Positions 1 through 64,000 of a stretch of 64,000 nt of DNA are shown here, piece after piece; the first letter of the stretch is position 1, and every line of letters starts with the position of its first letter. The stretch lies in contig JAFARZ010000011.1 in the NCBI GenBank assembly GCA_019245115.1, positions 20,023 through 84,022 on the forward strand, read 5' to 3'. The DNA comes from Streptosporangiaceae bacterium (lineage in GTDB: Bacteria; Actinomycetota; Actinomycetes; Streptosporangiales; Streptosporangiaceae). A model generated the notes under the pieces. The model saw nothing but the letters and a program-made list of their open reading frames with translations, was not told the DNA's origin and searched no databases. Made by a program: the position numbers and the translations under genes.

Positions 1-9
1 TAAGCTGCC

Positions 10-729
10 GTGGTGAATAATCCAGACCCGCCGGGTCGCATCGTCGTTGTCGATGACGACCCCACCGTGGCCGACGTGGTCGGACGGTACCTGATACGCG
101 ACGGCCACACGGTCGAGTGCGTGCACGACGGCTACGAGGCGCTGCGGCGCGTCGCCGAGGCCCCGCCTGACCTGGTGGTGCTCGACCTCATGCTGCCCGG
201 CATGGACGGCCTCGAGGTCTGCCGTCGGCTGCGGGCGCGCTGGCCGATCCCGGTAGTGATGCTGACCGCGCTCGGTGACGAGACTGACCGCCTGGTCGGT
301 TTCGAGACGGGCGCCGACGATTATGTCACCAAGCCGTTCAGCCCTCGTGAGCTGGCACTGCGGGTCCGCTCGGTGCTGCGCCGGTCTCGCGGCAGCGGTC
401 TGCCCGACAAGCAGCCCGGCCTGGGTGCGATCAAGGACGGCGACCTGCTGGTCGACCTGGCCGCGCACGAGGTCAGGTCGCGCGGCGAGCTGATCCAGCT
501 CACTTCGCGCGAGTATGACCTCCTTGTCTTCCTGATGCAGAATCCGCGTAAGGCGTTCACTCGCGAACAACTGCTCCAGGATGTCTGGTCGTGGACGTTC
601 GGGGACACGTCCACCGTCACCGTGCACGTCCGGCGGCTGCGCGAGAAGCTGGAGCCTGACCCCACCATGCCCCGCAGGATCGTCACCGTCTGGGGAGTCG
701 GGTACCGGTACGAACCGGAGGCGGCATGA
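10..729 (+). CDS. OmpR/PhoB-family two-component response regulator
   Basis: N-terminal receiver domain (VVDDDPTV, DLMLPGMDG, TKPF) and C-terminal winged-helix domain (LTSREYDLLVFLMQNP, VHVRRLREKLE, VWGVGYRYE). Confidence 0.95.
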   Translation: MVNNPDPPGRIVVVDDDPTVADVVGRYLIRDGHTVECVHDGYEALRRVAEAPPDLVVLDLMLPGMDGLEVCRRLRARWPIPVVMLTALGDETDRLVGFETGADDYVTKPFSPRELALRVRSVLRRSRGSGLPDKQPGLGAIKDGDLLVDLAAHEVRSRGELIQLTSREYDLLVFLMQNPRKAFTREQLLQDVWSWTFGDTSTVTVHVRRLREKLEPDPTMPRRIVTVWGVGYRYEPEAA

Positions 730-1970
730 CTCCCGGCCATGGCGTCGTGGCGCTCGTGGACGGCATTGAACCGCAAGATATCGAGTTCATACTGCAATGG
801 ACTCTGATCGCCGCGGCGGCCATCACCGCCATCGGTGTTTTTACGCTACGGGTGCTCGGTAAGCGGTCTCTCCGGGTGATGGTCCTCGGGGTGATCCTGG
901 TCTCGGCACTGACCTCGATGGCCGGTGTTGGTGTCATCGCCAACCGGATGCTGGCCGGGGTGAACCAGGGTGTCGTCTACTACCTGATGTCGATCGCCGG
1001 GCTGGCCGGCATAGCCGCATCATTGGTGGTGGGCCGGCAGCTGACAAAGGCGAGCCGGGCGTTGTCGGCCTCGGTCAGCGCCGTCGGCGACAGCGGTGTC
1101 TACGTCCCGCCGACCCGGGTGCTGCCGGCCGAACTGTCCGAACTGTCCGACGCGCTGGGTGTCGCCCAGGAGCGGCTCAACGCCGCACGGCAGCGCGAGC
1201 GGGCGCTGGAGGCGAGCCGCCGCGAACTGGTCGCGTGGGTCAGCCACGACCTGCGCACACCGCTGGCCGGCCTGCGCGCCATGGCGGAGGCGCTCGAGGA
1301 TCAGGTTGTCGTCGACCCGCGCACGATCTCCCAGTACCACACCCAGATCCGCACCGAAGTCGACCGGCTCTCCTCGATGATCGACGACCTCTTCGAGCTG
1401 TCCCGGATCCACGCGGGCGCGCTGCGGCTGTCCCGCCGGATGGTCGGCCTGGAGGACGTCGTCGCCGAGGTCGTGGCCAGCACGGAACCGGTGGCCCGGG
1501 CCAAGGGCGTACGGCTCACCGGCGCGGCCGTACGCGGCATGCCGGTCTACGTGGACTCCGCCGAGCTCGGCCGGGCGCTGCGCAACCTGGTGACCAACGC
1601 GATCCGGCACACTCCGTCCGACGGTGTGGTGGATGTGCTGGCCGAGGTGCAGAACGGCGTCGCGGCGGTCTGTGTGTCCGACGCCTGCGGCGGTATCCCG
1701 CCCGAGGACCTGCCGAGGGTGTTCGACGTGGCGTTCCGCGGCGAGTCGGCCCGCACACCCGGGCCGGACGGCGGCGGCGGGCTCGGCCTGTCCATCGCCC
1801 GTGGCATCGTGGAGGCGCACTCCGGCCAGATCGCGGTGCGCAACGCCGGTCCCGGCTGCCAGTTCCTGGTCCGGCTTCCGCTGGCCCGGCCGGCTCCCCC
1901 GGCGGTGACCAGGACCGCGCCGCGCCGTCGTCCGCCCGCCCGGGCCATCACCGGCCCGATAGCCCAGTAG
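726..1970 (+). CDS. Sensor histidine kinase (HAMP-like linker, HisKA, HATPase_c)
   Basis: Overlaps the upstream response regulator by 4 nt; H-box WVSHDLRTPLAGLRAM, N-box NLVTNAIRHTP, G-box GGGGLGLSIARGIVEAH. Confidence 0.95.
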   Translation: MTPGHGVVALVDGIEPQDIEFILQWTLIAAAAITAIGVFTLRVLGKRSLRVMVLGVILVSALTSMAGVGVIANRMLAGVNQGVVYYLMSIAGLAGIAASLVVGRQLTKASRALSASVSAVGDSGVYVPPTRVLPAELSELSDALGVAQERLNAARQRERALEASRRELVAWVSHDLRTPLAGLRAMAEALEDQVVVDPRTISQYHTQIRTEVDRLSSMIDDLFELSRIHAGALRLSRRMVGLEDVVAEVVASTEPVARAKGVRLTGAAVRGMPVYVDSAELGRALRNLVTNAIRHTPSDGVVDVLAEVQNGVAAVCVSDACGGIPPEDLPRVFDVAFRGESARTPGPDGGGGLGLSIARGIVEAHSGQIAVRNAGPGCQFLVRLPLARPAPPAVTRTAPRRRPPARAITGPIAQ

Positions 1971-2017
1971 CGTCGCGCTCGCCGCGTCGGACCGGCGGGC
2001 TCGGATAGCCTACGTGG

Positions 2018-3661
2018 ATGGCGGAGCTAGCCGAACGTGAGCAGGCGCCCGGGCAGGCTGGCCGGGGCGGTGCGTCGCGTTCCGCGCTTCCTGGCTGGCT
2101 GGTGGTCGCCATCCCGGCGGTGGTCGCGTTCGTGGTCACCGGGGTCGATCTTTCCGGCCCGTCGCTGTGGCGGGACGAGGCGTACACCAAGGACGCGGTA
2201 TCCCGGTCGCTGAGCCACCTGTTCGCGCTGCTCGGCCACACCGACGCGGTGCACGGCGCCTACTACGTGATGATGCACTTCGTGTCCGAGGTCATCGGCA
2301 CCTCGGACGCCGCGCTGAGATTTCCTTCGCTGTGCGCGATGGCCGTCGCTACCGGGTTCACCGCCGCGATCGGCCGCCGGGCGGCCGTCCTGGCTGGGGC
2401 TCGCTGGCCGGGAGTGACCGGTCTGCTGTCCGGTCTTCTGTTCGCGGTCGCCCCGTACATGACGTACTACGGGCAGATGGCGCGGTCGTACGCCTTCGTG
2501 ACCATGTTCGCCACGATCGCCAGCTACCTGCTGCTCCGCGCGGCGGCGCCCGACGGCGGCCCCGGCCATCCGGCCAGCGGCGGCTGGTGGTGGGCCGGGT
2601 ACGGCGTGGCCGTGGCCTTCACCGGGCTTTTCAACACGTTCGGGCTGCTCATCATCCCGGCTCACGCGCTTACCCTGCTGTGGGCGGGTCCGTCGCGGGC
2701 CCGGGGCGGTATCGCGGGCTGGGCGCGGCGGGTTGGCGTCCCGTGGCTGGCCGGCTCGGTGGCGGCGGTAGCGGTGCTGTTGCCCGTGCTGCTCATCTCG
2801 TTCCGTCAGCGCGGACAGATCTCCTGGCTGGCGAAGCCGGACATCAACACGATCACGACCATGCTGCGGGAGTATGCGGGCTCGAAGGCGCTGATCGTCC
2901 CGGTAGCCCTGCTCGCGGTCGGCGGCGTGATGGCGGCCCTTTTCGACGGGTTCAACGGGTTCGGCGGGAAGGCTGCCGGCGGACGCCGGCTGTCCCCGGC
3001 CGCGATCGCCCTGCCCTGGCTGGTCGTGCCGCCGGTCATCCTGCTGGCGGTGTCGCTGGTCAAGCCGGTGTACAGCCAGCGGTACATCGAGTTCTGCCTT
3101 CCCGCGCTGGCCACCCTCGTCGCGGCGGGCTTGGTCGGGCTGGCCCGGCTGGTGGCGACCACATCGCTGGGACGTCGCGATGTTCGCGCCGCGTGGGCGC
3201 CGTCCGCCATCATCCTGGCGGTGCTGGCCGTCATGCTGATCTCCCCGCAGCACGCGATCCGGCAGTCCTCGGCCCGGCCGGACGACCTGCGGCTGGCATC
3301 GGCCATCGTGGCCGCCAACGAGCAGCCCGGCGACGTGGTCTTCTACATGCCCGACGACATGTACGTGCTCGGCACCGGGTATCCGGCACCGTTCTCGCGG
3401 CTGCGTAACATCGGGCTCGCTGAGTCGCCGGTCGCCTCGGCCACGCTGACCGGCCGCGAGGTCACCAGCCCGGCCGAACTCGCGGCCCGCTTCACCGGTG
3501 TGAAGCGGGTATGGTTCGTCACCGGCAACAGCGACTACAAGTTCCCCACCCCGACCTCGCCCGTGGACAAGGAGATGATGACGCTCGTCAGCGCCTCGGC
3601 ACTGCACCTGACCCACCGCTGGCAGGCCGGCGAGGTAATGCTCACCTTGTACACCCGCTGA
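2018..3661 (+). CDS. Polytopic membrane glycosyltransferase, GT39/ArnT-like
   Basis: Multi-TM protein with an early SLWRDEAYTKD motif (acidic motif in the first periplasmic loop of GT-C enzymes) and MARSYAF. Confidence 0.75.
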   Translation: MAELAEREQAPGQAGRGGASRSALPGWLVVAIPAVVAFVVTGVDLSGPSLWRDEAYTKDAVSRSLSHLFALLGHTDAVHGAYYVMMHFVSEVIGTSDAALRFPSLCAMAVATGFTAAIGRRAAVLAGARWPGVTGLLSGLLFAVAPYMTYYGQMARSYAFVTMFATIASYLLLRAAAPDGGPGHPASGGWWWAGYGVAVAFTGLFNTFGLLIIPAHALTLLWAGPSRARGGIAGWARRVGVPWLAGSVAAVAVLLPVLLISFRQRGQISWLAKPDINTITTMLREYAGSKALIVPVALLAVGGVMAALFDGFNGFGGKAAGGRRLSPAAIALPWLVVPPVILLAVSLVKPVYSQRYIEFCLPALATLVAAGLVGLARLVATTSLGRRDVRAAWAPSAIILAVLAVMLISPQHAIRQSSARPDDLRLASAIVAANEQPGDVVFYMPDDMYVLGTGYPAPFSRLRNIGLAESPVASATLTGREVTSPAELAARFTGVKRVWFVTGNSDYKFPTPTSPVDKEMMTLVSASALHLTHRWQAGEVMLTLYTR

Positions 3662-3716
3662 AGAGGACCGCTGAAGAGGACCGCTGAAGAGGACCGCTTA
3701 AGAGGACCGCTGACGC
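3656..3716. repeat. 13-bp tandem repeat (CGCTGAAGAGGAC) about 4 copies plus a partial one, starting at the stop codon of the upstream CDS
   Basis: Direct reading: cgctgaagaggac x3, cgcttaagaggac, then cgctgacg. Confidence 0.95.
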
Positions 3717-4166
3717 CGAGGACCACACTCGTCCCCTGACCACCATCCGCCTCAGCACGCCTCTAATCCTGTCTGATTGCACCATATGTCCCGGTTCAAG
3801 CCCTATGTCCCGCGTACTCCCGTGGAGACTTAGAGCCTTCTGGAACTTTGGGCGCCGGTTTCCGGCTCTGTCCCTCCGCAAAGCTCTTTTCTTCCATGCA
3901 GAACCCTCGTCCCCACGCCACATCCGCCCCACAAGGACCTTTCCGGCCGCGCAGACCCGGTCACAACCTAACATCCGCCCCACAAGAACCTTTTCTTCCA
4001 CGCTAACCTTCGTCACCAGTAACACCCGCCCGACATATCGGATGTGTCGGTGCGAGTGTTGGCGGGGGCACTCGTATATGGCGCCGCGCCAGGCTCGGCA
4101 CCGTGCCAGGCTTGGGACGTGGCAGGCTGGGGGCGCCAGACTTGGGGCGCGGTCAGGTGCCCACTA

Positions 4167-4222
4167 GGGGTACGTTGCGCCAACCATCCCCACCTGAGGG
4201 GTACGTTGCGCCAACCATCCCT
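4167..4222 (-). repeat. Paired 25-bp dyad repeat (locus 1), period 31 bp
   Basis: GGGGTACGTTGCGCCAACCATCCCC-acctga-GGGGTACGTTGCGCCAACCATCCCt; reverse complement of the pairs at 42272 and 43378. Confidence 0.95.
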
Positions 4223-4327
4223 CCGATCCGCCCCCACCGGCGCGTAATCAGGCCACTTTCAAGCGACACGTCCGAGGCGAAAGCCGGGTGGTGAGCCGTA
4301 GGGCGGCGGCCGCCGCCTCACGATCCG

Positions 4328-4900
4328 CTAGGGCTCGGCGATGGCGGGGTCCAGGGGGGTGCCCTGGATTTGCTCGCGGATCTTGCGGCGGCCACGGTGC
4401 AGTCGGGACATGACGGTTCCGACCGGCGTGCCCATGATCTCGGCGATCTCCCGGTACGGGTAGCCCTCGATGTCGGCCAGGTAGACCGCGGTGCGGAACT
4501 CGCCGGGCAGGTCGCGCAGCGCCCGCAGGAGGTCGGAGTCCGTCGTCCGGTCCAGCGCCTCGGCCTCCGCGGACGGCACCGGGGGCGTCAGCCGGTCCGC
4601 TGACATCTGCCACTCCTGCAGGTCTCCGCCCAGCGCCTGCTGCGGCTCGCGGCGGCGCTTGCGGTACACGTTGATGAACGTGGTGGTGAGGATGCGGTTC
4701 AGCCACGCCCGGAGGTTCGTGCCGGGGGTGAACTGAGCGAAGGCCGCATAGGCCTTGGCTGACGTCTCCTGGACGAGGTCCTCGGCGTCGGTGGGGTTGC
4801 GCGTCATCCGGAGCGCGGCGGGGTATAGCTGACCAAGCTGCGGGATGACATCGCGCTCGAATCGGGCACGGTCCTCACTGGAGTGTTCGGCTCGGCTCAT
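4328..4900 (-). CDS. ECF RNA polymerase sigma factor, SigR/SigH-like
   Basis: [80 protein letters not shown]. Start chosen at [10 protein letters not shown]. Confidence 0.9.
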
Positions 4901-5116
4901 TGTTCGCTCCGGGGTGGGTCGTCTTCTCACCTATATAGACGTACGGGAGGCCTCGAAACGTCCCCCGTGTAATCTAAATCACGTTACTACGTGATGAAGC
5001 TGACAACTCTGTCAGGGTTAGCTGAAGATCAGGTTGGTATGTGGCCAGGCCGGGGCTTACGCAGGCAGGCCACGCCAAGGTCTACGAAGCACGCTACGCC
5101 GGGGCGGCGAAGCAAG

Positions 5117-6784
5117 CTAGGCCAGGTTAGCCAATCGGGTTAGGCCGCGGCTTGGCACGTTAAGAACGCGTAAGATCCAGCCCTTCCCGATCTTGTACCA
5201 CATGTGGTGGTACCAGTCCTGGTACGGGATGACCTTCCCCGCCCATATCGGATAGAAGTAGTAGAACATCAGCAGGACGGCGAGCAGGTAGGCGCCGACG
5301 ACGCCCGCACCGATCGACCGGCGCAAAATAGTAGCCGTCACCGGGCCGATGATCAAGCCTATACACAACGTCAGGGCGAGGATCAGGAACGGCTCGAACT
5401 CGAGCGCGTAGTAGAAGAACTTCGTCCGGGACACCAGCGGGAACCAGATCACCCAGCCCGCCAGCATGCCGCACAGCACCGCGCCGGCCCGCCAGTCGCG
5501 GTGCAGCAGCCACCAGCCCAGGACGAAGATCAACGCGAGGATCGACCCCCACCAGATGGCCGGCGACCCGAGCGCCAGCACCTCCTGGGACCACTCTGAA
5601 CCGCTGTAACGCGTAGGGCAGTAGTGCGCCGGGCCGCCGGCTGGACCGGTGTAGCACTCGTAGAAGAAGGCGACGGGCCGGGTCATCACCAGCCAGTCCC
5701 ACGGCTGGGACTGATACGGATGCGGGGTGCGCAGCCCGAGGCCGAAATGGATCGCCTGGTAGTGGTACTCGTACAGGGAGTACAAAGCGGAGATGACCGG
5801 GGTGGTCACGCCATGGGTCTGGCCGTAGTTCCGGTAATAGCCGGTGCCGGTGATCAGCCAGTTGGACCAGGTCGCCACGTAGACCACGAACGGGATCAGC
5901 ACGAACGTCAGCGGCAGCCAGACCGCGTCCCGGCTCAGTGCGCCCCGGATGAAATCGCGCAGCCCCGCGGCCCGCCGTGCGCCGCAGTCCCACGCGGTGA
6001 TCAGGACCGCGAACCCGATCAGGTACCAGACCGCGTCCCACTTGGTGGCGATGGCCAGGCCGATGAAGACCCCGGCCAGTACCCGCCACCTGCGGATACC
6101 CAGCCGCGGCCCGGCCTCATCCGACGGCCGCGACGCCATCGCGTACGCCAGCCGCTCCCGGGACTCGTCCCGGTCGATGAGCACGCAGCCGAACGCGGCC
6201 AGCACGAAGAACATCAAGAAGATGTCCAGGATCCCGGTCCGCGACAGCACGAACTCCAGGCCGTCCAGCGACATCAGCAGCCCGGCGATGCAGCCCAGCA
6301 GCGTGGAGCGGGTCATCCGGCGGGCGATCCGGCAGATCAGCAAGATGGCCAGCGAGCCGAACACGGCGCTCATGAACCGCCAGCCGAAGGAGTTCAGCCC
6401 GAACATCCACTCGCCGACCGCGATCAGCAGCTTTCCCATCTCCGGCTGGACCACGTACTCGCCGCAGTTCGTGCCGCCGCACGCCTGGAAGATGTTCGTG
6501 TGCCCCGCCTGGATCAGCGTGTTCGCGTTGCTGACGGTGTTCCATTCCACACCGTGCTGGAGGATGCTCCACGCGTCCTTGACGTAGTACGTCTCGTCGA
6601 AGATCAGCGCGCGGGGAACGGCGAGCCGGTCGAACCGCAAGAACGCGCCGAACGCGGTGACCAGTAGCGCCCACACCCAGCTCCGCAGCCGGTCGTCTGG
6701 CATCGGGGAGATCAGCCGGGCACGCAGGACCGACAACCTGTCGTCGTCCTCAGTGACCGCCCGGACGGGCGTGGTAGCCGTCAT
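5117..6784 (-). CDS. Protein O-mannosyltransferase (dolichyl/polyprenyl-phosphate-mannose--protein mannosyltransferase, PMT family)
   Basis: RFDRLAVPRALIFDETYYVKDAW (conserved DE of PMT loop 1), HPEMGKLLIAVGEWMFG-like VQPEMGKLLIA, C-terminal PMT_4TMC-like region. Start moved to MTATTPVRAV; the longer ORF overlaps rsmI. Confidence 0.92.
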   Translation of the reverse strand: MTATTPVRAVTEDDDRLSVLRARLISPMPDDRLRSWVWALLVTAFGAFLRFDRLAVPRALIFDETYYVKDAWSILQHGVEWNTVSNANTLIQAGHTNIFQACGGTNCGEYVVQPEMGKLLIAVGEWMFGLNSFGWRFMSAVFGSLAILLICRIARRMTRSTLLGCIAGLLMSLDGLEFVLSRTGILDIFLMFFVLAAFGCVLIDRDESRERLAYAMASRPSDEAGPRLGIRRWRVLAGVFIGLAIATKWDAVWYLIGFAVLITAWDCGARRAAGLRDFIRGALSRDAVWLPLTFVLIPFVVYVATWSNWLITGTGYYRNYGQTHGVTTPVISALYSLYEYHYQAIHFGLGLRTPHPYQSQPWDWLVMTRPVAFFYECYTGPAGGPAHYCPTRYSGSEWSQEVLALGSPAIWWGSILALIFVLGWWLLHRDWRAGAVLCGMLAGWVIWFPLVSRTKFFYYALEFEPFLILALTLCIGLIIGPVTATILRRSIGAGVVGAYLLAVLLMFYYFYPIWAGKVIPYQDWYHHMWYKIGKGWILRVLNVPSRGLTRLANLA

Positions 6785-6824
6785 CGGCCACATGTTACTG
6801 GCGTAGACCGCGGTCCGCATTAGG

Positions 6825-7670
6825 GTGGCGGGCGTGCGCATCCCAGAAGACAGCCCGCAAGGCAGCTCAGCAGGCAGCTCAGCAGACAGCGGAGTGCTGA
6901 TCCTCGCGGCCGTTCCGATCGGGCGGGCCGAGGACGCGTCGCCGCGCCTCAAGGCTGAGCTCGCGGAGGCAGAGATCATCGCGGCGGAGGACACGCGTAA
7001 GGTCCGCGCCCTGGCCGCGCGACTGAACGTCGAGCTCAAGGCCAGGATCGTTTCCTATTACGACGCCGTGGAACAGCGCCGGACGCCGGCGCTGATCGCC
7101 GAGCTTGAGGACGGCCGCGACGTGCTGCTGGTCACGGACGCCGGTATGCCCGGCATCAGCGATCCGGGCTACCGGCTGGTCAACGCCGCCGCGGCGCGGG
7201 ACATCCCGGTGACCGCACTGCCCGGCCCGTCCGCGGTCACCACCGCGCTGGCGGTATCCGGCCTGCCCACGGACCGGTTCTGTTTCGAGGGTTTCCCGCC
7301 CCGCAAGCAGGGCGACCGCACCAGGCGTTTCACAGACCTCGCCGGCGACGTTCGCACGCAGGTGTTCTTCGAATCGCCTCGCCGTCTTCAGCACACACTT
7401 GGCGAGCTGGCGGAAAGCCATGGCGCGGACCGCCCGGCGGTGGTCTGTCGCGAGCTCACCAAGGTCCACGAGGAGATCCGCAGGGGAACCCTCGCCGAGC
7501 TGGCTCAGTGGGCCAGCGAGCCATCAAGCGTTGTCCGAGGCGAGATCACGCTTGTCGTCGCCGGAACCGGCCGGATCCGAGCCGGAGACCGAGCCGGAGA
7601 CCGAGCCCGAGCCCGAGACCGATCCGGAACCCGGGCCCGCCGCCGGGACGACACGGTGACGGCCGGATAG
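6825..7670 (+). CDS. rsmI: 16S rRNA (cytidine(1402)-2'-O)-methyltransferase
   Basis: LILAAVPIG, EAEIIAAEDTRKVRAL, VLLVTDAGMPGISDPGYRLV, ALPGPSAVTTALAVSGLPTDRFCFEGFPPRK. Confidence 0.95.
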   Translation: MAGVRIPEDSPQGSSAGSSADSGVLILAAVPIGRAEDASPRLKAELAEAEIIAAEDTRKVRALAARLNVELKARIVSYYDAVEQRRTPALIAELEDGRDVLLVTDAGMPGISDPGYRLVNAAAARDIPVTALPGPSAVTTALAVSGLPTDRFCFEGFPPRKQGDRTRRFTDLAGDVRTQVFFESPRRLQHTLGELAESHGADRPAVVCRELTKVHEEIRRGTLAELAQWASEPSSVVRGEITLVVAGTGRIRAGDRAGDRARARDRSGTRARRRDDTVTAG

Positions 7671-9116
7671 CCGCCGCAGCCACGACGAGCCCGCCGTGCC
7701 GGGCGAGAACGCCAGCACCGCCGCGAGACAGGCGAAGGGCACCGCCGGCAGCACGTACCGGTAGTCGAACTCCGCGGTCGCCGCGGGGATGACGATCATC
7801 GCCACCGAGATGCCCCAGGGCAGCAGCGCCTCGCCGCCCACCCGCCGCCAGGCGAGCACCATGCCGCCCAGCCCGATGAGCAGGATCAGGCCGTAGAACG
7901 TGCCCGGCAGGTACACGTGCCGCTCGTACAGCCGCATCACCCCCGCGAACGGCTCGGCCACCTGGGTGTACGGATTGCCCTGGATGTAGGCGGCCGCGTA
8001 GGAACCGTACTTGCCCAGGTGCGCCTTGTTGTACGCGGCGATCGGCAGCGGGTGCTTGAGGAACAGGTACTCGTCGTAGGTCGGCGCGTTCGGGAAGACG
8101 TGCCGGGTGAAGCCGAACGCCATCCAGGTGTCGTGCCAGACCGTGTTCACGTAGTCCAGCGGCTGTGCCTCGATGGCCCGGATCGCGAAGTCCTTGGCCA
8201 GCGTGTTGGGCAGGGGAGAGAACTTCGATGGCGGGAACCGGTTCAGCGGTGACTGCGGGGTCCAGATGTAAGCCTGCGCGATGGGCCGCTTGGACGGTGG
8301 CACGGTGGTGCACAAGGAGAGTTCGGACACCGGCACGTGCATCTTCGAGCACTCGGCGAATGTCATGACCCGGGAGTACAGGAACACGCCGGTGCTGTCA
8401 GTCATCGCGAACTGCCCGTGCTCGATGTCGAACAGTCCGGCATAGCCGAGCACCGGCGCGACGCACAGCACGATCAGCACCGCCACGCGCCGCCAGCTGA
8501 CCCTGCGGATGATCATGTACACAGCGAAGATGGCCAGCAGCGGCAGCCCGACCGAGCGCAGCACCGCACCGATGCCCAGCAGCAGCCCGATGAGCGCGGA
8601 GGTGCGCAGGGACGGCCCGGTACGGCTCCACAGCAGCATCGTGACGGCCAGCGTCAGCACGAACAGGAACGGGACGTCGGACAGGATCAGGTGCTCGAGC
8701 TCGATCTCGAACCCGTCGTACAGGACGGGCACGGTCGCCAGGGTGGCTGCCCAGGCGGGGGCGCCGAACCGGTGCCGGGCCAGCGCGTAGACCATGACAC
8801 CGACCGCGAGGCCCATAAGATGTTGCAGAATCGTTATCAGCAGGTAGCTGTGAAACGGCTGGACGATCTTGAGGGCGATGGAGTAGCCGGACGGTCTGGT
8901 GGGGTCAAGGCTGAACTTGACCGTGTTCTGCACGTAGTCGAACGAGTCGTTGAACCAGACCTGCCATCGGTACCCGAGTTCCGCGTCGGCTCGCAGCAGC
9001 ACGGCGGGGATCATGACGATGACGAACAGCCGGTGGCCGTTCCAGATGCGGGTCAGGAGTGACCCGATCGACCCGATCCATGAGGTCGATTGCGCGCGAG
9101 GCGTGGCCGCAGGCAT
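7524..9116 (-). CDS. Polytopic membrane protein, probable GT-C glycosyltransferase
   Basis: Multi-TM protein with NDSFDYVQNT and RPSGYSIALKI near the N-terminus; C-terminus is a Gly/Ser repeat and overlaps rsmI antisense. Confidence 0.65.
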   Translation of the reverse strand: MPAATPRAQSTSWIGSIGSLLTRIWNGHRLFVIVMIPAVLLRADAELGYRWQVWFNDSFDYVQNTVKFSLDPTRPSGYSIALKIVQPFHSYLLITILQHLMGLAVGVMVYALARHRFGAPAWAATLATVPVLYDGFEIELEHLILSDVPFLFVLTLAVTMLLWSRTGPSLRTSALIGLLLGIGAVLRSVGLPLLAIFAVYMIIRRVSWRRVAVLIVLCVAPVLGYAGLFDIEHGQFAMTDSTGVFLYSRVMTFAECSKMHVPVSELSLCTTVPPSKRPIAQAYIWTPQSPLNRFPPSKFSPLPNTLAKDFAIRAIEAQPLDYVNTVWHDTWMAFGFTRHVFPNAPTYDEYLFLKHPLPIAAYNKAHLGKYGSYAAAYIQGNPYTQVAEPFAGVMRLYERHVYLPGTFYGLILLIGLGGMVLAWRRVGGEALLPWGISVAMIVIPAATAEFDYRYVLPAVPFACLAAVLAFSPGTAGSSWLRRLSGRHRVVPAAGPGSGSVSGSGSVSGSVSGSDPAGSGDDKRDLASDNA

Positions 9117-9214
9117 TACCCTCAAGAGCCGTACCCTCCGGGTTATAGGACCAGCCAGCAGGATATCGAAGCTCCCCGCCTGTCACGGGCAGGATGCGGG
9201 GCAAAGGAGACGAC

Positions 9215-10402
9215 GTGGAGCTGACCGTGGTTATGCCCTGCCTCAATGAGGCAGAGACGGTGGCGACGTGCGTCCGCAAGGCTATGGGATTTCTCGCCGA
9301 AAGCGGTATCAGCGGAGAGGTCCTGATCGCCGACAACGGCAGTACTGACGGCAGCCAGCAACTAGCCGAGGCGGAGGGCGCACGCGTCGTCGACGTCACG
9401 GAAAAGGGTTACGGCAACGCCCTCATGGGCGGCATTGTCGCGGCTCACGGCAAGTACATCATCATGGGCGACGCCGACGACAGTTACGACTTCACGAACC
9501 TGATGCCATTCGTCGAGGAACTGCGTAAGGGCGCCGACCTGGTGATGGGCAACCGGTTCAAGGGCGGCATCGCCCCTGGCGCCATGCCGCCGCTGCACAG
9601 ATATCTCGGCAACCCGGTGCTCAGCTTTGTCGGCCGCCTGTTCTTCCGCAGCGACATCGGGGACTTCCACTGCGGCCTGCGGGGGTTCAGCCGGGACAGC
9701 CTGATGTCGCTCGGCCTTCAGGCCACCGGTATGGAGTTCGCCAGCGAGATGGTGGTGAAGGCCACCCTGGCCGGCCAGCACATCACCGAGGTGCCCACCA
9801 CACTGTCCAAGGACGGGCGGTCTCGCCCGCCGCACCTGCACACCTGGCGGGACGGCTGGCGTCACCTGCGGTTCCTGCTGCTGTTCAGCCCGCGCTGGCT
9901 GTTCTTCCTGCCCGGCTTGTTCCTGCTCACCGTCGGCCTGGTGATCGGGGCGATCGTGGTCCCGCATCCGTTCAGCATCGGTTCGGTCACGTTCGACGTC
10001 GACACCCTCGTCGCGGCGAGCGCCATGGTGGTGATCGGGTTCCAGGCCGTCCTGTTCTGGCTGTTCACCCAGGTCTATGCGGGTGCGGAGGGCTTCTTGC
10101 CGGAGGAGCCGAAGGTGCAGCGGATTCTCGGCAAGCTCTCCCTGGAACGCGGGCTGGTGACCGGCGGGATCCTGGGGCTCGCGGGCCTGGCGGGCCTCAT
10201 CTTCTCGATCCTGGACTGGCGCGGCCAGGGCTTCCACGGCCTGAACTACGAGCACTCGCTGCGGCTGATGATCCCCTCGGTGACCGCGCTGATCGTGAGC
10301 TGGCAGCTGATTCTCGGCACGTTCTTCCTGTCGATACTCGGCATCCGGCACACACGTCACCCCGCGATAGGCGCACCACAGACGTTCGCGGAAAGGAACT
10401 AG
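9215..10402 (+). CDS. Family 2 glycosyltransferase with C-terminal TM segments (polyprenyl-phosphate sugar transferase-like)
   Basis: [49 protein letters not shown] start after aaaggag. Confidence 0.85.
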
Positions 10403-10413
10403 GGTTTAGATCT

Positions 10414-12201
10414 ATGCGCAATATCCTGGCTGCTCCGGCCTGGCCCTATGCCAACGGGCCCCGGCACATCGGACATGTATCGGGCTTCGGCCTGCCGTGT
10501 GACATGTTCAGCCGGTACCAGCGGATGGCGGGCAACCGGGTGCTGATGGTCAGCGGCACGGACGAGCACGGCACGCCGATCCAGGTGCAGGCGGACGCTG
10601 AGGGCGTGACCGCACGGGAACTGGCCGACCGCTACAACCGGGTGATCGCCGAGGACCTGACCAGCCTAGGCATGACATATGACCTGTTCACCCGGACGAC
10701 AACCCGCAACCATTACGCCGTTGTCCAGGAAATGTTCACCACCCTGCTGAAGAACGGTTACATATTCCCGAAGACCACGCTGGGCGCCATTTCCCCGTCC
10801 ACCGGCCGGACGCTGCCCGATCGCTACATCGAGGGCACGTGCCCGATCTGCGGCTACGACGGCGCGCGCGGCGACCAGTGCGACAACTGCGGCAACCAGC
10901 TCGACCCGGCCGACCTCATCAATCCGCGGTCGCGGATCAACGGCGAGACCCCGGTGTTCGTGGAGGCCGAGCATTACTTCCTCGACCTGCCGGCGTTCGC
11001 GCAGATCCTCGGCGAGTGGCTGCAGTCGAAGGCGGGCAGCTGGCGGCCGAACGTGCTGAAGTTCTCGCTGAACCTGCTCGACGACCTCCAGCCGCGGGCC
11101 ATCACCAGGGACCTTGACTGGGGAGTGCCAGTGCCGCTGGACGGCTGGCGGGACCGCCCGGACAAGCGGATCTACGTCTGGTTCGACGCGGTGATCGGCT
11201 ACCTGTCCGCGTCGGTTGAATGGGCACGGCGAAGCGGCGACCCGGACGCATGGCGCGCCTGGTGGAACGCCCCGGACGCCGAGGCCTACTACTTCATGGG
11301 CAAGGACAACATCGTCTTCCACGCCGAGATCTGGCCCGCCATGCTGCTCGGCTACGACGGCCAGGGTTCGAAGGGCGGCTCGCCCGGACCGCTCGGCACG
11401 CTCAACCTGCCCACCGAGGTGGTGTCGAGCGAGTACCTGACCATGGAGGGCAAGAAGTTCTCTTCGTCCCGGTCCGTGGTCATCTACGTCCGCGACTTCC
11501 TGTCCCGCTACGACGTCGACGCGTTGCGGTACTACGTGGCGATCGCCGGGCCGGAGAACCAGGACACCGACTTCACCTGGAGCGAGTTCGTCCGCCGCAA
11601 CAACGACGAGCTGGTCGCCACCTGGGGCAACCTGGTCAACCGGGCGGTGTCGTTCGCCGCCCGCAACATCGGATCGATCCCCTCGGCGGGGTCGTTGACC
11701 GGATTCGATCAGTCGATGCTGGAGCGATCCCGGGCCGCCTTCGCCGCCGTCGGGGGGCATCTGGAGTCGTCCCGGTTCAAGTTCGCGATCTCCGAGGCGA
11801 TGCGCACGGTGGCCGAGGCCAACAAGTACTTCTCCGAGCAGGCGCCGTGGAAGCTGCGCGAGTCAGACCCGGAGCGGATGGCGACCGTGCTGCACGTGGC
11901 GCTGCAACTGGTGGACGACGCGAAGACGCTGCTCACGCCGTTCCTGCCACGGTCGTCCGAGCAGGTTTATGAGATGCTCGGCGGGGCCGGTGTCTGGTCC
12001 GGCATGCCGCACATCGAGGAGGTCGACGAGGAGGGCGCCCCATCGTATCCGGTGATCACCGGGTCCTACCAGGGCGCGGCGCGCTGGGAGTCGTCGCCGA
12101 TCCGTCCCGGTACCCCGCTGGCCGTCCCCAAGCCGCTGTTCACCAAGCTGGGGCCTGAGGTGGTTGATTCCGAACTCGCCCGCCTCGGTCAAACCTCTTA
12201 G
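10414..12201 (+). CDS. metG: Methionyl-tRNA synthetase
   Basis: [19 protein letters not shown] (HIGH), [19 protein letters not shown] zinc knuckle, EGKKFSSSR (KMSKS equivalent). Confidence 0.97.
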
Positions 12202-12216
12202 ACAGCACGAACGGCT

Positions 12217-13059
12217 GTGGTGACACCTCCGCTACCTCCTCCTCCGCTGCCTCGGCCGGCCCTCGACGCGCACACCCACCTGGACATGCTGGCCTCGGGG
12301 GGCGCGGGGGGTCGTCCCCCCGCGAACCAGCAGAGTCCGGTGGCCGATGTGCTCGCCGCCGCTGCTTGCGCCGGGATCGCGCGGGTGGTGACGGTCGGCG
12401 TGGACGTGGCGTCGTCCCGGTGGGCCGCGCAGTGCGCGGCGGACTATCCGGATGTCTACGCGGCCGTCGCGATCCACCCCAGCGACGTGCCCTCCCCGTC
12501 CGGGGCCGCCATATCGGTCGAGGCCATCCGGGAGCTCGCGGTTTTGCCGGAGGTCGTCGCGGTGGGGGAGACGGGCCTCGACTACTACTGGGACGCCAGG
12601 CCGCGCGAGGACCAGCAGTGGTGGTTCCGGCAGCACATCGCGATCGCCAAGGACACCGGCAAGGCGCTGATGATCCACGACCGGGACGCGCACGAGGACG
12701 TGCTTCGTATCCTGGCCGCCGACGGCGCTCCCGAGCGGGTCGTGTTCCACTGCTTCTCCGGCGACGGCCGGCTGGCGAAGCAGTGCGCCGACGCGGGGTA
12801 CGTGATGTCGTTCGCCGGGACGGTGACGTTCAAGAATGCCGGTGCGTTGCGGGAAGCTGCTTCGGTGGCGCCCGCTGATCTCGTTCTCGTCGAGACCGAC
12901 GCGCCGTACCTGACCCCGATGCCGAACCGCGGCAAGCCGAACTCCCCCGCGATGGCGGCCTACACGGCCCGTTTCCTGGCCGACCTGAAAGGCATCGACC
13001 TGGGATCGTTCTGCGACACGCTGCGTGCCACCGCCCAGCGGGTCTTCGGATGGGACTGA
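12217..13059 (+). CDS. tatD: TatD family deoxyribonuclease/hydrolase
   Basis: [48 protein letters not shown]. Confidence 0.95.
12303..12324. repeat. G6-TCGT-C6 hairpin inside tatD (CGCGGGGGG-TCGT-CCCCCCGCG)
   Basis: Perfect 9-bp inverted repeat with a 4-nt loop; same core as 58204-58223. Confidence 0.9.
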
Positions 13060-13889
13060 CTCCGGGCGACGTCCGGGAAATCGCCGGCCGGATCGGTATG
13101 CGGCCCTCCAAGCGGCTCGGGCAGAACTTCGTGGTCGAGCACGGGACCGTGCGGCGGATCGCGACTCTCGCCGCGCTGGTCGCGGATGATGTCGTCCTCG
13201 AGGTGGGGCCGGGGCTGGGATCGCTGACGCTGGCGCTGCTCGAGGCGGGTGCGTCGCGGCTTGTCGCGGTGGAGGTTGATCCCGTCCTGGCCAGGGAGTT
13301 GCCGCGGACGCTCGCCGCCCGCGCCCCGGAACTGGCCAACCGCGTCACCGTGGTGCCCGCCGACGCGCTGTCGGCCGGGGTGGCAGATGTGGGCCGGCCG
13401 ACCGTGCTGGTGGCCAACTTGCCGTACAACGTGGCGGTCCCGGTGGTGCTGCACCTGCTGGCGGCGTTGCCGTCGCTGTGCCGCGGCCTGGTCATGGTGC
13501 AGGCGGAGGTCGCGGACCGGCTGTGCGCGGCGCCGGGGTCCCGGGTGTATGGCGCGCCGTCGGTGAAGCTCGCCTGGTACGCGACGGCGCGGCTGGCCGG
13601 CGTGGTGCCGCGGACGGTGTTCTGGCCGGTTCCCAACGTGGACTCCAAGCTGGTGGAGTTCACCCGGCATGATCCGCCGGCCGATGTGGACCGTGCCGAC
13701 GTGTTCGCGGTTGTGGACGCGGCGTTCGGGCAGCGGCGCAAGACCTTGCGCGCGGCGCTGGCCGGCTGGGCCGGCTCCGCCGCCGAGGCGGAACGGCTGC
13801 TGCGCGCCGCGGGCATCGATCCTCGTGCCCGTGGCGAGTCCCTGACCGTGGCCGAGTTCGCCCGGCTTGCCAATCAGCGTACGATCTAA
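13050..13889 (+). CDS. rsmA: 16S rRNA (adenine(1518)-N6/adenine(1519)-N6)-dimethyltransferase
   Basis: [58 protein letters not shown]. Confidence 0.96.
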
Positions 13890-13894
13890 CAATC

Positions 13895-14806
13895 GTGGCT
13901 CCTGTTACCGTGCGGGTTCCCGCCAAGATCAACCTCCAGCTCGCGGTGGGACCGCGGCGTGCCGACGGCTACCACGACCTGGTGACTGTTTTCCATGCCT
14001 TGTCGCTGTTCGACGAGATCAGCGTGGCGCCCGCGGCCGCCGACCGGGTCACCGTGACCGGCGAGGGCGCGACCAGCGTGCCCGCCGACGGCGACAACCT
14101 GGCGCTGCGCGCGGTGGCGGCGCTCCGTGCGGCGGTGGAGGACGCGGAAGCCGGTCCGGTGCACGTCACGATAGCCAAGCGGATCCCGGTGGCGGCCGGC
14201 CTGGCGGGCGGCAGCGCCGACGCGGCCGCGGCCCTGGTGGCCTGCAATGAGCTGTGGGGGACCGGACTCAGCCAGCAGGAGCTGTGCGCGGTGGGCGCCG
14301 AGATCGGCAGCGATGTGGCCTTCGCGGTGCTCGGCGGTACCGCGGTCGGCCGTGGTCGCGGTGAGCGGCTGAGCCCGGCCCTCGTCCCGGCCAACCAGTA
14401 CCACTGGGTGCTCGCGTTCGCCGATGGGCACCTGTCCACGCCGGAGGTGTACGCGGCGCTTGACCGGCTGCGCGCCGACCAGGCGGTTGCCTCACCCGAC
14501 CTCGATGCCGAGCTGATGGGTGCGCTGCGAGCCGGTGACCCGGGCCGGGTCGGCCGGGCGCTCAGCAATGACCTCCAGCCCGCGGCACTGGCCCTGTTCC
14601 CGGCGCTGCGCAAGACGCTGACCGCGGGGCGGGAGTTCGGCGCCCTCGGCGCGCTGGTGTCGGGCTCGGGGCCGACGTGTGCGTTCCTCGCCCGGAGCGC
14701 CCAGCGGGCACTCGACCTGGCGGTCTCGTTGTCCGGCACCGGGGTATGCCGGTCGGTGCTGACCGCGTCCGGGCCGGTGCCTGGCGCGACGATCTCGAGC
14801 CGATGA
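13895..14806 (+). CDS. ispE: 4-diphosphocytidyl-2-C-methyl-D-erythritol kinase
   Basis: VPAKINLQLAVGPRRADGYHDLVTVFHALSL, KRIPVAAGLAGGSADAAAAL, GALVSGSGPTCAFL (GHMP kinase motifs). Confidence 0.96.
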   Translation: MAPVTVRVPAKINLQLAVGPRRADGYHDLVTVFHALSLFDEISVAPAAADRVTVTGEGATSVPADGDNLALRAVAALRAAVEDAEAGPVHVTIAKRIPVAAGLAGGSADAAAALVACNELWGTGLSQQELCAVGAEIGSDVAFAVLGGTAVGRGRGERLSPALVPANQYHWVLAFADGHLSTPEVYAALDRLRADQAVASPDLDAELMGALRAGDPGRVGRALSNDLQPAALALFPALRKTLTAGREFGALGALVSGSGPTCAFLARSAQRALDLAVSLSGTGVCRSVLTASGPVPGATISSR

Positions 14807-16563
14807 ACCTGGTCAGCCTGGAACGCGCCGCCAAGGCCTACGCGCATCAGACGCTGCTCGCCGGCGTCTCCCTCGGCGTGTCGGACCGGGACCGGATCGG
14901 AATCGTGGGCCGGAACGGGGCCGGCAAGTCCACGCTGCTCGGGATGCTGGCCGGGGTGACCGAGCCGGACACCGGCCGGGTGGCGCGGGTTTCCGGCCTC
15001 CGGGTCGGCTTCCTGCCGCAAGCCGACCGGCTGACGGGCACGGTCGAGGAGGTCGTGTTCGGGGTGGGCCGGCGGGATGTGCCCTGGGAGTCCGATCCGC
15101 TCGCCCGGACGGTGGCGGGTGATCTGCTGCGCGGGATCCCGCTCGGTGCCGACGCGGCACGGCTGTCCGGCGGCGAGCGACGCCGCGCCGCGCTGGCCGC
15201 GCTGCTGGCGGTGGAGCGTGATCTGCTGCTGCTTGACGAGCCGACCAACCACCTCGACATCGACGCGATCGACTGGCTGGGCAAGCACCTCCGTGATCGC
15301 GGCTGTGCGGTGGTGGTGGTCAGCCACGACCGCTGGCTGCTCGACACCGTGTGCGACCGGACCTGGGAGCTGGACCGCGGTCAGGTGCACTCGGCGCCCG
15401 GCGGCTACTCGGCGTATGTGCTTGCCGAGGCCGAACGCGAGCGCGCGGAGGACGTTGCCGAGCAACGTCGTCGCAACCTGGCCCGCAAGGAGCTGGCCTG
15501 GCTGCGCCGCGGCCCGCAGGCCCGGGGGACCAAGCCCAAGTTCCGCGTCCAGGAGGCGAACGCGCTGATCGCCGCCGAGCCGCCGGCCCGGGATAACGTG
15601 GAGCTGACCAGGATGGCGACCGCCCGCCTGGGCAAGACGGTCCTGGAGCTGGAGGACGTCTCGCTGTCTATCGGCGACCGTTCCCTGTTCTCGCACGTGA
15701 CTTGGCAGCTCGGCCCGGGGGAACGGGTCGGCATCGTCGGCGTCAACGGCAGCGGCAAGACATCCCTGCTCCGCGTCCTCGACGGATCCCTGCCCGTCGA
15801 TGGCACGGTGGTTCGCGGCAAGACGGTGCGGCTTGCCCATCTCTCTCAGGAACTCGCCGAGCTGGATCCGGATCAGCGCGTCCGCGAGGCCGTCGAGGAG
15901 GTGCGGCTGCGTGTCGGGGTCGGTGATCGCGAGATCTCCGCGGCCCAGTTGCTGGAGCGGCTCGGCTTCTCCGCTGAGCGGCAGCGGACCCGGATCAGCG
16001 ACCTGTCCGGCGGCGAGCGCCGTCGTGTGCAGATGTTGCGGCTGCTCATGGATGAACCGAACGTCCTGCTGCTCGACGAACCGACCAACGACCTCGACAT
16101 CGAGACGCTGACGGAGTTCGAGGACCTGCTGGACAGCTGGCCCGGCACGCTCGTGGTGGTCAGCCACGACCGGTACTTCCTGGAACGGGTCACCGACCAC
16201 GTCGTGGCGTTGCTCGGCGACGGCAGGCTCGCCTTCCTCGGCGGTGGCGTGGACGAGTACCTGGAGCGCATCAGTGCAGTCCGCACCGTCCCGGCCGGGA
16301 AACCATCCGCGGCGAGTCCGGGTATCTCGTCGGCCGCCGCCGAGCGCACCGCCCGTAAGGAACTCCAGCGCCTGGAGCGCCAGCTTGACCGGCTGACCGC
16401 ACGGGAAGCGGAGCTGACCGCCGAACTGGCCGCGGCAGCTACCAACGACATTGGGACAGACTACGAGAAGCTGACCGCACTCGGCGCCGACCTGCGCACG
16501 GTCCAGACCGAGAAGGCTGATCTCGAAGAGCGCTGGCTCACCGTGGCCGCCGGCCTGGAGTAA
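14803..16563 (+). CDS. ABC-F family ATP-binding protein
   Basis: Two Walker A/LSGGE/Walker B sets (GRNGAGKST, LSGGERRRAAL, LLLLDEPTNHLDI; GVNGSGKTS, LSGGERRRVQM, VLLLDEPTNDLDI) and no TM segments. Confidence 0.93.
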   Translation: MNLVSLERAAKAYAHQTLLAGVSLGVSDRDRIGIVGRNGAGKSTLLGMLAGVTEPDTGRVARVSGLRVGFLPQADRLTGTVEEVVFGVGRRDVPWESDPLARTVAGDLLRGIPLGADAARLSGGERRRAALAALLAVERDLLLLDEPTNHLDIDAIDWLGKHLRDRGCAVVVVSHDRWLLDTVCDRTWELDRGQVHSAPGGYSAYVLAEAERERAEDVAEQRRRNLARKELAWLRRGPQARGTKPKFRVQEANALIAAEPPARDNVELTRMATARLGKTVLELEDVSLSIGDRSLFSHVTWQLGPGERVGIVGVNGSGKTSLLRVLDGSLPVDGTVVRGKTVRLAHLSQELAELDPDQRVREAVEEVRLRVGVGDREISAAQLLERLGFSAERQRTRISDLSGGERRRVQMLRLLMDEPNVLLLDEPTNDLDIETLTEFEDLLDSWPGTLVVVSHDRYFLERVTDHVVALLGDGRLAFLGGGVDEYLERISAVRTVPAGKPSAASPGISSAAAERTARKELQRLERQLDRLTAREAELTAELAAAATNDIGTDYEKLTALGADLRTVQTEKADLEERWLTVAAGLE

Positions 16564-16669
16564 CGCCCGTAGCGTCCGTCCGTCCGTCCGCCCACCCCAC
16601 TCGCGCCCACCGTCCGCGCGCCCGGTCTCCGCCCGGACCCCGTGGTTGTGACATCCATGGTGTTGGGTG

Positions 16670-16692
16670 CCCTTGAATGTGACATTCAAGGG
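16670..16692. terminator. Perfect 23-nt palindrome between convergent genes; candidate bidirectional terminator or protein-binding site
   Basis: CCCTTGAATGT-G-ACATTCAAGGG in the gap between the ABC-F stop and the marR stop. Confidence 0.5.
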
Positions 16693-16708
16693 GTTGGCGC
16701 CGGGCCGG

Positions 16709-17311
16709 TCAGGCGTCGGTGGCGGCGTCGAAGGGGGCGAGCAGGGTCCGCATCAGATCGGCGAGCCGCACGCGTTCGGCGTCATCGAGGTTGGCCAGCA
16801 ATGCGCGCTCGCTGCGCAGCAGGTCGGCGAGCGCGGCGTCCACCCGGGCCTCGCCCTGTTCGGTGAGCGTTACCAGCACGCCTCGTTTGTCGGACGGATC
16901 GGGCTCGCGGCGGACCAGGCCCGCCGCGGCCAGCCGGTCGATGCGGTTGGTCATGGTGCCCGAGGTCACCAACGTGGCGCGCACCAGCGCTCCGGGCGTG
17001 AGCTGGAACGGTGGCCCCTGCCGGCGCAGGGCGGAAAGAACGTCGAACTCCCAGATCTCGAGCCCGTGGGCCGCGAACGCTCCGCGCCGTGCGATGTCGA
17101 GGTGCCTGGCCAGCCGGGAGATCCGGCTGAGCACCTGCAACGGCTCCACGTCGAGGTCCGGCCGTTGCGCTCGCCAGGCATCGACGAGTTCGTCCACCTC
17201 GTCGCGCGGTGCTGAATTGGCCTGGGCCTCCGGCCGCGGCGCCTCCAGGCGCGCGGCATCCGCACCCGCTGGCGGCGTCGAGCCCATTGCCACAGAGTAC
17301 CTTGACGTCAA
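16709..17311 (-). CDS. MarR family transcriptional regulator
   Basis: LTPGALVRATLVTSGTMTNRIDRLAAAGLVRREPDPSDKRGVLVTLTEQG is a typical MarR winged helix. Confidence 0.9.
   Translation of the reverse strand: MTSRYSVAMGSTPPAGADAARLEAPRPEAQANSAPRDEVDELVDAWRAQRPDLDVEPLQVLSRISRLARHLDIARRGAFAAHGLEIWEFDVLSALRRQGPPFQLTPGALVRATLVTSGTMTNRIDRLAAAGLVRREPDPSDKRGVLVTLTEQGEARVDAALADLLRSERALLANLDDAERVRLADLMRTLLAPFDAATDA
17207..17236 (-). repeat. 30-bp intragenic repeat, single copy, inside marR
   Basis: Reverse complement CGGCCGGAGGCCCAGGCCAATTCAGCACCG matches units at 21081-21140 and 40531-40620. Confidence 0.9.
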
Positions 17312-17337
17312 GATGATTGTTCGGTAGAAGGAAAGCG

Positions 17338-18108
17338 ATGTGGGATGCGGCTGAGTACCAGCGATTCGGAGGCGAACGCGCCAGGCCGTTCTTCGAACTG
17401 CTCGCGCGTGTCGGCGTGACGAATCCTGGGCTGGTGGTCGACATGGGATGCGGTCCGGGCAACCTGACCGCCGCCCTCGCCAAACGCTGGCCGGCGGCCA
17501 CGGTCCTGGGCATCGACAGCTCGCCGGAGATGATTCAGGCCGCGCGGGTGCATGACGCGCCGGGCCTGTCCTTCATGCGGGACGACGTCCGCTACTGGAA
17601 GCCGCAGGCGATGCCGGATCTGATCGTCTCGAACGCGGTGCTCCAGTGGGTGCCCGAACACCGCGAGCTGGTCGCCGACTGGGCGGGCTGGCTCGGGGCC
17701 GGGGGCTGGCTGGCGTTCCAGGTGCCGGGCAACTTCGATCAGCCGTCGCACGTGCTGATGTGCGAGATGGCCTCCTCGCCCCGCTGGCGTCCGCTGTTGC
17801 GGGACGTAGCGTTGAATCGGCAGTCAGCCGACCCAGCGGACTACGCGGCGCTGCTGGCGCTGGCCGGCTGCGAGGTGGACGCGTGGGAGACCACTTACAT
17901 GCACATTCTGAGTGGCGAGGATCCGGTGCTCGAGTGGTACAAGGGCACCGGTCTGCGACCGGTGCTGGCCGCACTGGACGAGGGAGAGGCAGCGGCCTTT
18001 CTCGCCGAGTACGCCGCGAAGCTTCGTGCGGCGTACCCACCTCGGCCGTTCGGCACGGTGTTCCCGTTCCGCCGGGTCTTCGCGGTCGCCCACCGGGTCT
18101 CCCGTTAA
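17338..18108 (+). CDS. tam: Trans-aconitate 2-methyltransferase-like SAM methyltransferase
   Basis: MWDAAEYQRFGGERARPFFELLARV, VVDMGCGPGNLTAALAKRWP, LGIDSSPEMI, SNAVLQWVPEH. Confidence 0.85.
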   Translation: MWDAAEYQRFGGERARPFFELLARVGVTNPGLVVDMGCGPGNLTAALAKRWPAATVLGIDSSPEMIQAARVHDAPGLSFMRDDVRYWKPQAMPDLIVSNAVLQWVPEHRELVADWAGWLGAGGWLAFQVPGNFDQPSHVLMCEMASSPRWRPLLRDVALNRQSADPADYAALLALAGCEVDAWETTYMHILSGEDPVLEWYKGTGLRPVLAALDEGEAAAFLAEYAAKLRAAYPPRPFGTVFPFRRVFAVAHRVSR

Positions 18109-18172
18109 CGGCCGCCCCCCGGGTCTCCCGTTAACGGCCGCCCACCGGGTCTCCCGTTAACGGCCGCCCCCG
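18091..18172. repeat. 26-bp tandem repeat x3 spanning the stop codon of tam
   Basis: gggtctcccgttaacggccgcc at 18095, 18121 and 18147. Confidence 0.95.
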
Positions 18173-18238
18173 GCACTACCCGCAGCACCGCCAGCCGCCA
18201 CATCCGCCCGCTGGTCTGGTCTCCACGCCGCCCCTGGA

Positions 18239-18292
18239 CGGATGGATGTGACAACCACCCGGTTATAACCGGGTCGCTGCCACATCCATCCG
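18239..18292. promoter_or_regulatory. Nested inverted repeat; candidate terminator or operator
   Basis: Outer arms CGGATGGATGTG/CACATCCATCCG flank the 18-bp palindrome ACCCGGTTATAACCGGGT (18257-18274). Confidence 0.6.
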
Positions 18293-18483
18293 CTCCGGTC
18301 CGGTCCGGTCCGGTCCGTGGCCCCCGTTCAACCGGCGACTCGCTATAAACATATCTTTCCAATTGATTTAATGGGAAACTTCTGGCAGGATCACGGGCAT
18401 GCGCCCTCTCCTGCCACAGGCTCGATGTCGCTCCAGCGCACCGTAGTGCCGTTGGAGCGAATCAACCGTGAAGAGAGGCAAGA

Positions 18484-18990
18484 ATGAGCACGACCACGAT
18501 GCGGTCGGCTTCACATCCGGGGCAGCTGATGGGCGCACGTCAGCTCGCCGACGTGGTGAGAAGGGTCGCGGCCAGGCCGGCCGAGTGGCTCACCCGCGTC
18601 AGGCTGAACCCGGCCGGCCGCTGGTATGACCAGCTGCACATCGATGACAGCCATGAGGTCTGGCTGATCAGCTGGCTGCCAGGCCAGGAAACCGGATTTC
18701 ACGATCACGGCGGCGCCACGGGGGCGTTCACGGTCGTCCTCGGCACGCTGGTGGAGAGCCAGGTGGCCGGCGGCCACGACCAGATGCTGACCCGGCCGGT
18801 CGGCGCGGGCGCCACGCGCTCGTTCGGCCCGCGCTACATTCACAACGTGCGCAATTCCGACGCGGCGTCGGTCGCGGTCAGCGTCCACGCCTACTCTCCG
18901 CCGCTGTCCTCGATGACACGTTATGAGCTCACCCAGTCCGGGTTGGTGACGCTGGGGACCGAGGCCGCCACCGCATGGTCAGCCGCCTGA
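18484..18990 (+). CDS. Cysteine dioxygenase family (cupin) protein
   Basis: WLISWLPGQETGFHDHGGATGAFTVVLGTL (cupin metal motif), RYIHNVRN; followed immediately by a rhodanese gene. Confidence 0.85.
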   Translation: MSTTTMRSASHPGQLMGARQLADVVRRVAARPAEWLTRVRLNPAGRWYDQLHIDDSHEVWLISWLPGQETGFHDHGGATGAFTVVLGTLVESQVAGGHDQMLTRPVGAGATRSFGPRYIHNVRNSDAASVAVSVHAYSPPLSSMTRYELTQSGLVTLGTEAATAWSAA

Positions 18991-19448
18991 CCACCAAGCC
19001 GCCGGGCGCGCGCACCATCGAGGAGATCCTCGCCGGCGCGCGCGCCCGGCTGCGGCGGCTGCCGCCCCGGGACGCCTTCGACGCTGCTGCCGACGGCGCG
19101 GTGCTCGTCGATATCCGGCCCGCCGCGCAGCGGGCGGAGCAGGGCGAGATACCCGGGTCGACGGTCATCGAGCGCAACCATCTGGAGTGGCGGCTCGATC
19201 CGGCCTGCGACGCGCGGCTGCCCTGGGTGTGCGGCTACGACCACCAGATCATCGTGTTCTGCGTGGACGGCTATACCTCCAGCCTGGCCGCGGCGTCGCT
19301 GCATGATCTCGGGCTCGCGCGCGCGACCGACATGATCGGCGGCTTCCGCGCCTGGACGGCCGCCGGCCTGCCGCACGCTCCGGCCAGCGCCCGTACCGTG
19401 GTCCTCGCCCCCGGCACGGCGGCGGCGTCGCCAGTGCCGCGCGCCTGA
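18975..19448 (+). CDS. Rhodanese-like domain protein
   Basis: VLVDIRPAAQRAEQGEIPGSTVIERNHLEWRLD, IIVFCVDGYTSSLAAASL (active-site Cys loop), DMIGGFRAW. Confidence 0.9.
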   Translation: MVSRLTTKPPGARTIEEILAGARARLRRLPPRDAFDAAADGAVLVDIRPAAQRAEQGEIPGSTVIERNHLEWRLDPACDARLPWVCGYDHQIIVFCVDGYTSSLAAASLHDLGLARATDMIGGFRAWTAAGLPHAPASARTVVLAPGTAAASPVPRA

Positions 19449-19456
19449 AGCTCAGC

Positions 19457-20083
19457 TCAGGGTTTGCCGTCGCGGGTGTCGAGCTGGGACAGGCCGTTCC
19501 ACGCCAGGTCGATGAGGCTCGTGGCCACCTGCTCCAGCCTGGGTTTGCGGGCGTCCAGCCACCATTGGCCGGTGAACGCGACCATGCCGACCAGCATCTG
19601 CGCATACAGCGGCGCGGCCTTGGCGTCCCGGCCGCGGGAGCTGAGGAAGTCGGCCAGGACGTACTCGACCTGGCCGGCGATGTCACTGAGCAGCGTGCCG
19701 TAGGTTCCGGTCGCCGACCCCGGGTTGGAGTCACGGACCAGGATGCGGAAGCCGTCGGCGTTGTCCTCGATGTACTTCAGCAGGCTGACCGCCGCCGCCT
19801 CGTACTTCTGCCGGGTGTTGTCCCCGTTGAGCAGCAGCGTGGTGGCCATCGTGAGCAGCCGCTCCACCTCGCGGTCCACCACGACGGCGTACAGCCCCTC
19901 CTTGCCGCCGAAGTGCTCGTAGACCACCGGTTTGGATACGCCCGCCTGTGCGGCGACCTCCTCGATGGAAGTTCCTTCGAACCCGCGCTCGGCGAACAGC
20001 CTTCGTCCGATATCCAGCAGCTGCTCTCGCCGTTCCTTGCCGGTCATTCGTTTGCGACCGGGCCTCTGGGTCTGAGAAGTCAC
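19457..20083 (-). CDS. TetR family transcriptional regulator
   Basis: GKERREQLLDIGRRLFAERGFEGTSIEEVAAQAGVSKPVVYEHFGGKEGLYAVVVDRE. Confidence 0.93.
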   Translation of the reverse strand: MTSQTQRPGRKRMTGKERREQLLDIGRRLFAERGFEGTSIEEVAAQAGVSKPVVYEHFGGKEGLYAVVVDREVERLLTMATTLLLNGDNTRQKYEAAAVSLLKYIEDNADGFRILVRDSNPGSATGTYGTLLSDIAGQVEYVLADFLSSRGRDAKAAPLYAQMLVGMVAFTGQWWLDARKPRLEQVATSLIDLAWNGLSQLDTRDGKP

Positions 20084-20090
20084 CGGTTAA

Positions 20091-21254
20091 TCATCGCGAC
20101 TCCGAGGACACCGCGCTACGTACACTGCCGCGTCGCCTCGTCATCGAACCGAGTTTCCTGGTCGCGGTGGCCGGACGCTTGGCGGCGAGCCTGTCCTCGT
20201 CTGGCCAGCGGACGTCATGGGCCCAGCCGAGCTTCTCGAAGGCCCAGATGACCCGGGCGCTGGGGTCGAGCTGGCCCTTGAGCGCACCGTGCCGGGCACA
20301 CGTGGGGTCGGCGTGGTGCAGGTTGTGCCACGATTCGCCGAACGAGGCGATGGCCAGCCAGGCGACGTTACGGGACTTGTCGCGAACCTCGAACTCCTCG
20401 CTGCCGAAGGTGTGACAGATCGAGTTGATCGACCAGGTGACGTGGTGCAGCAGCGCGACGCGGACCAGGCTGGCCCAGAAGAAAGCGGTCAGCGCGCCGT
20501 GCCAGGACATGCCCCACAGGCCGCCGATCAGCGCGGGTGCCAGCAGCGAGACCGCGACCAGTCCGGCGAACCAGTTGTCCACCCGCTTGATCCGCTTGTC
20601 CGCGAGCAGGTCGGGGGAGAACTTCTCCTGCGAGGTCTTGTTGGGGTCGAACAGCCACCCGATGTGCGCGTAGACCAGCCCCTTCGACAGGGCCTTCCAG
20701 TCGTCGCCGTACCGCCACGGCGAGTGCGGGTCACCCTCCCGGTCGCTGTACTTGTGGTGACGGCGGTGGTCGGACACCCACGTGATCACCGGGCCCTCGA
20801 TGGCCAGGCTGCCCGCGATGGCCAGCCACAGCCGCAGTCCGCTCCTGGCCTTGAAGGACTGGTGGGTGAAGTAACGGTGATAACCCACCGTCACGCCGAG
20901 CCCCGAGAACCAGTAAAAGGCCAGCGCGATGAGCACATCGTGCCAGCCCAGCCCCCAGCCCCACATCAACGGGATCGCGGCCAGCAGGGCCGCCAGCGGT
21001 ATCACGACGAACAGGCCGACAAGGAAGCGCTGGAACGTGCTGGTCGGCTCCTCTTCGAGGTCCGGACGGGCGCCGCGCTGCTGTGTTGAACTGGCCTGGG
21101 CCTTCGGCCGCTGTGCTGAATTTGCCTGGGCCTCCGGCCGCGGCGGTCTGCCGGTATCCCCGATGCCTTCGCCCAGCGTCGGCGCGGTCGATGTGATCGT
21201 GCTTTCGGCCGCGAACTCCGCGGCCCGGCGGACGGTGTCGGGGGTTGTGGTCAT
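20091..21254 (-). CDS. Acyl-CoA/fatty-acid desaturase (delta-9 type)
   Basis: Histidine boxes HRYFTH, HRRHHKYSD, HNLHH in a multi-TM protein. Confidence 0.92.
   Translation of the reverse strand: MTTTPDTVRRAAEFAAESTITSTAPTLGEGIGDTGRPPRPEAQANSAQRPKAQASSTQQRGARPDLEEEPTSTFQRFLVGLFVVIPLAALLAAIPLMWGWGLGWHDVLIALAFYWFSGLGVTVGYHRYFTHQSFKARSGLRLWLAIAGSLAIEGPVITWVSDHRRHHKYSDREGDPHSPWRYGDDWKALSKGLVYAHIGWLFDPNKTSQEKFSPDLLADKRIKRVDNWFAGLVAVSLLAPALIGGLWGMSWHGALTAFFWASLVRVALLHHVTWSINSICHTFGSEEFEVRDKSRNVAWLAIASFGESWHNLHHADPTCARHGALKGQLDPSARVIWAFEKLGWAHDVRWPDEDRLAAKRPATATRKLGSMTRRRGSVRSAVSSESR
21081..21140 (-). repeat. 30-bp intragenic repeat, two tandem copies in the desaturase N-terminus
   Basis: Minus strand: CGGCCGGAGGCCCAGGCAAATTCAGCACAG, then CGGCCGAAGGCCCAGGCCAGTTCAACACAG. 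Confidence 0.92.
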
Positions 21255-21296
21255 CGTGCTCCCTAGAGGTCTCTCGCCGGGCAGAGCCCGGTACGC

Positions 21297-21326
21297 TTAC
21301 GTAACCGTAGCCTACGGAACCGTAGG
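21297..21326. promoter_or_regulatory. Overlapping palindromes upstream of the desaturase; candidate TetR operator
   Basis: TTACGTAA, CCGTAGCCTACGG and CCTACGGAACCGTAGG, about 45-70 nt upstream of the desaturase start; a TetR gene is its downstream neighbour. Confidence 0.6.
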
Positions 21327-21565
21327 TTGCGCAAGGCCTCCCACATGAATTTCCGCAAATCGCCGCATGAATCCTGGATTCGCACGGGGATGCTCTGTCT
21401 CGGCATCCGAGACGACAGCTTGTGTCATGTCGCTCGTGGTCCGCTGGGCTGTCCCTGGCGCTACCCTTGATCGCCCGCGATATGCACCGGCAATGCGATC
21501 CAGGATCATGACCGGCCGCAGGCCGCCCCGGCCGACATGACTGCCCAAGCCTGGACAAAGGGGTG

Positions 21566-21637
21566 TTCCGGTGCCTGGACTCGAACCAGGACAACAGGGA
21601 CCAAAACCCTGCGGGCTGCCAATTACCCAACACCGGA
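21566..21637 (-). tRNA. tRNA-Gln (anticodon UUG)
   Basis: Reverse complement TCCGGTGTTGGGTAATTGGCAGCCCGCAGGGTTTTGGTCCCTGTTGTCCTGGTTCGAGTCCAGGCACCGGA; acceptor TCCGGTG/CACCGGA, anticodon arm CAGGG-TTTTGGT-CCCTG, T arm with GGTTCGAGTCC. Confidence 0.93.
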
Positions 21638-21741
21638 GTAAACGGTCAAAGGGCACAAGCAGTACGCCGCTCGTGCCGTCCAATTCCACGATACCGGTCA
21701 CCCCGTGCACGAGGCATCCGCGACGGCCCTCGCCCGGCCGG

Positions 21742-21813
21742 GACGGGCGCTACATCCGGCCCGGCGACGGGCGCTACATCCGGCCCGGCGACGGGCGCTA
21801 TGTCCGGCCCGGC
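21742..21813. repeat. 24-bp tandem repeat x3 (GACGGGCGCTACATCCGGCCCGGC)
   Basis: Direct reading; the third unit has TATGTC in place of TACATC. Confidence 0.95.
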
Positions 21814-22301
21814 GACGGGCCCCGGCTGGCCGAAGAGATGGTCGCTTATCGGACCGCTTTGCCAGGTTTGTCCGACCAACTGGCCGGCAAGGCCGCCCAT
21901 GCATCGGCTCCCTAGGTGTCGAGATTGCGCGAAAGGGACGAATCATGAAATGTCGGGCACGCATCGATGTCGCTGGAGCCGGACAAATCCCCGCCCAACG
22001 CTATGGATGGCGCCATCGTCGCGCTGAGGAGCGGGTGTGGGCGGTGCGCGGGCAGGCGGGTGCGGGGGCAGGCGGGTGCGGGGGATGCGAGGGGAGTGGG
22101 TATGGGGCGCGGACGCGGGGGTGGAATCGGGCGGAACTGGGTGCAAGCGGGTACTGTCGGTCAGGAGCCCGGATGGCGTCGCGCTGCTGGCCGTCGCGGG
22201 TGGTGGACGGGAGGAAACCACAGCCGTTCGGGATGATGGTCCTATAATTAGTTTGTTGATGCAAAACAAGTTATCTGAACGGGCTTGGGGGATAGCCGGG
22301 C

Positions 22302-24173
22302 ATGACCGTCGGGCCGCACTACAAGTGGATCGCGCTGTCAAACACGACGCTGGGCGTCCTGATGGCGACGATCAACCAGTCGATCGTGCTGATCGCGCTG
22401 CCGGATATCTTCCGCGGCATCGGCCTCAACCCACTGGGCCCCGGGAACACGAGCTACCTGCTGTGGATGTTCATGGGCTTCCTCGTGGTGTCCGCGGTGC
22501 TGGTGGTGTCATTCGGCCGCCTGGGCGACATGTTCGGCCGGGTGCGGATGTACAACCTGGGGTTCGCCATCTTCAGCGTGGCGTCCATCTTCCTGACGGT
22601 GACCTGGATGCACGGCACACAGGGTGCGCTGTGGCTGATCATCTGGCGGGTCGTGCAGGGCATCGGCGGCGCGTTCCTGTTCGCCAACTCCACCGCCATC
22701 CTCACCGACGCGTTCCCGGCCAGCCAGCGGGGCACGGCGCTGGGCCTGAACTCGATCGCGGCCATCGCGGGATCGTTCATCGGACTGCTGCTCGGCGGGC
22801 TTCTCGCCCCGTCCAACTGGCATTACGTGTTCCTGGTCTCGGCACCGATCGGTGCGTTCGGCACCGTGTGGGCCTACTTCATGCTGCGCGACATCGGTAT
22901 CCGCAAGCACGCGCGGATGGACTGGTGGGGCAACATCTTGTTCGGCGCCGGGCTGATCGCGATCCTGGTCGGCATCACCTACGGACTTCAGCCGTACGGT
23001 GGCCACGCGATGGGCTGGACCAGCCCGTTCGTGCTCTCGATGATGTTCGGCGGACTGGCGGCGCTGATCGTGTTCTGCTGGGTGGAGACCAGGGTCGCCG
23101 AGCCGCTGTTCCGGCTGTCGCTGTTCCGGATCCGGGCCTTCTGGGCGGGCAACACCGCCAGCCTGCTGATGGCGCTCGGCCGGGGCGGCATGCAGTTCAT
23201 GCTGATCATCTGGCTGCAGGGCATCTGGCTGCCGCTGCACGGATACAGCTTCAGCCAGACGCCGCTGTGGGCGGGTATCTACCTGGTGCCCGCCACCATC
23301 GGGTTCCTGGTATCCGCCCCGCTGTCCGGGATCGCGTCCGACCGGCTCGGCAACGCCAAGGCCTTCACCGCGGGCGGATCCCTCCTTACCGCGCTGAGCT
23401 TCGTATTCCTGATCCTCCTGCCGGTTGACTTCCCGTATTGGGTGTTCGCGCTGATCGTGGCGCTGAACGGGTTCGGCTCCGGGCTGTTCGTCTCGCCGAA
23501 CCGGGCGGAGATGATGAACGCGGTGCCGGCCAACTCGCGCGGCGCCGCGGGCGGCATGATCGCGACGTTCATGAACACCGCCTTCGTCCTGTCGATCGGG
23601 ATATTCTTCTCGCTGATGGTGGCCGGACTGTCGCGTTCCCTGCCCATAGCGATGTCTTCCGGTCTGACCGCCCAGGGCGTCCCGGCCTCGGCGGCTTCGT
23701 CGCTATCCCACCTCCCGCCGATCGGCGTGCTGTTCGCCGCGTTCCTCGGCTACAACCCGATGAAGCAGCTACTCGGACCGCTGCTCGGGCACCTGACGCC
23801 CGCGCACGCGTCCTACGTGTCCGGCCGGGAGTTCTTCCCGCACCTGATCACCACCCCGTTCCACGACGGGCTGGGCGTCGCGTTCGCGTTCGCCATCGGG
23901 GCCAACGTGCTCGCGGCCGTCGCCTCGCTGCTGACCGGCAAGCCCGGCCGTGGCTCCAACGCCCTCGGCACGGACGAGGGCGCTGGAGCCGAGCTGGCGG
24001 CGGCGCCGGATGGCCGCCGGTCTCCGGCCGGCGGAGGGAGCGAACTGAGCGAACTCGTCCCGCCCGAGGCGTCGGCACGAGAACGCGCGGTTCGCGAAGC
24101 AGCCGCACACGAGGCCGGAGCACGAGAGGTGACGGATCGCCGGCGGGGTGGATCGCAAATTCGTCGAGGGTGA
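22302..24173 (+). CDS. MFS transporter, DHA2/EmrB-QacA-like drug efflux family
   Basis: LDxTIVNxALP-like MATINQSIVLIALPDIF, FGRLGDMFGRVRMY, WRVVQGIGGAFLFANSTAILTDAFPASQRGTALGLNS. Confidence 0.92.
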   Translation: MTVGPHYKWIALSNTTLGVLMATINQSIVLIALPDIFRGIGLNPLGPGNTSYLLWMFMGFLVVSAVLVVSFGRLGDMFGRVRMYNLGFAIFSVASIFLTVTWMHGTQGALWLIIWRVVQGIGGAFLFANSTAILTDAFPASQRGTALGLNSIAAIAGSFIGLLLGGLLAPSNWHYVFLVSAPIGAFGTVWAYFMLRDIGIRKHARMDWWGNILFGAGLIAILVGITYGLQPYGGHAMGWTSPFVLSMMFGGLAALIVFCWVETRVAEPLFRLSLFRIRAFWAGNTASLLMALGRGGMQFMLIIWLQGIWLPLHGYSFSQTPLWAGIYLVPATIGFLVSAPLSGIASDRLGNAKAFTAGGSLLTALSFVFLILLPVDFPYWVFALIVALNGFGSGLFVSPNRAEMMNAVPANSRGAAGGMIATFMNTAFVLSIGIFFSLMVAGLSRSLPIAMSSGLTAQGVPASAASSLSHLPPIGVLFAAFLGYNPMKQLLGPLLGHLTPAHASYVSGREFFPHLITTPFHDGLGVAFAFAIGANVLAAVASLLTGKPGRGSNALGTDEGAGAELAAAPDGRRSPAGGGSELSELVPPEASARERAVREAAAHEAGAREVTDRRRGGSQIRRG

Positions 24174-24233
24174 GCGCTCTAGTAACCCCGTGATTGTCAC
24201 AAGCACGGGGTCTGATGCCCATGAATGTGACAT

Positions 24234-24385
24234 GGGTGTGGCTCCCTCAAAGTGACAGCCAGGTGCTGCTCCCTGGCCAGCGGCACCGATGGCACCATCG
24301 GGCACGCTCTAATAGCGCTACTGACCGGTTTGAGCGGCACCGATGGCACCACCGGCATGTTGCCCACTCTGGAGGAGCCGCACCC
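24234..24385. mobile_element. MITE-like non-coding element, copy A
   Basis: Imperfect TIRs GGGTGTGGCTCC.../...GGAGGAGCCGCACCC; near-identical to 39654-39804. Confidence 0.75.
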
Positions 24386-24654
24386 CCAGGCGACGGCGTC
24401 GGTGCTGATCTTGGCGGTAGGCTATTGGCCTGGCCGCCACCGAAGCTCGCCGTAACCTGCCGTCAACCTTCCGTCCACGAGGGGAACCGGGCGGTATCCT
24501 GCGGGTGAGAGGTGGGTAAACACCGTCCAGGGGACCGGGGGGAGGGTCCTCCGGTAAGCAATATTGAAAACCTTCCGTCCCCGAGATGCTGAACGCGGGG
24601 CCACTCCGTCAGTACCCCGAAGATATCGGCGCGATACCCGAGGAGACTAGCCGC

Positions 24655-26184
24655 GTGAGCGAACCTCGCCCGGTCGCTGTCATCGTCCTCGCCGCAGGTG
24701 AGGGCACGAGGATGAAGTCGCAGATACCGAAGGTGCTGCACCCCCTGTGCGGGCGCAGCATGCTGGGTCACGCGCTGGCTGCCGCGACGGAGCTGAGCCC
24801 CGAGCGCATGGTCGTAGTGGCCGGACATGGTCGTGAGCAGGTCAGCGACGAGGTGCGGCGGCTAGCGCCGCATGCCACCGTGGTCGTGCAGGAACGCCTG
24901 GGCGGGACCGGTCACGCGGTACGGATGGTTACAGAAGCCATCGGCGTGTTGCGTGGCGTCGTTGTCGTGACATATGGGGATATGCCGCTTTTGCGGGCCG
25001 AGACGCTCGCGGCGCTGGTCCGCGAGCACGCGCTAGCCGGCAACGTCGTGACCGTGCTGACCGCCAAGGTCGGCGATCCGTCCGGCTATGGGCGGATCAT
25101 CCGCGGAGCGGACGGCGTGCTGACCGAGATCGTCGAGCATGCCGACGCGACCGAGGAGCAGCGGGCGATCACGGAGATCAACTCGGGCTGCTACGCGTTC
25201 GACGGGGCGCTGCTCAGCGACGCCATCAAACGGGTCGCGACCAGCAACGCGCAGGGCCAGGAATACCTGACCGACGTGATCGCCATCCTCCGCGGCGACG
25301 GGTATCCCGTGGGTGCGGTGATCGCGGCCGACGCGGATGAGATCCAGGGCGTGAACGACCGCGTGCAGCTCGCGCAGGTGCGCGCGGTGCTCAACGGCCG
25401 GCTGCTCGAGCACTGGATGCGGTCCGGCGTCACGATCATGGATCCGGCTACGACCTGGATCGACGCCGACGTGACGCTGGGTCAGGACGCGACGATCCTG
25501 CCGGCCACGCACCTGGAGGGCCGGACCTCGGTCGGCGCGCGGGCGCGGATCGGACCGGGCTGCGTGCTGACCGACACGGTGGTGGGCGACGACGCCGTGG
25601 TTACCTACTCGGTCTCCCGGTCCGCTGAAATCGGTCCCGGCGCCAGCGCCGGGCCGTACGCCTATCTGCGGCCGGGCACCCGGATCGGCCCCGGCGCGCA
25701 CATCGGCACCTATGTCGAGCTGAAGAACGCCGTGGTCGGCGAGGGATCGAAGGTGCCGCACCTCACCTATGTCGGGGACGCGGACATCGGCGTGCACAGC
25801 AACATCGGCGCCGGCACGATCTTCGCGAACTACGACGGCGTCGCCAAGCATCACACCACCGTGGGCGACGGCGTCTTCATCGGCAGCGACACGGTCCTCG
25901 TGGCGCCGCTACAGGTCGGGGACGGCGCCTACACCGCGGCCGGTTCGGCCATCACCGAGGACGTCCCGCCGGGCACCCTCGCCGTCGCGCGCGGCAGGCA
26001 GCACAACTCCGAGGGATGGACGGAGCGGCGGCGTCCCGGCACCCGCTCGGCGGAGGCGGCCGCGCGGGCGCGGCAAGCGGCGGAGACGGCGGAGGCGGCG
26101 GAGACGGCGGAGGCGGCCGCTGGGCCGCTGGAAGCCGCGGCCCAGGACGATACCGGTAGCGCCGCGACCGACGAGGAGGCTTAA
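24655..26184 (+). CDS. glmU: Bifunctional UDP-GlcNAc pyrophosphorylase / glucosamine-1-phosphate N-acetyltransferase
   Basis: VIVLAAGEGTRMKSQIPKVLHPLCGRSMLGH, left-handed beta-helix hexapeptide repeats, GDGVFIGSDTVLVAPLQVGDGAYTAAGSAIT. GTG start chosen. Confidence 0.96.
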   Translation: MSEPRPVAVIVLAAGEGTRMKSQIPKVLHPLCGRSMLGHALAAATELSPERMVVVAGHGREQVSDEVRRLAPHATVVVQERLGGTGHAVRMVTEAIGVLRGVVVVTYGDMPLLRAETLAALVREHALAGNVVTVLTAKVGDPSGYGRIIRGADGVLTEIVEHADATEEQRAITEINSGCYAFDGALLSDAIKRVATSNAQGQEYLTDVIAILRGDGYPVGAVIAADADEIQGVNDRVQLAQVRAVLNGRLLEHWMRSGVTIMDPATTWIDADVTLGQDATILPATHLEGRTSVGARARIGPGCVLTDTVVGDDAVVTYSVSRSAEIGPGASAGPYAYLRPGTRIGPGAHIGTYVELKNAVVGEGSKVPHLTYVGDADIGVHSNIGAGTIFANYDGVAKHHTTVGDGVFIGSDTVLVAPLQVGDGAYTAAGSAITEDVPPGTLAVARGRQHNSEGWTERRRPGTRSAEAAARARQAAETAEAAETAEAAAGPLEAAAQDDTGSAATDEEA

Positions 26185-26186
26185 CA

Positions 26187-27164
26187 GTGACCGGCCTGGT
26201 GACGCAGAGCGAGAAGCGGCTGATGCTGGTGTCCGGGCGAGCCTACCCGGAGCTTGCCGTCGAGGTCGCGGACTGCCTCGGTGTAGAGCCGACGCCGAGC
26301 AAGCTGTACAACTTCGCGAACGGCGAGATCTTCGTCCGGTTCCTCGACTCTGTCCGAGGCTGCGATGTGTTCGTGCTGCAGAGCCACACCGCCCCGATCA
26401 ACGAGTGGATCATGGAGCAACTGATCATGGTCGACGCGCTGAAGCGGGCGTCGGCCAGGCGGATCACGGTGGTGGCGCCGTTCTTCGGCTACGCGCGGCA
26501 GGACAAGAAGAGCCGCGGACGCGAACCCGTCTCGGCCCGGCTGATGGCCGACCTGTTCCTGACGGCCGGCGCTGACCGGCTGATGGCGGTCGACCTGCAC
26601 ACCGCGCAGATCCAGGGATTCTTCGACGGGCCTGTCGACCACCTGTTCGCGCTGTCCATCCTGGCCACCTACATCGAGGGGAAACTGGACGTCAGCCAGG
26701 TCACCGTGGTGGCTCCGGATGCCGGCCGGGTCCGCGTCTGCGAGCGCTGGACCGACCGGCTCGGGTGCCCGCTGGCGATCATCCACAAACGCCGCGACCC
26801 GGATGTCGCCAACCAGGTGCGGATGTTCGAGGTGGTCGGGCAGGTGCGGGGACGCACCTGCATCCTGGTGGACGACATGATCGACACTGGCTCGACGATC
26901 GCCAAGGCGGCCGAAGCCTTGTTTGAACAGGGAGCGGAACGCGTGATCGCCACCGCGACGCACGGCGTGCTGTCCGGCCCAGCGGTGGACGTGCTGAAAA
27001 ACTCACGGATCAGCGAGGTCATCATCACCAATACGCTGCCGGTCCCCGAGGAGAAGCGGTTCGACAAGCTCACCGTGCTGTCCATCGCGCCGCTGCTGGC
27101 CAGGGCGATCAGCGAGGTATTCAGCGACGGCTCGGTGACCAGCCTCTTCGACGGTCAGAGCTGA
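26187..27164 (+). CDS. prs: Ribose-phosphate pyrophosphokinase
   Basis: FANGEIFVRFLDSVRGCDVFVLQS, FGYARQDKKSRGREPVSARLMADL, CILVDDMIDTGSTIAKAAE (PRPP loop). Confidence 0.97.
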   Translation: MTGLVTQSEKRLMLVSGRAYPELAVEVADCLGVEPTPSKLYNFANGEIFVRFLDSVRGCDVFVLQSHTAPINEWIMEQLIMVDALKRASARRITVVAPFFGYARQDKKSRGREPVSARLMADLFLTAGADRLMAVDLHTAQIQGFFDGPVDHLFALSILATYIEGKLDVSQVTVVAPDAGRVRVCERWTDRLGCPLAIIHKRRDPDVANQVRMFEVVGQVRGRTCILVDDMIDTGSTIAKAAEALFEQGAERVIATATHGVLSGPAVDVLKNSRISEVIITNTLPVPEEKRFDKLTVLSIAPLLARAISEVFSDGSVTSLFDGQS

Positions 27165-27209
27165 CCAGCGCGCCCATGGGGCCTCGCGGGGCCCCGCCCG
27201 TGGGGGCCC

Positions 27210-27256
27210 CGCGCGGCTCGCGCCCCCCAGCGCCCCCCAGCGAGCCGCGCGTTTTT
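27210..27256 (+). terminator. Rho-independent terminator after prs
   Basis: GCGCGGCTCG...CGAGCCGCGC stem followed by gTTTTT. Confidence 0.85.
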
Positions 27257-27655
27257 CATGGGCCCCACGCATCGGGCCGCCGCGGCCCCCTGCACGTCCC
27301 CCGCCTGGAGGCGCAGAGGGCCACGGCGACCGTCGTCCCCGCCCCCCGCCAGTGGTTCGGGAACGACGGCCATGGCGGCGAGTGGGCGGCCCTGGCAAGG
27401 CTGGTCCCCGCACCTTGGGCCAGGACCGCGCCCGCCGCGCCCACCCCGCTTGGCGGGCGGGCGTCTTTGAGCGCCGATCGGACGGCGCCCCCGTTGTGCC
27501 GTCCGTCTCGGCGGCTCGTCGTCGGCGTCGTCTTTGATCGTCTGTGTGCGAGTAATGCCATGTTGGGGTAGGACGTTTACGCGCCGATTGAGCCGTGGTT
27601 AAGTAGGCTCCGTGTACGGAAGGTAGTCAGCCCGGAAAGTGATTGGTCCCGATTA

Positions 27656-30600
27656 ATGGTGAAGTTCCGGCTGCTAGGACCCCTAGAGGTTCGTGTCGGA
27701 GAGCAGTGGGAAGCGATCGGGGCGCCAAAGTGGCGTTCCCTTCTGGCCGCTCTGCTTATCAACGCTGGACAGATTGTCTCAACTGAGACACTGATCGACG
27801 AGGTCTGGGGTGACGACGAACCGGCGAAAGCGGCAAACCTCGTCAGCATCTATGTGCTCAGGCTTCGCCGGCTCATCGGCGACACCAACAGCAGCATCCT
27901 GATCACCCGTTCCCCTGGCTACCTGCTGCGGGTGCCGCCTGAGGCCATCGACTCCCAGCTGTTCGAAAAAATGGTCCGTGAGGGCCGGCGGGCACTCAGC
28001 AACGGTGAAGCGCAGCGCGCTGCCGAGCAGCTCGCCGAGGCCGTGGCGCTGTGGCGCGGCAGCCCGCTGGCCGACGTGCCGCACTCACAGATGGTCGAGG
28101 CCGAGGCGGACCGGCTCACCGAGCTGAAGCTGGATGCCGACGAGCTGCGGATCACCGCGGAGCTGGCCTGCGGCGGCCACGCCCAGGTGGTGCCGGAGCT
28201 GCGGCGGCTGCTGGCCAACAACCAGCTCCGCGAGGGCCTGTGGCTGCTGCTGATGAAGGCTCTCGACGGCTCGGGCCGGCACGCCGAAGCCCTTGACGCC
28301 TACGGCCAGGCACGCAAGGTCATCTCCAACGAACTCGGCGTCGACCCCGGACCGGAACTGCGCCGCCTGTACGCAGATCTCCTGTCCGCCGATTCCTCCA
28401 GCGCGTCCGGGCCGCCGCCCGGAAGTCCGGCCGGCACCATCCTGGCCGGTTCGGTGGCGGCGACAACCGCACCGCCACCAAAGCCCGCCGCACCCAAGCC
28501 GGCCGCATCTGAGGCGGCCGGGCCCAAGACGGCCGTGCCGGATTCCGCTGAGCCCGCGACGACCGGCTCTGCCCGGCCGCGCCAAGACGGTCTGGCAGCG
28601 GAACTGACTCCGTCGGCCGCGGCAGCTGCTCAAGCCGCCGAGGCGCGGGAGAGTTCCGTGCCGGTGACTGCCGACCGCCGGGAGACGCAGGCGCCAGCGC
28701 AGTTGCCGACCGACATCGCCGACTTCACCGGCCGCGAGGAACAGGTCCAGCATCTGTCCGACCTACTGGCGTCCGCTTCCGACGAGAATTCCGGGGCGGT
28801 CCGGATCGCCCTGGTGGCCGGCTATGGCGGGCTGGGCAAGACATCCCTCGCCGTGCACGCCGCCCATCGCGTGCGCGGCAGGTTCCCCGACGGGCAGCTC
28901 TATGTGGACCTGCTCGGCGCTACTCCGCATCCGCTCGCCGCGGCCGACGTCCTGGCCAGGTTCCTGCGGGATCTGGGGGTGGACGGCAAGGAGATCCCGC
29001 TCGATGAGGCCGAGCGCTCGGCCCGCTACCGCACCAGCCTCGCTGGACGCCGCGTCCTGGTCGTACTGGACAACGCCCGCGACGCGGCACAGGTCAGGCC
29101 GCTGCTTCCGGGCAGCGCGGCGTGCGCGGTGCTGATCACCACCCGCAGCCGGATGCCGGACCTGGCCAGCGGTGAGCTGGTCGACCTCAACGTGCTGGAC
29201 GATGACGAGGCGCTGACCTTGTTCACCAGGATCGTCGGTGACAAGCGCGCCGCGGCTGAGCCGGAGGCTACCGCCGAGCTGCTGCTGGCCTGCGCCGGCC
29301 TGCCGCTGGCCATCCGCATCTGCGCCGCCCGCGTGGCCACCCGCCGCGGCTGGAGCATCCGGACGATGGCCGACCGGCTGCGCGACGAACATCGCCGGCT
29401 GGATGAGATGGCCGTCGGTGACATGGCGGTCCGTGCGAGCTTCGAGGTCAGCTTCGCCGCGCTGCCGACCGCCAAGCGCGGCGTCAACCCTGCTGACGCG
29501 TTCCGCCTGCTCGGCTTGTGGCACGGCCCGACGATCTCCTCGGCCGCGGCCGCCGCGTTGTTCGGCGTCACCGAGGACCAGGCCGTTGACGCGCTTGAGC
29601 TGCTGGTGGACGCGAATCTGCTGGAATGCGTGGCCACGGACCGTTACAAGTTCCATGACCTGCTTCGGGTTTATGCCGCCGAACGAGCTGAGGCTGATCT
29701 GTCTGAGGATGGTCGCCTGTCCGCGATAGCCCGCCTCCTGCGGTGGTATATGCGCACCGCCGATGGCGCCGCCACTGCCGTTTCGCCGTATCGGTACAAC
29801 ATCCCGCTAGAGCCCGGGGAGGTAGACCCGATGCCATCGGGCTTCGATGGCATCGAAGATGCCCTCTCCTGGTATGACAGCGAGCGCGTCAACGTCGTCG
29901 CCGCCACCAGCCAGGCGGCGGCAGTCGGCCTGCACGAGGTGGCCTGGCGGCTACCAGCCTCGCTGTTCAGTGTCCTAAACCGTCGCGGCAGCTTTGCAGA
30001 TCTTGTCGCCACTCACCGCATCGCGCTGACCAGCGCACGCGAGGTCGGCAATCGCCGGGGCGAGGCGTGGGTGCTGAACAACTTCGGCAACAGCCTTGCG
30101 CGCATCGGCAAAGCCGAGGGGATCGGCTATCTTGAGCAGGCCCTTGCCATCAGCCGAGAGATCGGCGACCGCATCGGAGAGGCGCGGGCGGCACACAACC
30201 TTGCTGAGGGTCATTACCTCGTGAACGGGCCGCAGACCGCTCTTGAACACATGCTCCGGTCACTCCAGGTGCAGCGCGAAGTCGGCTATTCGGCCTTGCA
30301 CGCTGGGACACTTAATAACCTCGGTCAGATCTACATGGAGCTAGGACGGCTCGACGAGGCTGTGGACTGCCTTCAGGATGCTCTGCCAATTTACGCGAGT
30401 AGTAATTCGGCACACGGAACGGGCCACGTGCTCCTGAACCTCGGGCGTGCACAACTGGCACTCGGTCATCACGAAGAAGCTCTAGCTCACTTCCGGCGGT
30501 CGCTGGTCAGTCATCGTGCATCCGGGGACAGGCCCAATGAGGCGCTGACGCTACGGTTTCTCGGACAGGCTCAGCTCGGTCGGGGCGACATCGCAGCTGC

Positions 30601-30700
30601 GGGGGAATCATTCACAAGCGCACTAATGATCTATGATGAACTGGGCGATGGCACGCACGTCGCAGAGGTCCGATCGCTTCTCTCCAGCACTGGACAGTGA
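27656..30700 (+). CDS. SARP/AfsR-family regulator (winged-helix, BTAD, NB-ARC, TPR)
   Basis: N-terminal Trans_reg_C (VKFRLLGPLEVRVGEQWEAIGAPKWRSLLAALLINAG) plus BTAD; Walker A GYGGLGKTSLA, LVVLDNARD; GLPLAIRI; C-terminal TPRs. Confidence 0.93.
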   Translation: MVKFRLLGPLEVRVGEQWEAIGAPKWRSLLAALLINAGQIVSTETLIDEVWGDDEPAKAANLVSIYVLRLRRLIGDTNSSILITRSPGYLLRVPPEAIDSQLFEKMVREGRRALSNGEAQRAAEQLAEAVALWRGSPLADVPHSQMVEAEADRLTELKLDADELRITAELACGGHAQVVPELRRLLANNQLREGLWLLLMKALDGSGRHAEALDAYGQARKVISNELGVDPGPELRRLYADLLSADSSSASGPPPGSPAGTILAGSVAATTAPPPKPAAPKPAASEAAGPKTAVPDSAEPATTGSARPRQDGLAAELTPSAAAAAQAAEARESSVPVTADRRETQAPAQLPTDIADFTGREEQVQHLSDLLASASDENSGAVRIALVAGYGGLGKTSLAVHAAHRVRGRFPDGQLYVDLLGATPHPLAAADVLARFLRDLGVDGKEIPLDEAERSARYRTSLAGRRVLVVLDNARDAAQVRPLLPGSAACAVLITTRSRMPDLASGELVDLNVLDDDEALTLFTRIVGDKRAAAEPEATAELLLACAGLPLAIRICAARVATRRGWSIRTMADRLRDEHRRLDEMAVGDMAVRASFEVSFAALPTAKRGVNPADAFRLLGLWHGPTISSAAAAALFGVTEDQAVDALELLVDANLLECVATDRYKFHDLLRVYAAERAEADLSEDGRLSAIARLLRWYMRTADGAATAVSPYRYNIPLEPGEVDPMPSGFDGIEDALSWYDSERVNVVAATSQAAAVGLHEVAWRLPASLFSVLNRRGSFADLVATHRIALTSAREVGNRRGEAWVLNNFGNSLARIGKAEGIGYLEQALAISREIGDRIGEARAAHNLAEGHYLVNGPQTALEHMLRSLQVQREVGYSALHAGTLNNLGQIYMELGRLDEAVDCLQDALPIYASSNSAHGTGHVLLNLGRAQLALGHHEEALAHFRRSLVSHRASGDRPNEALTLRFLGQAQLGRGDIAAAGESFTSALMIYDELGDGTHVAEVRSLLSSTGQ

Positions 30701-30798
30701 CCATTAATGCGGAGTTAATTCGTTACGCTTAGGCTGTGCTGGCAGCTGAGGTTGTCAGCGTTAATCGTCCCGGGACACGAAAGGAGAGGGCGATCATC

Positions 30799-30975
30799 AT
30801 GGGGAATAACGACAACGCAGAGACGGGCACCATCCCTGGCGACACCCCGCCGAGCACTGGAGGCACCATCCCTGGCGACACCCCGCCGGCCGCCAACCCG
30901 AACACCATCCCTGGCGACGCTAAGCCGAACACCATCCCAGGGGACGCCAAGCCGGAGACTATCCCCGGCGATTAG
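30799..30975 (+). CDS. 58-aa repeat peptide with five TIPGD motifs; unknown function
   Basis: MGNNDNAETGTIPGDTPPSTGGTIPGDTPPAANPNTIPGDAKPNTIPGDAKPETIPGD; aaaggagaggg RBS upstream, terminator-like hairpin downstream. Confidence 0.75.
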   Translation: MGNNDNAETGTIPGDTPPSTGGTIPGDTPPAANPNTIPGDAKPNTIPGDAKPETIPGD

Positions 30976-30989
30976 GCCCTAACGCACAG

Positions 30990-31024
30990 CGCGTGCGGAG
31001 GCGGGAAGCCCGTTTCCGCACGCG
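30990..31024 (+). terminator. Strong hairpin after the TIPGD ORF
   Basis: CGCGTGCGGA...TCCGCACGCG 10-bp stem with an inner CGGG/CCCG stem; no T-tract. Confidence 0.6.
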
Positions 31025-31079
31025 TTCGCGTTCCGGGATGTCGAACCTAGCGTGTGCGTGCGATCGGATCACATAACTA

Positions 31080-31108
31080 AGAAGTATGAACCTAAGGTTT
31101 ATACTTCT
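31080..31108. promoter_or_regulatory. 29-bp near-perfect palindrome overlapping a candidate -10 box, 3 nt before an ATPase ATG
   Basis: AGAAGTATgAACCTaAGGTTtATACTTCT; TATACT at 31100-31105. Confidence 0.65.
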
Positions 31109-31111
31109 ACT

Positions 31112-32566
31112 ATGCCGCAGCCCTTTCCCAAGCCGGATCACATCTTCGACCGGGACCGTGAGTGGGAGGGCCTCGTCAGGTTCGCCGCCGCCAACAGTAC
31201 CGAGCCGCGGCTGGGTATCGTCAGCGGGCGCCGGCGGCAGGGCAAGACGTTCCTGCTCGACGCGGTAGCCAGTGCGTTCGACGGCTTCTACTTCGCCGCG
31301 ACCGACTCGACCGAGACCGAGTCCCTGGCCGACCTCGGGCGCGCCCTGGCCGCACGGACGGGCGGCGGGCGGTACGCCTTCGCGGACTGGGACGAGGCGC
31401 TGCGCCTCCTGTTCGAGGTGACCGGGGACGGCCTGGTGGTGATAGACGAGTTCCCGTATCTGAGCAAGGCCAGCCCGTCGTTGCCGTCCCGGATCCAGCA
31501 GGCCCTTGGGCCGCGCGGATACGGGCGGGTGGCGCGGTCCAAGCTCCTGCTGTGCGGGTCCGCGATGTCCGTGATGGGCAGCCTGCTCGCCGGGAACGCT
31601 CCGCTGCGTGGCCGGGCCAGCCTGGAGCTGATCGTCCGCCCGTTCGGCTATCGCGACGCGGCGCGATTCTGGTCCATCGGTGACCCTCGGCTAGCCGTGC
31701 TCGTTCACTCGATCGTCGGTGGAACGCCCGCGTACCGCCGTGAGTTCGTAGCCAGCGATGCGCCAGCTTCACTGGATGATTTCAACGACTGGGTTCTACG
31801 CACTGTTCTCAACCCGCAGCTTCCCCTCTTCCGCGAGGCGCGTTACCTCCTGGCAGAGGAGGCGGACATCCGAGACACGGCCATCTACCACGCGGTCCTC
31901 GGCGCGATTGCCGCCGGGAATGCCACCCGGGGCGGAATCGCCAGCTGCATAGGCCGTAAGTCGCCGGACATCGGGCACCCGCTCTCGGTACTTGAAGACT
32001 CCCAGCTGATCGCACGCGAGCCGGACCCGTTTCGCGCGGGGCGGTCGCTGTACCGGATCACCGAACCGCTCATCGTCTTTTACGAGGCCGTCATGCGCAG
32101 GCAATGGACACGGCTGGAACGAGGAGACACCACAGGCGCCTGGCAGAATTCCCAGGCCACTTTCCTGGCCCAGGTGGTGGGACCTCACTTCGAGGCAATC
32201 TGCCGGGACTGGGAGATGCTCCACGCGCACACCGACGAGCCGGTGGGAGAGACAGCCGCCGGCGCGGTGGCCGATCCCATCCGGCGCGGCCAGATCGAGG
32301 TTGATGTCGCGGTTTTCGCGCCGGAGAGCCCGGGCCGTCCCCGGCGAGTGCTATCCCTCGGCGAGGCCAAGTGGGACAAGACCATGGCCGTCCGCCATCT
32401 GGACCGCCTGCGGCGTGCCCGTGACCTGCTCGCGGTCAAGGGCTACGACATGACCTCCACGCGGCTTACCTGCTACGGCGGAGCGGGATTCGACGATGCC
32501 CTACGCGCCGCGGCCAAACGGGATCCCGCGGTGCGCCTGGTGGATCTCGACACCCTGTACGGCTGA
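31112..32566 (+). CDS. AAA ATPase with C-terminal DUF234-like/PD-(D/E)XK-like domain
   Basis: VSGRRRQGKTFLL (Walker A), GLVVIDEFPYLS (Walker B), LLLCGSAMSVM, FGYRDAARFW, C-terminal EVDVAVF...SLGEAKW. Confidence 0.85.
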   Translation: MPQPFPKPDHIFDRDREWEGLVRFAAANSTEPRLGIVSGRRRQGKTFLLDAVASAFDGFYFAATDSTETESLADLGRALAARTGGGRYAFADWDEALRLLFEVTGDGLVVIDEFPYLSKASPSLPSRIQQALGPRGYGRVARSKLLLCGSAMSVMGSLLAGNAPLRGRASLELIVRPFGYRDAARFWSIGDPRLAVLVHSIVGGTPAYRREFVASDAPASLDDFNDWVLRTVLNPQLPLFREARYLLAEEADIRDTAIYHAVLGAIAAGNATRGGIASCIGRKSPDIGHPLSVLEDSQLIAREPDPFRAGRSLYRITEPLIVFYEAVMRRQWTRLERGDTTGAWQNSQATFLAQVVGPHFEAICRDWEMLHAHTDEPVGETAAGAVADPIRRGQIEVDVAVFAPESPGRPRRVLSLGEAKWDKTMAVRHLDRLRRARDLLAVKGYDMTSTRLTCYGGAGFDDALRAAAKRDPAVRLVDLDTLYG

Positions 32567-32585
32567 GTGCCGCCCCGCGTTCCGG

Positions 32586-33887
32586 TCATTCTCCGGGCTG
32601 GCCGCCGGATAGCGTGCAGACCTGATTGCGACCGAGAGCCTTGGCCCGGTACAGAGCGGCGTCAGCGGCGATGATCAGCTCGTCCAGATCGGTGTGGGCG
32701 GAAGCGGAAGACGCCGTGCTCAATCCCATGGAAACGGTGATACTTACCTGCTCAGACATATTCTGGTAGCCGCAGCTGGCAAACGTCATGTCGGCTATCG
32801 TGCTGCGCAGGCGTTCGGCTATCCGCACCGCATCGTCGACGTCGGTGCGGGGGAACAGGATCGTGAATTCCTCTCCGCCGAACCGCCCCAGGATGTCGTA
32901 AACGCGGAGTTGCCGCCGGAAGACGCCGGACAGCGTGATCAGGACATTGTCCCCGGTCAAGTGGCCATAAGCGTCATTGACCTGCTTGAAATGATCGATG
33001 TCCAGTATGGCCAGCGAGACCGGGGCTGCGTTATGGGCGGCGCGGATTAGTTCCGCGCGCGCTTCACGCTGCCAGGTGACCGCGTTCAGCAGGCCGGTCT
33101 TGGCATCAAGCCGGGCGGCGTCGGAAAGCTGGGCATGCCGCAGCGAGCGCTGGAGCAACGTGACGAGCGGCAGTGCGAGCACGGCCAGCACCCAGGTGCC
33201 GGTCGCGGCTATGACCGCCGCGAGCAGCGTGCCGGCTGCGATCTCGGCCAGGTCGTTGTACAGCGGATCGCGCGCGAACTGCCGGTTGCGCAGGCTCACT
33301 GCCGGGTCGGTTCCCTTGACCGCTATCGCCACCAGCGCGGAATTGAGCGTGGCTTGCAGGACAGCGCAACCGACGGCGAGGGATGCCCAGTAGAGCCAGT
33401 GCCGGACCACTTCGGTCGCCGGCGTAGGCAGCCGCGATGCGACGTCGTGGAAGATGGCCGAGCAGACGCCATAGGTCAGACCCTGCGAAGCAGCGGTGAA
33501 GGCACGACGATGCAGCGGTTTCGGAGTGACCCGCCACTGAGCGAGCACCGTCTTCAGAATCGGGGCCAGCATGCTGTAGACCGGCGGAAGCAAGATCGCG
33601 ACAGGGATATGCCAGATGCCGTGAATATCCTTCGTGTATTCGGTGGCCTCGCCTTCACGCCGGGTCAGCTCGATCGTGACCACGCCGAATACCAGTAGCA
33701 CGCCGAACAACTCGATGTCGTGGGTCCGATACGAGGTGACCGCGACGCCAATGGCAACCGCGGCCAAATAGCAACCCACAACGCCGATAACGTAGCTGAC
33801 CAGCCATCGCTGCAGCTTCAATAGTGGCCAGTTCCGCGCTGTCACCACCGCCTCCGTCCAGCAGCGCCCGCCACTACACAATGTCAC
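32586..33887 (-). CDS. Membrane-anchored GGDEF diguanylate cyclase
   Basis: N-terminal multi-TM region; DAKTGLLNAVTW, LAILDIDHFKQVNDAYGHLTGD, GRFGGEEFTILFP, ADAALYRAKALGRNQV. Confidence 0.93.
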   Translation of the reverse strand: MTLCSGGRCWTEAVVTARNWPLLKLQRWLVSYVIGVVGCYLAAVAIGVAVTSYRTHDIELFGVLLVFGVVTIELTRREGEATEYTKDIHGIWHIPVAILLPPVYSMLAPILKTVLAQWRVTPKPLHRRAFTAASQGLTYGVCSAIFHDVASRLPTPATEVVRHWLYWASLAVGCAVLQATLNSALVAIAVKGTDPAVSLRNRQFARDPLYNDLAEIAAGTLLAAVIAATGTWVLAVLALPLVTLLQRSLRHAQLSDAARLDAKTGLLNAVTWQREARAELIRAAHNAAPVSLAILDIDHFKQVNDAYGHLTGDNVLITLSGVFRRQLRVYDILGRFGGEEFTILFPRTDVDDAVRIAERLRSTIADMTFASCGYQNMSEQVSITVSMGLSTASSASAHTDLDELIIAADAALYRAKALGRNQVCTLSGGQPGE

Positions 33888-34024
33888 CTACGGATACAGT
33901 TCCTGTCTATATTTTGTGGGCATTTTTCCTATAGATGATCTTTTGGGGTTGATCGTTCGCCGGCAAGGAAGACAATAGATGCAGGTCCGTCGGGAGGAGA
34001 TACGTCATGCGTGAAACTGGCTGG

Positions 34025-35173
34025 TTATCCCGATCGGCCCGACCGGGCCGGTCGGGCCGGTCTGGCCGATCGGGTGAAGGCGATCGTCAGGGCGGCGATT
34101 GCGCCCAGGGCGCCGGCCGCGGCGATGACCGAACGCGGCGAGACGTAGTTTGCCGCTGCTCCGGCCAGCACCATCGCCGTGCCCTGCCCCAGACTCATTC
34201 CGCCTTGCGCCAAGCCGAATGCCTGGGCGCGACGGTCGTGTGGTGCGGCTGTGACAAATGCGGAGCTGGCGGCCGCCTGGTAGCCGCCCAGCAGGCCCGA
34301 TCCGGTAAGTATCAGCACGGTGGGCACGAGGCTCAGCCGGAACACCAGCAGGGCGAGCGTCGCGCAACAGCAAGTGGCGAACGGCGCCATCAGTGCGGCA
34401 CGCCGGCTGGGCGGTATCAGGCGGCTGAACGCGACATTGCCCAGCGTGCCGCCCAGGGCTCCGGCCGCGAGGATCGCGCCCACGGCCACTGGCCCGCCGT
34501 GCAGTACTATCGCCAGCGGCACGGCGATACCCTCCGGGACGTTGTAGAAGGCGGCCAGCCAGCCAAATAGCATCGGCGTGCGCAATTCTGGTGCCCCGAA
34601 CACCAGCCGTGCGCCTGACCTCGCGTCGGCCAGCGGTGCCGGCCTACGCGCGTCGCTCACCGACTGCGGCGGGTGCTCGTCCACCCCGAGGCGCACAACC
34701 AGGGCCGAAACAGCGAACGTGGCCGCGTCCAGGATCAATGACGTGCGGGTGCCCAGTGCGCCCACCATGACGCCGCCCACCGCGAAGCCGATGATCTGAG
34801 ACGCCTGATAGGTGGTCATGGATATCGTCTGGCCGAGGACGAACAGGTCGCCGTGCAGGACATCCGGGTACATGGCGGCGCGCGCCGAACGGAACGGCGC
34901 CTCGAGGAACGTCACCACGAACAACAGGACCACCAGCGCAGCGACGGGCATGGCGGGCAGTGCCATGATCGCCACCAGCGCGGTACGGGTGACATCGCAG
35001 CTGACCATCACGCGGCGGCGCGGCCACCTGTCGCCGATGCCCGCCAGGAACACACCGCCGAGGAACATCGGCACGATGCTGACCGCGAACGTGACGGCCG
35101 CGACCAGTGCGTTCCGGGTCCGGTCGTAGACGAGGACCGTCAGTGCTACCCGGGCCAGCTGGTCGCCGGCCAC
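34025..35173 (-). CDS. MFS transporter (N-terminus probably extends upstream)
   Basis: MAGDQLARVALTVLVYDRTRN, GIGDRWPRRRVM; in-frame upstream codons read REFRNLWLAQITSVAGDQ, typical of this family, so the listed GTG start is probably internal. Confidence 0.85.
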   Translation of the reverse strand: MAGDQLARVALTVLVYDRTRNALVAAVTFAVSIVPMFLGGVFLAGIGDRWPRRRVMVSCDVTRTALVAIMALPAMPVAALVVLLFVVTFLEAPFRSARAAMYPDVLHGDLFVLGQTISMTTYQASQIIGFAVGGVMVGALGTRTSLILDAATFAVSALVVRLGVDEHPPQSVSDARRPAPLADARSGARLVFGAPELRTPMLFGWLAAFYNVPEGIAVPLAIVLHGGPVAVGAILAAGALGGTLGNVAFSRLIPPSRRAALMAPFATCCCATLALLVFRLSLVPTVLILTGSGLLGGYQAAASSAFVTAAPHDRRAQAFGLAQGGMSLGQGTAMVLAGAAANYVSPRSVIAAAGALGAIAALTIAFTRSARPARPARSGRSG

Positions 35174-35404
35174 GGACGTGATCTGGGCCAGCCAGAGGTT
35201 CCGGAATTCCCGTACGGCAAGTGCCGCCCGGTATGTCGCACGCTGCTCGGTGGTGTCCAGACGCGCACTCCATTGGTTCTCGCGCGGACCCCCCGCAGCA
35301 GATCGTACTGGCGGCTTCGCGCAATGTCAGCACGAACCCTTGGTGCCCCGGATCGGCTACACTTCAGAGCGCGTATCGCAGGTATCGCATGAGGAGAGGG
35401 AACC

Positions 35405-36043
35405 GTGCCCGAGGTCAAGATCGCCGCCGAGCTCCGTGAGGAGTTTGGCAAGGGGGCCGCTCGCCGTGCCCGCCGGGAGGGCCGTGTGCCCGCCGTGCTG
35501 TACGGCCACGGCACGGAAACCCGCCACCTGAACCTGCCCGGGCACGACGTGATGCTCGCGCTCAAGACGCCGAACGTGCTGATCCGGCTCGAGGGCCTGA
35601 ACAACGGCAGCGAGCTGGCCCTGCCCAAGGCGGTGCAGCGCGACGTGGTCAAGGGTTTCATCGAGCACGTGGACCTGGTCCTGGTCCGCCGCGGTGAGAA
35701 GGTCACCGTCGACGTGCCGATCCAGCTGACCGGCGAGATCTTCCCGGGCGGCGTGCTGGACCAGCAGCTGGTCCAGGTCACCGTCGAAGCCGAGGCGACG
35801 AACATCCCGCAGGGCATCGAGGTCGATGTCGAGGGTATGGAGGTCGGCGCCGCGGTGCACGCCGGCGACCTGAAGCTGCCGCGCGGCACCACACTCCAGG
35901 TCGACCCGGAGGCACTGGTCCTGCACGTGGTGGCCCCGCAGGCCGAAGAGCTGCCTGAGGCGGCCGAGGCGGAGGAGGGCGCCGAGGTTCCGGCGCCGGT
36001 TGAGGCGGAGGCGCCCGCCAGCGAAGGGGAGCAGGCCGGCTGA
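35405..36043 (+). CDS. rplY: 50S ribosomal protein L25/general stress protein Ctc
   Basis: [41 protein letters not shown], followed by a TL5-like C-terminal domain; adjacent to pth. Confidence 0.95.
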
Positions 36044-36615
36044 CCACCGAACGCTGGATAGTCGCCGGGCTGGGCAACCCCGGACCGGAGTACGCGGGAA
36101 ACCGGCACAATGCCGGCCACATGGTGGTGGCATTGCTCGCCGAACGGGCCGGTGCGCGCTTCAAGGCGCACCGGTCGGGTAACGACGTCGCGGAGATCAG
36201 GTTCGGCGATGTTCCCGTCACGCTGGCCCTGCCGCGGTCGTACATGAACCTGTCCGGCAGGCCGGTTTCTGCCCTGGCCGCTTTCTACAAGACTTCCAAC
36301 GAACGAACGGTGGTTATACACGACGAGCTCGATATCCCTTACGGGGGGCTACGGCTCAAGTTCGGCGGCGGTGACAACGGCCACAACGGCCTGCGCTCGA
36401 TCACCCAGGCGCTTGGTGTTCCCGACTACTACCGGGTCCGCTTCGGCATCGGCCGTCCGCCGGGCCGGATGGACGCCGCCGCGTTCGTGCTTCGTGACTT
36501 CTCTACCGCCGAGCGCAAGGACCTCCCCTTCCTCCTAGACCGCGCCGCTGACGCCACCGAGACGCTCGTCACAAAGGGTCTTTCCGCCGCCCAGAACCTC
36601 TACCACGCCGATTGA
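36040..36615 (+). CDS. pth: Peptidyl-tRNA hydrolase (non-ATG start inferred)
   Basis: Reading from CTG at 36040 gives [29 protein letters not shown], restoring the GLGNPG motif that the ATG at 36121 removes; also [28 protein letters not shown]. Confidence 0.9.
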
Positions 36616-36684
36616 GCCTGGCTCGAACCGGAATCAAGTCGGGGTCGCGTGCGCTATTCCATGAGACCTGGACCCGGAGGAGCA

Positions 36685-37428
36685 ATGTTGGACGACCATG
36701 AACTCGCGCGAGATCTCGCGGCCGAGGCCGGGCAGCGGCTGGTCGAGCTGCGGAAACGCGGCGGGGATCCGAACCTGCTGCGGAAAAACGGGGATCGGCA
36801 GTCGCATGAGTTCCTCGTCGCTGAGCTGGGTGCCAGGCGCCCAGGGGACTTCGTCCTGTCCGAGGAAGCGGCCGACAACCCCGCCCGGCTCGCCGCGGAC
36901 CGGGTCTGGATCGTGGATCCGCTGGACGGGACCCGTGAGTTCGGCGAGACCGGGCGGACCGACTGGGCCGTGCACGTGGCCCTGTGGGAACGCGGCGCCG
37001 GGCTCACCGCTGGGGCCGTGGCCCTCCCCGCCCAGGACAAGGTTCTCTCCACGGTTGATCCGCCTGCCGGACCGCCGGGGGAGGCGGGCGACGACCCCCC
37101 GCGCGTGGTGGTTAGCCGGACTCGGGCACCACAGTTCGTTCGTGGTATGGGGGTTGATGTTTTTCCGATGGGGTCGGCGGGGGCCAAGGTAGCGGCGGTG
37201 CTGCTAGGCGAGGCCGATGCCTACATCCACGCGGGCGGATTCTTCGAGTGGGACACGGCGGCGCCGGTGGCGGTGGCGCGGGCGGCCGGGTTCCATGCCT
37301 CGCGGATCGACGGATCCGCGGTGGCCTACAACCAGGCTGACCTGTTGATGCCAGATATTCTGGTCTGTCGTCCCGCGCTGGCGGGACCGCTACTGCGATC
37401 GATCCGGGAAGTTACGCATGCGCACTGA
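36685..37428 (+). CDS. cysQ: 3'(2'),5'-bisphosphate nucleotidase / inositol monophosphatase family
   Basis: LSEEAADNPARL, VWIVDPLDGTREFGE, GGFFEWDTAAPVAVARAAG; upstream of cysDN. Confidence 0.9.
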   Translation: MLDDHELARDLAAEAGQRLVELRKRGGDPNLLRKNGDRQSHEFLVAELGARRPGDFVLSEEAADNPARLAADRVWIVDPLDGTREFGETGRTDWAVHVALWERGAGLTAGAVALPAQDKVLSTVDPPAGPPGEAGDDPPRVVVSRTRAPQFVRGMGVDVFPMGSAGAKVAAVLLGEADAYIHAGGFFEWDTAAPVAVARAAGFHASRIDGSAVAYNQADLLMPDILVCRPALAGPLLRSIREVTHAH

Positions 37429-38329
37429 TTACCAGCTGTCCCAGCTCGACGTGCTGGAGGCCGAGGCCATTCACGTCCTGCGCGAGGTCGCCGCGGAGTT
37501 CGAGCGGCCCGCGCTGCTGTTTTCCGGCGGCAAGGACTCGGTCGTGATGCTGGCGCTGGCGGAGAAGGCGTTCTGGCCGGCCCGGATCCCGTTCCCGGTG
37601 ATGCACGTGGACACCGGGCACAACTTCGGCGAGGTGATGGAGTTCCGCGACCGCCGGGTGGCCGGACTCGGGGTCCGGCTGGTGGTCGCGTCCGTGCAGG
37701 ACTCGATAGATACGGGCCGGGTGGCCGAGGAGACCGGCCGGCACGCGAGCCGGAACCGGTTGCAGATCGTCACGCTGCTCGACGCCATCGAGGAGCATCG
37801 GTTCGACGCGCTGTTCGGCGGTGCCCGCCGCGACGAGGAAAAGGCCCGGGCGAAGGAGCGGGTCTTCTCGTTCCGGGACGAGTTCGGCCAGTGGGATCCG
37901 AAGAACCAGCGGCCGGAACTCTGGTCGCTGTACAACACGCGGATCCACCGGGGCGAGCACATCCGGGTGTTCCCGCTGTCCAACTGGACCGAGCTGGACG
38001 TCTGGGCGTACATCGAGCGGGAGGAGCTCGAGATTCCTTCGATCTACTTCGCGCACGAACGAGCCGTGTTCGAGCGCGACGGCCTGCTGCTCGCCGACAA
38101 CCCGTTCCTGGTGCGCGACGAGGATGAGCCGGTGTTCACCGCGACCGTGCGGTACCGGACGGTTGGCGATATGACCTGCACCGGTGCGGTTGAATCGGCG
38201 GCGGCTTCTGTCGCCGAGGTGATCGCGGAGGTGGCCGCGACCCGGATCACCGAGCGCGGGCAGACCCGGGCCGACGACCGGACCAGCGAGGCCGCGATGG
38301 AAGACCGCAAGCGCGAGGGGTACTTCTAG
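37418..38329 (+). CDS. cysD: Sulfate adenylyltransferase subunit 2
   Basis: LFSGGKDSVVMLALAEKAF (PP-loop), HVDTGHNFGEVMEFRD, FGGARRDEEKARAKERVFSFRDEFGQWDPKNQRPELW. Confidence 0.96.
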   Translation: MRTDYQLSQLDVLEAEAIHVLREVAAEFERPALLFSGGKDSVVMLALAEKAFWPARIPFPVMHVDTGHNFGEVMEFRDRRVAGLGVRLVVASVQDSIDTGRVAEETGRHASRNRLQIVTLLDAIEEHRFDALFGGARRDEEKARAKERVFSFRDEFGQWDPKNQRPELWSLYNTRIHRGEHIRVFPLSNWTELDVWAYIEREELEIPSIYFAHERAVFERDGLLLADNPFLVRDEDEPVFTATVRYRTVGDMTCTGAVESAAASVAEVIAEVAATRITERGQTRADDRTSEAAMEDRKREGYF

Positions 38330-38330
38330 C

Positions 38331-39593
38331 ATGGATATCCTGCGATTCGCCACCGCTGGTTCGGTGGATGATGGCAAGTCGACGCTCATCGGGCGGCTGC
38401 TCTACGACTCGAAGTCGATCTTCGCTGACCAGCTCGAGGCGGTCGAGCGGACGTCGCGGGACCGCGGCGAGGAGGTCACCAACCTCGCGCTGCTGACCGA
38501 CGGGCTGCGGGCCGAGCGGGAGCAGGGCATCACGATCGACGTGGCGTACCGGTACTTCGCCACGCCGCGGCGGAAGTTCATCATCGCCGACACGCCGGGC
38601 CACGTCCAGTACACGCGCAACATGGTGACGGGGGCGTCGACCGCTGACCTGGCGGTGGTCCTGGTCGACGCGCGGAACGGGCTGACCGAGCAGTCCCGGC
38701 GGCACGCCTTCCTCACCACGCTGCTGCGGGTGCCGCACATGGTGCTGGCCGTCAACAAGATGGACCTGGTCGACTACTCGCAATCGGTGTTTGAGCGGAT
38801 ATGCGCCGATTTTTCGGCATTTGCCGCCCGGCTCGATATCGGGGACCTGACCTTTGTCCCGATGTCGGCGCTGCACGGCGACAACGTGGTCGAGCGGTCA
38901 GCGAACATGCCGTGGTATGACGGGCCTTCGCTGCTGCACCATCTCGAGCACGTGCACATCGCATCCGACCGGAACCTGATCGACGTGCGGTTCCCGGTGC
39001 AGTACGTGATCCGGCCGCACGCTTCTGCTGATCCCGAACTGCACGACTACCGAGGGTACGCCGGGCAGGTGGCCGGCGGGGTGCTGAAGCCGGGCGACGA
39101 GGTGGTGCACCTGCCATCCGGGTTCTCCACCAGGATCCAGCGCATCGAGGCGGCCGGGCGGCCGGTCGAGGAGGCCTTCGCGCCCATGTCGGTGACGCTG
39201 CTGCTCGACGACGACGTGGACATCTCCCGCGGTGACATGATCTGCCGGGCGAACAACCGGCCCGCCGTCACTCAGGACATCGAGGCGATGGTGTGCTGGA
39301 TGACCGGCGACCGTGTTCTGACGCCACGCACGCGGCTGATCGTAAAGCACACGTCGCGAACGGTGAAGGCGCTGGTCAACGAGCTGCACTACCGGCTCGA
39401 CATCAACACGCTGCACCGGGACGAGGCGGCCTCATCGCTCGGCCTCAACGAGATCGGGCGGGTGCGGCTGCGGCTCACCCAGCCCATCTTCTGCGACCCG
39501 TACGCGCGTAACCGGGCCACCGGCGGCCTGATCCTGATCGATGAGGCCACCAACGCCACAGTAGCCGCCGCCACCATAACCGGCACCCGCTGA
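38331..39593 (+). CDS. cysN: Sulfate adenylyltransferase subunit 1
   Basis: LRFATAGSVDDGKSTLIGRLLYDSKSI, DGLRAEREQGITIDVAYRYF, ADTPGHVQYTRNM, VNKMDLV. Confidence 0.96.
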   Translation: MDILRFATAGSVDDGKSTLIGRLLYDSKSIFADQLEAVERTSRDRGEEVTNLALLTDGLRAEREQGITIDVAYRYFATPRRKFIIADTPGHVQYTRNMVTGASTADLAVVLVDARNGLTEQSRRHAFLTTLLRVPHMVLAVNKMDLVDYSQSVFERICADFSAFAARLDIGDLTFVPMSALHGDNVVERSANMPWYDGPSLLHHLEHVHIASDRNLIDVRFPVQYVIRPHASADPELHDYRGYAGQVAGGVLKPGDEVVHLPSGFSTRIQRIEAAGRPVEEAFAPMSVTLLLDDDVDISRGDMICRANNRPAVTQDIEAMVCWMTGDRVLTPRTRLIVKHTSRTVKALVNELHYRLDINTLHRDEAASSLGLNEIGRVRLRLTQPIFCDPYARNRATGGLILIDEATNATVAAATITGTR

Positions 39594-39653
39594 CCGATCG
39601 GGCACGGTATCCGTAACGAAATGACGGTATCCGTAACGACATGAATGTCACAC

Positions 39654-39804
39654 GGGTGTGGCTCCTTTAAAGTGACAGCCAGGTGCTGCTCCCTGGCCAG
39701 CGGCACCGATGGCACCATCGGGCACGCTCTATAGCGCTACTGACCGGTTTGAGCGGCACCGATGGCACCATCGGCATGCTGCTCACTCTGGAGGAGCCGC
39801 ACCC
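39654..39804. mobile_element. MITE-like non-coding element, copy B
   Basis: Same TIRs and interior as 24234-24385 with only a few differences. Confidence 0.75.
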
Positions 39805-40019
39805 TTGTGACATCCATGTCGTTGGTGTTCGCTGGCATGGGCTCCGTCGAGAAATGTCCCTGTCGTCGCAGGCGAAGATAAGGGTACGAATTAGTGCACT
39901 ATGGTCACATGCCGCATCAACCCGTCACCGAAGGCTATTGCGGTATAAGTCTGCACAGTTGCGCGAGCTGGGCAACTTTAGGTACAGTCCCGCGCCCCGG
40001 GTTGGGGTAGGGTTCCGGA

Positions 40020-42248
40020 TTGCGGCTTATCCGACCCTCTACTGCTGGAGCGACTGTGACTTCTGCCGACCGCGCCCCGACGCCGTTTCATGACCTGGCC
40101 GCCTACATGGCGATCCCGCGTGCCGGGGCGCTGCGGTTGTCGCCGGACGGGACGTGGCTGGCCGCGACGGTGCAGACGCTCAGCCCGGATCGGAAGAAGT
40201 ACCTGACCAGCATCTGGCGGGTCGACACCCAGGCCGGCCCGGCACGCAGGCTGACCCGGTCGGCCGAGGGCGAGGGCAGCCCGGTGTTCCTGCCCGACGG
40301 TTCGTTGCTGTTCATCTCGCGGCGTTCCGACCCGGACGCGGGCAAGGGATCGGACGATGCCAAGGCCGCCCTGTGGCTGCTGCCCGCGGGCGGCGGCGAA
40401 GCCCGGGTGATCGCCGAGCTGCCGGGAGGCGTCGCGGCGGCCGCGGCCCGTCGCTCCGCCCGGCTCGCGGATCCTGAGACGATCGTTGTCTCGTCGCGGG
40501 TGATGCCGGGCGCCGGGGTGGAAGACGCCGCGGCCGGAGGCCCAGGCAAATTCAACACCGCGGCCGGAGGCCCAGGCAAATTCAACACCGCGGCCGGAGG
40601 CCCAGGCCAATTCAACACCGCGGCCGATGATGAGCGGCTGCGGAAGGAGCGTGCCGACGCGGGAGTGACCGCGATCCTGCACGAGTCCGCGCCGGTCAGG
40701 TACTGGGATCATGACCTCGGGCCGGACCAGCTTCGACTGTTCGCCGTCGAGGAGATCCGCCCCGAGCCGGCCGTGCGATCCGATGCGCGCACCGACGATG
40801 AGCGGCGCTACGCCGGCCTGCGCGATCTGACACCGGAACCGGGAGCGGCCCTCGACGAGCAGGCGTTCGAGCTCACGCCCGACGGCAGCGCCGTGGTCAC
40901 CGGGTGGGCGCATCGCGATCCGGCCGCCGACTCCTACGTCGAGCTGATGACCGTCGACGTGGCCACCGGCAAGCGCCGGACACTGCTCAGCGAGCCGGGT
41001 CACAACTTCGAGGACCCGCACGTCTCGCCCGATGGGCGCTACATCGTGTGCACTCGCGAGACGCTCCCGACCCGGGACGGTCCGTCGGATGTCACGTTGA
41101 TGCTGCTCGAAGCCAACGGCGAGGGAACGACCGCCAGGGATCTGCTTCCCGGACTGGATCGGTGGCCAGCCGAGGCCGCCTGGTCGCCGGATTCGACCGC
41201 GGTATATTTCGCCGCCGACGACGACGGGCGCCGCCCCATATTCCGCGTCGACGTCCGGACCGGCGAAGTCACGCCGATCACCACCGGCGACGGCGCGTAC
41301 GCGAGTATCCAGGTCGGCCCGGAAGGCCGTTACCTGTATGCGCTGCGCAACGCGGTGAACGAGACGCCCACCCCGGTCCGGATCGACCTGTCCGAGCCTG
41401 GCTCGCAGCCAGTCACGCTGCCGTGTCCGGGTGCGCCGCTCATCCTGCCCGGGCGGCTGGAGGAACTCGAGACGACGGCCGACGACGGCCAGCGGATCCG
41501 GTCCTGGCTGGTGCTGCCCGACGCCGCGAGCCCAGAGCACCGGGTCCCGCTGCTGCTGTGGGTCCACGGTGGTCCGAACAGCAGCTGGAATACCTGGTCA
41601 TGGCGCTGGAACCCGTGGCTGATGGCCGCCCGCGGCTATGCCGTGCTGCTGCCCGATCCCGCCTTGTCCACTGGATACGGCCAGCACATGCTGGCTCGTG
41701 GTCAGCATTCGTGGGGCACGCGTGCCTTCGACGATGTGATGGCCGCCACTGACGCGGCCATCAAGCACCCGGCCATCGATGGCACGCGCACCGGCATGAT
41801 GGGCGGATCGTACGGCGGCTACATGGCGAACTGGATCGCCGGCCACACCGACAGGTTCAAGGCCATCGTGAGCCACGCCAGCTTGTGGGCGCTGGACCAG
41901 ATGTTCACCACCACCGATGAGCAGATGTTCTGGTGGGGGCAGTTCGGTGACCCGCTGACCAGCCCGGAGATGTACCACAGCAATTCGCCGCACCTGCACA
42001 TCGGCAACATCCGCACGCCGATGCTCGTCATCCACGGCGACAAGGACTACCGGGTGCCGATCGGGGAGGCCCTGCGTCTGTGGGGTGAGCTGACCCGGCA
42101 CGGCGTGACGGCCAAGTTCCTGTACTTCCCGGACGAGAACCACTGGGTGCTCACGCCGGGCAACGCCACGGTCTGGTACGAGACAGTATTCGCCTTCCTG
42201 GCCGAGCACGTCCTGGCCGAGCCCTGGCGCCGACCCGCCATGCTGTAA
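40020..42248 (+). CDS. S9 family prolyl oligopeptidase-like serine peptidase
   Basis: TolB-like beta-propeller repeats, LLLWVHGGPNSSWNTWSWRWNPWLMAARGYAVLLPDPALSTGYG, GMMGGSYGGYMANWIAGH, HGDKDYRVPIGE, ENHWV. Confidence 0.92.
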   Translation: MRLIRPSTAGATVTSADRAPTPFHDLAAYMAIPRAGALRLSPDGTWLAATVQTLSPDRKKYLTSIWRVDTQAGPARRLTRSAEGEGSPVFLPDGSLLFISRRSDPDAGKGSDDAKAALWLLPAGGGEARVIAELPGGVAAAAARRSARLADPETIVVSSRVMPGAGVEDAAAGGPGKFNTAAGGPGKFNTAAGGPGQFNTAADDERLRKERADAGVTAILHESAPVRYWDHDLGPDQLRLFAVEEIRPEPAVRSDARTDDERRYAGLRDLTPEPGAALDEQAFELTPDGSAVVTGWAHRDPAADSYVELMTVDVATGKRRTLLSEPGHNFEDPHVSPDGRYIVCTRETLPTRDGPSDVTLMLLEANGEGTTARDLLPGLDRWPAEAAWSPDSTAVYFAADDDGRRPIFRVDVRTGEVTPITTGDGAYASIQVGPEGRYLYALRNAVNETPTPVRIDLSEPGSQPVTLPCPGAPLILPGRLEELETTADDGQRIRSWLVLPDAASPEHRVPLLLWVHGGPNSSWNTWSWRWNPWLMAARGYAVLLPDPALSTGYGQHMLARGQHSWGTRAFDDVMAATDAAIKHPAIDGTRTGMMGGSYGGYMANWIAGHTDRFKAIVSHASLWALDQMFTTTDEQMFWWGQFGDPLTSPEMYHSNSPHLHIGNIRTPMLVIHGDKDYRVPIGEALRLWGELTRHGVTAKFLYFPDENHWVLTPGNATVWYETVFAFLAEHVLAEPWRRPAML
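40531..40620 (+). repeat. 30-bp intragenic repeat, three tandem copies in the S9 peptidase
   Basis: cggccggaggcccaggc(a/c)aattcaacaccg x3, encoding AGGPG(K/Q)FNTA. Confidence 0.95.
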
Positions 42249-42271
42249 CCGCCGCTGGCCGCCGAGGTCAA

Positions 42272-42327
42272 GGGGATGGTTGGCGCAACGTACCCCTCGG
42301 GTGGGGGTGGTTGGCGCAACGTACCCC
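42272..42327 (+). repeat. Paired 25-bp dyad repeat (locus 2)
   Basis: GGGGATGGTTGGCGCAACGTACCCC-tcgggt-GGGGgTGGTTGGCGCAACGTACCCC. Confidence 0.95.
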
Positions 42328-42350
42328 TTCGCGCCGCTAAGCCGCTTCCC

Positions 42351-43322
42351 CTAAGCCGCTGCCCCGAGCGGTATGGCCCTGATCGGCAGCTCCGGCCGAG
42401 CGAGGCCCTTCCTGATCGCTCGATCGATCTTGTCGATGACGTCCGGGCCCTCGATCCGGATGACCTTTGGCGCGAAGTGCAGTGGAAGGATGCCATGTGC
42501 GGCCAGCTCGTCGTGGCGAGCGTTGGTCCTGTCCTGGTCCTCGGCCCTGAGGTGGTACGCACGAGAGTCGACTTCGGCGGCGACGCCGGCCCGGTCCCAC
42601 CACGCGTCGACCATGGCGATGAATTCCCCGGCCGCGTCGCACAACTGGGCGTTGAACATCGGCTTAGGCAGCCCGGAACGTAGGATCAGCGTGCGGAACT
42701 GCGCCTCGGCGACCGAGCGGACACTGTCGCCGATCTCGGCGATGGCCTCACGGAGCAACGCCGACCCCGCTATCGGCCCGGCTTCCAGCTCATCGATCAG
42801 GTCCTGCATGGTGCAGGCCCTGCGCTGTACCGCTTCGCACACCACGGCGCGGACGTCATCGAAGCGAGTGAAGCCGCGCGCGGCATCGGCGACCGCACGC
42901 GCACGTCCGGCGAAGCGGACCCGGCCGGTGACAGTGAACTGCGCTGGCAACCGCGCGGTGCGGTGCAGGCGCACGAATCCGATGCTCTGCCGTCGCACTG
43001 TCAGCGGGACCAGGACATCGACGGTATTGGGACCCGGTGATATCAGGCCGTGCAGCCGGATCGCCACCGGACCGGTGAGGATGCTCTCCGGGCCGGCGTA
43101 CAGCAGCGCCGCTATCTCCCGATGCTCCTGAGTCGCCGCGCCGGTCACTGTCAGGAACACGCTTGGCAGCATCCGCTGCCAAGGTCCTTCGTGGCGGAGC
43201 CGGTACTCCACTGCCTTGGCGGTGAGACCACATTCCAGGGCCTGTGCGCGGGTGATCACGTCGCGCTGAAGGTCCAGAACCCTTCGGAGACGTTCCGCGT
43301 CGAACTGGCGAGTACGTGTCAT
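42351..43322 (-). CDS. AbiEi-like N-terminal HTH plus C-terminal DUF559-like endonuclease-fold protein
   Basis: RRVLDLQRDVITRAQALECGLTAKAVEYRLRHEGPWQRMLPSVFLT; C-terminal AEVDSRAYHLRAEDQDRTNARHDELAAHGILPLHFAPKVI resembles DUF559/Vsr-like. Confidence 0.75.
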   Translation of the reverse strand: MTRTRQFDAERLRRVLDLQRDVITRAQALECGLTAKAVEYRLRHEGPWQRMLPSVFLTVTGAATQEHREIAALLYAGPESILTGPVAIRLHGLISPGPNTVDVLVPLTVRRQSIGFVRLHRTARLPAQFTVTGRVRFAGRARAVADAARGFTRFDDVRAVVCEAVQRRACTMQDLIDELEAGPIAGSALLREAIAEIGDSVRSVAEAQFRTLILRSGLPKPMFNAQLCDAAGEFIAMVDAWWDRAGVAAEVDSRAYHLRAEDQDRTNARHDELAAHGILPLHFAPKVIRIEGPDVIDKIDRAIRKGLARPELPIRAIPLGAAA

Positions 43323-43377
43323 GACTGCACTGTGTCACCACCCTCTGACATTCTGAGACCGTAGACCGGAGCCCCAA

Positions 43378-43433
43378 GGGGATGGTTGGCGCAACGTACC
43401 CCTCGGGTGGGGATGGTTGGCGCAACGTACCCC
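43378..43433 (+). repeat. Paired 25-bp dyad repeat (locus 3)
   Basis: GGGGATGGTTGGCGCAACGTACCCC-tcgggt-GGGGATGGTTGGCGCAACGTACCCC. Confidence 0.95.
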
Positions 43434-43480
43434 TTCCTGCGGCAGCGGGGGGTGGGAGGGCATCTACTAGGGTGGCGGTT

Positions 43481-44227
43481 ATGGTGCGTGCTGACCTGGA
43501 CAAGCGGCCTGGCGAGGTGGCGGCGATGTTCGACGCCGTCGCCGGGCGCTACGACCTGATGAACGACATCCTGTCGGCTGGCCAGGTCAGGCTGTGGCGC
43601 CGCGCGGTGACCCGGATCGTGAACGCGACCAGCGGCGAGCGGGTCCTGGACCTGGCGGCCGGGACCGGGACGTCTACGCAGGCCCTCGCCCGCACCGGCG
43701 CGAAGGCCGTGGCGTGCGACTTCTCCCTCGGCATGCTGAAGGTCGGCCGGCGGCGTCAAACCGGTGGCCAGCACGTAGCTTTCACAGCTGGGGACGCGCT
43801 GCGGCTGCCGTTCCGCGATGAGTCCTTCGACGCGGTGACGATCTCCTTCGGCCTGCGCAACGTGGCCGGCATAGCGCAGGCCCTCAACGAGATGCGGAGG
43901 GTCACCCGCCCCGGCGGGCGCCTGGTCATCTGCGAGTTCAGCCGGATCACGGTCCGGCCGCTCGACCGCGTGTATCGTCGCTACCTGCTGGATGTCCTGC
44001 CGAAGATCGCCAGCCGGGCCGCGCGGACTCCGGAGGCCTACACCTACCTGGCCGAATCGATCCAGGCCTGGCCGGCTCAGCCGGAACTGGCCCGGCTCAT
44101 CGAGAACGCGGGGTGGCGGTCGGTCCGCTGGCATGATCTCAGCCTCGGTATAGTCGCGGTGCACGTCGCGCGCCGTCCGGTAAACCAGGGGGGATCGCAT
44201 ATGGACGGTCAGCCGCGAGTAAACTGA
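43481..44227 (+). CDS. menG: Demethylmenaquinone/2-methoxy-benzoquinol methyltransferase
   Basis: [82 protein letters not shown]. Start set downstream of the repeat. Confidence 0.92.
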
Positions 44228-44238
44228 GCGCAAAGCAT

Positions 44239-44256
44239 TTGTGAAGCGCTTCACAA
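44239..44256. promoter_or_regulatory. Rex-like operator, perfect 18-bp palindrome
   Basis: TTGTGAAGCGCTTCACAA, 25 nt upstream of the ggr GTG start; matches the known Rex box pattern TTGTGAA-N4-TTCACAA. Confidence 0.8.
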
Positions 44257-44281
44257 GTCAATCCCCAGGACGCAGAACCCC

Positions 44282-45556
44282 GTGAGCGGAACCCATCCCA
44301 CTGACGAAGCGGACGTCATCGTTGTCGGCGCCGGCCCGGCCGGCTCGACCACCGCTTTCTACCTCGCACAAGCCGGACTGCACGTCCTGCTGCTGGAGAA
44401 GTCGCGGTTTCCCAGAGAGAAGGTGTGCGGCGACGGCCTGACCCCGCGCGCGGTCAAGGCCCTGGTCGGCATGGGGATCGACGTCAGCGAGCGCAATGGC
44501 TGGCTGCGGAACAAGGGCCTGCGCGTTATCGGCGCCGGCCACCGGATGGAGCTGTCCTGGCCGGAGCTGTCCAGCTACCCCGACTACGGACTGGTCCGTC
44601 CCCGCACCGACTTCGACGAGACCCTCGCCCGCCGCGCCGAACAGGCCGGCGCGCTGCTGCTGGAGAACACGACCGTCACCGGTCCGGTGATCGATGATCG
44701 CACCGGCAAAATCAAGGGCGTTAAGGCATCCAACGAACGTACGTATGTTGCCCGGGCCATCATCGCCGCCGATGGCAATTCCTCGCGGTTGTCCGTGGCG
44801 ATGGGTCTGCGCAAGCGCGACGATCGCCCGCTCGGCGTCGCGGTGCGCACCTACTACAAGACCCCTCGCCACGATGACGATTATCTGGAGTCCTGGCTCG
44901 ACCTGTGGGACGCCCGACCTGGCCAGCAGAGTCGGTTGCTGCCCGGCTACGGGTGGATCTTCGGGATGGGGGACGGCACTTCGAACGTCGGCCTCGGCCT
45001 GCTGAACACCAGCCATGCGTTCGGCAACACGGACTACCGTCTCATGCTGCAGAAGTGGCTGGACGGTATGCCGGCCGAGTGGGGGTTCGGCGAGCACAAC
45101 CGCACTGAACCGGTGCGCGGCGCGGCGCTGCCGATGGGCTTCAACCGGACCCCGCACTATCATCGCGGCCTGCTGCTGGCCGGCGACGCCGGCGGCCTGG
45201 TTAACCCGTTCAACGGCGAGGGCATCGCCTATGCGATGGAGTCCGGCGAGATCCTGGCCAGGACTATCGTCCAGGCCTTCGCCCGGGGAGACGCCGCACA
45301 GGCGGAACGCGTCCTGGCCGCCTATCCGCAGGCGCTGCGCGAGGCGTACGGCGGGTACTACGCGCTCGGCCGTCAGTTCGTGAAGCTGATCGGCCATCCG
45401 GGCCTGATGCGGTACGCGACCAAGCACAGCATGACCAGGCCCGCACTCATGCGATTCGCCCTGAAACTACTGGCCAACCTCACCGATCCGCGTGGCGGCG
45501 ACGCCTCCGACCGGTTGATCAACGGGCTGTCCCGGCTCGTCCCCAACCCTAAATGA
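44282..45556 (+). CDS. Geranylgeranyl reductase family FAD-dependent oxidoreductase (menaquinone reductase-like)
   Basis: DVIVVGAGPAGSTTAFYLAQAGLHVLLLEKSRFPREKVCGDGLTPRAV, LLAGDAGGLVNPFNGEGIAYAMESG. Confidence 0.92.
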   Translation: MSGTHPTDEADVIVVGAGPAGSTTAFYLAQAGLHVLLLEKSRFPREKVCGDGLTPRAVKALVGMGIDVSERNGWLRNKGLRVIGAGHRMELSWPELSSYPDYGLVRPRTDFDETLARRAEQAGALLLENTTVTGPVIDDRTGKIKGVKASNERTYVARAIIAADGNSSRLSVAMGLRKRDDRPLGVAVRTYYKTPRHDDDYLESWLDLWDARPGQQSRLLPGYGWIFGMGDGTSNVGLGLLNTSHAFGNTDYRLMLQKWLDGMPAEWGFGEHNRTEPVRGAALPMGFNRTPHYHRGLLLAGDAGGLVNPFNGEGIAYAMESGEILARTIVQAFARGDAAQAERVLAAYPQALREAYGGYYALGRQFVKLIGHPGLMRYATKHSMTRPALMRFALKLLANLTDPRGGDASDRLINGLSRLVPNPK

Positions 45557-45591
45557 GCGGCCATGATGGGTGTCCCTAGGATAGGACGGCG

Positions 45592-45951
45592 ATGAGACTC
45601 TACGTTCCGATTTTCGTGCTAGCCGTGCTCGCGGCTGGTTTCACCATCTTCTCCGTGACGATGGGCGCTCTGGCCGGGCCGAAACGATGGAACAAGGCAA
45701 AGCTCGAAAGCTACGAGTGCGGCATCGAGCCGACGCCGGTGCCACCGGGGGGCGGTCGGATACCGGTCAAGTACTACCTGACCGCGATGTTGTTCATCGT
45801 GTTCGACATCGAGATCATCTTCCTTTATCCGTGGGCGGTCACCTTCAACAAGCTGGGCACGTTCGGCTTGATCGAAATGGTGACTTTCGTTATCACCGTG
45901 CTGATCGCGTACATCTATGTCTGGCGGCGCGGCGGCTTGGAATGGGATTGA
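45592..45951 (+). CDS. nuoA: NADH-quinone oxidoreductase subunit A
   Basis: YECGIEPTPVPPGGGRIPVKYYLTAMLFIVFDIEIIFLYPWAV. Confidence 0.97.
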   Translation: MRLYVPIFVLAVLAAGFTIFSVTMGALAGPKRWNKAKLESYECGIEPTPVPPGGGRIPVKYYLTAMLFIVFDIEIIFLYPWAVTFNKLGTFGLIEMVTFVITVLIAYIYVWRRGGLEWD

Positions 45952-45954
45952 GTC

Positions 45955-46536
45955 ATGGGCCTCGAAGAAAAGCTGCCAAGCGGCGTACTGCTCACCTCGG
46001 TTGAGAAGGTCGCGGGCTGGGCGCGGGCGCGTTCGGTCTGGCCGGCCACCTTCGGCCTGGCCTGCTGCGCGATGGAGCTGATGATGACCGGCGGGCCGAA
46101 GCATGACCTGGCCCGGTTCGGTATGGAACGAGCGTCCAACACGCCGCGGCAGGCGGACCTGATGATCGTGGCCGGCCGGGTGAGCCAGAAGATGGCGCCC
46201 GTGCTCCGGCAGATCTACGACCAGATGTCCGACCCGAAGTGGGTCATCTCCATGGGGGTCTGCGCGTCCAGCGGCGGCATGTTCAACAACTACGCGATCG
46301 TGCAGGGCGTGGACCATATCGTGCCGGTGGACATCTATCTGCCGGGCTGTCCGCCGCGTCCGGAGATGCTGCTCGACTCGATCGTCAAGCTGCACGACAA
46401 GATCGAGAACATGAAGCTGGGCAAGAACCGCGAGCGGCAGATCACCGAGCTGGAGCAGGCGCGGCTGCGCATGTCGCCGGTGCGGAGCCTGCCGGTCGTG
46501 GAGGCCGATCCGGTGGTCGCGGAGGCCGAGCTGTGA
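45955..46536 (+). CDS. nuoB: NADH-quinone oxidoreductase subunit B
   Basis: [79 protein letters not shown]. Confidence 0.98.
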
Positions 46537-47267
46537 CGGCTGGACCAGAGGAAACCCACGGCGCGGAAGGCCCGCAGGGGCCAGCGCCAGGAGAGGCTGA
46601 CGGCCAGCTCCCGGCAAGACGGGGCCGCGACCGGCTCGAGGCGCCGGTGGTGCGCACCGGCATGTTCGGCGTGCACGACACTCCCGACACCTCGGGCTAC
46701 GGCCGGCTGCGTGTGCACCGGACCCCGGCGCTGTCCAGTCCCCGGCCGTATGGCGGGTATTTCGACACGATCGCCGACGCTCTGGGCATGGAAGAGGCGA
46801 TCTACCGGGTGGTCGCGGACCGCGGCGAGCTGACCTTCTATGTCAAGCGCGAGCGGCTGACGGAGGTGGCGGCGAAGCTCCGCGACGACCCCGCGCTGGC
46901 GTTCGAGCTGTGCACCGGGGTGTCCGGCGTGCACTACCTGGAGGACACCGGCGCCGAGCTGCACGCGGTGTATCACCTGGCATCGATCACCCACAACCGC
47001 CGGGTGCGCCTGGAGGTCACCGCGCCCGACGCGGACCCGCACATTCCCTCGCTGGTCGGCGTGTATCCGACCTGCAACTGGCATGAGCGGGAGACCTGGG
47101 ACTTCTTCGGCCTCATCTTCGACGGGCATCCCGCGCTGACCAGGATCCAGATGCCGGATGACTGGAAGGGACACCCGCAGCGCAAGGATTATCCGCTGGG
47201 CGGTATTCCGGTCGAGTACCGCGGCGCCACCATCCCGCCGCCCGACGAGCGGAGGAACTATTCATGA
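46533..47267 (+). CDS. nuoC: NADH-quinone oxidoreductase subunit C
   Basis: [53 protein letters not shown] start overlapping the nuoB stop. Confidence 0.96.
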
Positions 47268-48622
47268 GTATTCCGCAGGCTCCGGCGGGAGTGACCGATT
47301 CCGAAGCCACCGAGGGCCGCATCTACACCGTCTCCGGCGACGACTGGGACGAGCTCCATTCGACGCTCGAGACAGAGGACTTCGTCAGCGGCGGGCAGCT
47401 CGTCATCAACATGGGCCCGCAGCACCCGTCCACGCACGGCGTGCTCCGGCTGATCCTCACCCTGGACGGCGAGACCGTCACCGAGACGCGGGCCTCGATC
47501 GGGTACCTGCACACCGGCATCGAGAAGAACATGGAGTACCGCACCTGGACGCAGGGCGTCACGTTCTGCACCAGGATGGACTACCTCATGCCGTTCTTCA
47601 ACGAGGCCACGTACTGCCTCGGGGTGGAGCGGCTGCTCGGCATCGAGGACAAGATCCCGGAGCGGGCCCAGATCATCCGGGTCATGCTGATGGAGTTCAA
47701 CCGGATCTCCTCCCACCTGCAGGGCATCGGCCCGATGGGCATGGAGCTCGGCGCGACCACCATATTCCTCCAGGGCCTGCGGCTTCGCGAGCGCATCCTG
47801 GATCTGTACGAGCTGATCACCGGCCTGCGCATGAATCACGCCTACATCCGGCCCGGCGGCCTGGTGCAGGACCTCCCGCCCGGCACGCTGGAGAAGGTCA
47901 GGGAGTTCCTGGGCTACGGGCCGAAGCTGCTCGGCGACCTGCGCAAGCTGATCGACGCCAACCCCGTCTTCATCGGCCGGACCAAGGGCGTGGCCTACCT
48001 GGATCTGGCGGGCTGCATGGCGCTCGGCGTGACCGGTCCGATGCTGCGGGCCACCGGCCTGCCGTGGGACCTGCGTAAGTCCCAGCCGTACTGCGGCTAC
48101 GAGACCTACGAATTCAACGTGCCGACGGTGGACACCTGCGACGCGTACGGCCGGTACCTGGTCCGCATGGACGAGATGGACGAGTCGATCAAGATCATCA
48201 AGCAGTGCGCCGACCGGCTGGCCGCGCGGCGGTCCGCCGACGACCCGGTGATGATCCGCGACGCCAAGATCGGCTGGCCCGCTCAGCTGTCGCTGGGCCC
48301 GGACGGGCTCGGCCCGTCGCCCGAGCACATCGCGCACATCATGGGCCAGTCCATGGAGGCGCTGATCCACCACTTCAAGATCATCACCGAGGGCTTCCGC
48401 GTGCCGGCCGGACAGGCCTACGTGCCGGTCGAGTCCGCCCGCGGCGAACTCGGCGCGCACGTGGTGAGCGACGGCGGGACGCGCCCGTACCGGGTGCACT
48501 TCCGCGACCCGTCATTCACCAATCTTCAGTCGATCGCGGCGTTGTGCGAAGGCGGCATGGTGGCCGACGTGATCCCGGCGATCGCCAGCATCGACCCCGT
48601 GATGGGAGGGGTGGACAGGTAA
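47264..48622 (+). CDS. nuoD: NADH-quinone oxidoreductase subunit D
   Basis: [79 protein letters not shown]. Confidence 0.98.
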
Positions 48623-49353
48623 TGCCCTTCACCGAGGAGGTATGCGCCCGCCTGGATGCGGACGCGGCCCGGATCATCGGCAAGTATCCGGGTGCGAGGT
48701 CGGCGCTGCTGCCGCTGCTCCATCTGGTCCAGGCCGAGGAAGGGTACGTCTCCAACGACGGCATCGCCTACTGCGCGGGCAAGCTCGGGCTGACCGTGAC
48801 CGAGGTGACCGGGGTGGTGAGCTTCTACACCATGTACAAGCGGCGCCCGGTCGGCGAGTACCACGTGGGGGTATGCACCAACGCGGTGTGCGCGGTCCTG
48901 GGCGGCGAACAGATCCTCGCCGAACTGCGCGAGCACCTCGGCGTCGCCGACGACGAGCCGACTCCGGACGGCAAGGTCAGCCTGGAGCACATCGAGTGCA
49001 ATGCCGCCTGTGACTATGCGCCGGTGGTGATGGTGAACTGGGAGTTCTTCGACAACATGACGCCGGCCTCCACCCGCGAGCTCGCCGACGATCTGCGCGC
49101 CGGGAACAGGGTCGCCCCGACCCGCGGCCCGGCACGGCTGTGCAACTGGCGTGAGACGGCCCGGATACTGGCCGGCTTCAACGACGAACAGGCCACCGAC
49201 GGCCCGGCCGCGGGCCCGGCCAGCGTGGCCGGCCTCAAGATCGCCAACGAACGAGGCTGGAAGGCGCCCCCTGCGGGGGGTTACGGGGGGTCGTCTCTCC
49301 CAAGGGGGGACCGGGGGGATGGGTCCCCCCGGCAGAAAGAGGCACGAGCATGA
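48622..49353 (+). CDS. nuoE: NADH-quinone oxidoreductase subunit E
   Basis: LPLLHLVQAEEGYVSNDGIAYCAGKLGLTVTEVTGVVSFYTMYKRRPVGEYHVGVCTNAVCAVLGG, HIECNAACDYAPVVMVNWEFF. Confidence 0.97.
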   Translation: MPFTEEVCARLDADAARIIGKYPGARSALLPLLHLVQAEEGYVSNDGIAYCAGKLGLTVTEVTGVVSFYTMYKRRPVGEYHVGVCTNAVCAVLGGEQILAELREHLGVADDEPTPDGKVSLEHIECNAACDYAPVVMVNWEFFDNMTPASTRELADDLRAGNRVAPTRGPARLCNWRETARILAGFNDEQATDGPAAGPASVAGLKIANERGWKAPPAGGYGGSSLPRGDRGDGSPRQKEARA

Positions 49354-50648
49354 CGGATATTCTCACCCCGGTGCTGACCGCGCACTGGGACCAGCCGGAC
49401 ATTTTCACGCTGGACGGCTACCGGCGGTCCGGCGGCTGGAAGGCGCTGCCGAAGGCGCTGGCCATGGAGCGCGGCGACGTCATCGCCGCGGTCAAGAACT
49501 CGGGACTGCGCGGCCGCGGCGGCGCCGGCTTCCCGACCGGCGTGAAGTGGGGCTTCCTGCCGCAGGGCGACACCAAGCCGCACTACCTGGTGGTCAACGC
49601 GGACGAGTCCGAGCCGGGCGCGTGCAAGGACGTGCCGCTGATGATGGCCAACCCGCATCTGCTCGTCGAGGGCGCGGCCATCGCCTCCTACGCGATCGGT
49701 GCCAGCCACGCCTTCATCTATGTCCGGGGCGAGGTGGCGCACGTGATACGGCGGCTGCGCCACGCGGTGGAGGAGGCATACGAGGCCGGCCTGCTCGGCC
49801 GCGACATCCTCGGCTCCGGGTTCGACCTCGATGTGATCGTGCACGCGGGGGCCGGCGCTTACATCTGCGGCGAGGAGACCGCGCTCCTTGACTCGCTGGA
49901 GGGACGCCGCGGCCTGCCCCGGAACAAGCCGCCGTTCCCGGCGGTAGCCGGCGTGTACGCCCTCCCGACGAACGTGAACAACGTGGAGTCGATCGCCAGC
50001 GTTCCGGCGATCCTGCTCAACGGCGCCGACTGGTTCGCCGGAATCGGCACGGAGAAGTCCAAGGGCTACGGGATCTTCTCCCTGTCCGGGCACATCACCA
50101 CACCCGGCCAGTACGAGGCGCCGCTCGGCATCACGCTGCGTCAGCTGCTCGATCTGGCCGGCGGGATGCGGGCCGGGCACCGGCTCAAGTTCTGGACGGC
50201 CGGCGGCTCGTCGGCGGGAATCCTCACCGACGAGCATCTGGACATGCCGATGGACTTCGAGTCGGTCGCCGCCGCCGGATCCGGGCTCGGCACGAGGTCG
50301 GTGCAGATTTTTGACGAGACCACCTGTGTGGTCCGGGTCATCCTGCGGTGGACCGAGTTCTACCAGCACGAGTCGTGCGGCAAGTGCACACCGTGCCGGG
50401 AAGGAACGTACTGGCTGGTCCGGATGCTTGAGCGGATGGAGCACGGTCAGGGCACCGACGAGGACCTGCCCAAGCTCCTGGATATCTGCGACAACATCGT
50501 CGGCCGCGCGTTCTGCGCGCTTGGCGACAGCGTCGGCCCGCCGATCACATCCGCCGTCCGGTACTTCAGGGACGAATTCCTGCAACACCAGAAGGAAGGC
50601 GGCTGCCCCTTCGACCCGGCAGCATCGACCGCCTGGAGCCAGTCATGA
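49350..50648 (+). CDS. nuoF: NADH-quinone oxidoreductase subunit F
   Basis: [79 protein letters not shown]. Confidence 0.98.
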
Positions 50649-50670
50649 GCGAGCTGGCGCGGAGGGAAAA

Positions 50671-53064
50671 ATGAGCGAGCTTGAGCGGGCCCAGGACACC
50701 GTTACCGTCACCATTGACGGGTTCGAGATCAGCGTGCCCAAGGGCATGCTGATCATCCGGGCGGCGGAGATGCTCGGCATCCAGATCCCGCGATTCTGCG
50801 ACCACCCGCTGCTCGACCCGATCGGGGCCTGCCGGCAATGCCTGGTCGAGGTGGAGGGCCAGCGCAAGCCGATGGCGTCCTGCATCACCCCGTGTGCCGA
50901 GGGCATGGTGGTGCGCACCCAGTTCACGTCACCGGTCGCGGACAAGGCGCAGCAGGGCGTGATGGAACTGCTGCTCATCAACCATCCGCTGGACTGCCCG
51001 ATGTGTGACAAGGGCGGTGAGTGCCCGCTGCAGAACCAGGCCATGTCCAACGGGCGGGGCGAGACCAGGTTCGCCGAGCAGAAGCGGGAGTTCGCCAAGC
51101 CGGTGGCGATCTCGGCCCAGGTCCTCCTGGACCGGGAACGGTGCATCTCCTGCACCCGCTGCGTGCGTACGTCGGAGGAGATCGCCGGCGACGCGTTCAT
51201 CGACTTCATCGAGCGCGGCCCCAGCCAGTTCATCGGCACCGCCGAGGGCGAGCCGTTCAACTCCTACTTCTCCGGCAACACCATCCAGGTGTGCCCGGTG
51301 GGCGCGCTCACCAGCACCGGCTACCGGTTCCACGCCCGCCCGTTCGACCTGGTGTCCACGCCCAGCGTGTGCGAGCACTGTGCGTCGGGCTGCCGGCTGC
51401 GGACCGACCACCGGCGCGGCCGGGTGATGCGGCGGCTGGCCGGCGACGACCCGGCGGTGAACGAGGAGTGGAGCTGCGACAAGGGCCGCTTCGCGTTCCG
51501 CTACCCGGCCCAGCCGGACCGGCTCATCGCCCCGCTGGTGCGCAACGCCGACGGCGTGCTGGAACCGGCCTCCTGGCCGCACGCCCTGTCGGTCGCCGCG
51601 CAGGGCCTGCTCCGGGCGCGAGAGCGATCCGGCGGCGTGGGCGTGCTCACCGGCGGCCGGCTGACCCTGGAGGACGCGTATGCCTACGCCAAGTTCGCCC
51701 GGGTCGCGCTGGACTCCAACGACATTGACATGCGGGCGCGGGCGCACTCGGCCGAGGAGGAGCAGTTCCTCGCCGCCTGCGTGGCCGGCCGCGGCATCAA
51801 CGCGACCTACGCCGACCTGGAGCGGGCGCCGGCCGTGCTGCTGGCCGGGTTCGAGCCCGAGGACGAGTCGCCCATCGTCTTCCTGCGGCTGCACAAGGCG
51901 GTCCGCAAGGGCAGCCAGCGGGTGTTCTCCATCGCTCCGTTCGCCAGCTGGGGGCTCATCAAGCTCAAGGGTGAGCTGCTCGCGACCATCCCGGGAGAGG
52001 AAGCCGCCGCGCTGACGGCGCTCGCCGCCGGCAACGGCCCCGCCGAGGTGCTGGGCAAGGAGGGGGCGATCATCCTGGTCGGCGAGCGGCTGGCCGAGGC
52101 GCCGGGGGCGCTGGCGGCCGCGGCCCGGCTCGCCACCGCGACCGGCGCGAAGCTCGCCTGGGTGCCGCGCCGGGCCGGCGAGCGTGGCGCGATCGAGGCC
52201 GGTGCGCTACCCAGCCTGCTGCCGGCCGGCCGTCCGGTAACCGACCCGGAGGCGCGGGCCGAGGTAGCCCGGACCTGGGGGAAGAGTTCACTGCCCGCCA
52301 CGCCGGGCCGTGACACCGCCGGCATTCTGGCCGAGGCAGCGGCTCAGCGGCTCGGCGCGCTGGTCGTCGCCGGGGTCGACCCGGCCGACCTGCCCGGCCC
52401 GGCCGGCGCGCTGCGCGCGCTGGAGATGACGCCGTTCGTGGTGAGCATGGAGCTGCGGGCCAGCGCGGTCACCGACCGGGCCGACGTGGTGTTCCCCGTC
52501 GCCGCGGTGGCGGAGAAGGCCGGCACGTTCGTGAACTGGGAGGGCCGCGGCGGCACGTTCGAGGCCGCGCTGCGGGTGCCCGAGGTGCGGACTGACCTGT
52601 ACGTGCTCGGCGCGATCGCCGACGAGATGGACGTCCACCTGGGCCTACCCGACGAGGCATCCGCCCGGGCCGAACTCGCCGCGCTGGGCGTCTGGCACGG
52701 TCCCCGCCCCGAGCCGCCCGCGGTGACCTCGAACGGCACGACGACGTTTCTCGGTGTCGGCGGCAGCGGGGCGCACCCCGCCCGGCTGGCCACCTGGCAT
52801 CAGCTCCTCGACAACGGCCGGATGCAGGACGGCGAGATCTACCTGGCCGGCACCGCCCGGGCGGTGGTGGCGAGGATGTCAGAACAGACCGCGACGCAAG
52901 CCGGTGTGGCGGACGGCGATAAGGTGACCATCGCCACCGGCCAGGGATCGGCGACGCTTCCCGTAGAAGTGACGACCATGGTCGATGACACGGTGTGGAT
53001 TCCGGCCGGGACGATTCCGGGCGCGACCCACGGGAGCATGGTGACGCTTAGGAGAGCACAGTGA
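50671..53064 (+). CDS. nuoG: NADH-quinone oxidoreductase subunit G
   Basis: [56 protein letters not shown], molybdopterin oxidoreductase-like C-terminus. Confidence 0.97.
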
Positions 53065-54350
53065 CAACGCACGTGCTGGGGGCGGATCCGACGCTGGGGG
53101 ACTTCAACACGCTCATCCCGTGGATGGTGCTGCTGAAGGTCGCGTTCGTGTTCGTCTTCCTGCTGCTCGTGACCATGTTCATGATCTGGTTCGAGCGGCG
53201 GGTCATCGGCCGGATGCAGAACCGCCCCGGCCCCAACCGGGCCGGGCCGTTCGGGCTGCTCCAGCCCATCGCGGACGCGCTGAAGCTGCCGCTGAAGGAA
53301 GACATCATCCCGACCACGGCGGACAAGGCGATCTTCGTGCTCGCCCCGGTCTTGTCGGCGGTTCCCGCCTTCATCGGTATCTCGATCATCCCGTTCGGCC
53401 CGATCGTGTCGATCTTCCACCACCACACCCCGCTCCAGGTCAGCGACCTGCCGGTCGCGGTGCTGCTGATCCTCGCGATGAGCTCGATGGGCGTGTACGG
53501 CATCGTGCTGGCCGGCTGGGCGTCGGGCTCGCCATACTCGCTGCTCGGCGCGCTGCGCTCGGCCGCTCAGGTGATCAGCTACGAGATCGCGATGGGGCTC
53601 GCCTTCGTCGCGGTGTTCCTGGTCGCAGGGTCGCTGTCCACCAGCGCGATCGTCAGCGCCCAGCAGCACGAATGGTTCATCTACCTGGTGCCGTCGTTCA
53701 TCATCTACCTGTTCACGATGGTCGGCGAGACCAACCGGCTGCCGTTCGACCTGCCCGAAGGCGAGGGCGAGCTGGTCGCGGGCTACCACACCGAGTACGC
53801 CTCGATGAAGTTCGCGATGTTCTACCTCGCCGAGTACATCAACATGACCACGGTCTCCGCGCTGGCCACCACGCTGTTCCTGGGCGGCTGGCGGGCCCCG
53901 TGGCCGCTGTCGCTGTGGTCGGGCGCGAACAGCGGCTGGTGGCCGATGCTGTGGTTCGTGATCAAGGTCATGATCCTGCTGTTCGGCTTCGTCTGGCTGC
54001 GGGGGACGCTGCCCCGGGTCCGCTACGACCAGCTCATGTCGATCGGCTGGAAGGTGCTGATCCCGGGTTCGATCGTGTGGATCCTGATGATCGCGACCGT
54101 ACGCGCCTACCGGCTGGATACCAGAAATACGGTCCCGTACTGGGTGGGCGGCATAACCCTGGTCATCCTGCTGGGGCTGGTCCTCATGTGGGACGCGTCG
54201 GCACAGCGCAAGGCCGCCGACTTCGAGACTGGCCGGGCGCACGCCGCGGGCGGCGAGAATCCCCCGTTCCCGGTCCCGCCGCTGGACTTGCCCCATTATC
54301 ACGGCATCGACGTCGAAACCGCCTCCACGAAGGAGGTCACAGGTGGCTAA
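53061..54350 (+). CDS. nuoH: NADH-quinone oxidoreductase subunit H
   Basis: [78 protein letters not shown]. Confidence 0.98.
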
Positions 54351-54963
54351 TTCGATCAGTGACTGGCTGAACCCCATCAAGGGGTTCGGGGTCACCTTCC
54401 ACGAAATGTTCCGTAAGCCGGAAACCGTCTACTACCCGGAGGAGAAGCGGCCGACCGCGCCGCGGTTCCACGGTCACCACCAGCTCAACCGGTGGCCGGA
54501 CGGGCTGGAGAAGTGCATCGGCTGCGAGCTGTGCGCGTGGGCGTGCCCGGCCGACGCCATCTACGTCGAGGGCCGGGACAACCGCCCGGATCAGCGCTAC
54601 TCTCCGGGCGAGCGGTACGGTGCCGTCTACCAGATCAACTACCTGCGCTGCATCCTGTGCGGAATGTGCATCGAGGCCTGCCCGACCCGCGCGCTGACGA
54701 TGACCAACGAATACGAGATCGCCGACGACAGCCGGGAAAACCTCATCTGGACCAAGGAGCAGCTGCTCGCGCCGCTGCAGCCCGGCATGGAAGCGCCGCC
54801 GCACCCCATGCGGCTCGGCGACGACGAGAAGGACTACTACCGGCTCGGCGCCGCGGGCGTGATGGCGCCGCCGCGCGCGCCCGGCATGGAGGGACCGGGC
54901 GGACCGTCCGGGCCCGCGGTGCTGGCTGAGATCTCGTCCGAGGACGAGGAGGAGGCACAGTGA
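54343..54963 (+). CDS. nuoI: NADH-quinone oxidoreductase subunit I
   Basis: [47 protein letters not shown]. Confidence 0.98.
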
Positions 54964-55817
54964 CTCACGGGTTCCTGGCCCAGAGCCTCGCGTCGGGCAC
55001 CAACGCGGACGCCATCACCCGGGAGTCCCTGTTCTGGATCCTCGCGGTCCTCTCGGTGTCCGCCGCGCTCGGCATGGTCCTGGTCCGGCGCGCGGTGCAC
55101 TGCGCGCTGATGCTGGCCGTCGTGATGCTGTCGCTGGCCACCATGTACGCGATGCAGGGAGCGCCGTTCCTGGCCTTCGTGCAGATCATCGTGTACACGG
55201 GCGCGGTGCTCATGCTGTTCCTGTTCGTCCTGATGCTGATCGGGATCGCTTCCTCGGATTCCATCGTGGAGACGATCAAGGGCCAGCGGCTGGCCGCGGG
55301 CCTGGCCGCCATCGGCTTCTTCGTCCTGCTGGCGCTCGGCATCGGGCACGCGGCCCTCGGCCCGCCGGTGCACCAGACCGATGCGCTCAACGGGTCGGGC
55401 AACCTCACCGGCATCGCGCAACTGGTCTTCACCACCTACGTCTTCCCGTTCGAAGTCACCGGCGCGCTGCTGATCACCGCGGCGCTCGGCGCGATGGTGC
55501 TCGCCCACCGCGAACGCACCGCGCCCAAGCCGACCCAGCGGGAACTCGCCATCAGGCGGGTGGAGAGCGGACACGTGGCGCCGGAGCCGCCGCCGGGCGT
55601 CTACGCGCTGCACGACGCGGTGGACCGGCCCGCGCTGCTGCCCGACGGAACGACCACCGACCGGTCGGTCAGCCCTGTGCTGGCCCAGCGGCTCGTGGGG
55701 GAAGCACCACCGTCCGTTCGTGATAAGCCTGAGCAACCTGCATTGGAGCCAGGAGGCAGTGTTAGCCAAAGGGGGGGCAACCCCCCTTCAACCCCCCGAG
55801 GGGGGGCGAAATCATGA
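54960..55817 (+). CDS. nuoJ: NADH-quinone oxidoreductase subunit J
   Basis: [71 protein letters not shown]. Confidence 0.95.
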
Positions 55818-56113
55818 GTCCCGTGCATTACGTGGCCCTCGCGGTGATCCTGTTCGTCATCGGCGGGGTCGGTGTCCTGGTCCGGCGCAACGCCATCATC
55901 ATCTTCATGTGCATTGAGCTGATGCTGAACGCGTGCAACCTCGCGTTCGTCGCGTTCGCTTCGATGCACGGCAACCTGGATGGCCAGGTCATCGCCTTCT
56001 TCGTGATGGTCGTCGCGGCGGCCGAGGTCGTCGTCGGCCTCGCGATCCTGATGGCGATCTACCGAGCCCGCAGGTCAGCCTCGGTTGATGATGCCAATCT
56101 GCTGAAGTACTGA
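55814..56113 (+). CDS. nuoK: NADH-quinone oxidoreductase subunit K
   Basis: [47 protein letters not shown]. Confidence 0.97.
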
Positions 56114-56145
56114 ACTAGATAAACACTGAGGGGACGAGCGAGCTT

Positions 56146-58109
<1,964 letters not shown>

Positions 58110-58110
<1 letters not shown>

Positions 58111-59759
58111 TGAACGTCGTCGCTAACGGCTTCCCGTGGCTGACACTGGCCGGCGGGCTGCCCCTGTTCGGTGCTCTGGTGGTCGCTCTCCTCCCGGGGG
58201 GTTCCGGGGGGTCGTCCCCCCGGGCCAGCACTGCCGGCCTGCCGGCTGATTCGGCGGCGGTCGACGTACGGACGCGCGACTCGCTGGCGAAGATCATTGC
58301 TCTGGCGTTCTCGCTGGCCACCCTGGTGGTCGTGATCATCATCGCGGTGAGGTTCCGGGTCGGCGGGCCCGCGTTCCAGTTCACCGAGCAGTACTCGTGG
58401 ATCCCGCAGTTCGGCGTGCACTACGCGCTCGGCGTGGACGGCATCGCGCTGGTGCTGATCGCGATGTCGGCGGTGCTGATGCCGGTCGTGATCCTGGCCG
58501 GGTGGAACGACGCGGACTCAGGGACTGCGCGGCACAGCGTCAAGACCTACTTCGCGCTGCTGCTCGTGCTGGAAACCATGATGATCGGGGTGTTCGCCGC
58601 CACCGACGTCTTCCTGTTCTATGTGTTCTTCGAAGCCATGCTGATCCCGATGTACTTCCTGATCGGCTCCTATGGCGTCGGGAAACGGCAGTACGCGGCG
58701 GTCAAGTTCCTGCTCTACAGCCTGCTCGGCGGGTTGCTCATGCTGGTCGCGGTCATCGCGCTGTACGTGTACAGCGTGCGGTCGCCGGCCACCGCGCACC
58801 ACGGCTCGTTCCTGTTCAGCGAACTGATACAGGTGTCGCTGTCGCCGGTCGTGCAGAAGTGGCTGTTCCTCGGCTTCTTCATCGCGTTCGCGATCAAGGC
58901 GCCGCTGTGGCCGTTCCACACCTGGCTGCCGGACGCGGCCGCGTCGGCCCAGCCGGGCGGCGCGGTGCTGCTGGTCGGCGTGCTGGACAAGGTCGGCACG
59001 TTCGGCATGCTGCGGTACTGCTTCGAGCTGTTCCCGTCCGCGGCTCGATATTTCACGCCTCTGGTGGTGACCCTTGCCGTCATCGGCGTGATCTACGGCG
59101 CGATCGTCGCGATCGGGCAGCAGGACCTGAAACGGCTGATCGCGTACACCTCGATCTCGCACTTCGGCTTCATCGCGCTCGGGGTGTTCGTGATGACGTC
59201 CCAGGGCGTGGCCGGGGCGACCCTGTACATGGTCAACCACGGGTTCGTCACCGGCGCGCTGTTCCTGCTGGCCGGGTTCCTGATCACCCGGCGGGGGTCG
59301 TCGCTGATCTCCGACTACGGCGGCGTGCAGAGCGTGGCGCCGATGCTGGCCGGGTTGTTCCTCGTGTCGGGCCTGGCGGGCTTGTCGCTGCCCGGTCTGT
59401 CGACCTTCGTGTCCGAGTTCCTGGTGCTGCTGGGCACGTTCTCCCGGTACAAGGTGCCCGCCGTGATCGCCACCGCCGGGATCATCCTGGCCGCGATCTA
59501 CATCCTGTGGATGTACCAGCGGATGATGAACGGGCCGGTCAAACCGTCGGTCTCGACGATGCCCGACCTGCGTGCGCGCGAGGTGCTCGCGGTCGCGCCA
59601 CTGCTGGCGCTGACCGTGTTCGTCGGCGTCTATCCCAAACCCGTGCTCGACATCATCAACCCCGCGGTGCGGACCACGATGTCGCAGGTCCATCAGGTCG
59701 ATCCCACGCCAGCTCATCCCGCTCCCGGTTATGCCGCGCAGAACGGAGTCGCGCCATGA
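58110..59759 (+). CDS. nuoM: NADH-quinone oxidoreductase subunit M
   Basis: FFEAMLIPMYFLIGSYG, APLWPFHTWLPDAAASAQPGGAVLLVGVLDKVGTFGMLRYC, LIAYTSISHFGFIALG. Confidence 0.96.
58204..58223. repeat. G6-TCGT-C6 hairpin inside nuoM (CCGGGGGG-TCGT-CCCCCCGG)
   Basis: Same core and loop as in tatD at 12303-12324. Confidence 0.9.
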
Positions 59760-61342
59760 GCGCCGTGAGTACCACCGCCCTGGCGGCTTCCACGATCACC
59801 CCGCCGAACATCGAGTACAGCCAGGTCGCGCCGATGCTGGTGGTCTTCGGCGCGGCGCTGGCCGGCGTCCTGGTCGAGGCGTTCACGCCCCGGCCGCTGC
59901 GTCGCCCGGTGCACCTGGTCCTGGCGCTGGGCTCGCTGGCCGCCGCCTTCGTCTGGACGATCGTCATCGCCGGGACGCATCACATTTTCACCGGTGGCAG
60001 CGCTGGGCACGTGGCGGCGAATGGCGCGGTCGCGGTGGACCGGCCGACCCTGTTCATCCAGGCCACGATCCTGGTGCTGGCGCTGGTGAGCATAATGCTG
60101 CTGGCCGACACGTCCATCTCGCCGTTCGCGGCGCAGGCGGCCGCGCCGCCCGGTTCGGCGGAGGAGCGCGAGAGCCTGGCCGCCGGGTTCATGCACACCG
60201 AGATCTTCCCGCTGACGCTGTTCGCGGTCGGCGGCATGCTGCTGTTCCCCGCCTCCAACGACCTGCTCACCATGTTCGTCGCGCTGGAGGTGCTGTCGCT
60301 GCCGTTGTACCTGCTGTGCGGGCTGGCCCGGCGGCGGCGGCTGATTTCCCACGAAGCGGCGATGAAGTACTTCCTGCTCGGCGCGTACTCCTCGGCGTTC
60401 TTCCTGTTCGGCATCGCGATGCTGTACGGGTTCGCCGGGTCGGTCAGGCTGTCCGCCATCGCGTCGGAAGCGGCTGTCAACACCTCCAACTCCACGCTGC
60501 TGTACGCCGGGATCGCGCTGGCCGGGCTCGGGCTGTTGTTCAAGATCGGAGCGGTGCCGTTCCACGGCTGGAAGCCGGACGTCTACCAGGGCGCGCCCAC
60601 GCCGATCACGGCGCTGATGGCATCGTGTGTGGTGGTGTCCGGGTTCGGCGCTCTGCTGCGGGTGTTCTACGTGGCGTTCGGGGCGCTGACCTGGGACTGG
60701 CGCCCGGCGTTCTGGGTGATCGCGATCCTGACCATGGTCATCGGCGCGATCATCGCCGTCACCCAGACCGACGTCAAACGGCTGCTCGCCTACTCCTCCA
60801 TCGCGCACGCCGGCTTCGTGCTGACCGCGGTGATCGCGGTGTCCACGGCGGGGCTGTCCAGCAGCCTGTTCTACCTGGTCTCCTACGGGTTCACCACGGT
60901 GGGCGCGTTCGCCGTCATCACCCTGGTCCGGGACGCGGGCGGGGAGGCCTGGCACCTGTCCAGATGGGCCGGGCTGGGCCGGCGGTCTCCGGTGGTGGCC
61001 GGTATCTTCGCGCTGTTCCTGCTCGCCTTCGCCGGTATCCCGCTGACGAGCGGGTTCATGGGGAAGTTCACGGTCTTCCAGGCCGCCATCGCGGCCGGGG
61101 AGACGCCGCTGGTGATCGTCGGCGTGGTGGCCAGCGCGGTCGCCGCGTTCTTCTACGTCCGGGTGATCGTGCTGATGTTCTTCAGCGACCCCCTGCCCGA
61201 CGGCCCGGAGGTCGTGGTGCCCGGCGTGTTCACCGCCTCCGCGGTGACGGTCGGCGTGATCGCCACGCTGTTCCTCGGGATCATCCCAGGACCGGTACTG
61301 GACCTGGCCAGTCATGCCGCGAACCAACTGTTCGTCCGCTGA
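59756..61342 (+). CDS. nuoN: NADH-quinone oxidoreductase subunit N
   Basis: AMKYFLLGAYSSAFFLFGIAMLYG, PFHGWKPDVYQGAPTPITALMASCVVVSGF, LLAYSSIAHAGFVL. Confidence 0.96.
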   Translation: MSAVSTTALAASTITPPNIEYSQVAPMLVVFGAALAGVLVEAFTPRPLRRPVHLVLALGSLAAAFVWTIVIAGTHHIFTGGSAGHVAANGAVAVDRPTLFIQATILVLALVSIMLLADTSISPFAAQAAAPPGSAEERESLAAGFMHTEIFPLTLFAVGGMLLFPASNDLLTMFVALEVLSLPLYLLCGLARRRRLISHEAAMKYFLLGAYSSAFFLFGIAMLYGFAGSVRLSAIASEAAVNTSNSTLLYAGIALAGLGLLFKIGAVPFHGWKPDVYQGAPTPITALMASCVVVSGFGALLRVFYVAFGALTWDWRPAFWVIAILTMVIGAIIAVTQTDVKRLLAYSSIAHAGFVLTAVIAVSTAGLSSSLFYLVSYGFTTVGAFAVITLVRDAGGEAWHLSRWAGLGRRSPVVAGIFALFLLAFAGIPLTSGFMGKFTVFQAAIAAGETPLVIVGVVASAVAAFFYVRVIVLMFFSDPLPDGPEVVVPGVFTASAVTVGVIATLFLGIIPGPVLDLASHAANQLFVR

Positions 61343-61453
61343 AGTAATACGGTTGGTTTGCGTCCACCGGGGGATCCGCCACGAGCGAGAGCTTGGTTCT
61401 GAGCCCCCGGGGGACAGTAGCCCCGCGGCGAGCGAAGCGAGCTTCGCGGATCG

Positions 61454-61489
61454 CCCGGCTGCGAAGGCCCGAAGGGTCTTCCAGCCGGG
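61454..61489 (+). terminator. Long imperfect hairpin after nuoN
   Basis: CCCGGCTG-c-GAAGGCCC-gaa-GGGTCTTC-CAGCCGGG: about 16 bp including a G-U pair and a one-base bulge; no T-tract. Confidence 0.6.
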
Positions 61490-61564
61490 TGATACTGCGG
61501 CGGGAAGCGTCGCGGGCGGGGGGTCTGGGGGGTTGGTTTGTACCCCCCAGGGAAAGGAGTACAC

Positions 61565-62692
61565 GTGATCAGCGCTGTTCCGGTAGATTTCCCCGACGGC
61601 GCCCTGGAGGCGTCGGTGGTAGACGACCTGGGGAAGGTCGAGGCTTCGCTGCGGGAGATCGGGCATCCGGACGATGAACTGCTGACGTCGGCGTCGCGGC
61701 ACCTGGTCGAAGCGGGCGGGAAGCGGTTCCGGGCCATGCTGGTGCTGCTCGCCGCGAGGTTCGGGAACCCGGCCGATCCGCGGGTGATCCAGGCCGCGGT
61801 CGCGATCGAGCTCACCCACCTGGCCACGCTGTTCCACGACGACGTCATGGACGAGGCCCTCGTCCGGCGGGGATCGGAGTCGGTGAATTCGCGCTGGTCG
61901 AACTCGGTCGCCATCCTCACCGGGGACTTCCTGTTCGCCCAGGCCTCCCGGATCCTGGCCGAGCTGGGGCCGGATGCCGTCCGGATCCAGGCGGAGACCT
62001 TCAACTCGCTGGTCACCGGGCAGCTCGCGGAGACCGTCGGCCCGCGGGAAGGCCAGGACCTGCTTGACCACTACATGTACGTGATCAACGAGAAGACCGG
62101 GTCGCTGATCGCGACCGCCGGGCTGTTCGGGGCCATGTTCGCGGGCGCTCCGTCCTCGGTGACCAACCGCATCGCCCGGGCCTGCGAGCAACTCGGCGTG
62201 GCGTGGCAGTTGTCCGACGACGTGATCGACGTGGCGTCGGACCCGGCCCAGTCCGGCAAGACGCCCGGCACCGACCTGCGCGAAGGCGTCATGACCCTGC
62301 CCGTGCTGTACGCCCTGCGTTCTGGGTCGGGTCCCGGTTCCGGGTCAGGTCCGGGTTCCGGGTCGGGTCCGGGTTCCGGTTCCGGTCCGGGTTCCGGTTC
62401 CGGGGAGACGGCGGATGAGCGGCTCCGGTTTCTCCTCGGCCCGGACGCGGACCTGACCGATGAGGCGCTGCTGGCCGAGGCGCTAACCCTGCTACGCGCC
62501 CACGACGCGATGGCCGAAGCCCGGGCCGACGTCCTGTCCTACGCCAACAACGCCAGGACCGAGATCATGGCCCTGCCCGACGTGCCGGCACGCGCCGCCT
62601 TCCTGGCCCTGTGCGACTTCGTGGTGAAACGCACCGGCTTAGTAGGACGTTTCCCATATCGGACATTTCATGAAATGTCGGGCGTTCCTTAA
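61565..62692 (+). CDS. Trans-isoprenyl (polyprenyl) diphosphate synthase
   Basis: GGKRFRAMLVLLAARFG, LFHDDVMDEALVRRG (FARM DDxxD), LSDDVIDVASDPAQSGKTPGTDLREGVMTLPVLYAL (SARM). GTG start. Confidence 0.92.
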   Translation: MISAVPVDFPDGALEASVVDDLGKVEASLREIGHPDDELLTSASRHLVEAGGKRFRAMLVLLAARFGNPADPRVIQAAVAIELTHLATLFHDDVMDEALVRRGSESVNSRWSNSVAILTGDFLFAQASRILAELGPDAVRIQAETFNSLVTGQLAETVGPREGQDLLDHYMYVINEKTGSLIATAGLFGAMFAGAPSSVTNRIARACEQLGVAWQLSDDVIDVASDPAQSGKTPGTDLREGVMTLPVLYALRSGSGPGSGSGPGSGSGPGSGSGPGSGSGETADERLRFLLGPDADLTDEALLAEALTLLRAHDAMAEARADVLSYANNARTEIMALPDVPARAAFLALCDFVVKRTGLVGRFPYRTFHEMSGVP

Positions 62693-62892
62693 GGCTACAC
62701 GTGTCTATGTGTGGTGAACGGCCCCACAGACCACCGCAAATCGGACGCCGAATGGGCGCTCTGCCACACGAACATGTGTAGCGTTAACCAATAGTGCCAA
62801 AGTGATTCTCGGGCTATGCGGCGCGCTGACGTGGGCGGAAGCGGACGGAACAGCCGGCCGGACTTGGTGGTTGAAGATGCTGGAGGTTGACG

Positions 62893-63546
62893 ATGAGTAT
62901 CTTCGGTTCGAGGAAAACGCAGCGTATCACCGCGGAACAAGCACTGCCCGGGCGGGAAGCAGGGATCGCCGTTCCCTTGAATCATGAGGTTCTAGGGTCT
63001 TCGCTGACACCCCCGTATCCCGCCGGTGCCGAGGTCGCGGAGTTCGCGATGGGGTGCTTCTGGGGTGCGGAGAAGACGTTCTGGCAGACCCCAGGCGTAT
63101 TGTCGACAGCGGTCGGCTATGAGGGCGGGTACACGCCCAACCCGACGTACGAGGAGGTATGCACCGGCATGACCGGGCACGCCGAGACGGTCCGGGTGGT
63201 GTACGACCCGGCCAAGGTAACGTACGACCAGCTGCTCAAGGTGTTCTGGGAGTCGCACGACCCGACGCAGGGCATGCGCCAGGGCAACGACCTGGGCACC
63301 CAGTACCGGTCGGCGGTCTTCTACCGGAGCGAGGCTCAGCGCGAGGCGGCGGAGGCGTCGGCGACCGCGTACGGGAAGAAGCTGGCCGAGGCGGGATACG
63401 GCGCGATCACCACGGAGATAGTCCCGGCCGGGGAGTTCTACTTCGCCGAGGACTACCACCAGCAGTACCTGTACAAGGTCCCCAACGGCTACTGCCCGGA
63501 CCACGGTACCGGCGTGGCCTGCCCGGTTGGCGTTCTGCCTGCATAG
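62893..63546 (+). CDS. msrA: Peptide-methionine (S)-S-oxide reductase
   Basis: [75 protein letters not shown]. Confidence 0.97.
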
Positions 63547-63560
63547 ACGCACATCTGCGG

Positions 63561-63590
63561 AGGCCCGGCTGGGATTCAGCCGGGCCTTCG
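63561..63590. terminator. Hairpin terminator between convergent msrA and korB-like genes
   Basis: AGGCCCGGCT-gggattc-AGCCGGGCCT followed by tcgtcgtt. Confidence 0.75.
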
Positions 63591-63597
63591 TCGTTGG

Positions 63598-64000
63598 CTA
63601 GCTGACTTCCCAGGTGTCGGTGCCGGCCAGCAGGGCGGTGAGGTCGCCCGGGCCGTTCTTGGTCCGGGCGGCATCGATCTGGTCCGCCATCAGCTGGTCA
63701 TAGCTGGCCTGCTCGACTTGCCGGAACACCCCGATCGGGGTGTGCCGGAAGTCGGTGGTGTCCAGCCGGGACAGCGCGAACGCGTACGACGGGTCGGGAC
63801 GGTGCGCGTCGTGGACGATCGCCTCATCGACGGTCCCGGCCGGCTCGAGCTGACCGTGGCTGCCGAACCGCAGCCCGCGCGGGTCATCCGGGCCGCCGTA
63901 GGTGAGCGGCTGGCCGTGCTCCAGCCGGATCAGCCGCCCGGCCGCCGACGCCGCATCCTTCAGCGGCTCGAACGCGTCGTCGTTGAAGATCGGGCAGTTC
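63598..64000 (-). CDS. 2-oxoacid:ferredoxin oxidoreductase subunit beta, C-terminal part (truncated at window end)
   Basis: Minus-strand translation ...FNDDAFEPLKDAASAAGRLIRLEHGQPLTYGGPDDPRGLRFGSHG...YAFALSRLDTTDFRHTPIGVFRQVEQASYDQLMADQI...DTWEVS*. Confidence 0.75.
   Translation of the reverse strand, partial: NCPIFNDDAFEPLKDAASAAGRLIRLEHGQPLTYGGPDDPRGLRFGSHGQLEPAGTVDEAIVHDAHRPDPSYAFALSRLDTTDFRHTPIGVFRQVEQASYDQLMADQIDAARTKNGPGDLTALLAGTDTWEVS

Follow-up and report, generated by a model that had tools for sequence, protein, structure and literature searches.

What does a 58-aa repeat protein do when its gene lies directly behind that of a large SARP regulator? The question is raised by a locus in a stretch of 64,000 nucleotides from a Streptosporangiaceae bacterium, referred to here as the window, in whose coordinates positions are given. 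An earlier sequence-only reading had described the repeat frame and its neighbour and had offered two functions for the product, a multi-core precursor peptide or an exported signal.

A repeat microprotein gene behind a large SARP regulator

The locus comprises the following features:
26187..27164, + strand: prs (ribose-phosphate pyrophosphokinase), the upstream syntenic marker (assigned from the sequence)
27656..30700, + strand: large SARP regulator, 1014 aa (Pfam, NCBIfam and PDB matches)
30703..30735, + strand: predicted SARP-dependent promoter (direct repeats plus TAGGCT, shuffle test)
30780..30789, + strand: Shine-Dalgarno AAAGGAGAGG (read directly)
30799..30975, + strand: repeat microprotein of AfsS type with five TIPGD cores in 58 aa (sequence, repeat and orthologue analyses)
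30988..31026, + strand: GC-rich hairpin 3' of the microprotein stop (folding energy versus shuffles)
35405..36043, + strand: rplY (ribosomal protein L25/TL5), the downstream syntenic anchor (Pfam Ribosomal_L25p and TL5_C)

The regulator is made up of a winged-helix/BTAD SARP part (residues 1-255; BTAD and Trans_reg_C), an NB-ARC domain (346-690), an arm and a TPR region (781-1000). Its earlier description as a 1014-aa SARP/NB-ARC/TPR protein is borne out by Pfam matches to BTAD (1.9e-42), NB-ARC (4.6e-15) and TPR_12 (9.1e-30). Matches in the PDB were AfsR 8k60 (E 9e-146) and 8jke (E 7e-145). The window's own genome (G000, 9.5 Mb) gave 56 matches to the AfsR model and holds a large set of SARP/NB-ARC/TPR-type genes.

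Reading the DNA directly, we placed the ATG of the micro-ORF at 30799 and its TAG at 30973-30975, on the same strand as the regulator, whose stop ends at 30700. The gap of 98 nt and the Shine-Dalgarno in the feature list agree with the earlier claim of a 58-aa frame with its own ribosome-binding site about 100 nt past the regulator. The encoded peptide, MGNNDNAETGTIPGDTPPSTGGTIPGDTPPAANPNTIPGDAKPNTIPGDAKPETIPGD, can be laid out as MGNNDNAETG TIPGDTPPSTGG TIPGDTPPAANPN TIPGDAKPN TIPGDAKPE TIPGD. On rereading, the TIPGD core was exact five times, as had been noted; in none of 20,000 residue shuffles did a 5-mer occur more than three times. The frame is low-complexity, and searches of Pfam, NCBIfam and Rfam with the micro-ORF region returned no match. 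TIPGD-like places elsewhere in the genome of the window were weak, chance-like matches. A short open frame in that genome, at G000:C227:32821-32904 (L002), carries ETIPGDARARTIPVEARARDFPGD and lacks a clear start codon; its occurrence is probably due to chance.

Variation among the repeats is confined largely to silent positions. The five DNA copies of TIPGD show five differences, each a synonymous change at a third codon position. Between repeat cores, we counted 41 synonymous and 2 non-synonymous changes, a count that rests on units chosen at the peptide level. For this reason, we repeated the count with DNA windows at every offset. In that scan, 47 of 60 variable bases fell at third positions, and all units but one were in the frame of the ORF. 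This is the pattern that a translated, constrained peptide would show, and the predominance of third-position variation argues that the peptides are translated and constrained.

In the published description of SARP targets, direct repeats are spaced 11 or 22 bp, and 8 bp separate the last of them from the -10 element (PMC10936776). The gap behind the regulator holds the direct repeats ATTAATG (30703-30709) and GTTAATT (30714-30720), with 11-bp periodicity and the spacer CGGA. A TAnnnT element, TAGGCT (30730-30735), follows 8 bp past the TTAATTC repeat. None of 300 dinucleotide shuffles reached the score of this box. The window micro-ORF thus has its own predicted promoter with a SARP-type direct-repeat box. 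Past the stop, the strong hairpin reported before was recovered at -45.1 kcal/mol (z = -4.7), a stability that none of 200 shuffles equalled. It lacks a U run and is probably a transcript end or a 3' stabilizer.

The micro-ORF accompanies one clade of SARP regulators

In 342 other Streptosporangiaceae genomes, the TIPGD repeat found no convincing match (best E 6.6e-4, in a 514-aa frame). Since the word is not conserved, we used rplY as an anchor to find the locus by position. Relatives were gathered through a search with the AfsR family model, a contig scan and this downstream anchor, by which about 40 Streptosporangiaceae loci were read. The commonest gene order in these loci is glmU-prs-rplY, and the prs homologues adjoining rplY are 70 to 91% identical. 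In the window, the interval from the micro-ORF to rplY holds an ATPase, a GGDEF and an MFS gene (31115-35173), a content that sets it apart from the relatives.

In 12 genomes, namely, that of the window and those of 11 relatives (L103, L109, L110, L111, L114, L116, L118, L120, L122, L123 and L143; the L118 contig is also the L039 contig), prs and rplY flank a large SARP gene. In all 12 loci, a micro-ORF of 40 to 135 aa lies directly 3' of the SARP gene. Each begins with ATG behind a purine-rich, Shine-Dalgarno-like stretch and encodes no Cys and few aromatic residues. Their net charges run from -6 to -29, the window copy having -6 in 58 aa. Clear tandem repeats are present in nine, with a different word in each: TIPGD (window), ETAMP, ETSVVP, ETVVP, ETIAAP, TIISE, GIIVKE, AMTHDAE and DVKPTGL. 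The micro-ORFs of L103, L114 and L123 are without clear tandem repeats; that of L103 has no repeats at all, and its second half is nearly pure Asp/Glu. The window and L103 have, however, identical DNA around the start codon (GATCATCATGGGGAATA), so that these two frames look orthologous even though one is rich in repeats and the other runs into Asp/Glu. In L110, a second micro-ORF with GTVPDTMVPD-like repeats and its own Shine-Dalgarno lies 1135-1248 nt past the SARP stop, in addition to the one with TVVPE.

Loci lacking the SARP gene had no such ORF between prs and rplY. Of two genomes from a single genus, G232 has both regulator and micro-ORF, and G013 has neither. At more than 50 other large-SARP/STAND loci, many of them from the same genome, we found no comparable repeat micro-ORF within 450 nt. 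At one locus, L059, a secreted small ORF carries a motif in two copies. The micro-ORF follows the window clade of large SARPs without exception, and its repeats are strongly constrained within each gene. The pairing with a SARP/NB-ARC/TPR regulator that the sequence-only reading had described is real and holds for all 12 prs/rplY-linked regulators, although the TIPGD word is not conserved. Repeats are homogenized inside each gene and exchanged for others from one species to the next. What persists is shortness, acidity, the absence of Cys and, mostly, the multicopy layout.

The flanking signals were followed in the same loci. In 10 of the 12 orthologues, the micro-ORF is followed by a hairpin with a folding energy of -30 kcal/mol or lower. 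A box model made from 29 Streptomyces afsS promoters matched L103, the nearest orthologue (p = 0.002), and more weakly L116 (p = 0.036), with no significant match in the other orthologues. The predicted SARP box is backed in part of the window clade only.

Proposed action of the microprotein and its alternatives

We favor the reading of the window locus as an AfsR-AfsS-like regulatory cassette, to which we give a probability of about 0.6, because the window ORF resembles AfsS in position and size, is likewise acidic and built of repeats, and has a predicted promoter of the same SARP-box geometry. The neighboring SARP, once switched on through its NB-ARC/TPR part, would activate the microprotein gene. 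The product would be a small and acidic protein of the cytoplasm, probably disordered, in which a short linear motif recurs several times. It may shift metabolism by acting, perhaps in a multivalent way, on some component of the transcription or stress machinery. A comparable action has been proposed for AfsS of Streptomyces coelicolor. Export of the product, the second function suggested earlier, is not borne out, as the 58-aa peptide, read directly, has neither a hydrophobic stretch nor a Sec/Tat signal.

The microprotein might instead be a ligand of its regulator's TPR domain and feed back on the adjoining SARP. We consider this unlikely, although several observations agree with it. The pairing of regulator and micro-ORF is strict, and TPR is the fastest-diverging annotated domain among the regulator orthologues (37 to 47% identity; SARP, 54 to 65%; NB-ARC, 62 to 76%). 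Asn, typical of position 6 in peptide-binding TPRs, is common at that position of the regulator. Moreover, the AfsR sensor domain has no known inducer (PMC10936776), and a report cited in PMC10972967 describes the SARP NosP as responsive to peptide ligands. However, the linker is more variable still than the TPR domain, and the TPR domain and the microprotein are both net acidic. A variable TPR groove, at which a first comparison had hinted, was gone once exposed convex positions served as the control: groove positions showed no excess variation (mean entropy, 1.92 versus 1.82; p = 0.55).

Acidity itself could be the function if the microprotein were a DNA mimic on the DNA-binding face of the SARP and the repeats mere acidic spacers. 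All 12 proteins are negatively charged over the range given above, and the Asp/Glu half of L103 would suit such a role. Still, the window copy is weakly acidic, and the constraint on exact words such as TIPGD within the gene exceeds what charge alone would need, which makes this reading quite improbable. Very improbable, in our estimate, is a nonfunctional or selfish coding tandem repeat that came to lie past the regulator by chance. Tandem repeats do expand by slippage, and the words change completely between species; against this stand the strict position, the Shine-Dalgarno, the ATG, the maintained frame and the mostly third-position variation, as well as the absence of such repeats from the paralogue loci, more than 50 in number. 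Least probable is the multi-core precursor of a modified peptide, for instance a graspetide-like one using Thr and Asp/Glu, which the repeated Thr and acidic cores and a HaaT match might suggest: no RiPP-type or other modifying enzyme was found among the roughly 23 window genes scanned, as had been stated before, or in the conserved flanks glmU, prs and rplY, no orthologue has Cys, a conserved core or a conserved leader, L103 has no repeats, and the match of the regulator to HaaT (a TPR protein of a cyclophane RiPP system; 346 bits, far under the cut-off of 1125) is accounted for by the common NB-ARC/TPR region. An enzyme encoded elsewhere in the genome could still modify the peptide.

Comparison with known systems

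The sequence-only reading had not brought up the AfsR-AfsS pair. AfsS, an antibiotic switch of Streptomyces, has 63 aa and contains a 12-aa repeat in three copies; its gene is turned on by AfsR, which is encoded next to it (PMC2267785, PMC10936776, PMC10972967). For comparison, we fetched 30-odd Streptomyces afsR loci, most of which have an AfsS-type ORF 85 to 405 nt downstream. Their motifs include DMHATxEP, DNHMPAPP, NTHITD, NAHVTDKP, DDHVT, NNAMPSEP and GDSHQPAPP, a drift so wide that replacement of the repeat word evidently occurs in AfsS too.

In about five of some 30 Streptomyces loci, a secreted small ORF within about 1.1 kb past afsR carries a motif of this kind. The companion matches the AfsS motif of the same genome in L097 (5111-5284; GDSHMPAPP/GDSHIPAPP), L098 (about 5525-5779; DDHVT/DDHST) and L181 (NAHVTDKP/NGHVTDAP), and partially in L184 and L179. 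Should this pattern prove general, the repeat word may serve in recognition as a code. AfsS-type repeats would then be a fast-changing word common to the cytoplasmic microprotein, the sensor side of the SARP and, in some Streptomyces, an exported peptide, that is, a private code of each species. We regard this as distinctly unlikely; under it, the window clade would represent a case that arose independently or is very old.

The tree resolves the window regulators and AfsR as two distinct clades, both with good support, and joining them is rejected by the AU test (p = 5e-36 strictly and 4e-4 with AfsR-like rows added). They grouped, with weak support, only once a paralogue had been added. On this evidence, the partner regulator is not AfsR itself. 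Since AfsR belongs to another clade, homology of the window ORF to AfsS is unproven, and the association is either ancient and lost in most paralogues or has arisen twice. In a family relative (G003), the best AfsR match (L009) carries DGIPAGEPVAGT repeats at its C-terminus, which gives the impression of an AfsS-like repeat fused to the regulator.

AfsS has been called "sigma-like", with a mode of action that the papers describe as still to be found (PMC10972967, PMC2267785); one group sought an AfsS-like gene in Saccharopolyspora and did not find it (PMC3733707). A second, non-orthologous SARP clade with a comparable microprotein would extend AfsS-type pairing beyond Streptomyces. Together with the replacement of the word from species to species, it argues against the importance of any one sigma-like sequence and for position, multivalency and acidity as the features that may count. 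Word replacement also accounts for homology searches missing such proteins, for which a position-based search offers a way of finding them.

The TPR proteins of RiPP systems (HaaT and FxSxx-COOH) resemble the window regulator in the NB-ARC/TPR region, whereas the window locus scores far under their cut-offs and has no such modifying enzyme or precursor nearby. With AfsR, the window regulator shares the whole SARP/NB-ARC/TPR architecture, but it belongs to its separate clade and reaches 653 bits with the NCBIfam AfsR model, under the family cut-off of 1430. AfsS (AfsR2) and the window ORF are alike in gene order, acidity, lack of Cys and a promoter, predicted for the window ORF, with two 11-bp direct repeats before the -10 element. 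Their builds also correspond: most AfsS proteins fetched have 54 to 89 aa and a short motif in three to five copies, and the window ORF has 58 aa and five copies. They differ in the repeat words, the clade of the regulator and the chromosomal place, which is prs-rplY in the window clade, whose words bear no convincing AfsS similarity beyond T-x-x-G-D in a few species. Judged by its sequence, the window ORF is AfsS-like in layout and not a member of the AfsS family; it looks like a distant cousin or a look-alike of AfsS. AfsR-AfsS is the closest known system to the window pair.
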